Shown here one piece after another: positions 1-39,829 of a DNA stretch of 39,829 nt. The first letter of the stretch is position 1, and the number at the start of each line of letters is the position of its first letter. The notes under the pieces are model-generated. The model ran no database searches and was not told the DNA's origin. It saw nothing but the letters and a program-made list of their open reading frames with translations. The translations under genes were made by a program, and so were the position numbers. This stretch comes from Candidatus Burarchaeum sp. (GTDB lineage Archaea; Micrarchaeota; Micrarchaeia; Burarchaeales; Burarchaeaceae). The stretch spans positions 1-39,829 of the forward strand of contig NZ_JAUSNF010000023.1 in the NCBI RefSeq assembly GCF_030646255.1, read 5' to 3'.

Positions 1-1573
1 TAGTTTCCTCGGGGCTCATGCCCGTGTGCAGGTTCAGCTCCTCCATAATCCTAAGCGGCTCGCGCACCTTATTGAACTCGTCATTGCGCGGCTTCCACTT
101 GTAAATCGTGTTCAGCGCCAGCATGTCCGAAGTATAAACGACCTCGCTCACCTCGTAAGTCCTCCTTATGCCCTTGCGCCTGTCCCTGTACTGCACGAGC
201 AGCAGGTTCAGCGAGCTGAGCTCGCTCGAGGGCATGTCGAAAGGCAGGTTCTGCAGCCTGCGCAGCATCTGCGCGCCAGTGTCAGCGTGAATTGTGGAAT
301 AGACTGCATGGCCCGTGTGCATGGCCTCGAACAGGACCTCGGCCTCGCGCTTCTTCCGTATCTCGCCCACTATGATGCGGTCGGGCCGCATGCGCAGGGC
401 CGAGACCATGAGGTCGAGCATGTCTATCTCTCCCTTGCCCTCGGGATTCGGGTTGCGCGTGAGCATGCCCACCCAGTTCCACTTCATGTAGCTCGGGAAG
501 TTCAGCTCGCGCGTGTCCTCAATTGTAATTGTCCTGTTTGACGGCGGGATGAGTGCGCACAAAGTGTTCAGCAGACTGGTCTTGCCGCTCGCAGTCCCGC
601 CCACCACAATGATATTCATCTCGTACTGCACGCACGTCCAGATGAATGCAGCCATCTCGCTCGTGAGCGTTCCCAGCTTTATGAAATCTATAATGGTCCA
701 GGGGTCCCGCGCAAATCTCCTGATCGTAATCGTGTTGCCTTCGGTCGTGAGCGGAAAAAGCGTAGCATTCACGCGGTCTCCGCTGGGCAGGTGCGCGTCC
801 ATCAGGGGCGTGAGCATCGTGATGTTCCTGCCGCTACGCCTGCCAATCTGCGCCGAGTAATTGTAAATCTCATCCTCACTTTCAAGCATGATATTGGTCT
901 TGAGCCACCCGTATTTACGATGATAGACTGAGAGCGGCACCTGGCTGTTGTTCACTGCAATTTCTTCGAGCATGTCATCGCTCATAAGCAATTCAATGTC
1001 GCCCAGCCCATACATGTTCTGCAGAAGCAGGCCGCTCAGCTGCTTCAGCTCGTTGTCAGTCAGGCCTGGCAGTTCACTCAGCCTCTCCTCTGCAGCCTTC
1101 CTGAATTTCGCCGCAAGCTCCTCGCCTTTGCGCGAGTCCACCATCTCCTCGACTGCCACGGGCACAGTGCGCGCAAGCTCCTCGCTCACGCAGCCCAGAT
1201 ATGCTTGAGTGTAAGGCCCGACATCAGGTTTCTCAATCTCGTAAATCGGCCTGCTCTCGCTGTCCACGTCGAGAATCGAAACTTTCGCATCAACGTCATG
1301 GGTGCTCAGCGAGTAGGCATCCATTACCTTGCCCTTCATCCGCTCTTCCCTTCTTTCCTTGCGCACTGCCTTGAGCACGAGCACGGCTGCGGAGAGCATG
1401 TTCACGGGATACTCGAGCTCAAGCAGCTTCGCAGGGCCGAGCTCCTTTGCAATCGCCTCTATCTCGGCGGCCTTCAGCCTCGCGCCAGCCGCAACTTTTT
1501 CAAGAGGCGCCTTCATGCCGGGCTGTCTCTCCAAGAATTCGCAGACCTCGTCCACCTTGGTCCTTATACGCAT
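1..1573 (-). CDS. Type II/IV secretion system ATPase, VirB11/FlaI-type (C-terminus beyond window)
   Basis: The protein reads without a stop from an ATG at 1573 to the window edge, about 524 residues. It is a cytoplasmic hexameric ATPase of the archaeal GspE/VirB11/FlaI superfamily, which powers pilus or archaellum assembly or secretion. Seen: an N-terminal alpha/beta domain, Walker A GGTASGKTS near residues 324-332, an acidic stretch IEDTRELNFP, RPDRIIVGEIR near 395, and a histidine-box segment STIHADT near 420. An A/T-rich TATA-like stretch about 25 bases before the ATG suggests a leaderless start. No membrane (TadC/FlaJ) partner is visible; it may lie past the edge. Which appendage it serves cannot be told. 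Confidence 0.9.
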   Translation of the reverse strand, partial: MRIRTKVDEVCEFLERQPGMKAPLEKVAAGARLKAAEIEAIAKELGPAKLLELEYPVNMLSAAVLVLKAVRKERREERMKGKVMDAYSLSTHDVDAKVSILDVDSESRPIYEIEKPDVGPYTQAYLGCVSEELARTVPVAVEEMVDSRKGEELAAKFRKAAEERLSELPGLTDNELKQLSGLLLQNMYGLGDIELLMSDDMLEEIAVNNSQVPLSVYHRKYGWLKTNIMLESEDEIYNYSAQIGRRSGRNITMLTPLMDAHLPSGDRVNATLFPLTTEGNTITIRRFARDPWTIIDFIKLGTLTSEMAAFIWTCVQYEMNIIVVGGTASGKTSLLNTLCALIPPSNRTITIEDTRELNFPSYMKWNWVGMLTRNPNPEGKGEIDMLDLMVSALRMRPDRIIVGEIRKKREAEVLFEAMHTGHAVYSTIHADTGAQMLRRLQNLPFDMPSSELSSLNLLLVQYRDRRKGIRRTYEVSEVVYTSDMLALNTIYKWKPRNDEFNKVREPLRIMEELNLHTGMSPEET

Positions 1574-1633
1574 GCGGGTGCATCGGGAGGGGAGAATAAA
1601 AAGATTGCGCCCCTCTTCCCTTCCTTCCGCACC

Positions 1634-2923
<1,290 letters not shown>

Positions 2924-2934
2924 TCAAACAACAG

Positions 2935-3600
2935 TCACTCAATAGTCTCCAAAAACTTCCTCGCAATCGTGCTCACATCCTCATCATCGCGCATGCCTGC
3001 CCATGGGTCATCGCGGCCCACCAAATTCACAACCACGATGCTCGCGCCGTTAAATATGGCGCTCCGCGCCCCCTTCAAATCCACTCCGCCCGCGGCTGAA
3101 ATAAGCACGTCGAACTTGCTCTTAACCCTTTTCACGTGCACGTACTTTATCATCTTCCCCCTGCTCGTCTCTTCATCCCTGCCCTTATGCAGCACCACGA
3201 CCGAAGGCGGCTTCTTCAGGTCCATGAGCACGCGCAGCGGGTCCCCGACCCCGAGCATGTCTATCATCGAGTCCATGCCCAGCTCGCTGCATTTTTTTAT
3301 GAAGATGTCGATTGTTTCGGTGGGCGCGTCTCCCAGCACGGTCGCGGCAGTCGCGCCGGCGCTCCGTGCAATCATCACCTCATCTTCCGCGCCATCGGCA
3401 GTCTTCAAATCAGCCACAACCTTGCCGCCCCACATGGAGGAAATTGTGCGTACGCCTGCCATGCCCTCGCGCTTTATGAACGGAGTGCCTGCCTCTATGA
3501 GTATGCGGTCGCTGCGCGGTATGCGCGGCAGGACGTTGCGGACCTGCCCGACATCTCCGTTGAACGCTATCTGGAGATAGCGCAGCTTGGATTCAAGCAC
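2935..3600 (-). CDS. 3-hexulose-6-phosphate synthase-like protein (OMP decarboxylase superfamily)
   Basis: A 221-residue TIM-barrel protein of the orotidine-phosphate decarboxylase/HUMPS superfamily. The opening YLQIAFN and the motif VVADLKTADGAEDEV give the family's D-x-K-x-x-D active-site pattern. AAGGVDLKGA and IVVVNLVGRDDPW fit the C-terminal phosphate-binding loops. In archaea such enzymes often run the ribulose monophosphate pathway backwards, making ribulose 5-phosphate from hexulose 6-phosphate to supply pentose. A second family member at 24641 is a clear PyrF, so this copy is unlikely to be the decarboxylase of pyrimidine synthesis. The start is GTG at 3600. The gene lies 21 bases after the SPFH gene. 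The exact substrate is uncertain. Confidence 0.75.
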   Translation of the reverse strand: MLESKLRYLQIAFNGDVGQVRNVLPRIPRSDRILIEAGTPFIKREGMAGVRTISSMWGGKVVADLKTADGAEDEVMIARSAGATAATVLGDAPTETIDIFIKKCSELGMDSMIDMLGVGDPLRVLMDLKKPPSVVVLHKGRDEETSRGKMIKYVHVKRVKSKFDVLISAAGGVDLKGARSAIFNGASIVVVNLVGRDDPWAGMRDDEDVSTIARKFLETIE

Positions 3601-3621
3601 TCAATCAACCTTCTGCCCCTC

Positions 3622-4404
3622 CTATTTCTCCTTGCCCACGAACTTCTTGGCAAGGCCCATCAGGTCAGAGGGCAGGAACAGCACGATCTTCTCAGACGGG
3701 TCGGCTGCAATGTCCCTGATTGTCTGCAGTGTCCTGAGGTGCAGCGCGCCCTCGCTCTTTGACAGGTTTGCAGCCGCCTTCATCAGGTTCTCCGATGCGC
3801 TCAGCTCTCCCTGCGATGCAATGATTATGGCGCGCCTCTCCCTCTCGGCCTCGGCCTGCTTTGCCATGGCCCTCTTCATCTCGGCCGGCAGCTCGATTTC
3901 CTGAATCTTGATGGATATGATGTCAACGCCCCATCCGCCAGTCTCGGCATCGACTATTTTCTTGATGTCATTCGCAATTTGCTCGCGCTGCGTGAGCACG
4001 CCGTCCAGCTCGCTGTTGCCAACGACATCGCGGAGCGCGGCCTGGGTGTACTGCCTCACGGCATACGCGTAATCCTCTATCTTCAGTATCGCATCCTCGG
4101 GCTTCTCGACCTTGAAGTACACGACGGTGTTCGCAAGTATTGGTATGTTGTCCCTTGTGATGATTTCCTGCTTCGGTATGTCTACGGTCTTTATCCTCAT
4201 GTCCACCTTGCGTAGTTCCTGTATTAGTGGGATGATGACCGTAAGGCCCGGCTGCCTTTCTCCAGTATATTTACCAAGCGTGAATGTGAGCCCGCGCTCG
4301 TACTGGTATATTACTCTTACGCCTGATAAAACCAACAGAAGAACCGGAAGCAGGAAAATCACGAACGAGACAAACAAAAATCCGCCGATAATATCCCAGA
4401 CCAT
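3622..4404 (-). CDS. SPFH/stomatin-family membrane protein (slipin)
   Basis: A 260-residue protein with one N-terminal membrane segment (about residues 5-28) followed by the SPFH domain: VIYQYERGLTFTLGKY, PLIQELRKVDMRIKTVDIP, and the stomatin-like run LRDVVGNSELDGVLTQREQI. A charged helix (EMKRAMAKQAEAERERRA) and a C-terminal tail follow. These proteins form large membrane-bound oligomers that organise lipid domains and often pair with an NfeD-type partner. No NfeD is seen here; the upstream neighbour at 4447 is an unrelated-looking membrane protein. A TATA-like TTATATAAT lies on the minus strand about 35 bases before the start, so the gene may have its own promoter. Confidence 0.93.
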   Translation of the reverse strand: MVWDIIGGFLFVSFVIFLLPVLLLVLSGVRVIYQYERGLTFTLGKYTGERQPGLTVIIPLIQELRKVDMRIKTVDIPKQEIITRDNIPILANTVVYFKVEKPEDAILKIEDYAYAVRQYTQAALRDVVGNSELDGVLTQREQIANDIKKIVDAETGGWGVDIISIKIQEIELPAEMKRAMAKQAEAERERRAIIIASQGELSASENLMKAAANLSKSEGALHLRTLQTIRDIAADPSEKIVLFLPSDLMGLAKKFVGKEK

Positions 4405-4419
4405 ATTCTCACCCGACGG

Positions 4420-4441
4420 GGAATGGTGCGGGAAATTATAT
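4420..4441 (-). promoter_or_regulatory. Promoter region of the SPFH gene containing a GGAATGGTGC motif
   Basis: On the minus strand CTTATATAAT (near 4433-4442) is a TATA-like box about 35 bases before the SPFH start. Between it and the gene the plus strand carries GGAATGGTGC (4420-4429), the same ten bases found in three hairpin arrays elsewhere in the window (10531, 13690, 26282). Here the flanking pairing is weak, so this may be a partial copy or chance. Confidence 0.4.
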
Positions 4442-4446
4442 AAGGC

Positions 4447-5199
4447 TTAGCGGCTGCCGGCCCGCTTCAGCGCTGAGAAGAAGTCTGCGATGGCCTGAAT
4501 ATCGGATTCTTCGAGTTCGTTCATGTAAATGCCAAAGATGGGCGAAGGCATTCGCAATACCGCTCCAACTATGCCATTGCTTCCCGGATGATCTGCTTGT
4601 CTGAAAACTCTCCGCAATTCAGAATAAGACCCAATAGTTAACGGCCCAATCTCTGTTATTTTATTCTCCCCATTTGTCGGATCCCAGCATGCAGACTCTA
4701 TCCAACGTATCATCCCCGTTTCGAAAAGTCTACGGGCTGCATTTACTGCTTCCTCAGAATCCAACAAAGACGTTCCCGGCTGCACGTTCTTTTCGCTGAG
4801 CTTCTGCAAAGAATTTATGCAAAACGTGTGCGGATAATTGATATCAGCGGCCATCCAATACACTTTGGTCGTATTCGATATCGTAAATTTTGCCATCACA
4901 TTAGACGACCCTGCTCTGAGTTCCATATTACTTATTCTCCGTACCCATTGCTTACCCCGCCTCTCAAAATGGAGCTCCTGCAGGTTTCTATCAAAATTTC
5001 TCCCGACAATATCAAATATCATAAGGCCTAAAAATAGGACAACTCCAATAAAAATAATTCCCGCAAAAATCAAATATATCGGCGATAAAAACTGAATACT
5101 GCGCCTGCCCATGATAATGAACATCAGAAGTGGTGACAAGATTACAATAAATATCGAAACGGTTTTGATGACCTGTAAGATATCTATCCTTCGCTTCAT
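4447..5199 (-). CDS. Hypothetical membrane protein, two N-terminal TM segments
   Basis: I do not recognise this 250-residue protein. It begins with two strongly hydrophobic segments (about residues 10-30 and 34-66, VSIFIVILSPLLMFIIMG and IYLIFAGIIFIGVVLFLGLM). A soluble part of about 180 residues follows with no obvious catalytic motif, ending in a helix (IQAIADFFSALKRAG). Base composition is clearly A/T-richer than the flanking genes, which suggests fast evolution or a separate origin. It starts 3 bases after the translin stop, so the two are surely co-transcribed. The soluble part could face either side of the membrane. Confidence 0.7.
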   Translation of the reverse strand: MKRRIDILQVIKTVSIFIVILSPLLMFIIMGRRSIQFLSPIYLIFAGIIFIGVVLFLGLMIFDIVGRNFDRNLQELHFERRGKQWVRRISNMELRAGSSNVMAKFTISNTTKVYWMAADINYPHTFCINSLQKLSEKNVQPGTSLLDSEEAVNAARRLFETGMIRWIESACWDPTNGENKITEIGPLTIGSYSELRRVFRQADHPGSNGIVGAVLRMPSPIFGIYMNELEESDIQAIADFFSALKRAGSR

Positions 5200-5202
5200 G
5201 TC

Positions 5203-5763
5203 CTACCTCAATAGTTCGCTCCTTGCCTGCTCCACCTGCATCCTCGCCACGTCCTGCTTGCGCCTGAAGTTCGGCAGCAGCGAGTTGGAGAAGCGCAGCG
5301 GCAGCATGCTCTCGTAAATGTGGTTCATCTGCTCGAAGAACTTCTTGGCTTCATTCTTCTTGCCCCGCTTCAGCGCCTCGAGCATCTCGCGCCTGAGCTC
5401 GCCCACGACATCGCACAGGCCTGTCAAATAGACTGCAAACGGAACCTCGAGCTTCTTGTAAGTCGGGAGCTTGCCCCCCGACACGAGCGCATCCAGCACC
5501 TTGACCTCGACATACTCCTGCAGCGACTGCGAGCTTATGTGCTCGAAATTCTTCTCTATGGATTTGACCTTCGCAACAAATGCATCCGCATTCGCTATGT
5601 GCTCCTTCGCAACCTTCATCTCGCGCGCATGTATTGCCTTAATCGCATTGGCGCACTCGCGCACAAGCTCGCGCGTAAGCTTCAGCAATTCATCCTGCTT
5701 CAGCTCGCGGCCCTTCAGCTCCTTGACCATCTCGCCTATGCTTTCCTCTAGTTCGCTGCCCAT
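5203..5763 (-). CDS. Translin family protein
   Basis: An all-helical 186-residue protein matching archaeal translin, an oligomeric single-stranded nucleic-acid-binding ring. The C-terminal half is diagnostic: YLTGLCDVVGELRREMLEAL, then IYESMLPLRFSNSLLPNFRRKQDVARM. Eukaryotic translin works with TRAX in RNA processing; the archaeal role is not settled. The start at 5763 gives full length, but a TATA-like TTTATAAA on this strand lies only about 10 bases upstream, so translation may really begin at the second Met (5730). The gene diverges from pyrH across 72 bases and heads the minus-strand run down to serS. Confidence 0.88.
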   Translation of the reverse strand: MGSELEESIGEMVKELKGRELKQDELLKLTRELVRECANAIKAIHAREMKVAKEHIANADAFVAKVKSIEKNFEHISSQSLQEYVEVKVLDALVSGGKLPTYKKLEVPFAVYLTGLCDVVGELRREMLEALKRGKKNEAKKFFEQMNHIYESMLPLRFSNSLLPNFRRKQDVARMQVEQARSELLR

Positions 5764-5770
5764 GTTTAGG

Positions 5771-5830
5771 GTTTATAAAGTCTAAGCATTATTAATCTTC
5801 CAGGTGGAGTTGGCTTCAGCATAAGGTGAT
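5771..5830 (+). promoter_or_regulatory. Promoter and ribosome binding site of pyrH
   Basis: TTTATAAAG at 5772-5780 is a good archaeal TATA box. A transcript would start near 5800-5805. AGGTGAT at 5824-5830 is a strong Shine-Dalgarno sequence five bases before the pyrH ATG at 5836 and fixes that start. The TATA box is close to symmetrical and could also serve the divergent translin gene. Confidence 0.7.
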
Positions 5831-5835
5831 TTTGC

Positions 5836-6516
5836 ATGATAGTTCTCTCAATAGGCGGCTCGCTAATCAATCCGGGCGAACCCGACGTTGTTTACCTGCA
5901 GAAGATATCTGAAGTGCTGCGGCACAACAGGCCTTTGGGCATAATCGCAGTCACCGGCGGCGGCAAGCCCGCGCGCACTGCTGCCGAGGCAGTCAGGAAG
6001 CTCGGGGGCAACGAGTTCAGGGCCGACGAGGCTGCAATCCTTTCAACCAGGCAGAACGCACATTTGCTCACGGCAGCCATAGGCAGGAAAGACGGGCATG
6101 TCGTGGTGCCGCAGGACTTTGACGAGGCTGCGCGTTCATCGCTGAGCGGCCGCATAGTTGTGATGGGCGGCACGATTCCTGGCTTGACAACTGATGCAGA
6201 TGCTGCTCTAATCGCGGAAAAATTGAATGCCGAGCGCATAATCAACCTGAGCAACGTGGACGGCATCTACGACAGCGACCCGCGCATTAACAAGAAGGCG
6301 AAGAAGTTCAAGCAGATGCCTTTCTCCCAGCTTGTTTCGCTTGCACTGAGGAGCGACGAGCGCACTGCGGGCACGCACTTCATCTTCGACATGTTCGCGT
6401 GCAAGATAATCGCGCGCGCACGCATCGAGACCCACTTCGTTGATGGCAGGAACCTGATTGACGTGGAGAACGCGATGCGCGGAAAGCCGCACGGCGGGAC
6501 TGTCGTTAAGGGCTGA
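5836..6516 (+). CDS. pyrH: Uridylate (UMP) kinase, archaeal type
   Basis: An amino-acid-kinase-fold enzyme that phosphorylates UMP to UDP. Seen: the N-terminal glycine loop IGGSLIN, VTGGGKPAR near residue 38, MGGTIPGLTTDADAALIAE near 108-126 (UMP-binding and allosteric region), and NLSNVDGIYDSDPR near 138-152, the ATP-site signature. The length, 226 residues, is usual for archaeal PyrH. The start is fixed by AGGTGAT five bases upstream. It stands alone on the plus strand. It fits with pyrF and pyrE at 24641-26157, so the cell probably makes its own pyrimidines. Confidence 0.95.
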   Translation: MIVLSIGGSLINPGEPDVVYLQKISEVLRHNRPLGIIAVTGGGKPARTAAEAVRKLGGNEFRADEAAILSTRQNAHLLTAAIGRKDGHVVVPQDFDEAARSSLSGRIVVMGGTIPGLTTDADAALIAEKLNAERIINLSNVDGIYDSDPRINKKAKKFKQMPFSQLVSLALRSDERTAGTHFIFDMFACKIIARARIETHFVDGRNLIDVENAMRGKPHGGTVVKG

Positions 6517-6618
6517 AGCGCAGCCGCGTCGGATCGTAGTTAAGAGCTGAGTCAGTTCAATCTTCCCACTTCAGCTTCCAAAACGCCCGCTAATTCCATC
6601 CGCGTCCATCGCTGTTTT

Positions 6619-7683
6619 TCAATTCACAGAACTCTTGCCCTGGTCGAAAAGCGCATTGGCAATTCCGTTCAATATGTCGGCTGCCCTGTACACTTTCGCA
6701 TACACTACCTGGTCCAGCGTCTCGGCATTTTTGTATAATTCCCACAATCTAGCAGCTATCGGATCATCTGCGCCATTCACCGCGGCCTCCACCTTGCTTT
6801 TCACTGCCTCATATGCTTTATTCACTTCTTCCGCATCATTCGAAATGAATTTATCCGGAACTGAGGCTTCGCCGTGATACTCCTCAACAATCGCGCTTCC
6901 TGCCCGTTGTTCCTTCCCGTCATAAAACTCCAGGTTCATAATCTCTTTCTGCTCCTCTTCGGTATATGGCCCCAGGCGTTCGAGAAGCATGGTCAATATG
7001 TTGCTCCTGAGCCTCTCGAGCCTAGTCCCGAGCGCACCGTAGTTTTCCTCTATTTCCTGTATTTCCATCAGCACGTCAATCTCGTGCTTGGCAGCTTTAA
7101 CTTGCGCCTCCTTATCTTCCAGCCTCGCCATTACACCCAAATAACTGCGATCAAGTTTCTTGTCCGCGTTTGCCATGTTTTTCAGCCCTTTCGCGAGGTC
7201 GCGCATAAATTTAGTAGCCACGGAGTCACTATTCTCCAACGAGGCCGGCAACTCACTGTTGCACACGATATGCACGAATTCGCAATACTCCACCAGCTTC
7301 GTAAACGCTGCAAGCGCATTCGGTGCAGCCTTATCGAAGCTTGAACATAGTTCAGCCTGTTTTTCATAATCCCTGAGCATCGTTTTCAGCGTTTCCTCAG
7401 TATGCGCAATTCCCATCCATCTAAGAACTTCCACTATGGCCTCAAGCGATGGCCGTTTTTCGTTTTCCAGCAATTGCTTCCATTTCTTGACCTGCCAATG
7501 CGCGACATCCATGATGCTGCCTTTCAGGGTACGAATGCTTTCCGTTCTTTCATACATCCGTGCAAGTGTCTCTTCGATATGTTTCGCGATATTGGGCTTT
7601 GGCTGCTTGCTCATATCTTGCCCATGGTCTCCGCCCCCCATTTCTTTGGCTGCAAAATATCTCTGCATTAGGTAGCCGCCCAT
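6619..7683 (-). CDS. Hypothetical helical protein, 354 aa
   Basis: Not recognised. The protein is almost wholly helical and charged, with likely coiled coils about residues 170-230 (MARLEDKEAQVKAAKHEID). It has no membrane segment or signal peptide. A stretch near residues 30-95 (HWQVKKWKQLLENEKRPSL, then EAIVEVLRWMGIAHTEETL) looks like a small helix-turn-helix-type domain. The start at 7683 is supported by GGTGAT six bases upstream, so the odd glycine-rich opening is probably real. Base composition is A/T-richer than the neighbours. It is transcribed away from the helicase gene. Confidence 0.65.
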   Translation of the reverse strand: MGGYLMQRYFAAKEMGGGDHGQDMSKQPKPNIAKHIEETLARMYERTESIRTLKGSIMDVAHWQVKKWKQLLENEKRPSLEAIVEVLRWMGIAHTEETLKTMLRDYEKQAELCSSFDKAAPNALAAFTKLVEYCEFVHIVCNSELPASLENSDSVATKFMRDLAKGLKNMANADKKLDRSYLGVMARLEDKEAQVKAAKHEIDVLMEIQEIEENYGALGTRLERLRSNILTMLLERLGPYTEEEQKEIMNLEFYDGKEQRAGSAIVEEYHGEASVPDKFISNDAEEVNKAYEAVKSKVEAAVNGADDPIAARLWELYKNAETLDQVVYAKVYRAADILNGIANALFDQGKSSVN

Positions 7684-7746
7684 AATCGCATCACCACCTA
7701 TTTTTCCTCATTTCAGGCTTTTAATGGTTCTGTCAAATCTCTTCCC

Positions 7747-9897
7747 ATGCACGAATCAGAAGTGCCGAAGGTGCAGCTCTTCATCGAAAAGTCGAGCCCC
7801 GCGAAATACGGCGAGCTGGAGCTTGCGCCCGAGCTGAAGGGCGTGCTCGAGGCGCGGGGCATTGCAAAGCTCTACAAGCATCAAGCTGACGCAATTGAGC
7901 TTGTGCGGCAAGGCAGGAACATAGTCATACGCGCGCCCACTGCGAGCGGCAAGAGCGAGATTTACCTGGTGCCGCTTGCGGAAGCGAGCTTGGCGGGAAA
8001 GCGCTCGCTCATCATCTATCCAACCAAGGCGCTCTCGCGCGACCAGCTCGAAAGGTTCAACGAGTTCGCAATGCTCGGAGTGCGCACCGCGGTCTACGAT
8101 GGCGACACGCCCCAGCATGAGCGCGAGAAGGTGCGCACGCGCATGCCGCACAACATCATCACGAACATGGATATGCTGCACCACATGCTTCTCAACGAGC
8201 GGAAGTTCGTCGAGTTCTGGAAGTCGCTCAGGTTCGTAGTTGTAGATGAGATACACACTTACAGCGGCTCCTTCGGCTCGCACGCGTGCAATGTCCTACG
8301 AAGGCTGAAGCGCGTGTGCGCCAAGCATCGCTCCGCACTCCAGTTCATCTTCTGCTCAGCCACCATAGCAAATGCGCGCGAGTTCGCCGAGCTGCTGGGC
8401 GAGGAAAAGTTTGAGCTGGTGGACGCTGAATCTGCGCCCAAGCCCGAGATAAACCACAAGATTCTCGTGCCCGAGGACAGCTACACTGTGGCGAGCCTTG
8501 AGGAAACTAGACTGCTGCTTGAGAAAACGGCGCGCAATGTGCTGGTGTTCGGCAACAGCCATAATGTAGTAGAGCGGCTCGGCATCCTGGCGCACGAGAA
8601 GCGCGTGAATCTGAAGGCTTACAGAGCGGGACTCTCGTACGAGACGCGGCGCGAGCTTGAGAATCAATTCAAGGCTGGAAAGATTCGCGCCCTCGCAGCT
8701 ACGAGCGCACTTGAGCTGGGTGTTGACATTGGCAATGTGGATGCAGTAGTGCTGTGCGGCTTCCCTGGCACCATTACGCGCGTGCGGCAGAGAATCGGAA
8801 GGGCGGGCAGGAGAACGGGCAAGGCAGATGCCATATTCGTGGCGCGCGACTCGCCTCTCGACATCTGGTATGCCGAGCACCCTGAGAAATATTTGCGCGG
8901 CGAGCCTGAGCACTGCTACCTGAACGGAGACAATGAGGGTGCGCTGCGCGTGCACGTGCTTGCCATGGCCAAGGACTGGCCGCTGGCTGAGAAGGAATTG
9001 GCAAGCGATGCGCAGCGCGCAGTTTTCGAGCAGCTCAAAAAAGAAACTTTACTCAAGCCCTTTGCCGGCCATTTCGTGCCCTCGCCCGCGGGCCTGAAGC
9101 TCATACGCGAGGCCAGCATGCGCGGCATGGGCGAGGGCGTCAGGATTTACTCAGTCGATGACGAAAACAAGCAGACTTACATTGGCGATCACGACCGCTT
9201 CCGCGCCATCACGGAGCTTTTCGAGGGCGCCATCTATTTGCACGGAGGCCAGAAGTACGGGAGCGAGGCGCTTGACCTGGATAAAGGCATTGCGCGCGTG
9301 AGGAAGCTACCATTTGAGACGCACGAGTACACGAGCGCGCTGCGCGAGCGCGATGCGAAAGTGGTCGAGGAGCTCGACGAGCGAAGAATACCCCGCATAA
9401 CCCTGCACTACGGGCGGGTGCACATAGTGGACGCGGTGCACGGCTATTTGGTGAAAGACTACATGCGCGATGCGGTGGTGGACAAGCACGAGCTGCCCGA
9501 GCCGCTCGTGAATGAGTTCGACACCTATGCCGTGTGGGCCGAGTTCGACGAGGAGATTGCGCGCGGCATGAAGGAATTCGCGGATGGCCTGCACGCTGTA
9601 GAGCACATCTCAATCGCAATGATACCTGCGCTCACGGGCGCAGACTCCGCGGAGCTCGGAGGCATCTCCTATCCCGACGGCACGATGTTCATCTATGACG
9701 GCGTGCCCATGGGCTCGGGCCTTGCGCGCGTGGTCTATGAGAATTTCGAGAGCATACTGAAGATGGCCGGCGAAAGGCTGGCTGCCTGCACCTGCGCCAA
9801 GGGTTGCCCGAAATGCATACTCGACCCGCAGTGCGGGAACAACAACTATCATCTGAGCAAGAAGGGCGGACTCGAGATATTCAGCCGCATCGAATAG
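7747..9897 (+). CDS. DExH-box helicase with C-terminal DUF1998-type cysteine cluster (MrfA/YprA/Hrq1-like)
   Basis: A 716-residue superfamily 2 helicase. Seen: Walker A APTASGKSE near residues 62-70, DEIH near 166, SAT near 203, and motif VI RQRIGRAGRR near 347-356. After the helicase core comes a long domain ending in a cysteine group near residues 681-698 (ACTCAKGCPKCILDPQCGNN), which matches the DUF1998 zinc site. Bacterial MrfA (YprA) and fungal Hrq1 share this layout; they unwind DNA 3' to 5' and repair interstrand crosslinks such as those from mitomycin C. A DNA-repair role here is inference from the family. A partner exonuclease (MrfB) is not visible nearby. Confidence 0.9.
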   Translation: MHESEVPKVQLFIEKSSPAKYGELELAPELKGVLEARGIAKLYKHQADAIELVRQGRNIVIRAPTASGKSEIYLVPLAEASLAGKRSLIIYPTKALSRDQLERFNEFAMLGVRTAVYDGDTPQHEREKVRTRMPHNIITNMDMLHHMLLNERKFVEFWKSLRFVVVDEIHTYSGSFGSHACNVLRRLKRVCAKHRSALQFIFCSATIANAREFAELLGEEKFELVDAESAPKPEINHKILVPEDSYTVASLEETRLLLEKTARNVLVFGNSHNVVERLGILAHEKRVNLKAYRAGLSYETRRELENQFKAGKIRALAATSALELGVDIGNVDAVVLCGFPGTITRVRQRIGRAGRRTGKADAIFVARDSPLDIWYAEHPEKYLRGEPEHCYLNGDNEGALRVHVLAMAKDWPLAEKELASDAQRAVFEQLKKETLLKPFAGHFVPSPAGLKLIREASMRGMGEGVRIYSVDDENKQTYIGDHDRFRAITELFEGAIYLHGGQKYGSEALDLDKGIARVRKLPFETHEYTSALRERDAKVVEELDERRIPRITLHYGRVHIVDAVHGYLVKDYMRDAVVDKHELPEPLVNEFDTYAVWAEFDEEIARGMKEFADGLHAVEHISIAMIPALTGADSAELGGISYPDGTMFIYDGVPMGSGLARVVYENFESILKMAGERLAACTCAKGCPKCILDPQCGNNNYHLSKKGGLEIFSRIE

Positions 9898-9911
9898 CTG
9901 CACAGCCAAAA

Positions 9912-10472
9912 CTAAAACAGCCAGCCGACAACTTTTCCGCCCGCCAGCGCCACATAGGTGGCCTTTATAACATTGCCAATCAGCGCCGCAAGCAGGAATT
10001 TCTTCCAGTCGTATTTCATACTGCCGGCCGCTATGCCTACTAGGTCGAAAACTGGGTTCGGCAACAGGGCGAAAACCAGAATCGTTGCAAAGCCGTTCCT
10101 TTCCATCCACTTCTGCACCTGCTTCATCCGTTTCGCATTCTTGCCATTGTCATCAGCAATGGCCTCGCGGCCGCCGTAGCCAGCCAGGTAGCCCGTGAGT
10201 TCGCCAAATGCGGCGCCGATGCCTGCGGAAAGGCCGACAAGGTAGGGGTTCAGGAAAGCGCCTGCGGTGAATACGACCGCGAGGCCGGGCGCAGGGAGAA
10301 TTATGGTGGCGCTCGAGATGAACATTACGAATGCAACGCCGAGGTAGCCGTATGTGCGTATGAGACCCTCAACGTCGCCCCTAGTTGCAACTGAATAGAC
10401 TATGGCCACGAATGCGAGCACAAGAAGCACGATAAGCGCGCCCTTCAAATGCCGCTGCAAATGCCTGTTCAT
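9912..10472 (-). CDS. VTT/DedA-family membrane protein
   Basis: A 186-residue polytopic membrane protein with the VTT (SNARE-associated/DedA) fold: an N-terminal hydrophobic anchor (about residues 12-30), then the VTT core with GYLGVAFVMFISSATIILPAPG and a central glycine-rich segment (GIGAAFGELTGYLAGYGGREA), and C-terminal membrane segments. Family members act as lipid scramblases or transporters. NGFATILVFALLPNPVFDLVGI matches the conserved substrate-binding segment with its buried proline. A minus-strand TATA-like TTTATATTG (about 10490-10498) precedes the start by some 20 bases. It diverges from the AbrB-PIN pair; hairpin array A lies between them. Confidence 0.85.
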   Translation of the reverse strand: MNRHLQRHLKGALIVLLVLAFVAIVYSVATRGDVEGLIRTYGYLGVAFVMFISSATIILPAPGLAVVFTAGAFLNPYLVGLSAGIGAAFGELTGYLAGYGGREAIADDNGKNAKRMKQVQKWMERNGFATILVFALLPNPVFDLVGIAAGSMKYDWKKFLLAALIGNVIKATYVALAGGKVVGWLF

Positions 10473-10499
10473 GAGCTGCTATCTGCGCCACAATATAAA

Positions 10500-10596
10500 A
10501 AAGGAGGTTGACACGCATTCCGCCCGGAGCGGAATGGTGCCCCTTTCTCGTATCCACGAGAAAGCGGGACCTCAGGGAACCTCGGTTCCCTAGGTC
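10500..10596 (+). repeat. Hairpin array A (three tandem inverted repeats)
   Basis: Three near-perfect hairpins stand in a row. Arms are 10516-10523/10529-10536 (CATTCCGC/GCGGAATG), 10543-10550/10557-10564 (CTTTCTCG/CGAGAAAG) and 10574-10581/10584-10591 (AGGGAACC/GGTTCCCT). The last is extended by GACCT/AGGTC (10568-10572/10592-10596). The left 24 bases (10500-10523) match 26207-26230 at all but about three positions. The 17 bases from 10531 (GGAATGGTGCCCCTTTC) are identical to 26282-26298. A TATA-like run at 10493-10498 could start rightward transcription of the array. No tRNA follows. It fills the gap between two divergent genes. Confidence 0.8.
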
Positions 10597-10627
10597 ACCC
10601 GCTCCCTGGCCTGCCGAGGTTTATAAG
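10594..10627 (+). promoter_or_regulatory. Promoter of the AbrB-PIN pair with a 13-base upstream box
   Basis: TTTATAAG at 10620-10627 is a TATA box. GTCACCCGCTCCC at 10594-10606 begins 26 bases upstream of it. The identical 13 bases at exactly the same spacing precede the TATA box of the 90-residue gene at 11729 (11664-11676 and 11690). The box probably binds a shared regulator or marks a duplicated promoter. Confidence 0.6.
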
Positions 10628-10667
10628 CGCGCCCGCAAAAAATGTCGCAGGAGGAATGGAAAGGAAT

Positions 10668-10705
10668 ATAAGACATATCTTACTAATAAGATACGGTGGT
10701 CTTAT
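10668..10705. promoter_or_regulatory. Nested palindromic operator of the AbrB-PIN pair
   Basis: An inner inverted repeat TATCTTA-CTAA-TAAGATA (10676-10693) lies inside an outer pair ATAAGAC (10668-10674) and GTCTTAT (10699-10705). The outer right arm covers the AbrB ATG at 10704. Antitoxins of this type usually bind such palindromes and repress their own operon. The position between the TATA box and the start fits autorepression. Confidence 0.65.
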
Positions 10706-10952
10706 GTCCGAAGTGCTTGAAATGGGCAAGATAAGCGCAAGGGGCCAGATTGCGATACCAGTGGCCATACGGAAAGAGATGGGGCTTGAGGAGGGCTCAA
10801 AGGTGATGTTCTTCCTCGAGGACGACACTCTGCTCATAAAGAAGGTCAGCGCCCAGACGTGGGAGCAGATAACCGCTCCACTCAGGCAGGCGAAAAAGAA
10901 GATAAAGCAGGAAGATGTCGACGGGCTCATACACCGGATGCGGAAGGCATGA
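10704..10952 (+). CDS. AbrB/VapB-type antitoxin
   Basis: A small DNA-binding protein with the AbrB/MazE swapped-hairpin fold: EMGKISARGQIAIPVAIRKEMGLEEGSKVMF near residues 6-36, then a charged C-terminal tail that would wrap the toxin. I take the ATG at 10704 because GGTGGT lies just upstream and family members start a few residues before the fold. An in-frame ATG at 10656 sits one base after GGAGG, too close to be used well. The stop overlaps the PIN toxin ATG by four bases (ATGA). It is probably the antitoxin and autorepressor through the palindrome at its start. Confidence 0.88.
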   Translation: MSEVLEMGKISARGQIAIPVAIRKEMGLEEGSKVMFFLEDDTLLIKKVSAQTWEQITAPLRQAKKKIKQEDVDGLIHRMRKA

Positions 10953-11368
10953 AAATAACGCTCGATACCAATGTCCTGGTTTCCGGCACGTTCTGGGAAG
11001 GTGAAGCCTTCCGCATAATCCAGCTAATCCAGGAGAAGCGAGTCCAGTGCTTCCTGTCAAAAGAGATACTGCAGGAATATGAGGCGGTTCTGCACAGCGA
11101 CGAGATAGTGGAAAAAACATATGAGAACCATTTGGCCGTAAAATCCGCAATCATAAAAGCACTTGAGATGTGCACCATCGTCGAACCGAAAAGGCGGTTT
11201 GCGGTTGTGAAAGAAGACCCTGCCGACAATATGATCTTAGACTGCGCCGTTGAGGCCAATGTCGACTATGTGATAACCTATGATGCAAAGCACCTGCTGA
11301 AGCTGGGCGAGTTCGAAAGCATAAAAATCATTTCGCCTGCGCAGTTTCTGAGGATTATTGAGCGGTGA
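10949..11368 (+). CDS. PIN-domain toxin (VapC-like RNase)
   Basis: A 139-residue PIN-fold ribonuclease. Acidic metal-site residues can be read at LDTNVLVSG (Asp near residue 5), EILQEYEAVL (Glu near 45), DPADNMILDCA (near 90-100) and ITYDAKHLL (near 113). This belongs to the PIN group annotated as putative toxin component of toxin-antitoxin systems; such toxins cut tRNA or other RNA when the antitoxin decays. The ATG at 10949 overlaps the antitoxin stop, so the two are translationally coupled. A longer in-frame start inside the antitoxin gene is not plausible. Confidence 0.9.
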   Translation: MKITLDTNVLVSGTFWEGEAFRIIQLIQEKRVQCFLSKEILQEYEAVLHSDEIVEKTYENHLAVKSAIIKALEMCTIVEPKRRFAVVKEDPADNMILDCAVEANVDYVITYDAKHLLKLGEFESIKIISPAQFLRIIER

Positions 11369-11374
11369 ACGAAC

Positions 11375-11626
11375 ATGCTGCCAAAAAATATTAGGTGTAT
11401 CTCCTGCGGTGCGCCTGCAAAATTTACCCGCGGGCCGAAGCTTTTCCTAAAAAAATTCATAGTGCAGAAAGTCAGCTACTACAAATGCGCGAAGTGCGGC
11501 AAGGAGTTCGTGCCTAGCGCGGAGTACGAGAAGGTCAGGCGAAAGCTGATGGAGGAGAAGAAGGAGCTAAAGCGCACCAATTCCAAATATGTATCTGAGA
11601 AGGCTGCCCTATCAAAGTACAGGTGA
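11375..11626 (+). CDS. Small zinc-ribbon protein
   Basis: An 83-residue protein with two CxxC pairs (RCISCGAPA near residue 8 and YKCAKCGKEFVPS near 37) followed by a charged helix (EYEKVRRKLMEEKKELKRT). The spacing and the GKEFVPS segment recall the YgiT/MqsA-type zinc finger found in antitoxins, but the match is loose. GGTGA lies six bases before the ATG. The gene begins 6 bases after the PIN toxin stop, so it is a third member of that operon. Its role is unknown; it may assist or regulate the toxin pair. Confidence 0.7.
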   Translation: MLPKNIRCISCGAPAKFTRGPKLFLKKFIVQKVSYYKCAKCGKEFVPSAEYEKVRRKLMEEKKELKRTNSKYVSEKAALSKYR

Positions 11627-11663
11627 TTAGCTGGAACTAACGCCCTACCGCATCGAATTCAAA

Positions 11664-11697
11664 GTCACCCGCTCCCCACCCTCCCAGGCTTTAAATA
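11664..11697 (+). promoter_or_regulatory. Promoter of the 90-aa gene with the 13-base box
   Basis: GTCACCCGCTCCC at 11664-11676 precedes the TATA box TTTAAATA (11690-11697) by 26 bases, exactly as in the AbrB-PIN promoter at 10594. The ATG at 11729 lies about 35 bases past the TATA centre, so the transcript has little or no leader. Confidence 0.6.
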
Positions 11698-11728
11698 CCC
11701 AGCCGCTCCGCTACATAGCGGCGATCAA

Positions 11729-12001
11729 ATGCCGGTTGAAGAGGAGATAATCCATTGGTGGAAGGATGAGAAGGGCGAAGGGCACAGGAATGCCCTGCGC
11801 ATCGAGAGCGAGCAGCCCCAGCTTCAGAACGGCTTCCCGCGCGACGGCGTGATAACGCTGCGGCTTATGAATACTGCAAGCCAGCAGGCCATAAAGCTCT
11901 CGCCCGACGAGGCCCTGCGCTTAAGCACCCAGCTCCTGCAGGTCGCAAAGGAGCTCCTGAACCAGAAGCGCGCGATGTGGCACGAGCACGAGGAAGATTA
12001 G
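11729..12001 (+). CDS. Conserved-looking small protein, 90 aa, function unknown
   Basis: Not recognised. The protein is acidic and soluble, with a beta segment (GVITLRLMNTASQQAIKLS) followed by a helix (PDEALRLSTQLLQVAKELLNQKRAMWH). The pattern of a short sheet, then SPDEALRLS and a helix, looks like a small ligand- or protein-binding domain and not like noise. It has a clear TATA box 32 bases upstream and near-leaderless spacing, which supports a real gene. Its stop overlaps the convergent Hsp20 stop by four bases. Confidence 0.7.
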   Translation: MPVEEEIIHWWKDEKGEGHRNALRIESEQPQLQNGFPRDGVITLRLMNTASQQAIKLSPDEALRLSTQLLQVAKELLNQKRAMWHEHEED

Positions 12002-12420
12002 TCCACTTTAATTTCCTGCCCCTTCTCCTCCTTTCCCGGCTTCTCCTTCCTCAGCTTAATCTCGAGCACGCCGTTCTTGCACGTCGCGGAGGCGCCCTCG
12101 GACCTTACGCGCTCGGGCAGCTTCACCGCCTTCCTGTACTTCCTCTGCGGGCTCGCGACGTTTATGTACAATATGTCGCGCTCGCTGTTCAGGCTGGTTT
12201 TTATATCGTGCTTCTCAGCGCCCGGCACCTCGGCTATCACCGTAATGTCCTCCTTGCGGTTCATGATGTCGATGAGCGGCTCGCGCTCATCGCTCTGCTC
12301 AGAGCCCTTCTCCTTCCGCTTCACAACATCATCGAGCATCTTCTCCATCATCTCGTGCATGTGCCCGAAGTCGTCGTCAAAGTCAAAGAAGCCGAAGCCG
12401 CGTTTTCTTCTTGGGAACAT
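11998..12420 (-). CDS. Small heat shock protein, Hsp20/alpha-crystallin family
   Basis: A 140-residue ATP-independent chaperone that holds unfolding proteins. An aromatic-rich N-terminal arm (RRKRGFGFFDFDDDFGHMHEM) is followed by the alpha-crystallin domain (residues about 45-130): PLIDIMNRKEDITVIAEVPG, then YRKAVKLPERV and the signature NGVLEIKLRK. The usual C-terminal IxI motif appears as EIKV. AGGTGAT lies five bases before the ATG. The gene follows the AIR-synthase-like gene by 39 bases on the same strand and could share its transcript, although heat-shock genes often have their own promoter. Confidence 0.95.
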   Translation of the reverse strand: MFPRRKRGFGFFDFDDDFGHMHEMMEKMLDDVVKRKEKGSEQSDEREPLIDIMNRKEDITVIAEVPGAEKHDIKTSLNSERDILYINVASPQRKYRKAVKLPERVRSEGASATCKNGVLEIKLRKEKPGKEEKGQEIKVD

Positions 12421-12459
12421 GATATCACCTCTTCTACCGGTCTTTCTCCACTTGTCCTT

Positions 12460-13536
12460 TTATTTTTTCCTTATAGTCTTCCCGCCGCACGCATTCCAGA
12501 ACGGGTCCTCGCGCGGGTGCGCAAGCGGTTTGCCATCGACCTCAACGCCCGCGCCCATCACAACCTCGCCAATGACGCTGGCTGCAATGTGCTTGCGTTC
12601 AAGTGCGCTGATTATTCCATCCGCGCTTTCCTTAGCCGCGCTTATCAACAGTGTGCCTTCGCTTATCGAAACATATGGGTCAATCTGGAACAGCCAGCAC
12701 ATTTTCTCGACTTCAGGCTTCACAATTATATCTTTCTTCCGCACCTTCATGCCAACCTTGCTAACCTCGCTCATCTCGCAGAGCGCGCCATAAACGCCGC
12801 ATTCAGTTGCATCGTGCATTGCATGAACAGCGCTTACACCGACATTACCCTCCGCGCCCTTTGCACCGTGCATCGATTTTCCGCCATCAACACCAAACGC
12901 AGTCAACGCATCCTCGACAACGCTCATCTCGCGTGCAATCTTGTTTGCCTTCTTCGCAAATTCCTCGCCAAAGTGCTCGACAACGGCAGGACGGAAGAAA
13001 TGCGACAAAAGCGCGCTCGCCTCAATCGCAGCGCCCTTTGTCAAAATCAATGCATCGCCAGGCTTCGCGCCCGCAGGCGTGACATACTTGTCGCACACGC
13101 CCATCATCACCGCGCCGCCCACCATGGGGTAGGTGCAGCCCGGATAGCGCGCCGTATGCCCGGACACGACGGAAATTCCAAGCTCCTTGCACGCCTTGTG
13201 CACCCCAGCCCACATCTCCTCGAACTCGGCATCCGTCATTTCGAGCGGCAAATTCAAATCAACGCACAAATAGTCTGGCTTTGCGCCCATGCTCGCCACG
13301 TCGCTTGCCAGTATGTTGACAGCAAACCATGTAGCCAGCTCAAAGCCCAGCTCTTTCGCAACATAGAACGGGTCAGTCTCAACAACAACAAACTTTCCGC
13401 CAATGCGCAGCACCGCACAGTCCACGCCGTTCTGCGGCCCCACAACGACGCCCTTGCCTTCGAAGCCAGCGCCCAGCCTAGGCTTGATGACCCTCTCGAA
13501 AACGTCGGGCGAAATCTTGCCCATTTTAGGCAGCAT
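12460..13536 (-). CDS. AIR synthase (PurM)-like / SelD-HypE-ThiL superfamily protein
   Basis: A 358-residue protein of the PurM-like superfamily, whose members bind ATP and transfer phosphate. Seen: VGPQNGVDCAVLRIGG (N-terminal metal and ATP-binding strand), the DLNLPLEMTD region, VVSGHTARYPG near 145, AGAKPGDALILTKGAAIEA near 185, and HDATECGVYGALCEMSEVSKVGM near 275. It lacks the C-terminal Cys of HypE and is not a clear ThiL or PurM, so the substrate is open. I start it at ATG 13536; earlier in-frame codons lie inside tRNA-Gly. It begins three bases past the tRNA 3' end, so it is probably read from the tRNA transcript. An ATG at 13524 is the alternative. Confidence 0.8.
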   Translation of the reverse strand: MLPKMGKISPDVFERVIKPRLGAGFEGKGVVVGPQNGVDCAVLRIGGKFVVVETDPFYVAKELGFELATWFAVNILASDVASMGAKPDYLCVDLNLPLEMTDAEFEEMWAGVHKACKELGISVVSGHTARYPGCTYPMVGGAVMMGVCDKYVTPAGAKPGDALILTKGAAIEASALLSHFFRPAVVEHFGEEFAKKANKIAREMSVVEDALTAFGVDGGKSMHGAKGAEGNVGVSAVHAMHDATECGVYGALCEMSEVSKVGMKVRKKDIIVKPEVEKMCWLFQIDPYVSISEGTLLISAAKESADGIISALERKHIAASVIGEVVMGAGVEVDGKPLAHPREDPFWNACGGKTIRKK

Positions 13537-13539
13537 GGA

Positions 13540-13652
13540 TGCGGCCGCCGGGATTTGAACCCGGGTTATAGGCTTGGAAGGCTTGCTTATCGGAACCAAG
13601 GTCCGTGAGCCTTAATTCAATTCTAAGTCCTACCAGGCTAGACTACAGCCGC
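13540..13652 (-). tRNA. tRNA-Gly (anticodon TCC) with a 40-base intron at position 29/30
   Basis: Exon 1 is 13652-13623 and exon 2 is 13582-13540. Splicing out 13622-13583 gives a perfect 73-base tRNA: acceptor GCGGCTG/CGGCCGC, D-arm GTCT/GGAC, anticodon stem TAGGC/GCCTA, loop CTTCCAA, T-arm CCGGG/CCCGG, and A73. The splice sites form a bulge-helix-bulge: outer AGG/CCT, central ACTT/AAGC (one A-C mismatch), outer ATTG/CGAT, with three-base bulges AG^A and AA^G. The site inside the 5' anticodon stem is not the usual 37/38. The leader is bracketed by a stem that ends at the base before G1. C35, C36 and A73 agree with glycine identity. Confidence 0.9.
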
Positions 13653-13745
13653 CAAAAGAACCTACGGCAAGCATTCCGTCTCGAAAGACGGAATGGTGCG
13701 TCATTACGCCGAAGGCGTAATGACCGTTCTTTTGAGAACTCCTTT
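13653..13745 (-). ncRNA. Structured tRNA-Gly leader: hairpin array B inside a closing stem
   Basis: On the minus strand an outer 9-bp stem CAAAAGAAC/GTTCTTTTG (13734-13726 with 13661-13653) encloses two perfect hairpins: 11 bp at 13724-13714/13710-13700 and 10 bp at 13695-13686/13681-13672. The 3' arm of the outer stem ends at 13653, directly before tRNA-Gly G1 at 13652. GGAATGGTGC lies on the plus strand at 13690-13699. AAAGGAG at 13745-13739 starts the unit, as at 10500 and 26207. A TATA-like TAATTAAAG near 13780-13772, inside the end of the upstream gene, would start transcription near 13750. Confidence 0.75.
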
Positions 13746-13766
13746 CTTCTCTTTACACTTGCGGAA

Positions 13767-15506
13767 TCAAACTTTAATTAGCCTTTGCCTTACTGTTGTT
13801 AGAAAGTCAGTAGGAAACACATGCCCCATTTTTGGTCCTGCAAGAAATTGCCTTGCGCGCCATGATGTCAGCCTCTCAGGAGAAACTAAGGCAGGAACCA
13901 TCTCAACAACCCTCACACCAATTTTTTCAAGTGCATAAGCCTTGTCTGGGTTGTTTGTAATCAACCTCGCCTCTCTTATATTGCAGCAATATCTCAGTAT
14001 TTTTGCTGCATTCTTGTATTCTCGCGAGTCTATCTGCAACCCAAGCGCTTCATACGAATCTACTGTGTCCATTCCGCGTTCCTGTAATGCATAGGCGTTG
14101 GCGTGGTCTACAACACTGACCCCTCGTCCGTCTTGGTGAAGTGCGTAAATAAGCACTCCACCCTCAGTTCCTATTCTCACAAGAGCGTCTTCGAGCTGGG
14201 GACTACAATTGCATTTTTCCGACCTGAATATATGTCCGAAAGTGCATGCTGATTGCATGCGAACAAGCGGCGCATCGCCTTCCCACCTCTTTTGCAGGAC
14301 TATGTACGTCTCGTCGTCTTTCTGGAACGCAGTGCATTCGAATTCCAGCGTTCCGCATTTCGTTTCGACAGGCAGTTTGAAAGTTTCGCTAATCCTATGA
14401 CTTTTTTCCTTATCAAGCGCCCCATATCTCGCCAGCATCTCCGGCCAGCCCCCCGAGGCATGGGGTTCGGCTAGCCAAACAGGCCGCTGACCGAATAGCA
14501 GGAGTTCATCGCAGAGGTACGGTTCCCGGAGTTCTTCGAAACTGGTTTGCGCTTCCTGGGCCATGCGTATGGTGAAAACGGCCCTGCACACGCCGGTGAA
14601 GTCATCTTTCTCGATTTCCCTGACCCATTCCTCATGGCCTGGGGCGCCCCAAAAGCGGCGCATATATTCGTTTGTTGGAATGATGCTTGGAGAGAATGCA
14701 TGCTCGACGTGAATTCCGAGCTTCGTGTGGCCGAAGGCGGACTGCAGCAGTTCCACGACGTGAATTCGTCCCTCCTCGCGCACGAATGAGTTGGAAATTA
14801 TCTGGAGCCTGCCGTCTGGTTTGAGGCGGGACTGCGCACCCGGAAGGAATTTTCGCAGGGCACCCAGACCATCACTACCTGCCGCCCCGTGAAGGAACCA
14901 TGAGCTGGGGCTCGGAACTGCTATGAACGGTGGGTTCGTTACAATCAGGTCATATTTCTCGTTTCCTAGATTTGCAAACATGTCTGACTTCACAAACCTT
15001 ATGCGCCCCTGAACACCGTTGAGTGCGGCGTTGAATTTCGCAAAGTCGAGTGCGCGGCTGTTGATGTCGACTGCCGTGGCTTCCGCGCCTTTCGAAGCGC
15101 ACACGATTGCCTGTATGCCTGAACCAGTCCCTATGTCCAAAACATCATCGCCTTCCTTCACCTCCAACCTGCGTGCGAGGAAGTCGCTCTCGTCGAGAAA
15201 AATCGGGTATACCCTGTCTGGGCGGTTTGCGGTAAAACGGTCAGTTGCTATGAATACGCCGTCATTTTCCCACAGCCGGCATTCGGTTTCGTAATGGCTC
15301 TCCGGCCTGGTTTTGGTTATCATACCAACGGCCAGAAGAGGTTCTGCGACTTCGGGGGGAAGTTTAGCAGCCGCTTCGGCCCTGAAGATATCTAGATATG
15401 CCTTCCTGTCGCCTTCAAGAAGAGCCGCGAGGGCCGCCCGTGCAGAGGCACCCTGTTTGCCGGTTACGTTTTCAAACACGCTATTACCGGTAGTACTGTA
15501 TGACAT
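13767..15506 (-). CDS. Fusion: class I methyltransferase plus GTP cyclohydrolase II-like domain
   Basis: A 579-residue two-domain protein. Residues about 85-330 form a SAM-dependent methyltransferase with VLDIGTGSG (122-130), acidic AVDIN (145-149) and NPPF (191-194), the motif of PrmC/HemK-type enzymes that methylate glutamine or planar nitrogens. Residues about 375-545 are RibA-like: zinc cysteines 421, 432 and 434, catalytic Tyr472 (AYALQ) and Arg495 (DSREY), and LITNNP. RibA opens GTP to start riboflavin synthesis. The usual SECLTGD has become SACTFGH, so the substrate may differ. I see no frameshift and the linker reads through. It diverges from the TrmB regulator. A possible role is making a methylated pterin, deazapurine or flavin-like molecule (inference). 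Confidence 0.85.
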   Translation of the reverse strand: MSYSTTGNSVFENVTGKQGASARAALAALLEGDRKAYLDIFRAEAAAKLPPEVAEPLLAVGMITKTRPESHYETECRLWENDGVFIATDRFTANRPDRVYPIFLDESDFLARRLEVKEGDDVLDIGTGSGIQAIVCASKGAEATAVDINSRALDFAKFNAALNGVQGRIRFVKSDMFANLGNEKYDLIVTNPPFIAVPSPSSWFLHGAAGSDGLGALRKFLPGAQSRLKPDGRLQIISNSFVREEGRIHVVELLQSAFGHTKLGIHVEHAFSPSIIPTNEYMRRFWGAPGHEEWVREIEKDDFTGVCRAVFTIRMAQEAQTSFEELREPYLCDELLLFGQRPVWLAEPHASGGWPEMLARYGALDKEKSHRISETFKLPVETKCGTLEFECTAFQKDDETYIVLQKRWEGDAPLVRMQSACTFGHIFRSEKCNCSPQLEDALVRIGTEGGVLIYALHQDGRGVSVVDHANAYALQERGMDTVDSYEALGLQIDSREYKNAAKILRYCCNIREARLITNNPDKAYALEKIGVRVVEMVPALVSPERLTSWRARQFLAGPKMGHVFPTDFLTTVRQRLIKV

Positions 15507-15577
15507 TCCGCATATTTACACAATCCTTCCCCCTCTCAGGGAGGAATATTTATTAACCAGCAATGAGAAATACGACT
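15507..15577. promoter_or_regulatory. Shared divergent promoter region between the methyltransferase-RibA fusion and TrmB regulator
   Basis: About 70 bases separate the two start codons. On the plus strand AATATTTATTA (15545-15555) is a TATA box placed 25-30 bases before ATG 15578, which implies a leaderless regulator mRNA. On the minus strand GTGTAAATATG lies close to the fusion gene start, with a G-rich stretch further upstream. TrmB regulators often bind next to their own gene, so the fusion gene is a likely target. Confidence 0.5.
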
Positions 15578-16336
15578 ATGCAAACAGACATTCCGATAAA
15601 GCTTGAGCGCCTCGGTCTCACGCACAACGAGGCAAAGGTATATCTGGCGCTTCTTGAGGTTGGCCCCTCCGCGACCAAGGCACTCATTAGGAAGACGGGC
15701 ATACATACCTCCAAAGTATATGAATCGCTAGAGCGGCTCATACAAAAGGGGCTTGCAAATTTCGTAATCGAGGCCAACCGGAAGAAATTCTCGGCGACGG
15801 ACCCTCAGAGCATCATCGGTTTTCTCGACGAGAAGCAAATGGAGCTCGAGGACAAGAAAAAAGAAGTTGTGAAACTGCTGCCCAGCTTGCGAAGCCTGCG
15901 GCGGGCCGCCCTACCTCAATCAGCCTCCGTCTTTTCAGGCATCAAGGGCTACAAGGCGATGCTCGACAACATGCTGAAGGAGCTTGGCGAAGGCGGACAC
16001 TATGATGCATTTGCAAGCGGCAGGCTAAAGGCGGAGCTTGGGCCGTTCTGGAACCATTTCCAGAGGAAAAAGGAGAAGATGGGCATCAGGAGCAGGTGCC
16101 TGTGGGACGAAGGTGTGCGGTCGCAAAAAGAGTATCTGAAAGAATACTTCGGCAAGGGGCGCTTCATCCCGAGCGGCTCGTATAATGCGCCTACTGATAT
16201 TTTTATTTACAAGGACAAGGTGCTACTGGTCTCGTATGTTTCAAAACCCATCTTTGCCGTGCTTATCCATAGCGCGGGCATGTCAAAAAGCTACGCCGAG
16301 CTTTTCAATACCTTGTGGAAAATAGGGAAAGAGTGA
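15578..16336 (+). CDS. TrmB-family transcriptional regulator
   Basis: A 252-residue archaeal regulator. The N-terminal winged helix-turn-helix is clear: LERLGLTHNEAKVYLALLEVGPSATKALIRKTGIHTSKVYESLERLIQKGL in sense, near residues 6-60, followed by a coiled coil (QMELEDKKKEVVKLL). The C-terminal half resembles the TrmB effector-binding domain (VFSGIKGYKAMLDNMLKEL, then DIFIYKDKVLLVSY). Related proteins sense sugars or other small molecules. I prefer ATG 15578 over 15563 because the TATA box at 15545-15555 would place the transcript start there. The divergent partner is the methyltransferase-RibA fusion, its most likely target. Confidence 0.9.
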   Translation: MQTDIPIKLERLGLTHNEAKVYLALLEVGPSATKALIRKTGIHTSKVYESLERLIQKGLANFVIEANRKKFSATDPQSIIGFLDEKQMELEDKKKEVVKLLPSLRSLRRAALPQSASVFSGIKGYKAMLDNMLKELGEGGHYDAFASGRLKAELGPFWNHFQRKKEKMGIRSRCLWDEGVRSQKEYLKEYFGKGRFIPSGSYNAPTDIFIYKDKVLLVSYVSKPIFAVLIHSAGMSKSYAELFNTLWKIGKE

Positions 16337-16351
16337 ATCATTCCTCCCACT

Positions 16352-17386
16352 TCATCTTTTCTTCTTCTCCTTGTAATATTCCACCATTTCCCGTATGCCC
16401 CTGTCTATCGGCTTCCGGGGCTCCCAGCCCAGCTCCATGCGCGCCTTGTCAGTATCGAATGAGCGGTCCACGTACAGGACTTCAATATATTCAGGTATGA
16501 GCTTGGACTTCTTGCCAGCCATCTTCTCAATGGCATTCAGCATATTCAGCGAGAGCGTGAGGAAGCGGGGCGAGGCGTGCAGCTTCGGCTGCGGCACGCC
16601 CAGGTAATCGCACGCGAGGTCGAGCGCCTGCCTCTGCGTTATGCGCTCACCCACTATATTGTAAGTCTCGCCCATTGCCACGTATTTCTCGCCCGCGAGC
16701 AGGAATGCGTTCACAACGTCGCCCACATACACGAAAGGTATGTTGTTGTCAGCAGAGCCCACGTACGAGAGCCGCCTCTTCTCGAGCATTTTCAAAAGCG
16801 GCAAATAGGCCTCGTCAAAGCCAGGCCCGTAAACCATGCCGAGCCTGAGAATCACAAATGGCACAGCGCCGTGCCTCACTGCATTCTCGCCCGCGCGCTT
16901 GCTCGCGCCATAGTCATCGGTAGGCGCCAACTCATCGCTTTCCTTCAGCGGCCTTCCCCTCTCAACTTTGCCATAGACTGCAATGCTTGAAGCGTATACA
17001 AACCGTTTGACATTCGCATGCGCGGCCTCTGTCACCATGTTCGCAGTCCCGCGGCCGTTGACTGCCTGCAGCACGTCGCGGCCCGCCTTGTAGTTTATGC
17101 TCGCTGCAAGGTGGAAGACAACATCCACCTTCTCGCAGCAGCCCTTCAAAGAGTCCGGGTCCGTAATATTTCCAAATGCAACTTCAACGCCAGAGGGCAG
17201 CTTCTCTGCGCCCGCGGAATCGCGCACAAGCGCGCGCACGACATAGCCTTTCTGCAGGAGCTTCTCAACGAGCAGCCCGCCCACCCTGCCGCTGGCGCCA
17301 GTCACGAGCGCGCGCTTTTTCGACGTAATCGCTATAATCGAAACCATCTTCGTCTTTTTCCTGCCTTTCTTCTGAGTTTTTTTCAT
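16352..17386 (-). CDS. NAD-dependent epimerase/dehydratase (extended SDR)
   Basis: A Rossmann-fold extended short-chain dehydrogenase of about 344 residues. Seen: the NAD-binding motif VTGASGRVGGLL near residues 27-38, VFHLAASINYKAG near 90, YASSIAVYG near 130, the catalytic YxxxK as YGASK near 160, and LRLGMVYGPG near 182. Such enzymes work on nucleotide sugars or sterol-like substrates; the exact one cannot be told. The basic N-terminus before Met-Val-Ser is odd. AGGT upstream fits ATG 17386 best (17392 and 17347 are alternatives). The gene follows the hydrolase gene with no gap and is co-transcribed. Confidence 0.9.
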   Translation of the reverse strand: MKKTQKKGRKKTKMVSIIAITSKKRALVTGASGRVGGLLVEKLLQKGYVVRALVRDSAGAEKLPSGVEVAFGNITDPDSLKGCCEKVDVVFHLAASINYKAGRDVLQAVNGRGTANMVTEAAHANVKRFVYASSIAVYGKVERGRPLKESDELAPTDDYGASKRAGENAVRHGAVPFVILRLGMVYGPGFDEAYLPLLKMLEKRRLSYVGSADNNIPFVYVGDVVNAFLLAGEKYVAMGETYNIVGERITQRQALDLACDYLGVPQPKLHASPRFLTLSLNMLNAIEKMAGKKSKLIPEYIEVLYVDRSFDTDKARMELGWEPRKPIDRGIREMVEYYKEKKKR

Positions 17387-17392
17387 CTTCAT

Positions 17393-17935
17393 CTACCTCT
17401 CTTCAATCTCTCCATGCCCTGCGCACAGAATCTTGTAGTCAAGTTTCTTAAGCATCTCCAGAGTCTTTTCCATCGCTTCCTCATTCCCTCCCTTCAAATC
17501 AGTCCTTCCCTGCCCGCCTTCCGGGAAAATAGTGTCGCCGCTGAAAAGAATCCCGTTCTTTTTCTCGAGCAGGCACACCGAGCCGGGCGTGTGGCCTGGC
17601 GTGCGTATGATTTCCAGTTCAAATCTTCCCCACTTAATTGCCTTCCATTCAAGCGGCTTCACATTCGGCGGCTTCCAGTACGGCGGCGCGGTCGCTTCCG
17701 CAATATCTGCGGGATGCAGGTAGGCATCCCAGCCCTCCTTCACTCCTTTCGTGTGGTCAAAGTGCCCGTGCGTCAGAATGACTCGCGCAGGCTTGGGCAG
17801 CCCGAGCTCTCCGTTCCCGCTGTCTATCATCAGCGTGCCTGCATCCGACTCCAGCAGGTACACGTTCGAGCAGATGCCGCGCGCCTCACGTCCATATATT
17901 GCGCGCATGCCCGGCACTATTTCAACGCCATCCAT
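17393..17935 (-). CDS. Metallo-beta-lactamase-fold hydrolase
   Basis: A 180-residue hydrolase with two zinc-binding motifs: HGHFDH near residue 60, and TPGHTPGSVCLL with GDTIF near 115-135. GHGEIEE near the end supplies the last histidine. The size and order match glyoxalase II-like or general MBL-fold thioesterase and phosphodiesterase enzymes. AGGTGG four bases before ATG 17935 fixes the start; an in-frame ATG at 17965 lies in the promoter. It heads a two-gene unit with the SDR enzyme and diverges from the OB-fold gene. Confidence 0.9.
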   Translation of the reverse strand: MDGVEIVPGMRAIYGREARGICSNVYLLESDAGTLMIDSGNGELGLPKPARVILTHGHFDHTKGVKEGWDAYLHPADIAEATAPPYWKPPNVKPLEWKAIKWGRFELEIIRTPGHTPGSVCLLEKKNGILFSGDTIFPEGGQGRTDLKGGNEEAMEKTLEMLKKLDYKILCAGHGEIEER

Positions 17936-17984
17936 CTTTCCACCTACTGGCAGCATTTTAATCATAACTATTAATTAGTTTGGC

Positions 17985-18713
17985 ATGACTGACTCGGCAC
18001 CCGAGCAAAAGGCGCGCGAAGTGCGCGGGAAGCGCGAAAGCGAGTTCGAGCAAAAGGTGCGCGAGGTGCAGGAGAAATACGGCCACCTGCTCACGCGCGA
18101 GGCCGCGCTGGCCCACGTAAGCGCGCAGGCAGGCGCGGGAGGGGGCAATGCAGGGGCCCGCCCGCACGAGTGGCCGGGCGTTGCGGCCGGCAGCTCCTTT
18201 GAGGCCCGCGTGCTGCGCATCTTCGCGCCCTATGCCTTCGAGCGCGGCAACAGGAAGGGCAAGGTGTGCAGGGTCGAGCTCGAGCGCATCGGGGTCAGCC
18301 TGGATCCGCGGCCCATTCTAGTGCTGTGGGATTCGGATGCCGACAAGCTGCAGAAGGGCGAGATTTCTGTAGGCGACCTGATTTCAGTTTCAAACGCATA
18401 CCCTAAGGAAGGCGAGCTGCACATAGGCCGTCAAGGTTCAATCAAGCGCATGGCGCCCGCGAGCGCGGCCGACGCGAAAAAAGCAGAGCGCGAGGCCAGG
18501 GACGAAAAGCTGGCTATAATAACGGAGCTGAAGGCCAATGGCGAAGTGCTCGAGGCAGTGGTCGAGTCTGATGGAAGTCTGGAGCGCCTGAGGTTCAGCG
18601 GCGAGAAGGCGCTCTCATTCCTCGGCCTGAAGCAGATGCACGAAGGCATATCTTTCGATACACTGGTCGAATTAAAGCGAAGTCATCTAGTGGGCAGGGC
18701 AGTCAGGCTCTAG
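17985..18713 (+). CDS. OB-fold single-stranded DNA-binding protein (archaeal RPA-like)
   Basis: A 242-residue protein. The helical opening VREVQEKYGHLLTREAALAH is typical of the start of archaeal RPA subunits and RPA-associated OB-fold proteins. The OB fold follows at about residues 70-150 (FEARVLRIFAPYAFERGNRKGKVCRVELER, then LVLWDSDADKL and GDLISVSNAYPKEGELHIGRQGSI in sense). A C-terminal domain of about 70 residues is not recognised. It probably binds single-stranded DNA in replication or repair, or RNA. ATTTTAATCA about 25-30 bases before the ATG can serve as TATA box for a leaderless start. Confidence 0.8.
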   Translation: MTDSAPEQKAREVRGKRESEFEQKVREVQEKYGHLLTREAALAHVSAQAGAGGGNAGARPHEWPGVAAGSSFEARVLRIFAPYAFERGNRKGKVCRVELERIGVSLDPRPILVLWDSDADKLQKGEISVGDLISVSNAYPKEGELHIGRQGSIKRMAPASAADAKKAEREARDEKLAIITELKANGEVLEAVVESDGSLERLRFSGEKALSFLGLKQMHEGISFDTLVELKRSHLVGRAVRL

Positions 18714-18730
18714 CTCTTCGGCACGCGCAA

Positions 18731-20554
18731 TCAGATTTCAGGGAGCTCGGGCTCCTCTTCTTTCCCGCCCTTTGTTATTCTCTTCAGCTTGCCCCTGTTC
18801 ATTATCACGGTAAGCGCGGACACGCTGATGATTACGATGAAGACCAGCAGCACTATGGTCACGATGAGCAGTGCCAGGCTCTCGGAGCCGGTCACTTCTG
18901 CAGTGACCGCAACTGCCTTGTCAAAAACCTGGCCGACCGATGCGAGCGCAGGCGCAGAGGGCACGACATAGCTCATGCGCCTTGATGTGAAATTGTCGTA
19001 CTTGTCTGAAGCCCGGAGTTCGTAAACAAACGTTGCAGGAAGCTTGAGCGGGCATGGGATGGAAATCTCTTTCACGCTCCCATTGCCCGTCACCCCAAGC
19101 TTCTTCTCGGTCAGCGTGGCCGTGTCAAATCCGTAGTAAAGCGAGGCCGAAATGTCCGCGGCGTTTTTCATGCGCGGGTCGATTGCAGCCACTTTCAAAA
19201 TCATGTTGCAGCCCTTTGCATAGGAGTGGTTCACCGAAAGCAGGACAATCTCAAGAGGGTTCCTCCTGAATTCAATCGTGGCGCTGGCCGGCGTGCGGCC
19301 CTGGAACTGCACAAAAATGCTCTTGTTTACGCCATTCACAACCACGCTCACATTGGCTCCGGGCTCGTATATCTCTGCAAAGCTGATGCTGCCGTCCGGG
19401 CCGGTCTGGCCGCTCTCGCCTGATTTAAGCATCACAAGCGCATCGCCTATGGGCAGCCCGTTCTCGTCCACGACCACCACTTCAAGAGTGTTGTTGTAAT
19501 CAGGTATCTTCAGGGTCACAAGGCCGTTCATGGCCATCACGACCCTCGCGGTTCCGTTCAGCATGTAAAGCCCCTGCAAAATCGACTTGTTCTGCCACTT
19601 GATGAATGCAGTCGCAAGCTTTCCATATTTTATCTCATCAGGCACAGGTGCAACGCCTGCATCGGAGAAATCGAGTTCCACGTCATTCAGCCTTACCACG
19701 AGGCTCGAATCGTTTATTGCCTTGCCCGGGGCGGTCTTGGCGCTGAGCGTGAAGTTATTGCCATCCTTGTTGATAGTCAGCAGCACAATCTTCTCAGCCG
19801 CCACATTCACTGTATTGGTCACGTTGAATATCCCGTAGAAAGCTGTCATTTTGCAGGAGCCTGGCCGAGGATAGACTGTCGCCTTGCCTTCCGCATTGGT
19901 CAAAATTTCCTTTCCAGCCCAGCACGGCACATCCACTTCCACCTGCGCAAGCGGCGTGCCCTCAAAATCCACCACCTGCAGCGGGACTAGGCTCTGCGCA
20001 TCATTGGTCCTGAAAAACTCCACGTGCCTGCCGTCTATAAGATTCTGGTTGTGCGAGACGCGCCTTTGCTCAGTGCCCACGGTCACAAGATATTCTTTTG
20101 TGGCATTGGCCTCGGGCACAAAGTCCCGTATCTCTGCCTCGAATGTACCCTCGGCGCCCGTCTTCCCAGTTATCTCTCCATCCGCGTCCGAAAGGTCGAA
20201 CCTGGTTATCTGCACGGTCACTTCAGAGGGCTCCACATTTTCGAGGCTCGTTTCTGTCAGCACCGGAATTAGGGCCTCGCCAACACCATAATCCGCAAGA
20301 GACGGGCAGTCCTCGCCCTCCGGCAGCACGCTGCAGTCAATGTAGCCCGTGCCTCCAGTTCCCACAGTCTCTATCTCAGGAACCGTTTCAAGCCCCAGGA
20401 AGTTATTTCTCTGGTATTTTATCGTAACCGGCACATTTGCCACCGGGTAGTTGTTTTGGTCATAGGCCACTACCTTGATGATTTCATTCCATTCGGCGTA
20501 GGCAACCGAGGCGAGAATCGAGAGAACCAGCAAAGTGGCAAAAAATCTTTTCAT
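18731..20554 (-). CDS. Secreted, membrane-anchored protein with repeated Ig/CarboxypepD_reg-like domains (paralog of 26717)
   Basis: A 607-residue surface protein. It has a signal peptide (residues 1-20, ending VAYA), several beta-sandwich segments with the pattern VVDxxGxPxxxAxVxVxxx (for example VPLQVVDFEGTPLAQVEVDVP and VVVVDENGLPIGDALVMLKSG in sense), a C-terminal membrane helix (LLIVTIVLLVFIVIISVSAL, about 560-580) and an acidic cytoplasmic tail. Many NxT/NxS sites could be N-glycosylated. The first 180 residues resemble the protein at 26717 (VPVTIKYQ, then KEYLVTVGTEQRR versus KEYLIIVGNEHRR). A TATA-like CTTTTTAAGG sits about 28 bases before the ATG. It probably contributes to the cell envelope or to surface contact. 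Confidence 0.85.
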   Translation of the reverse strand: MKRFFATLLVLSILASVAYAEWNEIIKVVAYDQNNYPVANVPVTIKYQRNNFLGLETVPEIETVGTGGTGYIDCSVLPEGEDCPSLADYGVGEALIPVLTETSLENVEPSEVTVQITRFDLSDADGEITGKTGAEGTFEAEIRDFVPEANATKEYLVTVGTEQRRVSHNQNLIDGRHVEFFRTNDAQSLVPLQVVDFEGTPLAQVEVDVPCWAGKEILTNAEGKATVYPRPGSCKMTAFYGIFNVTNTVNVAAEKIVLLTINKDGNNFTLSAKTAPGKAINDSSLVVRLNDVELDFSDAGVAPVPDEIKYGKLATAFIKWQNKSILQGLYMLNGTARVVMAMNGLVTLKIPDYNNTLEVVVVDENGLPIGDALVMLKSGESGQTGPDGSISFAEIYEPGANVSVVVNGVNKSIFVQFQGRTPASATIEFRRNPLEIVLLSVNHSYAKGCNMILKVAAIDPRMKNAADISASLYYGFDTATLTEKKLGVTGNGSVKEISIPCPLKLPATFVYELRASDKYDNFTSRRMSYVVPSAPALASVGQVFDKAVAVTAEVTGSESLALLIVTIVLLVFIVIISVSALTVIMNRGKLKRITKGGKEEEPELPEI

Positions 20555-20626
20555 GGGGCGTTTTACTCAAGCCCGCCTTAAAAAGCTTACCCGCCCCCTG
20601 CCCCGTCCCCCTGCCAATCGAAACCC

Positions 20627-20638
20627 TTTTTATACTGG
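20627..20638 (+). promoter_or_regulatory. TATA box of tRNA-His
   Basis: The box reads CTTTTTATACTG, almost the same as the box before tRNA-Gln (GTTTTTATACTA, 26186-26197). Transcription should start near 20655, leaving a leader of about 40 bases that ends in an 11-bp hairpin at the tRNA. Confidence 0.65.
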
Positions 20639-20670
20639 GACGCACCAAGAACATATCCAAACAGGAAGTC

Positions 20671-20695
20671 TGAAGGAAACCTGCGGTTTCTTTCA
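20671..20695 (+). ncRNA. Leader hairpin abutting tRNA-His
   Basis: Arms 20671-20681 and 20685-20695 pair over 11 bp (one G-U) around the loop TGC. One base separates the stem from the mature 5' G(-1). The sequence (GGAAACC/GGTTTC) resembles the leader stems of tRNA-Gln (AAGAACC/GGTTCTT) and tRNA-Gly (AAAAGAAC/GTTCTTTT). Confidence 0.75.
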
Positions 20696-20696
20696 T

Positions 20697-20826
20697 GGCC
20701 ACGGTGGTGTAGTGGTAGCACAAGAGGCTGTGGTGGAAGGGGGCACGCTCCGCGCCCCCTTTCTAAACCCCGCGAACGCGCGGTAGCAGCAACCCCTAAG
20801 CCCGAGTTCGATCCTCGGCTGTGGCC
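20697..20826 (+). tRNA. tRNA-His (anticodon GTG) with a 58-base intron at 37/38
   Basis: Exon 1 is 20697-20733, the intron 20734-20791, exon 2 20792-20826. The extra G(-1) pairs with C73, the hallmark of tRNA-His. The acceptor pairs over seven further bases; D-arm GTGT/GCAC; anticodon stem AGAGG/CCCCT has one A-C mismatch; loop CTGTGGA holds GTG; T-arm CCGAG/CTCGG. At the splice sites CTGT pairs with GCAG as the four-base central helix, with bulges GG^T and CA^A, adjoining the anticodon stem. The intron folds into two G/C-rich hairpins. The 3' end is copied downstream at 20925. Confidence 0.93.
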
Positions 20827-20944
20827 TCATTTCAGCATGGAACTTCGTTCCATGTCTGATGCATTCTGCATTGCAGAATGCACATCATTCGGCCCCAGTC
20901 TCGCCAACGCTTCGGCGTTGCCGATCGGCTGTGGCCTCATTTCA
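20815..20944 (+). mobile_element. 110-bp hairpin-rich unit flanked by a 20-bp copy of the tRNA-His 3' end
   Basis: The 20 bases at 20815-20834 (the last 12 bases of tRNA-His plus 8 beyond) are repeated exactly at 20925-20944. The 90 bases between hold three hairpins: arms 20836-20843/20847-20854, 20861-20869/20873-20881, and 20905-20910/20915-20920 around a TTCG loop. Duplication of a tRNA 3' end is the mark left by integrases at attachment sites, but the unit is too small to code for one. It could be the remnant of an integrated element, a minimal mobile cassette, or a local duplication. Confidence 0.55.
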
Positions 20945-20980
20945 TTCGCTTTTTTAAGTTAAGCTCACAAAAGACGTCCC

Positions 20981-21958
20981 ATGAAGCTCAGCAAATCCGT
21001 CATCGCAGAAATTGTGCTCTCCCTGCTGCTAATGGCCGCGCTCTTCTACTTCGCGGATGTGGGCAAGGTCGTTTCAGTCATTGAGAAAATCGAGCTGAAG
21101 TGGCTCGCCCTGGCCCTCATATTTTATTTTGCCATCAACCTCTCCATGGCCGTGCGGGTTTGGGCCATACTCCGGGACCTCGGCGCAAAATTATCCTACC
21201 GCAGCACGCTCATGGCGCACTTCTCGGGCATGATAGCGAGCGACTTCACGCCCGCGCGCTCGGGCTACCTCACCACGGCCTTCGTGCTCTCGCGCAACAA
21301 CGGCCTGCCCCTTGAGAAGACTATAGTCTCAATCATCGGCCCGCAGATTTTCGACTTTCTTCTCAAAGTGACTGCGGGCGCAATTGCGTTCTGGTACCTG
21401 CTCACTTACGTACTCGATGTGAATACTGAAGAGTCCATCCTGCTAGCCGTAATCTTCGGCATCTTCGCCATCTCCACTATGGTTCTAGTAATGTTCCTCT
21501 CGCTCTTCTCGCCGCGCTTCCTCAGGATGATGGGCTTCATAAAGCGCCTGCCCTTCGGCAAGGTGGTGTACGAGCTCGTCGAGAACATACAGAAGAACTC
21601 GCACACCATAAGGCGCCTGTTCTGGCTCATCATGTTCCTGCTGGGCCTCACGTGGCTGCTCAAGGCTCTTGAATGGTACTTCCTCTCGCTCGCAGTTGGC
21701 TTTACTCCCGATATTCCGTTTGCACCCATAATCTTCTTCGCCTTCCTCCAGCCTCTCGTAACCATTCTTCAATTCGCCCCGCTCCCTACATTCGCGGGTG
21801 CGGGCTTCTCCGAGGCAGCCACGGTATTCGTGCTCCTGCAGTTCGGCGTGCCTGTCGAGCAGGGCCTTGTTTTCGCGCTGCTCACGCGTTTCGTGATGAT
21901 TGCGGTGGACTCGCTGGGTGTGGCCGAGGCAGTGAAGCTGCTGAGGCTTGAAAAATAG
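20981..21958 (+). CDS. UPF0104/LPG-synthase-TM family membrane protein (AglD-like flippase domain)
   Basis: A 325-residue polytopic membrane protein with about eight hydrophobic segments. Signature pieces of the UPF0104 (lysylphosphatidylglycerol synthase transmembrane) family are RVWAILRDLGAKLSYRSTL, HFSGMIASDFTPARSGYLTTAFVLSR and the late LPTFAGAGFSEAATVFVLLQFGV. Archaeal relatives such as AglD act in S-layer glycan and lipid-linked sugar handling, so a link to glycosylation of the surface proteins beside it is plausible but inferred. TTTTTTAAG about 28 bases before the ATG serves as TATA box; the mRNA is probably nearly leaderless. Confidence 0.9.
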   Translation: MKLSKSVIAEIVLSLLLMAALFYFADVGKVVSVIEKIELKWLALALIFYFAINLSMAVRVWAILRDLGAKLSYRSTLMAHFSGMIASDFTPARSGYLTTAFVLSRNNGLPLEKTIVSIIGPQIFDFLLKVTAGAIAFWYLLTYVLDVNTEESILLAVIFGIFAISTMVLVMFLSLFSPRFLRMMGFIKRLPFGKVVYELVENIQKNSHTIRRLFWLIMFLLGLTWLLKALEWYFLSLAVGFTPDIPFAPIIFFAFLQPLVTILQFAPLPTFAGAGFSEAATVFVLLQFGVPVEQGLVFALLTRFVMIAVDSLGVAEAVKLLRLEK

Positions 21959-22000
21959 TATTTTAACCCTTCTTTTCCCACATCCATGCCGAAAGCTTAA

Positions 22001-22030
22001 AATACTTATCCATACTTATCAATAAGTATT
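22001..22030. promoter_or_regulatory. Palindromic operator of the DUF4258/zinc-finger-AbrB pair
   Basis: AATACTTAT (22001-22009) and ATAAGTATT (22022-22030) form a perfect 9-bp inverted repeat. TACTTATC also occurs twice in direct order (22003-22010, 22013-22020). The site lies 11 bases before the first gene, where an autorepressing antitoxin would bind. GGTGAT follows directly at 22035. Confidence 0.65.
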
Positions 22031-22040
22031 AATCGGTGAT

Positions 22041-22283
22041 GTGTTGGCGCCCCCCAAGAAGGAATTCCTGTTCTCGAGGCATTACAGGGAGGACAGGGAC
22101 ATAGACGTGGAGCTGGCCACCGACTGTGTGCATACGGGAAAAAAAGAGAAGGAGCGCGGGGAGAACAAGCTGCGCGCGAGAAAAAAGTTCAAGCGCGGCG
22201 AGCTTATCGTCGTATACCGCGATTACGGCGAATATTATTTCGTGATTACTGCTTTCTGGAACAAACGGGGTGAAAAAAGATGA
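22041..22283 (+). CDS. DUF4258-family protein, probable toxin
   Basis: An 80-residue protein matching DUF4258: FSRHYREDRDIDVELATDCVHTGKKE, then LIVVYRDYGEYYFVITAFW. The fold is related to the BrnT/RelE-like RNase toxins. The start is a GTG at 22041 or the TTG next to it; GGTGAT ends right at the GTG, so the TTG at 22044 is as likely. Its stop overlaps the next ATG by four bases (ATGA). The neighbour has a zinc finger plus AbrB fold, the usual partner type, so the pair is probably a type II toxin-antitoxin system with the toxin gene first. Confidence 0.8.
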   Translation: MLAPPKKEFLFSRHYREDRDIDVELATDCVHTGKKEKERGENKLRARKKFKRGELIVVYRDYGEYYFVITAFWNKRGEKR

Positions 22284-22603
22284 ACATGGAAGGAAAACTT
22301 TGCGGGATATGCGACAAAGGCCGGCTTCACGCATACAAGGACGAGATAACGGACGGCATATACGTGGATGCGTACAAGTGCGACTTCGACCCCGACCACG
22401 TGAGCTACACTGCCGAGGTAATGCACAAGGTGGAGGCCATCCAGCGCTCGACTTCCGTCGAACGCCATCTGGTCAAAGTGGGCTCGTCAGTAGCCGCCCC
22501 CATACCATCTGCTATTGTAAAAGCCCTCCGCCTGAAGCCGCGCGGGCGGGTTTTCATCTCTGCACAGGGCAGGCGGATAATAATACGGCCAGCGCCAAGT
22601 TGA
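22280..22603 (+). CDS. Antitoxin with YgiT-like zinc finger and C-terminal AbrB/MazE-type domain
   Basis: A 107-residue protein. The N-terminal part has CGIC (residues 8-11) and a single later Cys followed by His (YKCDFDPDHV near 28-37), a partly degenerate zinc knuckle. The C-terminal 45 residues (HLVKVGSSVAAPIPSAIVKALRLKPRGRVFISAQGRR in sense) form an AbrB/MazE swapped hairpin able to bind DNA. It overlaps the DUF4258 gene by four bases, with GGTGA seven bases before the ATG. It probably neutralises the toxin and binds the 9-bp palindrome upstream. Confidence 0.8.
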   Translation: MNMEGKLCGICDKGRLHAYKDEITDGIYVDAYKCDFDPDHVSYTAEVMHKVEAIQRSTSVERHLVKVGSSVAAPIPSAIVKALRLKPRGRVFISAQGRRIIIRPAPS

Positions 22604-22684
22604 ACGCTCCGTGCATAGTATTTTAACCATTATTCACCCACCACCTATTGTGGCAGGTTTGACGAAAGCGAAGAGGCTGAGCTT

Positions 22685-23137
22685 ATGAGATGCCCCTACT
22701 GCGGCCATCTTGAAACCAAAGTCATAGACTCGCGCGATGCCGAGGATGTCGAGGTCACGCGAAGGCGGCGCGAGTGCGAGAAGTGCGAAAAGCGGTTTAC
22801 TAGTTACGAGCGCGTCGAAATGGTCGACCTCTACGTGAAGAAGAAGGACGGCAAGCGCGAGCCCTTCAGCCGCGAGAAGCTGCTCGGCGGCATTGCGTTT
22901 GCATGCGTGAAGTGCAATGTGAGCCACGAGCAGATGGAAGCCGCGGTTGATGACATAGAACGGCAGCTTAGGCAGCGCGAGGACACCGAAGTGCCAAGCT
23001 CGCTCATAGGCGACCTTGTGATGAAGAAGCTCAAGACCATTGACAAGGTTGCATACATCCGGTTTGCAAGCGTTTACCGGGAATTTGCGGACCTCGAGGA
23101 TTTCCAGGAGGAGCTGAAGAAGCTGCTCAAGAAGTAG
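22685..23137 (+). CDS. nrdR: NrdR transcriptional repressor of ribonucleotide reductase genes
   Basis: A 150-residue protein of exactly the usual NrdR size. It opens MRCPYCGHLETKVIDSR with the second zinc pair RECEKCEKRFTSYER, then the ATP-cone domain (VKKKDGKREPFSREKLLGGI, residues about 50-140) that senses ATP or dATP. In bacteria it represses nrd operons when dATP is high. NrdR is a bacterial-type regulator and uncommon in archaea, so transfer is likely. No nrd gene or clear NrdR box is visible here. GTATTTTAACC near 22617 is the probable TATA box. The next gene makes adenosylcobalamin, cofactor of class II reductase. Confidence 0.95.
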   Translation: MRCPYCGHLETKVIDSRDAEDVEVTRRRRECEKCEKRFTSYERVEMVDLYVKKKDGKREPFSREKLLGGIAFACVKCNVSHEQMEAAVDDIERQLRQREDTEVPSSLIGDLVMKKLKTIDKVAYIRFASVYREFADLEDFQEELKKLLKK

Positions 23138-23182
23138 TTTTCCTGCCGCCCCGCAGCTGCCCCGCATGCTAATGTGGTACAA

Positions 23183-23719
23183 ATGACACGACTCAAAACA
23201 TCCTCGGGCATTGTCCTTGTTTATACTGGCACTGGCAAGGGCAAGACCACTGCTGCGCTTGGCATGGCCCTGCGCGCGGTGGGGCAAGGGCAGAAGGCCG
23301 TCATGGTTCAGTTCATGAAGCGAAAGGGCTGTGCAGGCGAGCACAAGTCAGCCGCCCTGCTCGCGCCGAACTTCAAATTGCATACATTCGGCAGGGCTGA
23401 GTTCGTTGACCTGCACAAGCCCTCAGAACTCGACAGGCAGCTGGCGCGCGAGGCACTCGAGTTTGCGAAAAGCACCCTCAGCCGTGCGCCCGACATCCTC
23501 ATACTAGATGAGATTAATGTGGCCGTGAGCATGGGCCTTGTGAAGCTCGAGGAAGTGCTAGCACTCGTGAAGTCAAGGCCAAAAGATACGAGTATCATAC
23601 TCACAGGTCGCGGGGCGCCAAAGGAACTGCTCGCGCTTGCAGACATAGCAACCGAAATGCGCGAGCTAAAGCACCACTATGACAAAGGCTTCGGGGCGAA
23701 GCTCGGAATCGACTACTAG
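23183..23719 (+). CDS. cobO: Cob(I)alamin adenosyltransferase, CobA/CobO/BtuR type
   Basis: This enzyme adds adenosine from ATP to cobalamin to make adenosylcobalamin. The P-loop YTGTGKGKTTAALGMALRA lies near residues 13-30. VMVQFMKRKG, ILILDEINVAVSMGLV and IILTGRGAP complete the CobO signature. The length, about 178 residues, is normal. I start at ATG 23183; an ATG three codons upstream is also possible. It follows nrdR by 45 bases and is probably co-transcribed. The pairing suggests that a B12-dependent class II ribonucleotide reductase exists elsewhere in the genome (inference). Confidence 0.93.
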   Translation: MTRLKTSSGIVLVYTGTGKGKTTAALGMALRAVGQGQKAVMVQFMKRKGCAGEHKSAALLAPNFKLHTFGRAEFVDLHKPSELDRQLAREALEFAKSTLSRAPDILILDEINVAVSMGLVKLEEVLALVKSRPKDTSIILTGRGAPKELLALADIATEMRELKHHYDKGFGAKLGIDY

Positions 23720-23800
23720 CTGCCCGAAGACGGGAATTGACTATTGAAACGGTTTTTAAGGCTTGCCGCGGAATCAATGTGTAACGACGGAGGTAATCCG

Positions 23801-24577
23801 ATGGCCGGGATTGGCAAAGTTGAAAAGTACATGCTCGAGAAGCTCCAGTCCGAAGGTGCAATGCTCTTTGCGCTCATAGACCCTCTCGACCACAAGGACC
23901 TTGAGAGCGCTACCAAGCATGCAAAAGAGGCTTGCGAGGCTGGCTCGGACGTTCTACTCATCGGCGGCTCGATAGGCGTGCAGGGTTCCATCTTGGACCA
24001 GCTCGCCAAGCGCGTAAAGGAAAGCGTGAACATACCCGTCGTGCTTTTCCCAGGCAACATCTCAACGCTTACAACTTATGCAGATGCAGTCTACTACATG
24101 TCCCTGCGCAACTCGCGCAATCCCTACTGGATTGCACAGGCTCAAACTTTGGCTGCGCACACCGTAAAGAAAGCGGGTATCGAGCCCCTGCCCGTGGGAT
24201 ACATTGTGGTCGAGCCCGGCGGCACGGTGGGCTGGGTGGGCGATGTGAATATCGTGCCGCGCGACAAGCCGCAAATAGCGTCTGCGCTCGCGCTTGGCGC
24301 GCAATATTCCGGATGCAGGTTTATACTTACGGACACGGGCTCAGCACCCGCTGATGGGCCGGTGCCCACGGAAATGGTGTCTGCAGTCAGGCAGTCCATC
24401 GACGTGCCGTATATAGTAGCTGGCGGCATACGCAAGCCCGAGCAGGCGCGTGCAATCGTAAAAGCCGGCGCAGATGCAATTCATGTTGGAACTGCAATTG
24501 AGCAGGCCAGCGACGTAAAGAAGCTGATGGGCGCGCTTGTGAAGGCCGTCAAGGAAGAGGGACGGAAGCGCGTGTAA
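23801..24577 (+). CDS. Geranylgeranylglyceryl phosphate synthase
   Basis: The first committed enzyme of archaeal ether-lipid synthesis; it joins geranylgeranyl diphosphate to sn-glycerol 1-phosphate. A TIM-barrel of 258 residues. Seen: LFALIDPLDHKD near 20, LLIGGSIGVQG near 50, VVLFPGNISTLTTYADAVYYMS near 80, GYIVVEPGGTVGWVG near 135, and VAGGIRKPEQARAIVKAGADAIHVGTAIE near 205-233 for phosphate binding. GGAGGT six bases before ATG 23801 fixes the start, and TTTTTAAGG near 23752 is the TATA box. Firm evidence that the genome is archaeal. Confidence 0.97.
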   Translation: MAGIGKVEKYMLEKLQSEGAMLFALIDPLDHKDLESATKHAKEACEAGSDVLLIGGSIGVQGSILDQLAKRVKESVNIPVVLFPGNISTLTTYADAVYYMSLRNSRNPYWIAQAQTLAAHTVKKAGIEPLPVGYIVVEPGGTVGWVGDVNIVPRDKPQIASALALGAQYSGCRFILTDTGSAPADGPVPTEMVSAVRQSIDVPYIVAGGIRKPEQARAIVKAGADAIHVGTAIEQASDVKKLMGALVKAVKEEGRKRV

Positions 24578-24640
24578 GCAGGCAAGGACGCGAAGACGGT
24601 GAAGGCATAACTGCGCGTGTGTACGCAAGAGGCGAATGCA

Positions 24641-25462
24641 ATGAATCTTCTCACTAAATATCTGAATGCAAGGCGCGCAAAGAACAGCGTGCTCTGCGTG
24701 GGCCTTGACCCTGCCTCGCCCTACATGCGCAAGGAAGGAGGGCAGGCAGTTCCCATGGAATACTTCAAGACAGCAAGCGAGCTCGAAGGCCTCCTGTCCT
24801 TCTGCCTCGAGATAATCGAGAAGACGGGCAAGTGGGCCACGGCATTCAAGCTCAATGCGCAGTATGCGCTGCCCTTCTCGCTCGCAGACTACAAGCGCAT
24901 AACCAGTGCTATAAAAAAGCAGAACTCCATTTCAATTCTCGACATCAAGCTGGGCGACATCGGCTCCTCCAACGAGGCATGCTTCTACTGGGCTGCGCAG
25001 GCAGGCTTTGACGCCGTAACCTTCTCGCCGTTTGCAGGCAATGTCGGCGAGGCCGCAAGGCAGGCGCGCGAGCGCGGCCTCGGCCTCTTCGTTCTCACGC
25101 TAATGAGCAATCCTGAGGCAGGCACTTTCATGCGCGCGCCAATTGCAAATGCAGCCGGCACAACGCAGCCTGCCTATCTCTGGATAGCGCAGGAGATAGC
25201 AAAGAACGGCATTGAGGGTGCGGTCGTGGGCGCCACGAATACTAATGCATTGGAGCTCAAGCAGATACGGGATGCCGTGGGCAAGGACGTAATATTTCTC
25301 GTGCCGGGCATAGGCGCTCAGGGCGGGGATTCCGAGCGCATCTTCAACCACGGAGGCGAGAACCTGCTTATAAATGTTGGGCGGAGCATAATCAACTCCT
25401 CCAACCCGCGCAAGGCGGCCGAGGATTTCTGCGCTAACTTCAGGGGCATGAAAAAGCAATAG
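24641..25462 (+). CDS. pyrF: Orotidine 5'-phosphate decarboxylase, type 2
   Basis: It converts OMP to UMP. A 273-residue protein of the longer OMPDC group: opening VLCVGLDPASPYM, the catalytic region SILDIKLGDIGSSNEACFYWA (D-x-K-x-x-D is here DIKLGDI), VTFSPFAGNVG, VVGATN, and the phosphate loop FLVPGIGAQGGD with LLINVGRSIINSS. I prefer the ATG at 24641, with GAGG ahead of it, over an ATG eight codons upstream. pyrE follows after 26 bases, so pyrF-pyrE is one operon covering the last two steps of UMP synthesis. The type 2 enzyme is more common in bacteria than in archaea. Confidence 0.95.
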   Translation: MNLLTKYLNARRAKNSVLCVGLDPASPYMRKEGGQAVPMEYFKTASELEGLLSFCLEIIEKTGKWATAFKLNAQYALPFSLADYKRITSAIKKQNSISILDIKLGDIGSSNEACFYWAAQAGFDAVTFSPFAGNVGEAARQARERGLGLFVLTLMSNPEAGTFMRAPIANAAGTTQPAYLWIAQEIAKNGIEGAVVGATNTNALELKQIRDAVGKDVIFLVPGIGAQGGDSERIFNHGGENLLINVGRSIINSSNPRKAAEDFCANFRGMKKQ

Positions 25463-25488
25463 CATTTACTACAAACGAGGCGGTTGCA

Positions 25489-26157
25489 ATGAACGAAGAA
25501 CTACTGAAATTTTTGCTCAAGAAGAATGCGCTCAAGTTCGGCCAGTTTGCGCTCAAGTCAGGCCGTACGAGCCCCTACTTCTTCAGCACGGGCTCGCTCG
25601 ATGATGCCGAGTCACTCCTGAAGGTGGGCGAGGCCTATGCGCAGATGATTGTCGAGAATGACATCGAGTTTGATGCAATCCTCGGGCCTGCGTACAAGGG
25701 CATACCGCTGGCAGTCGCAACGGGCGAGTCGCTCTTCCGCTTGCACAACCGCAACACGCGTATGATCTACGACCGGAAGGAAGAGAAGCAGCACGGTGTT
25801 GAGGGCGAGCGCTTCTTTGTTGGCAACCTCATGCGCGGCGACCGCTTACTGATGATTGACGACGTTATGACAACTGGCTTTACAAAATTCGCAATGCTCG
25901 ACAAGCTCAAGGGCATGAATATGGAACTGTCCGTGCCCGCGCTCGCAATCCTAATGGACCGCGAGGAGACAGACGAGAACGGCAAGAGCGCGCTGGACGA
26001 GCTGGCCGCACGCGGCGTGCGCACCTATCCTATCCTGAAAGTCAGCGAGGTCTTTGAATATTTGCTCGAGCGCGACATTGACGGCAAGGTTTACGTCAAC
26101 CAGCAGCAGTACGGTTTATTCGAGGAGTACAACAAAAAATACGGCACCCGTAAATAG
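25489..26157 (+). CDS. pyrE: Orotate phosphoribosyltransferase
   Basis: It joins orotate to PRPP to give OMP, the step before pyrF. The 222-residue protein shows KFGQFALKSGRTSPYFFSTG near residues 15-35, LGPAYKGIPLAVATG near 65-80, and the PRPP-binding motif LLMIDDVMTTGFTKFAML near 118-135. The C-terminus is regular. The ribosome site GAGGCGG resembles the one before pyrF. The operon ends here; the promoter of tRNA-Gln begins about 30 bases after the stop. Confidence 0.96.
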   Translation: MNEELLKFLLKKNALKFGQFALKSGRTSPYFFSTGSLDDAESLLKVGEAYAQMIVENDIEFDAILGPAYKGIPLAVATGESLFRLHNRNTRMIYDRKEEKQHGVEGERFFVGNLMRGDRLLMIDDVMTTGFTKFAMLDKLKGMNMELSVPALAILMDREETDENGKSALDELAARGVRTYPILKVSEVFEYLLERDIDGKVYVNQQQYGLFEEYNKKYGTRK

Positions 26158-26185
26158 GTCTGCGCCGGCCGCACCGATAGGAACG

Positions 26186-26428
26186 GTTTTTATACTAATT
26201 CTGCCTAAAGGAGGGTTACACGCATTCCGCGTGAGGTGGAATGGCGTGCACTTTCCCTGCGGGGAACACACATTCCTTTCGGGAATGGTGCCCCTTTCCG
26301 TCTTCGGGACGGAAAGAGCGCGTCGAGAAAGATGGACCCACGGAAACCGTAGGCAAGGAAAAAGGGAAAGTAGCAGGAAACCGAGGCCCTCTAAGAGGGA
26401 GTTCTTAAAAGAACCGCAGGTTCTTTTA
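26186..26428 (+). ncRNA. Structured leader of tRNA-Gln: hairpin array C/D
   Basis: A TATA box GTTTTTATACTA (26186-26197) should start transcription near 26217. Between there and the tRNA lie stacked hairpins with arms 26223-26230/26236-26243, 26271-26276/26282-26287 (CATTCC/GGAATG) and 26294-26302/26308-26316 around TTCGG. The final stem 26406-26415/26419-26428 (10 bp, loop GCA) ends directly before tRNA base 1. ACTTTCCC (26250-26257) can pair with GGGAAAGT (26364-26371) over a distance. Bases 26207-26230 and 26282-26298 match array A. There is no open reading frame of note. A processed ncRNA is possible. Confidence 0.7.
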
Positions 26429-26693
26429 GGGGTCATGGTGCAACTTGGCAGCACGGCAGTGGGCGCTTCTTTCTTTTCGAAAGAAAGAAGCCCCGGGCAA
26501 GAAAGAAAACGGGGTAATAGCCGCGCCTAAGCTCCAGAGGATTTCTTTTGTGAAAAGGAATCTACGGATTTGCCAATGTTAGTTACAGGTATTGCGACGC
26601 GGCCGCGAGGCCGCGGATGAGCGGATTTCTGGAACTGCAGATTATTCTGCGAGGAGAGACCTGTAAGTCGGGGTTCAAATCCCCGTGGCCCCA
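26429..26693 (+). tRNA. tRNA-Gln (anticodon CTG) interrupted by two introns (about 166 and 26 bases)
   Basis: Exon 1 is 26429-26460, exon 2 about 26627-26640, exon 3 about 26667-26693. Joined they give a 73-base tRNA: acceptor GGGGTCA/TGGCCCC, D-arm GTGC/GCAC, anticodon stem GCAGT/ACTGC, loop TTCTGGA with U33, T-arm CGGGG/CCCCG, A73, and A15-U48. Intron positions near 31/32 and 45/46 are not the usual one. Intron 1 has a 15-bp hairpin (26461-26494, one bulge) and a GCGA-capped stem (26598-26615). TTACAGGT (26583-26590) pairs with ACCTGTAA (26659-26666), linking the two introns. A strict bulge-helix-bulge is not obvious, so boundaries are good to 1-3 bases. Alternative: tRNA-Ala (TGC), disfavoured since G3-U70 is absent. 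Confidence 0.65.
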
Positions 26694-26716
26694 CTAATAT
26701 TCACAAAGGTGTTTGG

Positions 26717-28132
26717 TTGAATGCGAAAACAGCTGCATCCGTCCCGTTCCTGCTGGCCTTGCTGTTCACGCTATTCCTCATGCCTGCAGCCTCTGCCTAC
26801 TGGGCCGAGACCATCCAGGTGAAGGTAATCTCCTCGTCCGGCTACCCCGTGCCCGACGTTCCCGTCACAATAAAATACCAGTACCAGGTTAGCGTCGAGA
26901 ACTTCTACATCAGCGGCACATTCGATACGGGCGAGTCCGGAACCGGCGGCTATGTGGATGAAAATCCCGAAGGCATTACAGCTGCAGACCTTGGCGTGAA
27001 AGAAACAGCAACCCACATAATAATCGAGAAGAAGGTGGTCGACCTCGACCTGCTCGACGGGCTCGTGCAGGGAAAAACAAATGCTGACGGAATTTTCGAG
27101 ACCGGCCTGATAGACTATGTGGATTTCGGCGAGGTTAAGGAATATCTGATAATTGTGGGCAACGAGCATCGGCGCACTGCCTTCGGCGAGAATATGCAGG
27201 GCACTAAGCACGTCGAGCTCTTCATGGTCGGGGACAATGTGAGGCGCATAGTCTTGCGCACAGTTGACGGCTCCGGCAGGTCGCTGGCCAATGTCTCTGC
27301 GTTCGTGCAATGCGGCGCAAATAATCAGAGCGGTTCAACTGACAAGTACGGCATATTCGCTTTCTATGCATTCACTGGCAGCACCTGCGGCGCTTCCTTT
27401 TCATTCGGCTCGATCACGCGCAGTGAAACCCTGCCAAACCTGGCAACCGACCTTGTGCTCAACGTGCCCCTGCAGGTCTACGACCTCGCAATCCAGGTAG
27501 TTGATGACGCCGGCTTTCCCATCACGGCAAACGTGCTTGTAGTGGGCTTCCCTCCAAACGCAACCGATGAAAACGGGCGCTTTTCCATCCGTCAGTTTCC
27601 TGCCTCGAGCGCGCAGGTCAGCATAACTCATAACAATAGGCAGCAGGTCGTGCAGGTCGAGCTCACAAGCAATGATTTCTTCACAGTTGCCTTCGACCTC
27701 ACAGAGCCCGCCATAAGCCAGGTAAGCCATGCGCTGGATGCAAACGGCATTGCCCGCATAACTGCCACAATAAGCGACCGCGGCGCGCATCCCTCCCCCA
27801 TCTCCGCAGCCTATGTGCGTTACTCTACAAACAAGCGCAAGTGGACTTCGCTCCCGATGCATCCTGCAGGCGCCTATGAGTTCGAAGCAGCATTGCCTGT
27901 CCAGGAGCCCGGTGCCGAAGTCTTCTACATAATCGAGGCACTGGACGCCCGCGCAAACAAGGCCATTTCTCCTGAATATAGCTACCTGATGCCTGAGAAA
28001 GCAGCGCCTCCGCAACCTCCTATCTCATCAACCGGCCTGAACATCTTCGGCATACACGTCGACTTCATCTTCTTCGTTCCGATAGTGCTGGTACTACTGG
28101 CAATTATCATCTATAAACTCCGATCGAGTTAG
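26717..28132 (+). CDS. Secreted, membrane-anchored protein, paralog of 18731
   Basis: A 471-residue surface protein. It has a signal peptide (residues 1-27, ending ASAYW), a conserved N-terminal domain shared with the protein at 18731 (VPVTIKYQYQ, GTGGYVDE, KEYLIIVGNEHRR), two or three Ig-like or CarboxypepD_reg-like segments (LAIQVVDDAGFPITANVLVVG, TDENGRFSI), an FN3-like domain near 340-430 (AYVRYSTNKRKWTSLPM), and a C-terminal membrane helix (FIFFVPIVLVLLAIIIYKL) with almost no tail. It starts at TTG 26717 with AGGTG ahead, 24 bases after tRNA-Gln, and is probably read from the tRNA promoter. An envelope role is inferred. Confidence 0.85.
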   Translation: MNAKTAASVPFLLALLFTLFLMPAASAYWAETIQVKVISSSGYPVPDVPVTIKYQYQVSVENFYISGTFDTGESGTGGYVDENPEGITAADLGVKETATHIIIEKKVVDLDLLDGLVQGKTNADGIFETGLIDYVDFGEVKEYLIIVGNEHRRTAFGENMQGTKHVELFMVGDNVRRIVLRTVDGSGRSLANVSAFVQCGANNQSGSTDKYGIFAFYAFTGSTCGASFSFGSITRSETLPNLATDLVLNVPLQVYDLAIQVVDDAGFPITANVLVVGFPPNATDENGRFSIRQFPASSAQVSITHNNRQQVVQVELTSNDFFTVAFDLTEPAISQVSHALDANGIARITATISDRGAHPSPISAAYVRYSTNKRKWTSLPMHPAGAYEFEAALPVQEPGAEVFYIIEALDARANKAISPEYSYLMPEKAAPPQPPISSTGLNIFGIHVDFIFFVPIVLVLLAIIIYKLRSS

Positions 28133-28139
28133 AAACCTA

Positions 28140-30881
28140 CTATCTCCTTTCTCCATAGTCTCTCATAAATGCCATATACTCCTTAAGCTGCTCTTCGGTT
28201 ATGGACGGCCTGCGGCTGCCAATAATCTCGTTCAGCTGCACTGCGCTGAGCTGCCTTTCCTCGCCCTTCAGCTTGGCCCGCACGAGCCCCATGCGCGCCT
28301 CCTGGCAGATTGAAACTATGTCCGCGCCGCTGAATTCCTCAGTCTTCTGCGCCAGCGAGTCCAGGTCAATGTCCATGAGGTCAAGGCCCGCAAGCGCATT
28401 CTTCAAAATATCCTTCCGCGCCCGCTCATCGGGCGGCGGGATGTATAGTATCTTGTCAAACCTGCCCGGCCTCATGAGTGCGGAGTCTATCATTGCCGGC
28501 TTGTTTGTTGCGCCCACGAGCATCACGTTCTTGAGCTCCTTTACGCCGTCAAGCTCATTGAGCAGCTGCGCAACCACGCTCTCAGTCAAGTGGCTCGCGT
28601 ACATGCCGCGCGCAGGCGCAATGGCCTCAATCTCATCTATGAATATCAATGCCGGCGTATTCTCCTTCGCGCGGTTGAACGTCTCCTTTATGGCCTGCAC
28701 AGCGCCCTCATACCCGTTCTTCATCATGTCGGCCCCGCTTATCTGCAGGAAAGTAGCCTTGAGTTCACTCGTGGCAGCCTTCACAATCATGGTCTTGCCG
28801 CATCCGGGCGGGCCGAACAGCAGCAGGCCTTTTGCAGGCCTCACCTTGTAGAGTTTCATCAAGTCCTCATGCAGCAGCGGCAGCTCAATGGCTTCAAGCA
28901 ACACCTGTTTCACATCCTCCAGCCCCACCACGTCCTGCCACTTGACCTTCCTCTCCTCTTTCTCGGGCTCCTGCTCCTCGCGCACTGCGCCCGAGCGCCT
29001 CTCGAAGTCCATCTTGAACTGTTCGTACTCCTCAAGCGAGGCCAGCGACACGCTGGGCTTCAGGGACTTGAGCACCTTTACGAAATCAGCCATTTCCACA
29101 GGCTCAACCACATTGCTCTTGGCCGCAGTCCTCGCAGCCTGCCTTGCAGCCTCGGTGCACGCATTCGCTATGTCTGCGCCCGAGTACCTCTCGCTTATGC
29201 GCGCCAGCTTCTCGAAGTCAACGTCATCCGCAAGCGGCATCTTGCCCGCGTGCACCTTGAAAATCGCCTCGCGCGCCTTGGCATCGGGCAGCGGCATGTA
29301 GATTATCTTGTCCACCCTGCCTGGCCTGAGCAGCGCGGGGTCGAGCATGTTCGGCACGTTTGTCGCGCCAATCACAATCACATTTGCCTTGCTCGCGAAC
29401 CCGTCCAGCTCCTGCAGGAAAAGGCTCATGATGCGCGGCGCCACATCATCCGCGCTGTATTTGTCGCGCCTCTTCCCAATTGCATCAATCTCATCAAAGA
29501 AAAGTATGCACGGCGCATTCTTGCGCGCAATCGTGAAAAGCTCGCTAATATTCTTCTCGCTCTCTCCATACCACTGCGAGAGAAGTTCAGAGCATTTAAT
29601 GTAGTAGAATCCCACGTCCAATTCTTTCGCAAGCGCGCGCATAATCAACGTCTTGCCCGTGCCGGGCGGGCCAAAGAGCAGGATGCCCTTGGGCGGCTTT
29701 ATGCCATATGCAATCGCAAGCTCCTTCCGCTGCACGGGCCAAACAATGGTCTCAGTCAGCTCATCCTTCAAATCCTCGTAGCCGCCCACATTCGCAAGGC
29801 TGTCAACTCCTGAGCTTGTGCTCAAATCCTCTATCCCAAACTTCCCGAACTTGCCCGTCTTCTCAGCCTTCATCACAGCCCTCTCGCGCGACACCTTGAT
29901 GTGCCCGCGCTCGAGCAAAGCCACTATGACTACTGTCGCGCCCACAAACACAAATATGAGCGGGTTGAAGGCCTGGCCCGATATGCCGCTGGCCAGGTAA
30001 TAGCCGCCAATCGCCACCACAAGCGAGAGTGAAGAAAGCACCTGTGAATTCGCGCCCTTCATGCGCGCGGGCAGGTAGCCGACCATGAAGAGCGTGAAGC
30101 CCCAGGCAAGAATCTGAATGAGCGCAGAGTCTGCAAACAGCAGGCCGAACGTATTCACCAGCACGCGGTTGATGGACGGGTTCAGCCCCTCAATCGCCTT
30201 TGCCGAGAATATGCTGCCCACGGCAGCCGGAATCTCAGCCGGTATTTTTGCGAACTCAACCACAGGCCGCGAGTCATGCGCCAGGAACGGGTCAAGCGGC
30301 CCGTATGCCGTAGCCGGGTCTTTCACAGGCATGAACGCGCTGTTCTGCCCGCCCCACAATGTGGTGAGCAGCAGGATGAAGAAGACTGCGGGCACGGAGA
30401 TGCGCAGGCTCATGCGCGAGCCTGCATAGAGTGCGGCAATAGTCATCGTAGGTATGACTATGCCGCCGAGGAACCCAAATGGCGCGGCTGCAAAAGGCGC
30501 CATGATGAGCACTGCCAGCATTGCAATCTTGGACCAGTGCTCGAATGCCTCGAACAGCGTGACAGCTATCACAAGGCCGAACAGCCATGCGAACAAAGGA
30601 GACTGGTAGGCAACTGCTGGGAATGCGACAACCACCATTACTATTGTGCCCAGGGGCGCTGACTTGTATGCCAGCGCGCCCGCAAGGGCCGCGATTATGA
30701 GCGAAGCTATCGGGCCGTAGAATGGGAAGCCCATCAGCAGGAAGAACGTGCCGAGGAAAACTAGCAAAGCGCGCGCAAGGCTCGGGTCCTCCTCAAGGTC
30801 CATGAGCACGGCCCTTACCTTGGCTTCCCTCATGGTCTTGGGCATGTGCCTTTCCCCGGCCTGTGCGCCTGCAGCTGGCAT
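28140..30881 (-). CDS. Membrane-anchored tandem AAA+ ATPase (Cdc48/p97-like, N-domain replaced by TM region)
   Basis: A 913-residue protein. Residues about 35-325 hold eight to ten hydrophobic segments with an extra-membrane stretch near 180-235. AAA1: Walker A GPPGTGKT (404-411), Walker B FFDEID (461-466), ELDGF, and LLRPGR (518-523). AAA2: GPPGCGKT (690-697), FIDEIE (747-752), ELDGV and LMRPGR. Both modules look catalytically intact. Cdc48 usually has a soluble N-domain and no membrane part. The first pore loop is aromatic (SQWYGESEKN), unlike typical Cdc48 D1. It probably pulls membrane proteins out of the bilayer for degradation; no protease domain is present. The start could be Met13. 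Confidence 0.9.
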   Translation of the reverse strand: MPAAGAQAGERHMPKTMREAKVRAVLMDLEEDPSLARALLVFLGTFFLLMGFPFYGPIASLIIAALAGALAYKSAPLGTIVMVVVAFPAVAYQSPLFAWLFGLVIAVTLFEAFEHWSKIAMLAVLIMAPFAAAPFGFLGGIVIPTMTIAALYAGSRMSLRISVPAVFFILLLTTLWGGQNSAFMPVKDPATAYGPLDPFLAHDSRPVVEFAKIPAEIPAAVGSIFSAKAIEGLNPSINRVLVNTFGLLFADSALIQILAWGFTLFMVGYLPARMKGANSQVLSSLSLVVAIGGYYLASGISGQAFNPLIFVFVGATVVIVALLERGHIKVSRERAVMKAEKTGKFGKFGIEDLSTSSGVDSLANVGGYEDLKDELTETIVWPVQRKELAIAYGIKPPKGILLFGPPGTGKTLIMRALAKELDVGFYYIKCSELLSQWYGESEKNISELFTIARKNAPCILFFDEIDAIGKRRDKYSADDVAPRIMSLFLQELDGFASKANVIVIGATNVPNMLDPALLRPGRVDKIIYMPLPDAKAREAIFKVHAGKMPLADDVDFEKLARISERYSGADIANACTEAARQAARTAAKSNVVEPVEMADFVKVLKSLKPSVSLASLEEYEQFKMDFERRSGAVREEQEPEKEERKVKWQDVVGLEDVKQVLLEAIELPLLHEDLMKLYKVRPAKGLLLFGPPGCGKTMIVKAATSELKATFLQISGADMMKNGYEGAVQAIKETFNRAKENTPALIFIDEIEAIAPARGMYASHLTESVVAQLLNELDGVKELKNVMLVGATNKPAMIDSALMRPGRFDKILYIPPPDERARKDILKNALAGLDLMDIDLDSLAQKTEEFSGADIVSICQEARMGLVRAKLKGEERQLSAVQLNEIIGSRRPSITEEQLKEYMAFMRDYGERR

Positions 30882-30942
30882 GGTTCGAGATATCAGGGAA
30901 ACTAATTAAGCTTACCTCTTGAGTTTCAAAGACGACTGCAAA

Positions 30943-31671
30943 CTAAGGTTTCCTTCTCCTGTTCGTGGTGAAAAATCCGTCCAATTCCCTGCCGCTTTCA
31001 GCCCCAGTGCCTTCAGCTTCCTGCCTTGCCTCGTCCTCCTCTTCCCTTTCGCTGGCCTCGTTCATCTTGCGCCGCATAATCTCCTGCCCAAGCATACCAA
31101 TCTCGCTCCTTACCGTGCCGCTGGTCTGGGTCATGATTGTCAGCAGGAGCGCCTGCGCAGGATTCGAGAACACGAATGACGAGCCGTACCTGCTGAAGAC
31201 CCTGTTGGCCCAGTCCTGGTACGCGACGTACTCGCCCCAGTCCTTCACGCCCGCCAGCAAGTTCGCATTTTCCTGCTTCAGCTGTGCGCCCCGCTCGCGC
31301 GTCATGCTGCCGTTCTGCACGCATAAGCCAATCTCATACTCAAAAATCGTTCCATTAAGCAGTTTGCAAGTATCCAGGCTCTCGCCCATTCCCGGAACCC
31401 GCATGAGCGCCTCGTAGAGATGGTGCGTATTCAGGAAATACGGGTTCACCGCACCTGTGCTCGTGCGCGGGCTTTCGAAAGCCCGCATGATGCTCACAAC
31501 CTGCGCTTTATTTTCATCAGGCAGCACCGTTTCCGGCGCCTGCAGGATTGCGCCGATGTTGTTGCAAAGCCCCTGCGCAGCCGCGAGTTCCGGCGGCCTG
31601 GCAACGGGCACGATAAGCGCAGCGGGCCTTTCCACGCCCTGTCGTGGTGAAATTTGCACAACCTCTGGCAT
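30943..31671 (-). CDS. Hypothetical soluble protein, 242 aa
   Basis: Not recognised. The protein is mostly helical with no membrane segment or signal peptide. A Cys in LCNNIGAI and others in DTCKLLNG and GLCVQNGSM could form a metal or disulfide group. The C-terminal 40 residues are very acidic and disordered-looking (SEREEEDEARQEAEG) and end in a basic RRRKP. AGGTG four bases before ATG 31671 sets the start, 10 bases after the stop of the secreted-protein gene, so the two form an operon. The middle helix region (DWGEYVAYQDWANRVFSRYG) might bind a partner. Confidence 0.65.
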   Translation of the reverse strand: MPEVVQISPRQGVERPAALIVPVARPPELAAAQGLCNNIGAILQAPETVLPDENKAQVVSIMRAFESPRTSTGAVNPYFLNTHHLYEALMRVPGMGESLDTCKLLNGTIFEYEIGLCVQNGSMTRERGAQLKQENANLLAGVKDWGEYVAYQDWANRVFSRYGSSFVFSNPAQALLLTIMTQTSGTVRSEIGMLGQEIMRRKMNEASEREEEDEARQEAEGTGAESGRELDGFFTTNRRRKP

Positions 31672-31681
31672 GTCACACCTA

Positions 31682-32785
31682 TTATTTTTCAAACTGCTGC
31701 ACTAATTCCATCAGCACCGCTCCGTCACTGCACTTGAGCAGCTTCAGGCTGCCATTATCGAGCCCCATAAGTTTCTCGCCATTGATTATTTTCGCTACGG
31801 CCTGTATAGCTTCCGGCTGAGGGTCTGTTCCGGGCGCGGGTTCAAAGAAATGCACCCAGATTCCGCCCTTCTCATCATACGCCATCAGCAATCCTGCCTG
31901 CGCGCCGGCGTCGTAAATGACGAGCGCGCCGAAATTAGCGTCCTCTTTAGAGACCACGGTGTGCATATTGAACTTGTCCGTAATGGTGACATTAGCCATT
32001 ACATTTGCTGCCGGGTCATACTTCTTGAGCTCAAGAGGCGTAGCCGTGTAGGTCAGTCCTTTTTTTTCCAGCATCAGCCGCATCATGATGGGGCCGGGCA
32101 AGCCTTCGTCCATTATGAATATTATCGGCAGCTCGCCCTCAACCATATTGGCAGTCACGATTTTTGCCTTGTTTGTGAATAGCGACATCGTGTCAGGGTT
32201 GATCTTCTGCGTGTCCTTCTGCTTGTCCGCAGGCAGGTAAGGCTTGAGGCTTATCTCATAGTTCGTCGAGCCATACTTTATGAGCAGCGTCGAATCCGCG
32301 GCAAGCGCAACCGCATAAGTAATGCCGTTCAGTTCGCCCACGCAAGGCGTGCAAAAGTAGGGCTTCCGGCCCGCATTCTCGACCTGCTTCACCAGTTCGC
32401 GTATTTCAGCAGGCAGAGCCACTTCGTTCGATGACCGCAACACATAGCCGTACGACTCCTGCCTCACGCCGCCCTTGCGCAGCCACAGCTCTAGCGTATC
32501 TTTGGTAATCTCTTCCTCCTGCGCATAGGCTGCAATTGGCTTGAAAAGCTCGCCCACCGTCTGCACACAGGCTGCCTTTGGCCTGAAAAACTCGTCCGCA
32601 GCTTGCTTTTTAGCTTGGGTGACGGGTGCAAAATTCAGAGATAGGATAACGGCGGCCACAGTCACTACAATGCCCGCCTTCCTCCGCCAGGGCGCGGCGC
32701 GTGCATATTGTTCCTGCTGCCCGTTATCGCCTAATCTAACAGAAGAATCAGCCTTAACTTTTGCAGTTTTCATCAGTCCCTGCAT
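31682..32785 (-). CDS. Hypothetical exported or membrane-anchored protein, 367 aa
   Basis: Not recognised. A basic N-terminal tail of about 35 residues is followed by one hydrophobic segment (AGIVVTVAAVILSLNFAPVTQA, about 38-58) that may be a late signal peptide with cleavage after TQA, or a signal anchor. The rest (about 310 residues) is alpha/beta with a CTPC pair near residue 145 and further single Cys residues, possibly disulfides outside the cell. Strand-rich pieces such as GALVIYDAGAQAGLLMAYDEKGGIWVHFFEP (in sense) suggest a compact sheet domain. It is the first gene of a two-gene unit. Confidence 0.65.
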   Translation of the reverse strand: MQGLMKTAKVKADSSVRLGDNGQQEQYARAAPWRRKAGIVVTVAAVILSLNFAPVTQAKKQAADEFFRPKAACVQTVGELFKPIAAYAQEEEITKDTLELWLRKGGVRQESYGYVLRSSNEVALPAEIRELVKQVENAGRKPYFCTPCVGELNGITYAVALAADSTLLIKYGSTNYEISLKPYLPADKQKDTQKINPDTMSLFTNKAKIVTANMVEGELPIIFIMDEGLPGPIMMRLMLEKKGLTYTATPLELKKYDPAANVMANVTITDKFNMHTVVSKEDANFGALVIYDAGAQAGLLMAYDEKGGIWVHFFEPAPGTDPQPEAIQAVAKIINGEKLMGLDNGSLKLLKCSDGAVLMELVQQFEK

Positions 32786-32810
32786 AGCCTGTGCTTATGC
32801 CTTCCGGGCT

Positions 32811-33581
32811 TTAAGACCTTTTCGGGGCAGCGAGCTGTTTCTTAGCCTCGGCAAGAACCGCTTTCGCAACAGTTTCATAAGGCAGCAATGCGGGTGTGAG
32901 TTCTGACATCTCAGTTTTCCATATCTCCTCAATCCTGCCCACTTTCTTTTCCAGCTGTGCAAACTCAAAAGTCACTCCATAATATCTGAGTTTTTCATCC
33001 ACCAGCGCCCTGTCGAGCCCCGTCTTCTGGTGCACAAGGAAATAAAGGTCAAACAAATCGCGTGCAGACTTCCGCGAAAGCAGCGCCCGGACCTTCTCAG
33101 CTGCAATCTCTTCCTTGGCCATGACCCTGAGCTGGTATGGCAAAATATCCTGATATGGCGGCATTATCAGCACAGGCTGCGGCTTGAGCAGCACCTTCTC
33201 GCGCCTGCTGAACTCAAGCAGAACCGCGCCTTCGCTTACTGACTTGCCATTGTAAAGCGGACCCTGAAAGCGGAGCTTCGCGCTGACGGAAACCCTGCTC
33301 TCCTTCCTTTTCCAGGCAAGGCCGGAAAAACCTGCAGAGGACAAAAATGAGGAGATGGCTCCGAAGTCGGGCTCTATTTCTCCATCAGCCGTAAAATCCA
33401 GGTCTTCAGAATAGCGAGGCAGGCCATATGCCTTCTGTAGGCACGTGCCGCCCTTGAATACTGCGCTCAAGCCTGTGCGCGAAAAGAACGACAGAACCCA
33501 GTGCTGCACGTAGTCCTTCTCCTTCTGCGCCAGGTGGAAGCCCGCAGGCCCGTATTTTTCAATCTCTTTCCTGTCCAGCAT
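32811..33581 (-). CDS. AbiEii/AbiGii-type nucleotidyltransferase toxin
   Basis: A 256-residue toxin of the AbiEii (MenT-like) nucleotidyltransferase family. Diagnostic pieces are FKGGTCLQKAYGLPRYSEDLDF at residues 42-63 (in sense), the KGGT-(x)-SEDxD catalytic pair, and later AAEKVRALLSRKSARDLFDLYFL. Related toxins block growth by adding nucleotides to tRNA, and AbiE systems can abort phage infection. Its start overlaps the antitoxin gene by 23 bases, the usual arrangement of antitoxin first. Composition is like the neighbours. Confidence 0.92.
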   Translation of the reverse strand: MLDRKEIEKYGPAGFHLAQKEKDYVQHWVLSFFSRTGLSAVFKGGTCLQKAYGLPRYSEDLDFTADGEIEPDFGAISSFLSSAGFSGLAWKRKESRVSVSAKLRFQGPLYNGKSVSEGAVLLEFSRREKVLLKPQPVLIMPPYQDILPYQLRVMAKEEIAAEKVRALLSRKSARDLFDLYFLVHQKTGLDRALVDEKLRYYGVTFEFAQLEKKVGRIEEIWKTEMSELTPALLPYETVAKAVLAEAKKQLAAPKRS

Positions 33582-34128
33582 GTTTCACCAACCTCCTGAG
33601 CCTTGCCTTTGCAGCACGGGTCAATGCCAGCTGCTTAACTTTTTCAACATCTATTTCTGGAAGTGCTTCATAAAGCACAATCTGCGGGCAGGCCCGTGGA
33701 AAGAGCAGGCAGTCTGCAAACGCCTTTTCAGGTGTTGCAAGGAACAAGCCTTCCTTTTGCACGAAGCCGCCAAAACGCCTCTTCCCCACGTTGAATTCCT
33801 TCACCCTCATTCCGAAAACCGCATATGCCTTGGGCTTCCGCGCCACTGCGAGCTGTATTCCCCTCGGCATCTGCGTTGTGAGCCCGTGCAGCGCAAGAGC
33901 CGAAAAGAACGAGAGGTAGCACGGAGTCGAGATTTCGCAGGCCACTGACTCGGGAAGCGCGTCAGGAAATGCCCACCAGCCGTTCCTCACCTTCCTCAGC
34001 TTTCCTTTTACGTGCAGCCTGTGCAGCACAAGCCTCGCATAGCCGGGCTTGCCAAGCAGCGCCGCATACTCCCTTGTGCGGAAGGCCGCCCTGCCTGCCC
34101 TTTTCAATCCCTCCAAAATTTCATCCAT
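33559..34128 (-). CDS. AbiEi-type antitoxin and transcriptional repressor
   Basis: A 189-residue protein with an N-terminal winged helix (MDEILEGLKRAGRAAFRTREYAALLG, then YARLVLHRLHVKGKLRKVRNGWWAF, in sense) and a C-terminal antitoxin domain (SFFSALALHGLTTQMPRGIQLAV, then LFLATPEKAFADCLLF). AbiEi proteins both neutralise AbiEii and repress the operon by binding inverted repeats. I start at ATG 34128 because the TATA box and palindrome lie just before it; a longer in-frame start would run through them. The toxin gene overlaps its end. Confidence 0.9.
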   Translation of the reverse strand: MDEILEGLKRAGRAAFRTREYAALLGKPGYARLVLHRLHVKGKLRKVRNGWWAFPDALPESVACEISTPCYLSFFSALALHGLTTQMPRGIQLAVARKPKAYAVFGMRVKEFNVGKRRFGGFVQKEGLFLATPEKAFADCLLFPRACPQIVLYEALPEIDVEKVKQLALTRAAKARLRRLVKHAGQERD

Positions 34129-34140
34129 TTTGCTCACTTT

Positions 34141-34171
34141 GTTATCATTTTTGATAACAACGTATATAAAA
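34141..34171 (-). promoter_or_regulatory. AbiE promoter with an 18-bp palindromic operator
   Basis: On the minus strand GTTTTATATAC (34171-34161) is a TATA box. GTTATCA-TTTT-TGATAAC (34141-34158), a perfect 7-bp inverted repeat, lies between it and the expected transcript start, with ATG at 34128. A bound repressor would cover the initiation site. AbiEi antitoxins are known to bind inverted repeats at their promoter. Confidence 0.75.
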
Positions 34172-34196
34172 CTATCGAAAAACAGCGGCTCCAAAA

Positions 34197-34808
34197 TCAG
34201 AGAATCGATATGCCCCTTCTCTCATACAGCCTCCTTATGCCCTCGCTCGCGGGCACGAGCGCGCGGGGCGGGGTGACGAAGTGCAGCGTGCACGCGCCCT
34301 CCTTCCCCTTTGTCTCGAGCCTGTACACCACGCCCGGCGGCAGGCTCGCAACAGCTCCTGCGCCCAGCTCCGCGACGCAGTAGGGCTGCATCATGCCGCG
34401 CATGAAGTAATACTCAGTAATCGTCAGCTTGCCGCTCCACACGCGCACAACCTCGAAGCCCCTGTTATGCACCAGTGAGAAAAAGTCAGTGCCTTTCGGC
34501 CATTCGCACACAAGGCACTCGAGCATCGCGTTCTTGGCCGCGATGGTGCGCGCCTCCTCGCACCTTGGCCCCCTCTTTTTCGCCCCTCCTTTCCCTGCCT
34601 TCACATGCCTCTCAACATCCTCGCCGCGCACGTCGAGTGCGCGCACGCTTTCCTCAACCACATCCCTGTTCAATTGCCGGCTAAGTTCAACAGAAGCGGC
34701 CAAAGCCTCAAACGGGTCGCGCCTCTCCTCCGCCTCGGCTCCAGCGCACGCAATCTCGCGGTTCTTTTGAGGTCTTCTCATCACATGCTCAAAGAATTCC
34801 AAACCCAT
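34197..34808 (-). CDS. Cupin protein resembling cysteine dioxygenase, metal site apparently altered
   Basis: A 203-residue protein. The C-terminal half (residues about 95-185) has the cupin pattern of cysteine-dioxygenase-like proteins: CEWPKGTDFFSLVHNRGFEVVRVWSGKLTITEYYF in sense, LGAGAVASLPPGVVYRLET, then CTLHFVTPP. The usual HxH metal pair reads HNR and the third His position reads Tyr, so iron binding and activity are doubtful. The N-terminal 90 residues are helical and charged. It may be a binding or regulatory cupin. A stretch of about 90 bases without a gene follows toward the DUF4143 ATPase. Confidence 0.6.
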   Translation of the reverse strand: MGLEFFEHVMRRPQKNREIACAGAEAEERRDPFEALAASVELSRQLNRDVVEESVRALDVRGEDVERHVKAGKGGAKKRGPRCEEARTIAAKNAMLECLVCEWPKGTDFFSLVHNRGFEVVRVWSGKLTITEYYFMRGMMQPYCVAELGAGAVASLPPGVVYRLETKGKEGACTLHFVTPPRALVPASEGIRRLYERRGISIL

Positions 34809-34898
34809 TCCCAGCCCCGCATTGTTGGTGAATTCCGCTCTATATACGGGTGCCGTTTACGGGCAATCAACGGAAAGTTTATGCCAGCATGCGAACAG

Positions 34899-36173
34899 TC
34901 ATTGCAGCAGCCACTTCCAGAGCGGCACGAACGCGATGCCCGACTCCTTCTTTTCCACGCCCTTGGTAATAAGCACCAGCTCCGCTCCCTTGTGTTTTGC
35001 CGCAAACTCGCGCAGTCCCTCAACCTCCCGCTCGCGTATGGTATCTGAGTAAGTCACGTTTATCGCAGTAAGTTTCCTGCCCTCCCTTACCACGAAATCC
35101 ACTTCCCTCCTGCCCCTCCAGAAGTAGGCTTCGCTGCCCCTGCGCTTCAGTTCCACCAGCACCGCATTTTCAGCCAGCCTGCCCGCATCCTGCGAGAACC
35201 TGCTCGCAATGACGTTCCTCATGCCGCAGTCGACGGCATACATCTTCTTCGGTTTCTGCATGCCGAGAGTTTCCTTTAGCGAGTAGGAGAAGTAATTGAC
35301 TTGGAACACCAGATACGCCTGCTCAAGGAAGCCAAGGTATTCCTTCACGCTGTTCATGTTCAGCCCAATAGCCCTAGCTATGCTGCTATAGCTGAAGGCA
35401 GTCGCGACATTGGCGAGGGCATACTGCGCGAGTTCGACAAGCTTTGCGGTCTCGCGTATTTTCCTCGATGCAACAATATCGCGGAACAGTATGCTGTCAA
35501 AATACTCCTTCAGGCGCTGGCGGTTCACGAGTTCGTCAGCGCCCAGGACAACCTCAGGGAAGCCGCCCCACTCAAGGTACTTTGAAAGATAGTGCATGAT
35601 CTCGTCCTTCTGCAGGGCAGGCGCTGCCGGCTGGACGCCGTTGAACGAAAGGAACTCGGCGAAAGAGAGCGGAAAGACGCGCACCTGAAGCAGCCTCCCG
35701 GTAAGCAGCGTGGCAAGGTCTGACGAAAGGAGAGCGCTGTTCGAGCCGGTGATGAAGAATTTGATGCCAGCCCCCTTCAAGTCATAAGTTGCCTTCATCC
35801 ACCTCTCCCAACCCTTGACATTCTGGATTTCATCAAAAAACACGTAAGCTCTGCCTTTCGGGTTGTTCAACCGCAAGAACTCCCTGTATGCCTCTTCCAG
35901 CGCATTGGAACCCGCCGTGCCAATGTTCTCGTCGAAATTGAAATACAGGATGTTCTTAGGCTGGACGCCCTCAGAAATGAGCCGCGCCACCACCTGGTAG
36001 AGCAGCGTGGACTTGCCGCTCCGCCGCACTCCGCTGACCGCGATCACTTCCTTAGCATCAATCAGACGGCCGATTTCCCCTGCCAACTCCGGCCGCGGCT
36101 TCCCCAGCTGGCTTTCCGGCACCTTGCCGTATACCCACCAAGGGTTCCACTTCCCCAGCACTTCTTCGTCCAT
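34899..36173 (-). CDS. AAA ATPase with DUF4143 (archaeal ATPase family)
   Basis: A 424-residue protein of the common archaeal and bacterial AAA/DUF4143 family. Walker A GVRRSGKSTLLYQ lies near residues 47-59, Walker B AYVFFDEIQNVKGWERWM near 105-120, and sensor ITGSNSALLSSDLATLLTGR near 140-158. Then come VFPLSFAEFLSF and the C-terminal DUF4143 domain with a nuclease-like motif (YFWRGRREVDFVVREGRKLTAINV near 345-370, in sense). The cellular role is not known; many copies behave like mobile or defence-linked genes. A TATA-like TATTTAAAGG about 25-30 bases before the ATG implies a leaderless mRNA. A 32-bp tandem repeat sits directly behind it. Confidence 0.88.
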   Translation of the reverse strand: MDEEVLGKWNPWWVYGKVPESQLGKPRPELAGEIGRLIDAKEVIAVSGVRRSGKSTLLYQVVARLISEGVQPKNILYFNFDENIGTAGSNALEEAYREFLRLNNPKGRAYVFFDEIQNVKGWERWMKATYDLKGAGIKFFITGSNSALLSSDLATLLTGRLLQVRVFPLSFAEFLSFNGVQPAAPALQKDEIMHYLSKYLEWGGFPEVVLGADELVNRQRLKEYFDSILFRDIVASRKIRETAKLVELAQYALANVATAFSYSSIARAIGLNMNSVKEYLGFLEQAYLVFQVNYFSYSLKETLGMQKPKKMYAVDCGMRNVIASRFSQDAGRLAENAVLVELKRRGSEAYFWRGRREVDFVVREGRKLTAINVTYSDTIREREVEGLREFAAKHKGAELVLITKGVEKKESGIAFVPLWKWLLQ

Positions 36174-36211
36174 GGCCTGCTTATGCCTACACTCCTTTAA
36201 ATACCTTCCTA

Positions 36212-36301
36212 TTATGATTAAAGGTTTCGCCCCAAACCTCCATTTATGATTAAAGGTTTACGCCAAAACCTCCCTTCATGATTAAAAGTTAAGGCCGAAA
36301 G
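36212..36301. repeat. 32-bp tandem repeat, about 2.8 copies, upstream of the DUF4143 ATPase
   Basis: Copies start at 36212, 36244 and 36276, each opening with TTATGATTAAAGG or a close variant. The first two contain an inverted repeat AGGTTT-N6-AAACCT; the third is degraded. They lie just upstream of the ATPase TATA box on the minus strand, so they look like binding sites for a regulator, possibly the ATPase product or its partner. There are no spacers, so this is not a CRISPR array. Confidence 0.8.
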
Positions 36302-36311
36302 CCGCCGGAAG

Positions 36312-36326
36312 CCCCTTTATAAGGGG
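36312..36326. repeat. Short perfect hairpin
   Basis: CCCCTT-TAT-AAGGGG is a perfect inverted repeat in the gap behind the tandem repeats. It contains TTTATAAG, so it could also act as a TATA box in either direction. Function unknown. Confidence 0.5.
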
Positions 36327-36357
36327 TTACGGTATGGCGTAAGGCCCAAGAGCCAAA

Positions 36358-36483
36358 TCATGCTTCAAGCAGCCAATCCATGAGCGGAACGAGTTTCACA
36401 TTCTTCCTGTCGAGCGTTCTGGCTCCGAAAGCACCCCGCCCATCTTGCCCGTGCCGATTATGCAAACGCGCATAAGTTACCAT
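36358..36483 (-). CDS. Possible 41-aa small protein or gene fragment
   Basis: A short reading frame from ATG 36483 to TGA 36358. The second half (RTLDRKNVKLVPLMDWLLEA) reads like a real protein C-terminus, with bias toward G/C in third positions as in the neighbours. No ribosome site is obvious. It may be a small protein or the tail of a lost gene. About 75 further bases up to 36557 show nothing else. Confidence 0.35.
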   Translation of the reverse strand: MVTYARLHNRHGQDGRGAFGARTLDRKNVKLVPLMDWLLEA

Positions 36484-36557
36484 TTTCGGTGCAGTGTTTT
36501 AACTGGTGAGCCAGGCTCGTGCCACTTCCTTGCAGTTTCCGCTGATTTTCCTATTTC

Positions 36558-37262
36558 TCACTGGATTGAGAACACTTCGGAGTATTCTGCCTTGCCCGAC
36601 GTGACTTTCTCCATGAGTCCTATTGCGTTCTTCATGGCCTCCATCAACACATCGCGCGATGCGGAACTCGGGAAGTATATCAGCATCAGCACGCCCTTCG
36701 TATCCAGTGTAATGCAGGTTCTTTTTGAGTCGGCCGTCGGCCCGCCGAAAATGCCCGCAGAGTCGGAGGTCAAAATCCTCTTGTCGCCATTCATCTTCTG
36801 CCCGCCTATGCCATCATAGTTGGTGCCAGGTCCTCCGACAGAGAAGGTTATCGCATCGCCCTCGAATTTGTCGGTATCATACACTCCGCACGGCGCACCC
36901 GTCCTTATCGAGACGGCATTGTTCGCATCGACCACTGTATTTATTCTGTATACTCCCTTGCCGTCAAGCACGCGTTTTATGAGCGCCTCGCCCGAAGGCC
37001 TCTCCTTAGTCGGGTCAAGCCCTACCTGCGAGAAGAGTGCGCGTATGCCTTTCAGTACCGGGTCTTCATAGAGCGCCCTGCCCTCGCCGAACCGCTTGCC
37101 TGCGTCCTTGCTCGCAGCGCGGATGGCCTCGTCCACGAGCGGATGCGTTTTCAGCACCTGCACATTTCTGAACATTATGTGCGCTATATCAAGCCCCCTG
37201 AGCTTGGACCGCGACGAATCGTCAACCCGCATTTCCATCCTGCGTACCTGTGCTTCGGCCAT
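36558..37262 (-). CDS. B3/B4 tRNA-binding-domain protein
   Basis: A 234-residue free-standing B3/B4 domain, the fold found in the beta subunit of phenylalanyl-tRNA synthetase. Matching pieces are VLDGKGVYRINTVVDANNAVSIRTGAPCGVYD near 95-130 (in sense), ITFSVGGPGTNYDGIGG and RTCITLDTKGVLMLIYFP near 185. Related stand-alone proteins bind aminoacyl groups or amino-acid-like ligands, and some are thought to edit mischarged tRNA. GGTGG five bases before ATG 37262 supports the start. YbaK, another tRNA-editing type protein, lies 1.2 kb away. Confidence 0.85.
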   Translation of the reverse strand: MAEAQVRRMEMRVDDSSRSKLRGLDIAHIMFRNVQVLKTHPLVDEAIRAASKDAGKRFGEGRALYEDPVLKGIRALFSQVGLDPTKERPSGEALIKRVLDGKGVYRINTVVDANNAVSIRTGAPCGVYDTDKFEGDAITFSVGGPGTNYDGIGGQKMNGDKRILTSDSAGIFGGPTADSKRTCITLDTKGVLMLIYFPSSASRDVLMEAMKNAIGLMEKVTSGKAEYSEVFSIQ

Positions 37263-37277
37263 AATACCACCTCGACC

Positions 37278-37406
37278 TCATTTTTTATTTATCTTTCCGA
37301 CATAGGCAACGCCCACGCCTCCAAAAGGAACGACTGAAATTTCGTATCCATTCTGGGCCAGCAACCCTGACCGGAAAGCGTTCTGCGCCAGAACAAGATA
37401 CGGCCT
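37278..37406 (-). pseudogene. C-terminal remnant of an unidentified gene
   Basis: On the minus strand a 42-codon frame runs from just after a TAA (37406) to TGA (37278) and has no proper start. It encodes protein-like sequence with hydrophobic and glycine pattern (AQNAFRSGLLAQNGYE, then ISVVPFGGVGVAYVGKI) ending in KINKK. This looks like the tail of a real protein whose 5' part has been lost. It lies between the dehydrogenase stop and the B3/B4 gene. I could not assign a family. Confidence 0.5.
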
Positions 37407-37432
37407 TTAGCCCGCAGTTGTTCACAGGCGTA

Positions 37433-38470
37433 TCAGGTTCCGAGCCTTATCAAATTCCCTACTCTCTCGTTTCCAACAACGTAGTCATAAAGCTGCTGTA
37501 CATTACTCCAAATATCCCTTACTCCATTGCTGATTCGCTGGCGACTATCCTCTAAAATATCAATAGTTATCGGTCTTGCTCCTCCTCTTTTCAAAGTGAC
37601 CGGAACCCCGAAACTAACGTCAAGGACTTCACCAGCATAATGCTTCTGAAAAACCATGGGCGGAACAAGGGAGCAGCATTCGATCTTCGATTCAGTATCT
37701 TGAAGCAGCAACTCTATCATGCGGGTAATATGTGTAGCCGGTGCAAAATCAGCGCATTTGCGCACTCTTATGATTCTTGGAACAATCTCCCCCATTTCCT
37801 TCCTTATTTTTTCAATTGCTCTTGAGCTTAATACCGGAATATCTGGCGGCAGTTCAAGCCTTTCGAAAAGAGGTGTAAGGCCAGCACCATGCTGTCCAAG
37901 AACAAAGGCGTTTTTTACATCGCTAGGAACCAATGGCACGCCCAGCGCCCTCCGAAGATAATCAACCACCGTATGCCTGAATCTCGCAGAATCAAGCATC
38001 CCCCCAAGGCCGATGACATTGTTCGCGGGTAAGCCCAGCTCCCTGCTAAAATACGTGTTCAAAACATCAACAGGATTCGTCACCGTTATGAATATTTCCG
38101 TCCCTTTAAGCGACAGCCCCTTTCTGACATCTGCCGCGATAGAACCATTCTCCCTGAGCAGATCCTCGCGCGTTTCATGAGGTTTTATTGTCCTCCCTGC
38201 AGAATATACGATAATATCGCATCCTGCTGCACTATCGACCACTGTGGAATGTTTCAAACGCGTTGATATGCTGCCGTCATTCGAGTGATGTATCTCTTCA
38301 GCAGCACAGGCTACTTTTTCTTCATTCCGTCCAATAAGAATAATGTCCTCCACAAGCTCTTTTTTACCCAGTTTATTGTAGACTTGAAAAGCGACATTAC
38401 TCCCTATCGTGCCCACGCCGATGATAGCTACTCTCGCACCGTCTTTCCTTTGGCTGGCTGGTTGAGTCAT
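37433..38470 (-). CDS. Malate/lactate dehydrogenase-family protein
   Basis: An NAD(P)-dependent 2-hydroxyacid dehydrogenase of 345 residues. Seen: the Rossmann motif IIGVGTIGSNVAFQV near residues 15-29, VTNPVDVLNTY near 130, GLGGMLDSARFRHTVVDYL near 153-171, and VLGQHGAGLTPLF near 190 with the catalytic histidine. The substrate-loop arginines are present near 85-95 (RTIKPHETREDLLREN). Malate and lactate enzymes cannot be told apart by eye here. It follows ybaK by 5 bases. The whole cluster 37433-39829 is A/T-richer than the rest of the window. Confidence 0.88.
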   Translation of the reverse strand: MTQPASQRKDGARVAIIGVGTIGSNVAFQVYNKLGKKELVEDIILIGRNEEKVACAAEEIHHSNDGSISTRLKHSTVVDSAAGCDIIVYSAGRTIKPHETREDLLRENGSIAADVRKGLSLKGTEIFITVTNPVDVLNTYFSRELGLPANNVIGLGGMLDSARFRHTVVDYLRRALGVPLVPSDVKNAFVLGQHGAGLTPLFERLELPPDIPVLSSRAIEKIRKEMGEIVPRIIRVRKCADFAPATHITRMIELLLQDTESKIECCSLVPPMVFQKHYAGEVLDVSFGVPVTLKRGGARPITIDILEDSRQRISNGVRDIWSNVQQLYDYVVGNERVGNLIRLGT

Positions 38471-38475
38471 AAAAC

Positions 38476-38991
38476 CTACTCGCGAATATCTGCAATAATA
38501 AACTCAGTTTTTTGTATTTCTTTTATTACGCGCGATATTTCAGGCGGAGTTATCTCCAATACGCATTCCGTTGTCCCTCCGCCTCCATACAGCGAGGATT
38601 GCTTTGCTAGCTCGTCATCCATCACTACCGTCAGTTTTGCATCATGGGCTATTGGCGGGGTGCCGCCGCGGGGATAGCCGCTGAGTTTCTCCGCAGTTTT
38701 CTGATCTGCGATCACTATCTTTTTATAACCGGTTATTCTCTGCAGTTTTTTTATCGAAAGTCGGTGTACTCCAGAAACCATAACCAGCAACGCGTTATCG
38801 GTCCTGTATTTTTCATCCACAACTGGAACACAGACCAGCGCCTTTATCATCTGGTCGGGCTCCACATTGTACCCAAGGCGCTTCAAAACTTCATGGGCCT
38901 TCAAAGTTTCCTGTGTGCTTGGCTTTTCCAATAGCTTGCACTGCACATTGTTGCTCTCTATAAACCTCTTGATTTTATTCATGGTGTTCAC
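38476..38991 (-). CDS. YbaK/ProX-type aminoacyl-tRNA deacylase
   Basis: A 171-residue editing-domain protein that removes wrongly attached amino acids from tRNA (the family acts on Cys-, Ala- or Ser-tRNA). Seen: CKLLEKPSTQ near the start, KALVCVPVVDEKY near 50, LVMVSGVHRLSIKKLQRITGYKK near 68-90 (in sense), and the signature SGYPRGGTPPIAH near 104-116. Length is usual. Its ATG overlaps the stop of the aminotransferase by four bases and the dehydrogenase follows after 5 bases, so the three are one operon. The reason for that grouping is not known. Confidence 0.92.
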   Translation of the reverse strand: MNTMNKIKRFIESNNVQCKLLEKPSTQETLKAHEVLKRLGYNVEPDQMIKALVCVPVVDEKYRTDNALLVMVSGVHRLSIKKLQRITGYKKIVIADQKTAEKLSGYPRGGTPPIAHDAKLTVVMDDELAKQSSLYGGGGTTECVLEITPPEISRVIKEIQKTEFIIADIRE

Positions 38992-39829
38992 CCCTGATTT
39001 TTCAGCATCTTCGCTAATCTTCTCACCCCCTCAGCTATCATCCCAGGATTTTCCACTAGCGGCGCATAGGACAAACGCAATGAACCCCTCAATGTTTCTC
39101 CGAAAGCGCTTCCAGGAACAACTGCCGTCCTTTCCTGTTCGGAAAGCTTGCTAGCAAAATCCACGTCGCTTTCAATGCCGTAACTGGCAATTTTTAGGAT
39201 GGTGTAGAAACCGCTATTAGGAACAAGCAACGTGGGCATTGTAAGTTCTTTTCTAAGCGCCCCCACCATTACTTCACTAGCTTTCTGATATTTTTGCCTG
39301 TTTCCTTGGAAATATTCCTCAAGCTCTTGTGTCGTGCTTTGCTCGAAGAATTTCAGTAGCGCTAGCTGGACTAAAGTAACTGGAGAAAGATTTCGCGCTC
39401 CCTCAATATGTTCTAGCTGTGCAATAACATCTTCGCGTGCAATCACGTATGCCGCACGAAGACCCAGCAGCGAGAAGTCTTTCGAGAATGAATGAATGGT
39501 GATCAAATTCTCATAATCTCTGAAGCTTAGTTTGTAGTAGTCTGGTCTTTCTGCAAAGTATATGCTCCGATACGAGAGATCCATCACAAACCAAGTTTTG
39601 TGTTTTAGTGATATTTTGCACATTTTTTCAACAACATCCGAAGGCCAAACTTGGCTTGTCGGGTTGTCAGGCGTGGCTATCACTATGAGTCGTGGTTTTG
39701 TAATCTCGATTGTCCGCTCAAAATCTTTCAAAAATCTTTCAGAGTCTGTTGCTGGTATGAACTTCAGTTTTTCATCAATTACTGGAACGTATTTTATTTC
39801 CACATCTCGGCATTCAATAGTTGCCTGGG
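38988..39829 (-). CDS. PLP-dependent aminotransferase, class I/II (N-terminus beyond window)
   Basis: The reading frame is open to the window edge, so about 280 C-terminal residues are seen. Features of fold-type I aminotransferases: VIATPDNPTSQVW (the NPT segment), FVMDLSYRSIYF (the Asp that contacts PLP), TIHSFSKDFSLLGLRAAYVIA (the catalytic Lys in SFSKD), and LRGSLRLSYAPL near the end (the substrate-carboxylate Arg). The amino acid used cannot be told. It heads an operon with YbaK and the dehydrogenase. Base composition is A/T-rich compared with the rest of the window. Confidence 0.88.
   Translation of the reverse strand, partial: QATIECRDVEIKYVPVIDEKLKFIPATDSERFLKDFERTIEITKPRLIVIATPDNPTSQVWPSDVVEKMCKISLKHKTWFVMDLSYRSIYFAERPDYYKLSFRDYENLITIHSFSKDFSLLGLRAAYVIAREDVIAQLEHIEGARNLSPVTLVQLALLKFFEQSTTQELEEYFQGNRQKYQKASEVMVGALRKELTMPTLLVPNSGFYTILKIASYGIESDVDFASKLSEQERTAVVPGSAFGETLRGSLRLSYAPLVENPGMIAEGVRRLAKMLKNQG

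Follow-up and report, generated by a model that had tools for sequence, protein, structure and literature searches.

A methyltransferase and a GTP cyclohydrolase II-like domain in one frame

What would a protein do in which a methyltransferase is joined to a domain of the GTP cyclohydrolase II (GCHII) kind? GCHII normally catalyses the committed step of vitamin B2 synthesis, in which RibA turns GTP into the riboflavin precursor, formate and pyrophosphate. The question is raised by a gene of Candidatus Burarchaeum sp. in the window analysed here, which is the whole stretch of 39,829 nucleotides from contig NZ_JAUSNF010000023.1.

The gene is a single open frame of 579 codons with an ATG start and without an internal stop, and the features of the locus are listed in Table 1. 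Two Pfam families were matched within it, namely PF05175 (MTS methyltransferase, aa 107–260, E 3.9e-22) and PF00925 (GTP_cyclohydro2, aa 379–538, profile 7–165 of 165, E 3.4e-39), the latter scoring 134.5 bits against a Pfam gathering score of 23.3 bits, which places the domain within the superfamily. This bears out the original prediction that an NPPF methyltransferase and a RibA-type domain with intact zinc and catalytic residues share one frame. No Pfam family was matched by aa 1–105, even at E 10. The linker (aa 301–375) has GC values of 0.64/0.45/0.61 by codon position, close to those of the domains on either side, and therefore has the look of coding sequence. Two full-length Pfam domains sharing one frame are far beyond chance, and together with the coding linker they make this a genuine methyltransferase–GCHII fusion in this assembly.

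The GC3 of the fusion gene is 0.54, against about 0.68 in the other genes of the window, and it declines along the gene, with values near 0.6 in the methyltransferase, about 0.4–0.5 in the RibA part and about 0.4 towards the 3′ end. Three genes at the right end of the window (37433–39803) have GC3 values of 0.43–0.52, against about 0.68 elsewhere. The two halves of the protein were modelled separately because domains were misplaced when partial homologues were aligned globally with the full-length protein.

Table 1. Positions in the window of the fusion gene, its parts and its neighbours
Feature	Position	Strand	Remarks
Fusion gene, 579 aa	13767..15506	-	One open frame, two Pfam domains
N-terminal helical region, aa 1–105	15192..15506	-	Helices at aa 20–60 in the model, modest confidence
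Class I SAM methyltransferase core, aa 107–260 (VLDIGTGSG, D147, NPPF)	14727..15188	-	PF05175
Coding linker, aa 301–375	14382..14606	-	Codon-position GC resembles neighbouring domains
GCHII-like domain, aa 379–538	13893..14372	-	Pfam, residues, fold match to 4rl4 and 2bz0
Divergent TrmB-family HTH regulator, 257 aa	15563..16336	+	PF01978, E 3.4e-16
Conserved flanking gene, synthase-like (named by eye), outside the system	12460..13599	-	70–86% identity in G002, G001
Conserved flanking NAD-dependent epimerase-like gene (named by eye), outside the system	16352..17392	-	57% identity in G002

Catalytic residues and altered pocket of the GCHII half

The GCHII half was aligned with 33 ordinary RibAs, among which 29 positions are invariant within E. 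coli residues 42–176 (E. coli RibA numbering is used throughout). The zinc and catalytic residues C54, C65, C67, Y105, D126 and R128 are all kept, the three zinc cysteines and the D126/R128 pair that mark the superfamily thus being present, and the phosphate-side residues R49, R94, T149 and K154 are retained as well. Seven of the 29 invariant positions are nevertheless changed in the fusion (H51Q, T56F, E92D, G97S, K101H, A117S and N118Y), whereas in a leave-one-out comparison each of the 33 ordinary RibAs changes at most two.

The three-cysteine zinc motif reads SACTFGH followed by KCNC. The SACTFGH segment, which had been taken beforehand as a hint of a different nucleotide substrate, proved truly unusual, carrying H51Q, E53A, T56F and D58H, and it fits a changed substrate; position 58 is D or E in ordinary RibAs, and D66 is replaced by N. 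The stretches 49–53 and 92–94, which presumably contact GTP according to the annotation of E. coli RibA, H51, E53 and E92 among them, are unlike that enzyme in H51Q, E53A and E92D, with E53 being variable in ordinary RibAs too. The fusion scores under the curated RibA cut-offs (TIGR00505, 129.8 vs 205.85 bits; NF001591, 140.4 vs 148 bits) and is therefore not recognised as a RibA equivalog. Its predicted structure, with a mean pLDDT of 68 for this half, has the fold of GCHII from H. pylori (4rl4) and E. coli (2bz0). On these residues the domain looks neofunctionalised, with the ring-opening chemistry apparently retained and the usual base pocket apparently lost.

RibA-like proteins adjoining SLATT genes

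A Rhizobium plasmid protein named GTP cyclohydrolase II (WP_260305932) has Q51, A53, D92 and Y118 in common with the fusion, and its nearest plasmid relative is a protein of Eleftheria terrae (WP_301260963, 54% identity). Three of the seven changes of the fusion (H51Q, E92D and N118Y), plus E53A, recur exactly in both bacterial proteins, which thus carry the same pocket signature. Both are preceded by a SLATT_1/DUF4231 gene, which overlaps the RibA-like gene by 17 bp in Eleftheria and is separated from it by an IS66 element in Rhizobium; the Rhizobium gene scores above both Pfam cut-offs and the Eleftheria gene slightly below both. SLATT_1 is described in Pfam as a SMODS- and SLOG-associating 2TM effector. 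These loci (L093:8947-12594 in Rhizobium and L094:11520-12636 in Eleftheria) form a possible undescribed two-gene system, and E. coli genomes have no DNA-level match to the Eleftheria pair.

The fusion might accordingly belong to a RibA-like subfamily that makes a nucleotide-derived conflict or stress signal, as the bacterial pairing with SLATT would suggest, and of which the archaeal protein would make a methylated version. The four identical substitutions, the SLATT_1/DUF4231 gene ahead of both bacterial proteins and the grouping of the three proteins in the tree from all columns (97/80) argue for this. We consider it possible but unlikely, since masking the columns of the shared motif lowers that support to 84/0, with the fusion on a long branch, and common ancestry and convergence are both possible. 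Moreover, no SLATT_1 match was found in the 84%-complete source genome at E 10, so no partner gene of that family was detected there, the neighbours of the fusion include none recognisable as defence genes, and Y105, kept in the fusion, is M or L in both SLATT-linked proteins.

Riboflavin synthesis in the source genome and RibA in the phylum

The source genome (1.21 Mb, 84% complete, 61 contigs) carries adjacent genes for RibB, RibC (a riboflavin synthase of the archaeal type), RibH, a standard RibA and RibD on another contig, C48, and every one of these products reaches the cut-off of one or more curated NCBIfam models. The RibA of this operon clears both models that the fusion misses (TIGR00505, 218.3 bits; NF001591, 243.4 bits). 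A check of the riboflavin genes, proposed at the outset, showed the operon to be complete, and GCHIII, the archaeal alternative, was not found in the genome by a search that was positive in three archaeal controls. A complete riboflavin operon with a normal RibA and no detected GCHIII makes the fusion unneeded for riboflavin, as a second and diverged copy. The earlier view that RibA is uncommon in archaea did not hold here, because a RibA-like match was detected in 57 of the 156 host-phylum genomes of at least 85% completeness. RibA is common in the host phylum.

The fusion could still be a redundant GCHII that feeds riboflavin synthesis, with the methyltransferase incidental, and the full retention of zinc and catalytic residues is what such an enzyme would have. 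This is improbable, given that the operon already holds a normal RibA, that seven normally invariant positions are altered and that all relatives do without the fusion. Nor did the fusion turn out to be a known RibA type with a proven role in riboflavin synthesis, an outcome named beforehand as refuting the original prediction.

Other divergent RibA-like proteins were observed. One genome of the same class (G082:C3, L079:104-1747, minus strand) has another divergent RibA-like domain in one 548-aa frame with orotidine 5′-phosphate decarboxylase (PF00215). Another (G046:C7, L074:770-1525 and 1688-2581, plus strand) has two tandem, strongly diverged RibA-like genes with H51D and Y105L, a type found in several genomes of the class. 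A further RibA-like group (L073, L075, L076, L077, L078 and L080), with R94 changed to A or G and with D126E, forms a clade of its own (100/100) and, judged by these residues, probably lacks normal GCHII chemistry.

The methyltransferase half

With its SAM motif, acidic residue and NPPF at aa 191–194, the N-terminal half has the marks of a class I methyltransferase of the NPPF/Y type. It scores below the cut-offs for HemK2/MTQ2 (TIGR00537, 82.6 vs 87 bits), PrmC (TIGR03534, 74.7 vs 199.1 bits) and NF011529 (102.9 vs 162). Sequence and fold searches returned AerE, a peptide N-methyltransferase, GenN, a gentamicin methyltransferase, and many others, the AerE alignment extending past the methyltransferase core to aa 299. 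The structural model of the methyltransferase half has low confidence, with a mean pLDDT of 51. From these sequence matches and weak fold matches we infer that it N-methylates a small molecule or a peptide. An identity with mad2 of the MADS defence system, suggested by PADLOC, was rejected, as only profile positions 265–432 of 492 were matched, which is the generic methyltransferase core.

RNA modification had been named before as one possible role, and the protein might act mainly on RNA, a protein or a ribosomal target while its GCHII-like domain only senses a nucleotide. The core is indeed also similar to HemK2/MTQ2-like families, as the NF011529 score illustrates, but it stays under the HemK2, PrmC and NF011529 cut-offs, and a whole zinc and catalytic set is not expected in a pure sensor. 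The nearest architectures, AerE and GenN, have a peptide or small-molecule substrate and make RNA the less likely target. We regard this role, too, as improbable.

Neighbourhood, distribution and origin

The gene of the TrmB-family regulator starts 56 bp from the fusion on the opposite strand. It is divergent, as had been predicted, with a best match of 37% identity within the genus and no close ortholog there. TrmB-family paralogs are numerous per genome in G008, with around ten, and in other genomes of the order. In G002, a genome of the same family and another genus, the two flanking genes lie 270 bp apart with nothing between them, whereas in the source genome they are separated by 2.75 kb that hold the fusion and its regulator gene. 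G001, which belongs to the genus of the source genome, has a contig end here. Together, fusion and regulator look like a recently gained accessory islet, with loss in G002 as the alternative, and the lower GC3 of the fusion fits acquisition weakly. The surroundings of the fusion show no other recognisable genes of biosynthesis.

The same fusion was looked for widely, as the original prediction had proposed, and was absent from the other 300 genomes examined in the phylum (301 with the source; 60 relatives were also searched). It was likewise not found in plasmid and phage collections or in viral contigs, the latter searched by protein and by motif, nor in 101 genomes of a Clostridia-type phylum, searched without a positive control, nor in genome_contigs with a single-protein query that reaches close relatives only. 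The genome_contigs matches covered the methyltransferase core only, and the two that were inspected over their whole length resemble PrmC and have an N-terminal part of unrelated sequence. No description of a methyltransferase–GCHII fusion was found in the literature searched, and the fusion is known from one genome assembly. That an assembly or sequencing error joined two genes is highly improbable: the single, fragmented assembly and the GC3 drop between the halves would fit it, but the 579 codons are open across a linker of coding composition, and it would need a diverged RibA found nowhere else in the phylum.

Proposed function

The reading that we prefer, with chances that we hold to be about even, is that the fusion is an accessory bifunctional enzyme, predicted from its residues to recognise the base of a purine nucleotide in an altered way, to open the ring of that nucleotide and to N-methylate the substrate or the product. 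The kept zinc site, arginine nucleophile and phosphate-binding residues suggest that the GCHII-type domain still opens the imidazole ring, while the changed base-recognition residues would make the substrate or the extent of the reaction differ from the conversion of GTP to the riboflavin precursor. The NPPF N-methyltransferase would probably methylate, SAM-dependently, an amino nitrogen or a ring nitrogen, either in the substrate or in the ring-opened product, and either step could come first. The arrangement of the genes suggests that the divergent TrmB-type regulator controls the fusion.

Pterin and deazapurine pathways begin with GTP cyclohydrolase I, in which C8 is kept, while the GCHII type expels C8; a pterin or deazapurine product, as suggested earlier, is therefore rather unlikely. 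The zinc-dependent ring opening would probably pass through a nucleotidyl intermediate on R128, as is known for GCHII (PMC10366380). A GCHII homologue and N-methyltransferases act in one pathway in pseudoiodinine synthesis (psdD, psdA and psdF; PMC9911603), and the same two enzyme kinds occur in the toxoflavin pathway, as cited in that paper, which makes a methylated pyrimidine product plausible.

The searches found no relative carrying this fusion, so no conservation stands behind the pairing of the two domains in a joint function. The wider proposal, that the product of the fusion is a novel methylated signal or metabolite with a ring-opened purine nucleotide at its base and that the cyclohydrolase half comes from a RibA-like subfamily, hitherto undescribed, which works with SLATT membrane effectors in bacteria, appears doubtful. 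With a methyltransferase, an altered base pocket and preserved ring-opening residues all in one chain, the protein points to a nucleotide-derived product that has gone unrecognised, and this in an organism whose genome is 1.2 Mb in size. The pocket held in common with SLATT-adjacent RibA-likes suggests that the genes annotated for riboflavin synthesis include some whose enzymes in fact make signals or modified nucleotides, and residues 51, 92 and 118 could serve as marks for sorting out such misannotated RibA-likes.

Comparison with known systems

The structures 7ej3 and 7eev, which bear the entry name GTP cyclohydrolase II and which we take to be UTP cyclohydrolases, have a GCHII-like sequence with a Y aligned at N118, as in the fusion, but they keep H51 and E92 and are very distant (E 0.003). 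AerE (7rc2) and GenN (5u4t) share the class I methyltransferase core, with the AerE alignment including NPPF and running past the core, but they are only about 18–24% identical, have no GCHII domain and act on a peptide and an aminoglycoside, respectively, according to their PDB titles. The pseudoiodinine and toxoflavin clusters combine both enzyme kinds in one pathway (PMC9911603), although as separate genes, in bacteria and with extra pathway genes of which none were recognised beside the fusion.

The SLATT-linked RibA-likes share R-x-QSAC, DGRG with D92, and Y118 with the fusion; unlike it, they have no methyltransferase, adjoin SLATT_1/DUF4231, have M or L at Y105 and keep T56 and G97. From RibA itself (E. 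coli 2bz0, H. pylori 4rl4) the fusion differs at the seven changed positions, in its attached methyltransferase and in scoring under the RibA cut-offs, whereas the whole domain, its fold, the three-cysteine zinc site, D126, R128, R94 and K154 are common to both.
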